This document shows positions 1 to 7,299 of a DNA stretch of 7,299 nucleotides, one piece after another. Below the pieces are notes generated by a model. It saw nothing but the letters and a program-made list of their open reading frames with translations. It was not told where the DNA came from and ran no database searches. The position numbers and the translations under genes are program-made. Source of the stretch: Methanoregulaceae archaeon (GTDB taxonomy: Archaea; Halobacteriota; Methanomicrobia; Methanomicrobiales; Methanospirillaceae); assembly GCA_019695435.1 (NCBI GenBank), contig JACTVF010000116.1, forward strand, positions 1-7,299, given 5' to 3'. Position 1 is the first letter of the stretch, and every line of letters begins with the position of its first letter.

Positions 1-1
1 G

Positions 2-568
2 GGGGATTTTATCCCGCCGCTCCACCTCCCCCACGCGATCGATACGGAGAACCCGACGGGGTACGGCTGTCTCACCGGGCCGGACCAGCACTTCCTGTTC
101 CGGTGGGATATCGAACATTCGATGCGCGACGCCGGAAAGGTGATCGCTGCGACCGAGAAGGACTTTGCACGCCGGTTCGGGCGGAACTACGGGCCGACCG
201 AGAATTACCGGTGCGAAGATGCGGACGTGATCCTCATCGCCATGGGAACATTCGGGAAAGAAGCCGAAGTTGCCATTGATATCCTGCGAAAAGAGGGCAT
301 AAAGGCCGGCTCGATGCGCCTGCGCTGGTTCCGGCCGTTCCCGAAACTCAATCTCGCCGGAAAAGAGGTCGTCGTGATCGACCGGGACTACTCATTCGGG
401 TATGGCGGTATCGTCGCCCACGAGATCATGGCAAAGAACCACTGCGAGATCTACAGCGTGATCGCCGGTCTCGGCGGGCAGGAAGTGACCTACGATGACA
501 TGGCAGAGTTTGTCCGTAAGCGTCGCATGGGCGAGGAGTTCTGGTTCGGGGTGACAGACCATGTTTGA
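2..568 (+). CDS. porA: 2-oxoacid:ferredoxin oxidoreductase alpha subunit, C-terminal part (5' truncated by window)
   Basis: The frame is open from base 2 to the TGA at 566-568, giving 188 residues, about half of a usual alpha subunit of 370-400 residues; the N-terminal pyrimidine-binding domain lies outside the window. The visible part has the features expected of the PorA C-terminus: a TGPDQHF stretch near the beginning, then a DADVILIAMGTFGKEAE strand-loop of the transketolase C-terminal-like domain, and an LRWFRPFP motif. Known family role: with beta, gamma and delta subunits it couples oxidation of a 2-oxoacid to ferredoxin reduction, and in methanogens the pyruvate enzyme runs in reverse as pyruvate synthase. 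It overlaps the gamma gene by 8 bp, so the genes are an operon. Pyruvate is the best guess for substrate, but 2-ketoisovalerate or another 2-oxoacid cannot be excluded without the rest of the gene and the beta subunit. Confidence 0.85.
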   Translation, partial: GDFIPPLHLPHAIDTENPTGYGCLTGPDQHFLFRWDIEHSMRDAGKVIAATEKDFARRFGRNYGPTENYRCEDADVILIAMGTFGKEAEVAIDILRKEGIKAGSMRLRWFRPFPKLNLAGKEVVVIDRDYSFGYGGIVAHEIMAKNHCEIYSVIAGLGGQEVTYDDMAEFVRKRRMGEEFWFGVTDHV

Positions 569-1088
569 GATCCGGATCCATTCCCGTGGCGGGCAGGGCG
601 GTGTGACGGCAGCCCGGCTCCTTGCGATGGCCGCACTCCATGACGGCAAGTACGCGACCGCGTGCCCGTTCTACGGAGCGGAGCGCCGGGGGGCGCCGGT
701 CGTCTCGTTTGTCCGGATCGATGACCACCCGATCAAGGTCTACAGCCAGATCCGGGACCCGGACCTGATCGTGGTGCTCGACGCGAGCGTGATGGAGACC
801 GTTGATGTGCTGCACGGACTCAAGAAGGGTGGCCGGGTACTCATTAACAGCGCCCACCGGCCGGAGTTTGCGGGACATACAACGTTCAATGTCGACCTGA
901 CCGGGATCGCTTTAAAAGAAAACCTTGTGGTCGCGGGAAGCCCGATCCTCAACACACCGGTGCTCGGGGCGCTTGCAAAGATGGGGATCGTCTCTGGTGA
1001 TGCGGCAAAGTCGGCAATCCGGGGGATGTTTACCGATGAGCGCAACGTCAAGGCTGCCGAGACCGCATACCAGGAGATGCGTGTATGA
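561..1088 (+). CDS. porC: 2-oxoacid:ferredoxin oxidoreductase gamma subunit
   Basis: This 175-residue protein matches the usual length of the separate gamma subunit. It opens with the family glycine-rich motif SRGGQGGVTAARLLA (residues 8-22), followed by FYGAERRGAPVVSFVRI and, later, SPILNTPVLGALAK. The fold is the catalytic gamma domain of pyruvate ferredoxin/flavodoxin oxidoreductases, which in the known enzymes contributes to the CoA-binding side of the complex. The start at ATG 561 is supported by a GGGGTGA ribosome binding site at 548-554, six bases upstream, inside the end of the alpha gene. The gene overlaps alpha by 8 bp and delta by 4 bp, consistent with translational coupling and equal subunit supply. 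Pyruvate specificity is inferred, not shown. Confidence 0.9.
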   Translation: MFEIRIHSRGGQGGVTAARLLAMAALHDGKYATACPFYGAERRGAPVVSFVRIDDHPIKVYSQIRDPDLIVVLDASVMETVDVLHGLKKGGRVLINSAHRPEFAGHTTFNVDLTGIALKENLVVAGSPILNTPVLGALAKMGIVSGDAAKSAIRGMFTDERNVKAAETAYQEMRV

Positions 1089-1345
1089 GCAGTGCTAAAA
1101 ACCGCGACCGGCTGGCCGTGAGCAGGCCGACCGAAGGCGCCGCCGGCCAGACCGGCTCGTGGCGGGTATTTAAGCCCGTGGTTGACAAGGAAAAATGCAA
1201 CGAATGCGGGCTCTGTGCGATGTACTGCCCGGACGGGGCGATCGATGAAGACCTCATGGTCGACCTGAGGTTCTGCAAGGGCTGTGGGATCTGCGCAAAC
1301 GAATGCCCGAAAAAAGCCATCGCAATGGTGCGGGAAGAGAAGTAA
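1085..1345 (+). CDS. porD: 2-oxoacid:ferredoxin oxidoreductase delta subunit, 2x[4Fe-4S] ferredoxin-like
   Basis: This 86-residue protein has two complete [4Fe-4S] binding motifs: Cys38, 41, 44 with Cys48-Pro, and Cys64, 67, 70 with Cys74-Pro. The TGSWRVFKPVVD segment just before the first cluster (residues 23-34) is typical of PorD-type delta subunits and separates it from ordinary ferredoxins. It carries electrons from the thiamine-diphosphate site to external ferredoxin. The ATG overlaps the gamma stop codon as ATGA, with an AGGAG site at 1072-1076, eight bases upstream. It is the last gene of the operon here: no beta subunit follows before a T-rich stop region, so beta must be upstream of alpha or elsewhere. 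Confidence 0.93.
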   Translation: MSSAKNRDRLAVSRPTEGAAGQTGSWRVFKPVVDKEKCNECGLCAMYCPDGAIDEDLMVDLRFCKGCGICANECPKKAIAMVREEK

Positions 1346-1360
1346 TCCCGCATACTATGT

Positions 1361-1400
1361 TCACTTTTTACAAATGAGTTGGCATCACTGGTTTATTTTA
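1361..1400 (+). terminator. T-rich region after the oxidoreductase operon
   Basis: T5 at 1365-1369 is followed by TTTATTTTA at 1392-1400, starting 16 bases after the delta stop codon. Archaeal RNA polymerase commonly stops at such T-tracts without a hairpin. The second tract could instead be a TATA box for the next gene, although that would mean a leader of roughly 100 bases. Confidence 0.35.
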
Positions 1401-1493
1401 TGATGAAAACTGCCGGATAGGATGGTGTCCCGTCTCGGCTGCACCACACGGTTTCCATGGTGGGATGCAATCCGCAACCTTTTTCATGCCTTG

Positions 1494-1515
1494 CCTGAAT
1501 ATACCCATTCAGGAG
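1494..1515 (+). promoter_or_regulatory. Hairpin overlapping the Shine-Dalgarno site of the 240-aa gene
   Basis: CCTGAAT (1494-1500) and ATTCAGG (1507-1513) are perfect inverted 7-base arms around a 6-base loop. The ribosome binding site AGGAG at 1511-1515 lies nine bases before ATG 1525, and its first three bases are the end of the 3' arm. In the mRNA this stem would hide part of the ribosome binding site. Whether it is functional is inference. Confidence 0.45.
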
Positions 1516-1524
1516 TAAGCCTCT

Positions 1525-2247
1525 ATGAACGGCAGGTATTTCGGGGATACCCGGGATCTCTTCAAATTCGATCTGGTACGGCATATCATGAAATCACTGC
1601 CTGAGCTTGCAGGCTTTACTTTTGTCCCGATGCTGACAGGAACGGAGGGAGAGGGATCCCGGAAGAACACAGCCAAAAAAGATCTGGAAAAAGCGTATCG
1701 ATCCGGGAAAGCCGGCAGCCAGAACCGGGATCTCCGGGAACACTTAACGCGGTTGCAGGAGATTAACGATGACGTTGAGTATATCAGCGGCATCTGTGCG
1801 TATTTCGATAAAGAGATGATCCTGATCGATATTCCCGGGAGGCAAACGTTCACGAACCACGACCGGGACGCCTATTTCCAATCGATTGTTGATAATTTTC
1901 CCAAAAATTCCCTGATATTCCTTGACCCGGACACCGGCCTTAAAGATGAGAGCCAGAACAGCAAACACCTGCTTCTTTCGGAAGTAAAAACGTTCTATGA
2001 CCGCATGGACAGCGGTTCGATCCTGATGATCTACCAGCATTTTCCCCGGGTAAAACACGAGGAGTATGTCAGGCGCGCCTGCATGCAGCTGGAAGAACGG
2101 ACCGGTTCAAGCCCGGCCATCATCACCGACAACGAGATTGTCTTTTTCTTACTCGCAAAGAACCAGAAACTCTCGGCACGCCTTAAAGATATCCTCGAAT
2201 GCTATGCTGATACCTACCCGGCGCTTCAGTGTGGGCAGTCCAGTTAA
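1525..2247 (+). CDS. Hypothetical protein with YFGD and FLDPD motifs (possible methyltransferase-like fold)
   Basis: I do not recognise a named family with certainty. The protein has 240 residues, no signal peptide and no membrane span. Its N-terminus, YFGDTRDLFKFDLVRHIM (residues 5-22), resembles a group of uncharacterised proteins that start with a YFGD..D..K pattern. A hydrophobic strand SLIFLDPDTGL (129-139) ends in an acidic DPD loop, and MIYQHFPR (168-175) follows a second strand. A strand ending in DP plus this layout recalls class I methyltransferase-like proteins, but no SAM-binding glycine motif is obvious and catalytic activity is not claimed. The middle (43-80) is Lys/Arg/Glu-rich and probably helical. 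The start ATG 1525 has AGGAG nine bases upstream. It stands alone, followed by a T6 tract and a convergent gene. A nuclease or mobile-element cargo role is possible but unsupported. Confidence 0.8.
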   Translation: MNGRYFGDTRDLFKFDLVRHIMKSLPELAGFTFVPMLTGTEGEGSRKNTAKKDLEKAYRSGKAGSQNRDLREHLTRLQEINDDVEYISGICAYFDKEMILIDIPGRQTFTNHDRDAYFQSIVDNFPKNSLIFLDPDTGLKDESQNSKHLLLSEVKTFYDRMDSGSILMIYQHFPRVKHEEYVRRACMQLEERTGSSPAIITDNEIVFFLLAKNQKLSARLKDILECYADTYPALQCGQSS

Positions 2248-2256
2248 GTAAAACGG

Positions 2257-2266
2257 TTATTTTTTC
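2257..2266 (+). terminator. Poly-T terminator of the 240-aa gene
   Basis: T6 at 2260-2265, within TTATTTTTTC, starts 13 bases after the stop codon, in the gap before the convergent zinc-ribbon gene. It fits an archaeal intrinsic terminator. Confidence 0.5.
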
Positions 2267-2283
2267 TGTACCCTGATCACCCG

Positions 2284-2685
2284 TCACGGGCAGGTTGCAT
2301 GACCGGAGACCACACCGGCTGGCGTGCCCTCGCTGGGATCATCCGCCATATATTCAAGATCGAACCGGTAGAGATGGGTAAACCGGCAGTTGCGGCACTG
2401 CACCGTGATGCTGCGGCAGCTGACCGTGATATCATGAAGCCCGGTAACCCCGCAGTTCCTGCACGCTGCCGTCACTGCGAGAGACCAGACCGGCCAGGGC
2501 CCGGGCACGGCAAACGTCCCGGCTTCGTCCACATCCTCTATCCGGGGCACAAAGACCCGGGTCGCGCCGCAGTTTTCGCAGGTGACATCGGCCCGGTTGG
2601 GCATCGCCTGGATATGCTGGTCTGCCACTTCCCGGCAGTGGTAGCAGTCAGTGCGGTAGGAGGTGTTGATGAACCGGTCGCTCAT
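2284..2685 (-). CDS. Protein with two tandem zinc ribbons
   Basis: This 133-residue protein has four CxxC knuckles: Cys14/17, Cys36/39, Cys75/78 and Cys97/100. They pair into two ribbons with the same C-x2-C-x18-C-x2-C spacing, which suggests an internal duplication. The linker between them (residues 47-70) holds Pro and Trp residues (PGPWPVW). The C-terminal tail is acidic, then Gly/Thr-rich. Such ribbons bind zinc and often contact nucleic acids or proteins; no enzymatic motif is seen, so the function is unknown. Start ATG at 2685: there is no convincing ribosome binding site upstream on this strand, and a weak A/T-rich stretch (plus-strand tatcattaa, 2709-2717) about 25 bases upstream would fit a nearly leaderless mRNA. 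It is divergent from the lipoprotein gene. A longer ORF on the opposite strand lacks any such pattern and is taken as a shadow. Confidence 0.75.
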   Translation of the reverse strand: MSDRFINTSYRTDCYHCREVADQHIQAMPNRADVTCENCGATRVFVPRIEDVDEAGTFAVPGPWPVWSLAVTAACRNCGVTGLHDITVSCRSITVQCRNCRFTHLYRFDLEYMADDPSEGTPAGVVSGHATCP

Positions 2686-2773
2686 GAAGGAGTGTTGTGC
2701 ATCCGGGGTATCATTAACCTGTCGCAGCAGGGAGGAACGTCCCGGCCTGACCGCTCCGATTCCGGATTATGCG

Positions 2774-2811
2774 GCGGTTGCACCGCATGCACCGCAATTT
2801 GGGGTTTTTTT
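2774..2811 (+). other. GC-rich dyad and tandem 9-mers followed by T7 (terminator-like)
   Basis: GCGGT (2774-2778) and ACCGC (2782-2786) can form a short stem. TGCACCGCA occurs twice in tandem (2779-2787 and 2788-2796). GGGG and T7 (2805-2811) follow. This looks like a plus-strand terminator, but it lies between two divergent genes, where no recognised plus-strand transcript arrives. It could end a small RNA or be a regulatory element for either neighbour. Confidence 0.35.
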
Positions 2812-2848
2812 AGGGATCTACAAAGGATTCTGCCACAAAAAAGGTAAA

Positions 2849-2856
2849 TTTATTTA
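2849..2856 (+). promoter_or_regulatory. TATA box of the lipoprotein gene
   Basis: TTTATTTA lies inside an A/T-rich run from about 2846 to 2861. An archaeal start site about 25-28 bases downstream would fall near 2880, only a few bases before ATG 2884. No Shine-Dalgarno motif precedes that ATG, so a leaderless or nearly leaderless mRNA is likely. Confidence 0.6.
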
Positions 2857-2883
2857 ATTATAGACAATTCATGTGTACTCCAT

Positions 2884-3453
2884 ATGAAACTGCTTATGGG
2901 ATTTATTATCCTTCTTGTTGCACTGGTGGCAGTCACCGGGTGCACACAGACCGCATCAACATCTGCGCAGACCACAACGCAAACGACGGTTCCGGTTACC
3001 GAGGCCATCAATGCAGCCACTCCTGTATTCACTACCACCACCCTGACAACAGTACCGGTCACAACGGAAACTCTTGTTCCAACTGTGACGGCCCCAGTGA
3101 CAACCGTAACTACGGCGGCAGCGGTAGCATCCGCAACTGTTATACCGACGTTAACTCCTGCAACCGGCGTCACCAAGATCCTCATCACGAGCACCGGCTT
3201 TACACCCCAGACCGATGTCTTGATCCCTGGAACCGGCATCACCTGGATGAACACTGACAACACCACCCACGCGATCAAGGTGATCGGGAATAACACAGGT
3301 ATGTTCAATTCCGGGGATATTGTTCCGAACGGAGGGTTCACATATACCTTCGGCAACGCGGGTACATTCACCTATGCCCTTGCAGATAACACGACCGTCA
3401 CGGGCACTATCGTCGTTCAAGTGCCAAACACCGTACTTCACGGTTCACTTTAA
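2884..3453 (+). CDS. Membrane-anchored lipoprotein with Thr-rich stalk and cupredoxin-like domain lacking copper ligands
   Basis: This 189-residue protein starts with a lipoprotein signal peptide: Lys2, a hydrophobic core at residues 3-16 and a VTGC lipobox with Cys20 as the lipidated residue. Residues 21-95 are a Thr/Val/Ala-rich stalk with repeated TTVPVT units, typical of glycosylated archaeal cell-surface spacers. Residues 96-180 look like a plastocyanin/amicyanin-type cupredoxin: FTP, ITWMNTDNTTH with His129 at the first copper-ligand position, then GTFTYALADNTTVTGTIVV (160-178). In the family this last part reads Y-x-C-x-x-H-P-x-M-x-G. Here the Cys, His and Met positions are Leu166, Asn169 and Val172 with spacing kept, so type 1 copper binding is unlikely. 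Sequons occur at Asn126, Asn136 and Asn169. The protein is probably outside the cell; its role (adhesion, binding or structure) is unknown. Confidence 0.85.
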   Translation: MKLLMGFIILLVALVAVTGCTQTASTSAQTTTQTTVPVTEAINAATPVFTTTTLTTVPVTTETLVPTVTAPVTTVTTAAAVASATVIPTLTPATGVTKILITSTGFTPQTDVLIPGTGITWMNTDNTTHAIKVIGNNTGMFNSGDIVPNGGFTYTFGNAGTFTYALADNTTVTGTIVVQVPNTVLHGSL

Positions 3454-3468
3454 CGGTTACACAAAAAC

Positions 3469-3555
3469 TACAGATTTTCTTTTTTAGTAGAATTTCCACG
3501 CTGTGATGGTCTGTTTATAGATTGTCGCAGGTACTATCCGGAGTACAGATTTTCT
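3469..3555 (+). repeat. 12-bp direct repeat TACAGATTTTCT, two copies
   Basis: Exact copies are at 3469-3480 and 3544-3555, 75 bases apart. The first overlaps the start of the lipoprotein terminator. No inverted ends lie next to them, so this is not read as an insertion. Confidence 0.5.
3475..3485 (+). terminator. Poly-T terminator of the lipoprotein gene
   Basis: TTTTCTTTTTT starts 22 bases after the stop codon. It is the strongest T-tract in this part of the window and fits an archaeal terminator on the plus strand. Confidence 0.6.
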
Positions 3556-3610
3556 GGGGTCCGGTTGATATTATCAAAAAATCCCCTGACGCTTCCGTGG
3601 GAGTGTTTAC

Positions 3611-3817
3611 ATGTACTGCCCCCGCCATGTCATGCGTTTGATATCCTCCGGAGAGCGGGATTCCCCAGTCCCGGCAGTTACGTGGCTGGAACGAACCCTG
3701 CGGTACATGGATCAGATGAACCTGCCCACCGGCAGAACTGCATACGAACCCTGGAAAAATGTGAACAGAACTCTCGGGAATTTTAAGAAAAATACTGGGA
3801 TTTTAAAAGGGGGGTAG
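3611..3817 (+). CDS. Possible small protein (68 aa), doubtful
   Basis: ATG 3611 is preceded by GGGAG at 3599-3603 with a 7-base spacing, a good ribosome binding site. The first 40 codons are fairly rich in G/C at the third position, as in the neighbouring genes. The product (MYCPRHVMRL at the start, a Lys/Gly-rich end) has no recognisable domain, signal or membrane span. Against it: the last 15 codons turn A/T-rich and run into the thermosome terminator region, and no clear TATA box is close. It could be a remnant of a longer gene or chance. Confidence 0.25.
   Translation: MYCPRHVMRLISSGERDSPVPAVTWLERTLRYMDQMNLPTGRTAYEPWKNVNRTLGNFKKNTGILKGG
3783..3796 (-). terminator. T-rich stop of the thermosome gene
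   Basis: On the minus strand the tract reads TATTTTTCTT (A5 on the plus strand at 3788-3792), about 34 bases after the thermosome stop codon. No stable stem is seen, in keeping with archaeal T-tract termination. Confidence 0.4.
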
Positions 3818-3825
3818 GGAGTGAC

Positions 3826-5481
3826 TTAGTAGTCGCCCATGCCACCCATACCGCCCATGCCGCCCATGCCTGGCGGCATGCCACCGGCACCGGGTGCCGG
3901 GGCGGGGGACTTCGAAGAGGCGATCACATCGTCAATGCGGAGGATCATGATCGCGGCTTCTGCTGCAGATGAGATTGCCTGGGTCTTGACACGGAGCGGC
4001 TCGACAACGCCGGCTGCCTTCATGTCAATTATCTTGCCTTCGTAGACATTAAGACCGTAGGTCTTCTTGCCCTTCTCGTGCGCTGCACGGATTTCGACAA
4101 GCATGTCGATAGGGTCGAGTCCTGCGTTCTCTGCAAGGGTGCGCGGAATGATCTCAAGGGCCGACGCGAACGCTTCGATGGCGAGCTGGGCCCTGCCGCC
4201 GACACTTGCCGCATATTCGCGGAGCCGGAGCGAGAGCTCGGTCTCAGGTGCACCGCCGCCGGCGACGACCTTCTTGTCCTCGACAACAACCGCAACAACG
4301 CGGAGTGCATCGTGGATCGCACGCTCAAGCTCATCGACAACGTGCTCGGTTCCACCACGGATAATGATCGAGACTGCCTTGGGGTTTTTGCACTGCTCGA
4401 CAAAGGTCATCTCTTCTCCGGAGACCTTGCGCTCTTCTACGAGTCCGGCCTTTCCGAGCTCGTCCTTGCTGATCGCGTCAATCGACGAGACGAGACTGCC
4501 ACCGGTTGCCCGGGCAAGCTTCTCCATATCGCTCTTCTTGACACGGCGGACGGCGAAGATGCCGGCCTTTGCAAGGTAGTGCTGTGCGATATCGTCGATA
4601 CCCTTCTGGCAGAAGAGAACATTTGCACCGCTTGCGACGATCTTTTCGACAATGCCCTTGACCATGCGCTCCTCTTCATCGAGGAATGCCTGTAACTGCT
4701 CGGGGTGGGTGATGTTGATCTCGGCGTCGACTTCGGTCTTCTTGAACTCGACTGCTGCGTTTAAGAGAAGCAGCTTGGCGTTCGTGACCTTTTTTGGCAT
4801 CGCCGGGTGAACGCGCTCCTTGTCGATGAGTACACCTTCAACGATCTCGGAGTCATCAATGCTGCCGCCGGTCTTCTTCTCGACCTTGATGTTGTCGGTG
4901 TCAACAGTGCCATCTGCATCGGCAACCATGGTGACGGCCTTAACGACGAGTTCACAGAGCTTGTCCTTTGAGGACTCTGCGCTCTTGCCGGTCATCGCGG
5001 TCTCAGCGATCTTCTTGAGCATCGCCTTGTCAGTTGGCTTGACGTCGAACGCGATGTCCTTTAAGAGTTCCTGGGCCTTCTCTGCGGCCTGCCGGTATCC
5101 TGCGGCGATAATGGTCGGGTGGACGTCCTGTTCGAGAAGTGCCTCGGCCTTCTTTAAGAGTTCTCCGCCGATGACGACTGCGGTGGTGGTTCCGTCGCCG
5201 ACCTCGTCATCCTGGGTCTTTGCGACCTCGACCATCATCTTTGCGGCCGGGTGCTCGATGTCCATTTCCTTTAGAATGGTGACACCATCGTTCGTGATCA
5301 CGACATCGCCAATGGTGTCGACAAGCATCTTGTCCATACCCTTGGGGCCGAGCGTGGTCCTGACTGCACTGGCAACTGCCATTGCAGCGGTGATGTTCAT
5401 ACCCTGGGCATCACGGCCGCGGGTACGGTTGGTGCCTTCCTTAAGAATGAGAATCTGTTGTCCTCCAAGTTGTTGCGACAT
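3826..5481 (-). CDS. ths: Thermosome subunit (group II chaperonin)
   Basis: This 551-residue protein has the normal thermosome length and matches the family throughout. It forms the double-ring, lidded ATP-driven folding chamber of the archaeal cytoplasm. ATP-site motifs are present: [13 protein letters not shown] (43-55), NDGVTIL (64-70), GDGTT (95-99), the catalytic Asp391 in IHDALRVV, and AGGGAPE (407-413). The C-terminus is a flexible Gly-Gly-Met repeat tail (533-549) ending in GDY, as in many thermosomes, encoded by a 9-bp DNA repeat. The start is set at 5481 (MSQQLGGQQ): GGTGAT at 5493-5488 lies six bases before it, and the in-frame extension to 5595 would run through the TATA box and into the inserted element, with no family similarity. 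The gene stands alone with its own promoter. Paralogues with mixed rings are common in methanogens; which one this is cannot be told here. Confidence 0.98.
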
Positions 5482-5487
5482 AAAATT

Positions 5488-5493
5488 ATCACC
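5488..5493 (-). promoter_or_regulatory. Ribosome binding site of the thermosome gene
   Basis: GGTGAT on the minus strand complements the ATCACC of the 16S rRNA 3' end and lies six bases before ATG 5481. It decides the start against the longer in-frame extension. Confidence 0.8.
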
Positions 5494-5513
5494 ACTTTTA
5501 GCACTAAAATTGG
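5492..5513 (-). promoter_or_regulatory. Dyad-symmetric operator candidate at the thermosome transcription start
   Basis: TTTTAG (5496-5501) and CTAAAA (5504-5509) are perfect inverted arms around 2 bases. The symmetry continues after one mismatch with CCA (5492-5494) and TGG (5511-5513), giving 9 of 10 matched positions per arm. It lies between the TATA box and the ribosome binding site, where the start site is expected (near 5500). Binding there by a dimeric regulator would block transcription. Archaeal heat-shock repressors such as Phr and HSR1 work from such positions, but this motif is not identical to theirs as I know them. Confidence 0.5.
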
Positions 5514-5523
5514 TTTGTGGTTC

Positions 5524-5531
5524 TATATAAA
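5524..5531 (-). promoter_or_regulatory. TATA box of the thermosome gene
   Basis: TTTATATA on the minus strand, preceded by purine-rich GAGAATA as a possible TFB-recognition element. It is 43 bases before the start codon, predicting a leader of about 20 bases. It ends only 13 bp from the left end of the inserted element at 5545. Confidence 0.8.
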
Positions 5532-5536
5532 TATTC

Positions 5537-5544
5537 TCTAAAAA
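5537..5544 (+). repeat. Left copy of the target-site duplication
   Basis: TCTAAAAA directly abuts the left terminal inverted repeat (GGTTCTG at 5545). An identical copy in the same orientation abuts the right terminus at 6352-6359. Confidence 0.7.
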
Positions 5545-5629
5545 GGTTCTGGTGCAATGAAGATTGATCAACCGAACGTGCGGTTGGTGTTGCATCGCGG
5601 TTGGTAAGACCGTATTAGGTTCTGGTGCA
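5545..5629 (+). repeat. Left terminal and subterminal repeats of the element
   Basis: This end holds AGGTTCTGGTGCA twice (5544-5556 and 5617-5629; the first base of the first copy belongs to the flank), GCGGTTGGT twice at 17-base spacing (5580-5588 and 5597-5605), and an inverted pair CAACCG (5569-5574) and CGGTTG (5581-5586). Clusters of short subterminal repeats are common transposase-binding arrays. They also lie directly upstream of the thermosome promoter. Confidence 0.7.
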
Positions 5630-5641
5630 TGGCGGGGGTTG

Positions 5642-5896
5642 TTACTCCAATCCTGCCTTTTCTCTCAAAACGTGATCACGATATTTCCTATAGCACTTAG
5701 TGGAATCATATTCCTGCGCCCAGTTGGATTGCCCCACAATTTTATATCGAAATGTTTTGCCGTTCAGATATATTTCTGCACAATGTAAGCGGGAGCATTC
5801 GGCTCTGGCACGAAGTAAACGAATCCATTTTGGTTCTTCGCATTCCGTCCAGACGTTCGTCGCTTTCAGGAATGCATAATGAATTCGTCGGATCAT
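5642..5896 (-). CDS. Small basic protein of the inserted element, unknown function
   Basis: I do not recognise a family. The 84-residue product is basic and aromatic-rich, with four Cys (19, 34, 39, 68) and an Arg/Lys-rich middle: [16 protein letters not shown] (24-39), then [14 protein letters not shown] (41-54) that looks like two beta strands, then [13 protein letters not shown]. This pattern fits a small folded, possibly nucleic-acid-binding protein, but that is inference. Codon use is more A/T-rich than in neighbouring genes (TTG, AGA, AGG, ATA). ATG 5896 has only a weak GAAGAG-type site about five bases upstream. A TATA-like TTTAATA (plus strand 5946-5955) lies about 50 bases upstream. 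The stop lies 13 bases inside the internal copy of the element's end repeat. A second overlapping ORF starting at 5924 looks less protein-like. Confidence 0.5.
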
Positions 5897-5945
5897 TTGT
5901 TCTCTTCATTCTTGAGTGGCTCAAACCATCAGGATTGTGATGCAG

Positions 5946-5957
5946 TATTAAATTTAA
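5946..5957 (-). promoter_or_regulatory. Possible TATA box of the 84-aa gene
   Basis: The A/T-only stretch TATTAAATTTAA (plus-strand reading), nearly self-complementary, is about 50 bases before ATG 5896. It would give a leader of about 25-30 bases. Confidence 0.4.
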
Positions 5958-5999
5958 GAAGGTTTTGATCGGTGGTAGTTGGTAAAGTACAGTAGAAGA

Positions 6000-6007
6000 T
6001 TTATTTA
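6000..6007 (+). promoter_or_regulatory. Possible TATA box of the small membrane protein gene
   Basis: TTTATTTA, 65 bases before ATG 6065, predicts a start near 6030 and a leader of about 35 bases that would contain the palindrome at 6043-6060. Confidence 0.45.
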
Positions 6008-6042
6008 GGTGATTTTATCTGTTCAGACGCCATGGCATAAAA

Positions 6043-6060
6043 TGTTCACGCATGTGAACA
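6043..6060. promoter_or_regulatory. Perfect palindrome TGTTCAC-GCAT-GTGAACA before the membrane protein gene
   Basis: Two perfect 7-base arms (6043-6049 and 6054-6060) surround four bases and end four bases before ATG 6065. In DNA it could be the operator of a dimeric regulator; in RNA it would be a stable hairpin close to the start codon. Confidence 0.55.
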
Positions 6061-6064
6061 GGGT

Positions 6065-6268
6065 ATGTGGTTTCATATGGAGGAAAAAGGGCAGGCATCG
6101 TCATGTAACAATGTCCATCTGATCATCGGTATCGTTGTTGTCATCATCCTTTTTATCATTGCATTCTATGCACACCGTAATCTTGTTACTGGGATTACCG
6201 CATTAATCGCTGGCGTAATCATTGGTATGTTTCTGGGTGAGAAATGTACAATGAAAAAGTGCAAATAA
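6065..6268 (+). CDS. Small two-span membrane protein with glycine zipper, carried by the inserted element
   Basis: The 67-residue product has two hydrophobic segments, about residues 18-36 and 40-58, separated by a short AHRN turn, so it is probably a membrane hairpin. The second segment contains a glycine zipper, Gly50-x3-Gly54-x3-Gly58, which in other small membrane proteins promotes tight packing or oligomers. Cys residues lie near both ends (Cys14, Cys61, Cys66), and the tail is Lys-rich. The start could be ATG 6065 or, in frame, ATG 6077 (MEEKGQ); neither has a strong ribosome binding site. It is divergent from the 84-aa gene and ends 83 bp before the right terminus. A toxin-like, stress or envelope role is possible, but nothing proves one. 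No family is recognised. Confidence 0.6.
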   Translation: MWFHMEEKGQASSCNNVHLIIGIVVVIILFIIAFYAHRNLVTGITALIAGVIIGMFLGEKCTMKKCK

Positions 6269-6291
6269 CCATATTACTCTTTTCTGACATT

Positions 6292-6351
6292 CCAACTGCG
6301 ATGCAACGCGGTCAGTCAATTGCAACACCCAACCGCGAATGCAACAGAACC
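6292..6351 (-). repeat. Right terminal and subterminal repeats of the element
   Basis: Read on the minus strand from 6351 inward: GGTTCTGTTGCA at the terminus, TTGCATTCGCGGTTGG (6344-6329), CGGTTGGGTGTTGCA (6335-6321) and TTGCATCGCAGTTGG (6306-6292). These are inverted relatives of the blocks at 5545-5605, in the same order but with different spacers. Confidence 0.7.
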
Positions 6352-6359
6352 TCTAAAAA
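6352..6359 (+). repeat. Right copy of the target-site duplication
   Basis: TCTAAAAA directly follows the right terminus CAGAACC (6345-6351) and is identical to 5537-5544. It is also part of the poly-T tract behind the regulator gene. Confidence 0.7.
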
Positions 6360-6361
6360 AA
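6355..6361 (-). terminator. Poly-T tract directly after the regulator gene
   Basis: T7 on the minus strand begins at the first base after the regulator's TGA stop codon. It is a candidate terminator and overlaps the right target-site copy. Confidence 0.5.
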
Positions 6362-7285
6362 TCACTCGCCCAGCATATCGAGGAGTTCAAACCCGTCCTC
6401 GATGTCATGGAGGCGCTCCTCACCGATCACCAGCGTCCGCCCGATTTTTTTCTGGTGGTGGTAATCGGTGATGATGCACATCGCGTGCTTCTTTGCGATC
6501 TTCGAGAGGTTGCTGATGAGTGCGGCCCTTTTCACCACCTTCTGCGCCGGGCCGTAGCCGGTGAGGATCGTGTGCTTGTCAAAGGTGAGGAGGGCCTGGA
6601 ACGGTGCGCCGCGGAGGGTGTGGAGCTGAATCCCGAGCTGCTCAAGGAATTCGATGGGAATGCCCGGGACCTGCATTTTCTTTGACTCTTCCGGCCCGGA
6701 TTCTGAAGGTTCGCGCCGGACAATATCGATGGACTCGACCACTCCCGTATTGAAGTACTCCTCAATCCTGATCGCGACATCGAGCGTCGTGCCCATCCCG
6801 CTCTCGTACTTGCTGATCGTGCGCCGTGACACGCCGAGCACCTGCCCGAGATCGCCAAGCGACAGGTTGCGCCGCTCCCGGAGATCCCGCAGGGCATCGC
6901 CATTGATGTTCACGTACAGCCCGCCGGGCGAGGCATAGACCAGCGGCGGGATCTTCTCCACAAAATAATCGTACAGCGTCGCGACGCTGATCGCGTAGAT
7001 GCCGTACCGGACATAGACCGCCCCCCGCTCAAGTTCGGCCTCGCGGGCGCGTTCCCCGACAATCAGGGGCACACCCCCGAGATGCCGGGAGATCACGTCC
7101 AGGTCAAACGCCGCTTCCTCGCTCACCGAGTCGATATGCGCGACAACTTTGATCACGAGCAGGATCCCGTTGTTGCGTGCGATGAGATCGAAACTCCTCG
7201 GCCGGAGGGTAAACTTCTCGGATACCTCAAATCCCGCCGAGATCATCACACTGGTGACCAGCTGGAGCTGGCGTTCCTGAGACAT
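6362..7285 (-). CDS. Archaeal HTH-type transcriptional regulator, COG1395 type
   Basis: This 307-residue protein has three parts. Residues 1-115 form an N-terminal alpha/beta domain with SFDLIARNNGILLVIKVV (31-48), resembling a restriction-endonuclease-like fold in which Asp33 and Lys46 remain but the acidic residue of the ExK motif is absent, so nuclease activity is unlikely. Residues 131-182 are an XRE/Cro-type helix-turn-helix: LRDLRERRNLSLGDLGQVLGVS followed by the recognition helix RRTISKYESG. Residues 205-307 form a C-terminal domain with the PIEFLEQLG and ALISNLSKIAKKH segments seen in uncharacterised archaeal regulators annotated as putative HTH-type transcriptional regulatory proteins. 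The assignment is from memory of that family. Target genes are unknown. The start ATG 7285 is close to the window end, so the promoter is not visible. It is co-oriented with, and upstream of, the thermosome gene, separated from it by the inserted element. Confidence 0.88.
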   Translation of the reverse strand: MSQERQLQLVTSVMISAGFEVSEKFTLRPRSFDLIARNNGILLVIKVVAHIDSVSEEAAFDLDVISRHLGGVPLIVGERAREAELERGAVYVRYGIYAISVATLYDYFVEKIPPLVYASPGGLYVNINGDALRDLRERRNLSLGDLGQVLGVSRRTISKYESGMGTTLDVAIRIEEYFNTGVVESIDIVRREPSESGPEESKKMQVPGIPIEFLEQLGIQLHTLRGAPFQALLTFDKHTILTGYGPAQKVVKRAALISNLSKIAKKHAMCIITDYHHQKKIGRTLVIGEERLHDIEDGFELLDMLGE

Positions 7286-7299
7286 GCAGTTACAAATGG

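What the first reader, a model, noticed from the sequence alone, without database searches (positions are those of the whole stretch)
5537..6359. Undescribed-looking mobile element: inverted termini, subterminal repeats and an 8-bp target-site duplication
GGTTCTG at 5545 and CAGAACC ending at 6351 are perfect inverted ends within a 12/14 imperfect terminal repeat. TCTAAAAA touches both ends in direct orientation. Several longer subterminal blocks recur inverted and in the same order. An exact 8-mer exactly abutting both ends is improbable by chance (about 1 in 65,000 for random bases, less stringent because it is A-rich). There is no transposase inside, yet two small genes are present, so it is either a gene-carrying non-autonomous element or a compact element with an unfamiliar mobilisation strategy.
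Basis: partly seen in the sequence, partly recalled or inferred. Interest (0 to 1): 0.85.

Follow-up and report, generated by a model that had tools for sequence, protein, structure and literature searches.

The report
Archaeal transposon that targets TATA promoters
This 807-base stretch is a transposase-less, gene-carrying member of a transposon family found across several archaeal phyla; most copies with clear ends sit, with an 8-base target duplication, five bases from the promoter's TATA box (here that of a heat-shock chaperone), so its enzyme likely finds new sites by recognising promoters.

Summary
In detail: 5545-6351 has IS6-like inverted ends, subterminal repeats and an exact 8-bp duplication. 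It lies between a chaperonin (thermosome) promoter and an HTH gene. Of 44 orthologous loci taken, 32 are empty, 10 hold an element of this kind, 2 another insert; a tree needs 7 gains or losses. Transposase-bearing relatives are 2.5-8.8 kb with a SWIM/Zn-ribbon/DDE transposase and varied passengers, some restriction-modification. The surprise is the target: in 17 of 24 elements with exact duplications a TATA box (TTTAWATA, 6 of 8 or better) starts exactly 5 nt outside (random sites: mean 0.6, maximum 4). A later set gives 4 of 4, one ambiguous; 16 of 22 distinct targets fit. Ordinary archaeal IS6 elements give 0 of 16. Targets include thermosome, Hsp20, Cdc48, TFB and RadA genes. I propose that the transposase inserts beside the archaeal core promoter, probably guided by TBP/TFB; the position is shown, the protein contact is not. 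Bacterial TnGBS/ISLre2/ISKra4 are precedents with other transposases.

The parts
5537..5544 (.). target-site duplication, thermosome side (TCTAAAAA)
   Evidence: identical to 6352-6359; empty sites in 32 of 44 orthologous loci
6352..6359 (.). target-site duplication, HTH-gene side (TCTAAAAA)
5545..5604 (+). thermosome-side element end: terminal motif GGTTCTGGTGCA plus subterminal motif GTTGCATCGCGGTTGG (5589-5604)
   Evidence: similar ends in G048, G037 and G027 at the same site
6292..6351 (-). HTH-side element end: terminal GGTTCTGTTGCA plus subterminal GTTGCATCGCAGTTGG (6292-6307)
   Evidence: 87% identical over 61 bp to an end in G027
5618..5629 (+). third, internal copy of the terminal motif GGTTCTGGTGCA
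   Evidence: (D2)
5642..5896 (-). 84-aa ORF, possible passenger of unknown function; may not be a gene
   Evidence: no homologue, no Pfam family
6065..6268 (+). 67-aa ORF, probable small membrane protein (by eye), passenger
   Evidence: 12 homologues at 64-79% identity besides the window's own entry; none in the other 107 family genomes searched
5524..5531 (-). TATA box TTTATATA of the thermosome promoter, starting 5 nt outside the target-site duplication
3826..5481 (-). target gene: thermosome (group II chaperonin)
   Evidence: Pfam Cpn60_TCP1, E 2.3e-198
6362..7285 (-). neighbouring HTH regulator whose 3' end abuts the target site
   Evidence: Pfam HTH_3; matched in 97 of 108 family genomes

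Best explanation
The stretch 5545-6351 is a transposase-less member of an archaeal transposon family with IS6-like ends and an 8-bp target duplication, and its insertion beside the thermosome TATA box was likely made by a family transposase that recognises the archaeal core promoter. Shown from sequence: inverted two-motif ends, exact 8-bp duplications, empty sites, repeated gain or loss at this site, relatives with one SWIM/Zn-ribbon/DDE transposase plus passengers, and the commonest spacing element - 8-bp duplication - 5 nt - TATA box. Inferred: the transposase cuts 8 bp apart just upstream of the BRE/TATA element, guided by the promoter DNA or, in my preferred version, by TFB/TBP bound there; the core promoter stays intact, so the insertion does little harm; because the promoter-proximal 8 bp survive, the next element can enter at the same place, giving tandem arrays with one shared duplication (one full case seen); and the window copy was moved in trans or lost its transposase by deletion.
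For: Ends, duplication and empty sites. Transposase-bearing relative at the same site in G027: 8,015 bp, duplication TTTTTCAA, Bpu10I-like restriction enzyme, two DNA methylases, SWIM + DDE_Tnp_IS240 transposase. Independent events: 10 occupied against 32 empty loci need 7 changes on the tree, at least 6 forced by starred branches. Wide family: the genome-contig scan gave 48 loci; of the first 39 all but one bear archaeal labels (Methanoregula, Methanoperedens, Methanothrix, Thaumarchaeota, Bathyarchaeota, Thermoplasmata and others; L107 is labelled bacterium). Target rule: TTTAWATA at 6 of 8 or better exactly at offset 5 in 17 of 24 elements, the best match within 50 bp in 16, against mean 0.59 and maximum 4 of 24 in 2000 random draws; no other offset is best in more than 3. 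Later set: of 17 new loci 4 gave ends, and 4 of 4 have the box at offset 5. Combined 21 of 28, 16 of 22 distinct targets; the aligned targets read NAANNTTTATATA while the duplication itself is nearly unconserved. Specificity control: IS6-model elements through the same script, 0 of 16, or 0 of 9 under the stricter score limit used for the family. In 24 of 28 an ORF of 60 aa or more starts 38-98 nt from the element's end in the promoter's direction. Tandem array with three copies of CTCAACTG. Host genome: transposase fragments on three other contigs and two further ends with a TATA match (7 of 8) at offset 5.
Against: 7 of 28 elements miss offset 5 at score 6 or better: L085, L087, L098, L104, L105, L107, L115; L104, L105, L107 and L115 have a good box at offsets 1, 6, 3 and 10. 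Without the demand of being best, offsets 3 and 7 also reach score 6 in 11 and 8 of 24, which I put down to the TA repeat of the box. One further pair, L110, passed the score limit but was left out before the count; it has no TATA box at offset 5 on either side, so counting it as a miss gives 17 of 25 and 21 of 29. L132 is ambiguous: both sides score 6. The promoter side was named after looking, although the random control also used both flanks; random sites were not matched for A+T content or intergenic position. The IS6 control comes from other, unnamed hosts of the phylum (haloarchaea by my guess), not from the family's own genomes. Ends were not found for most transposase loci: accepted for 20 of 40 and for 4 of 17. 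No experiment shows transposition; no TBP/TFB contact was tested; the window copy has no transposase, and the host assembly (84% complete) shows only transposase fragments. In five of six candidate arrays the outer boundary of the neighbour was not found.
Confidence: 0.78

Rival explanations
1. Same element family, but the transposase reads the bare DNA (AT-rich, bendable TATA/BRE sequence) and no transcription factor is involved.
For: The conserved target block is NAANNTTTATATA, which a DNA-binding domain could read directly; the transposase has SWIM-type and InsA-like zinc-binding parts.
Against: The boxes scored point away from the element, with an ORF starting 38-98 nt from the element's end in 24 of 28, so the orientation of the promoter seems to be read. 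Selection against damaging insertions could also produce this, so the evidence is weak.
Confidence: 0.35
2. Survivorship only: insertion is random and only insertions that leave promoters and genes intact persist.
For: The insertions lie upstream of genes, where damage is least.
Against: Survivorship gives a broad upstream zone, not one peak: 16 of 24 best matches at offset 5, at most 3 at any other; IS6-model elements show 0 of 16; the thermosome site needs at least 6 gains or losses.
Confidence: 0.05
3. A conserved chromosomal hotspot: a site-specific island between two conserved genes, exchanged by homologous recombination in the flanks, not by transposition.
For: Cargo differs at one conserved place, and two loci hold inserts without these ends (G018, G104).
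Against: Exact duplications absent from empty sites, related ends with a transposase and their own duplications at unlinked loci, and transposase genes inside.
Confidence: 0.05
4. The window copy is a dead relic: two unrelated degraded ends brought together by deletion, with no mobility left.
For: The two terminal sequences diverge beyond about 13 bp, a third internal motif copy is present, and no full transposase was found in the host assembly.
Against: Both ends keep terminal and subterminal motifs and an intact duplication; the 67-aa ORF is open with homologues of similar size.
Confidence: 0.3

Closest known systems
IS6 (IS6/IS26) family, including its archaeal clades (PMC7986276, PMC6807381; passages read)
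   Same: 8-bp duplications, ends of the GG.....G type, DDE domain of the IS240/IS6 type in 21 of 21 transposases scanned.
   Different: Transposase-bearing elements of 2.5-8.8 kb, 23 of 24 with a further ORF of 80 aa or more, instead of about 0.8 kb; transposases of about 370-415 aa with N-terminal SWIM-type and zinc-ribbon cysteines; two-motif ends; promoter targeting, absent in 16 of 16 IS6-model copies tested. The review names a single passenger-bearing IS6 member, ISDsp3, and the second paper argues that archaeal members should not be in the family at all.
TnGBS, ISLre2 and ISKra4-group elements (prokaryotic Mutator-like transposases; PMC3942029, passages read)
   Same: DDE transposons that insert at a fixed distance (15-17 bp for TnGBS) upstream of promoters; the transposase may ride with large cargo.
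   Different: Bacterial sigma-A promoters; p-MULT transposases. Here archaeal TATA promoters and an IS6/IS240-type DDE domain, although 12 of 21 also give a Transposase_mut match and the best fold match is ISCth4 (TM about 0.4), which I recall as an IS256-family enzyme. That paper suggests that ISH6 of archaea may favour AT-rich promoter or intergenic regions.
Ty3 retrotransposon (PMC8632968; seen only in a search listing)
   Same: Precise insertion in a narrow window upstream of transcribed genes; from recall, guided by TFIIIB, whose Brf1 and TBP parts are relatives of archaeal TFB and TBP.
   Different: A retroelement with an integrase at RNA polymerase III genes; factor contact established there (recalled), only inferred here.
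Tn7 (recalled)
   Same: A neutral landing site at a conserved gene, reused by elements with defence cargo.
   Different: Tn7 reads glmS coding DNA through TnsD, gives 5-bp duplications and needs several Tns proteins (recalled). Here one transposase was recognised, and the fixed point is the promoter, not the end of the HTH gene.

Membership tests
IS6/IS26 insertion sequences | transposase over the NCBIfam IS6 cut-off (125 bits) | tested here: inconclusive
   L077 transposase 107 bits, below the cut-off but its best family; 21 of 21 match the model at E 0.001 or better, scores of the other 20 not shown. Some relatives found pass, e.g. G343 148 and G179 144 bits; those gave no accepted ends.
IS6/IS26 insertion sequences | 8-bp target duplication | tested here: met
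   24 plus 4 elements with exact 8-bp duplications, 8 bp being the length asked for by the script
IS6/IS26 insertion sequences | compact element of about 0.8 kb filled by one transposase gene, no passengers | tested here: not met
   transposase-bearing relatives 2.5-8.8 kb, 23 of 24 with a further ORF; window copy 807 bp without transposase
promoter-targeting p-MULT elements (TnGBS/ISLre2/ISKra4) | insertion at a fixed distance upstream of promoters | tested here: met
   21 of 28, for archaeal TATA promoters
promoter-targeting p-MULT elements (TnGBS/ISLre2/ISKra4) | Mutator-like (p-MULT) transposase | tested here: inconclusive
   best family IS240/IS6 in Pfam and NCBIfam; 12 of 21 match Transposase_mut more weakly, 20 of 21 the IS256 model; no phylogeny with p-MULT was built
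non-autonomous element / MITE | both ends of an autonomous family, no transposase | tested here: met
   no transposase; ends shared with G027
non-autonomous element / MITE | mobilised in trans by a relative's transposase | not testable with these tools
   only transposase fragments were found in the host assembly
Ty3-like, general-transcription-factor-guided integration | direct contact of the integration enzyme with TBP/TFB-type factors | not testable with these tools
   position relative to the TATA box only

The most novel reading that the evidence does not exclude
A transposon family spread over several archaeal phyla finds its target by docking on the TBP-TFB complex assembled at core promoters, the archaeal counterpart of Ty3. 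It inserts 8 bp apart just upstream of BRE/TATA, leaves the promoter working, regenerates its own landing site and so stacks elements promoter-proximally, making the promoters of chaperone, Cdc48, TFB and recombinase genes growing ports for restriction-modification and other defence cassettes.
Probability: 0.4. Interest if true: 0.92.

Novelty: new variant of a known kind. Interest (0 to 1): 0.8.

Why it matters
Targeted transposition beside promoters is known for yeast retroelements and for a few bacterial Mutator-like elements; I found no report of it for archaeal TATA promoters in the searches named in the report. If true it gives a natural system, apparently with one transposase, with a defined target in archaea, a simple setting in which to ask whether general transcription factors guide transposases, and an explanation for defence genes collecting beside housekeeping and heat-shock promoters. 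One review of thaumarchaeal mobile elements states that composite transposons with diverse passenger genes had not been detected in archaea (PMC6563490, passage read); the elements here carry passengers within single-transposase units.

Tried and rejected
Site-specific island without transposition, survivorship, and chance duplication were weighed and put among the rivals or the observation check. A Tn7-like rule (target = 3' end of the HTH gene) was my first idea; it fell when unlinked copies showed that the fixed point is the TATA box, not the HTH gene. The 84-aa ORF gave no homologue. The 67-aa ORF has homologues but none in the other 107 family genomes searched, so it says nothing about mobility. 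The AlphaFold model is moderate (mean pLDDT 75) and only supports an RNase-H-type transposase fold. Inserts at the site in G018 and G104 show no such ends and were not counted as elements.

In one search, of 30 loci 17 gave pairs; that of L161 is spurious (negative length), leaving 16, of which 9 score 7 or less; none has the box at offset 5. Of 97 genomes with an HTH-gene match, 44 loci including the window were taken for the empty-site survey. Of 84 passenger ORFs listed, 75 went into the domain scans together with 3 from thermosome-site copies; 9 (doubtful overlaps and pieces of transposases) were left out.

Full report
What is in the window. The contig belongs to an archaeal assembly (2.99 Mb, 508 contigs, 84% complete). 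Genomes of its family that share this locus are named Methanoregula or Methanoregulaceae in the open collection, so the host is most likely a methanogen of that kind. The element 5545-6351 lies between the promoter of a thermosome gene (3826-5481, minus; Pfam Cpn60_TCP1) and the 3' end of an HTH regulator (6362-7285, minus). Both ends begin GGTTCTG and carry a second motif about 45 bp inside; TCTAAAAA flanks the element on both sides. Two ORFs, 84 and 67 codons, lie inside and no transposase.

It is an insertion. The HTH gene matches in 97 of 108 genomes of the family. I took the stretch downstream of it in 43 further genomes plus the window. In 31 the gap to the chaperonin start is 50-76 bp, and one more (G025) is empty by eye; 10 hold an element with related ends at one or both sides, two of them cut by a contig end; 2 (G018, G104) hold another insert. 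Five of the eight occupied loci with both flanks in hand have an exact 8-bp duplication: TTTTTAGA (the window, read from the HTH side), TTTTTCAA, ATTTTCAA, GAGACTCA and GCGACTCA; G005 has two mismatches, and G010 and G030 have three, with decayed ends. A tree of the two flanking proteins needs 7 changes between occupied and empty, at least 6 forced by well-supported branches, so the site has been gained or lost repeatedly.

The family. The copy in G027 at the same site is 8,015 bp with a Bpu10I-like restriction enzyme, two DNA methylases, an HD phosphohydrolase, a deoxyribosyltransferase-like protein and a 398-aa transposase with SWIM and DDE_Tnp_IS240 domains. The transposase query matched 9 of 108 genomes of the host's family, some by fragments only, and an alignment of six matched 19 of 392 of the phylum. 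The named genome collection gave 48 loci; 38 of the first 39 are labelled archaeal, from Methanoregula, Methanoperedens, Methanothrix, Thaumarchaeota, Bathyarchaeota, Thermoplasmata and others; the short matches L116-L124, in part from Chloroflexi, were not used. All 21 transposases scanned match the IS6 model, as they do the IS1 and IS481 models, IS6 with the best E-value; the first has 107 bits, below the curated 125. Pfam gives DDE_Tnp_IS240 in 21, SWIM in 7, Transposase_mut in 12 of 21; the SWIM-type cysteines and histidine and four zinc-ribbon cysteines are invariant in the alignment. An AlphaFold model (mean pLDDT 75) resembles RNase-H-type transposases, first of all ISCth4. Passengers vary: of 78 cargo proteins 5 match N6_N4_Mtase, 2 N6_Mtase and 1 each restriction families such as MvaI_BcnI, RE_Bpu10I, GmrSD_N and HSDR_N, only the 25 most frequent of 67 families being shown; among PADLOC families mad2 is matched by 6 and type II methyltransferase models by up to 5 of 78. 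Many passengers have no assigned function.

The target rule. Boundaries were set by a script that asked for an exact 8-bp duplication and matching ends around the transposase, without looking at promoters. Together with the window and three further thermosome-site copies this gave 24 elements. Reading outward from the duplication, TTTAWATA at 6 of 8 or better starts exactly 5 nt away in 17 of 24 and is the best match within 50 bp in 16. Random positions in the same loci gave a mean of 0.59 and at most 4 of 24 in 2000 draws, and no other offset is best in more than 3. Without the demand of being best, offsets 3 and 7 reach score 6 in 11 and 8 of 24, a register effect of the TA repeat as I read it. 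A set fetched afterwards (18 loci, one a duplicate) gave four elements with accepted ends, all four with the box at offset 5, one of them (L132) ambiguous. Combined: 21 of 28; after collapsing shared targets 16 of 22; the consensus NAANNTTTATATA fits an archaeal BRE/TATA (recalled), while the duplicated 8 bp are nearly unconserved. Left out before the count was L110, which has no box at offset 5 on either side; with it the figures are 17 of 25 and 21 of 29. These hosts are not the family's own.

The target genes. An ORF of 60 aa or more starts 38-98 nt from the element's end in the promoter's direction in 24 of 28; the exceptions are L081, L104, L107 and L126. By Pfam the genes are chaperonin (the window and, by sequence, four further copies at this site), Hsp20 (L079, L080, L125), CDC48 (L067, L097), TFIIB-type TFB (L092, L098), an Ssb-like OB protein (L085, L087), Rad51/RadA (L112), anthranilate synthase (L115), a PLP enzyme (L091), an aquaporin-type channel (L086), isocitrate/isopropylmalate dehydrogenase (L104) and others; L081, L093 and L096 gave no family. 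Of seven distinct target loci in the host's order, six are heat-shock or protein-quality genes (thermosome, three Hsp20, two Cdc48) and one (L081) is unassigned; whether this reflects stress-driven transposition is open.

Arrays. In G103 two elements stand side by side with three copies of CTCAACTG, the shared copy between them. This follows if each insertion spares the promoter-proximal 8 bp. In five other loci (L067, L079, L087, L131, L132) another end-like sequence abuts the duplication on the far side, but no convincing outer boundary of the neighbour was found.

The window's host has more of the family: GGTTCTGNTGCR occurs 17 times against 1 for the reversed pattern, though several of the 17 look like chance matches by eye; two further ends have a TATA match (7 of 8) at offset 5 (L145, L159), and transposase fragments lie on contigs C87, C97 and C212. 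No intact transposase was found in this incomplete assembly, so the source of mobility of this copy is unknown.

Comparison with what is known. IS6 elements: same duplication length and end type; this branch differs by size, passengers, N-terminal domains and target (passages of PMC7986276 and PMC6807381). Promoter targeting is known for bacterial TnGBS, ISLre2 and ISKra4 elements, for TnGBS 15-17 bp upstream of sigma-A promoters (passages of PMC3942029), and for yeast Ty3 at RNA polymerase III genes (PMC8632968, seen in a listing). A survey of thaumarchaeal mobile elements reports 244 IS of 13 families and says that composite transposons with diverse passengers had not been found in archaea; 'promoter' and 'TATA' do not occur in its main text (passages of PMC6563490). 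Paper searches listed no report of archaeal transposons aimed at TATA promoters; these are capped listings of open-licence papers, read by title and start of abstract.

Verdict. That most of these elements sit at one fixed place upstream of TATA boxes is shown from sequence; that the transposase, rather than a later process, sets this place is strongly implied by the single-offset peak; that TBP/TFB guide it is a proposal for the bench.

Noticed in passing
5496-5509: Palindrome TTTTAG-CA-CTAAAA between the TATA box and the thermosome start, recurring in most empty and occupied loci printed, sometimes in variant or split form; perhaps a heat-shock operator.
   Followed up: no
L009 8225-8250; L040: In genus g11 the element enters before the stop codon of the HTH gene and supplies a new stop, adding a few codons.
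   Followed up: no
L017 and L044: G018 and G104 carry 425- and 440-bp gaps at the thermosome site without IS6-like ends: another kind of insert or decayed copies.
   Followed up: no
5618-5629: A third copy of the terminal motif inside the window element, possibly a trace of an older nested element or a third transposase site.
   Followed up: partly
L010 9081-9203: In G037 the HTH-side end runs almost at once into a transposase relic, with a GNAT acetyltransferase gene left as cargo.
   Followed up: partly
L094 8473-8784: The ORF behind the promoter beside this Methanoperedens copy looks like an IS200/IS605 TnpA, judged by eye: one mobile element aimed at another's promoter.
   Followed up: no
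L110 2227-11271: A 9-kb stretch in a Cenarchaeum contig with an 8-bp duplication and inverted ends but no TATA box at offset 5: a counter-example or another kind of repeat.
   Followed up: partly
L092, L098: Two copies, in a Nitrososphaera and another thaumarchaeote, sit at the promoter of TFB, the very factor proposed to guide them.
   Followed up: no
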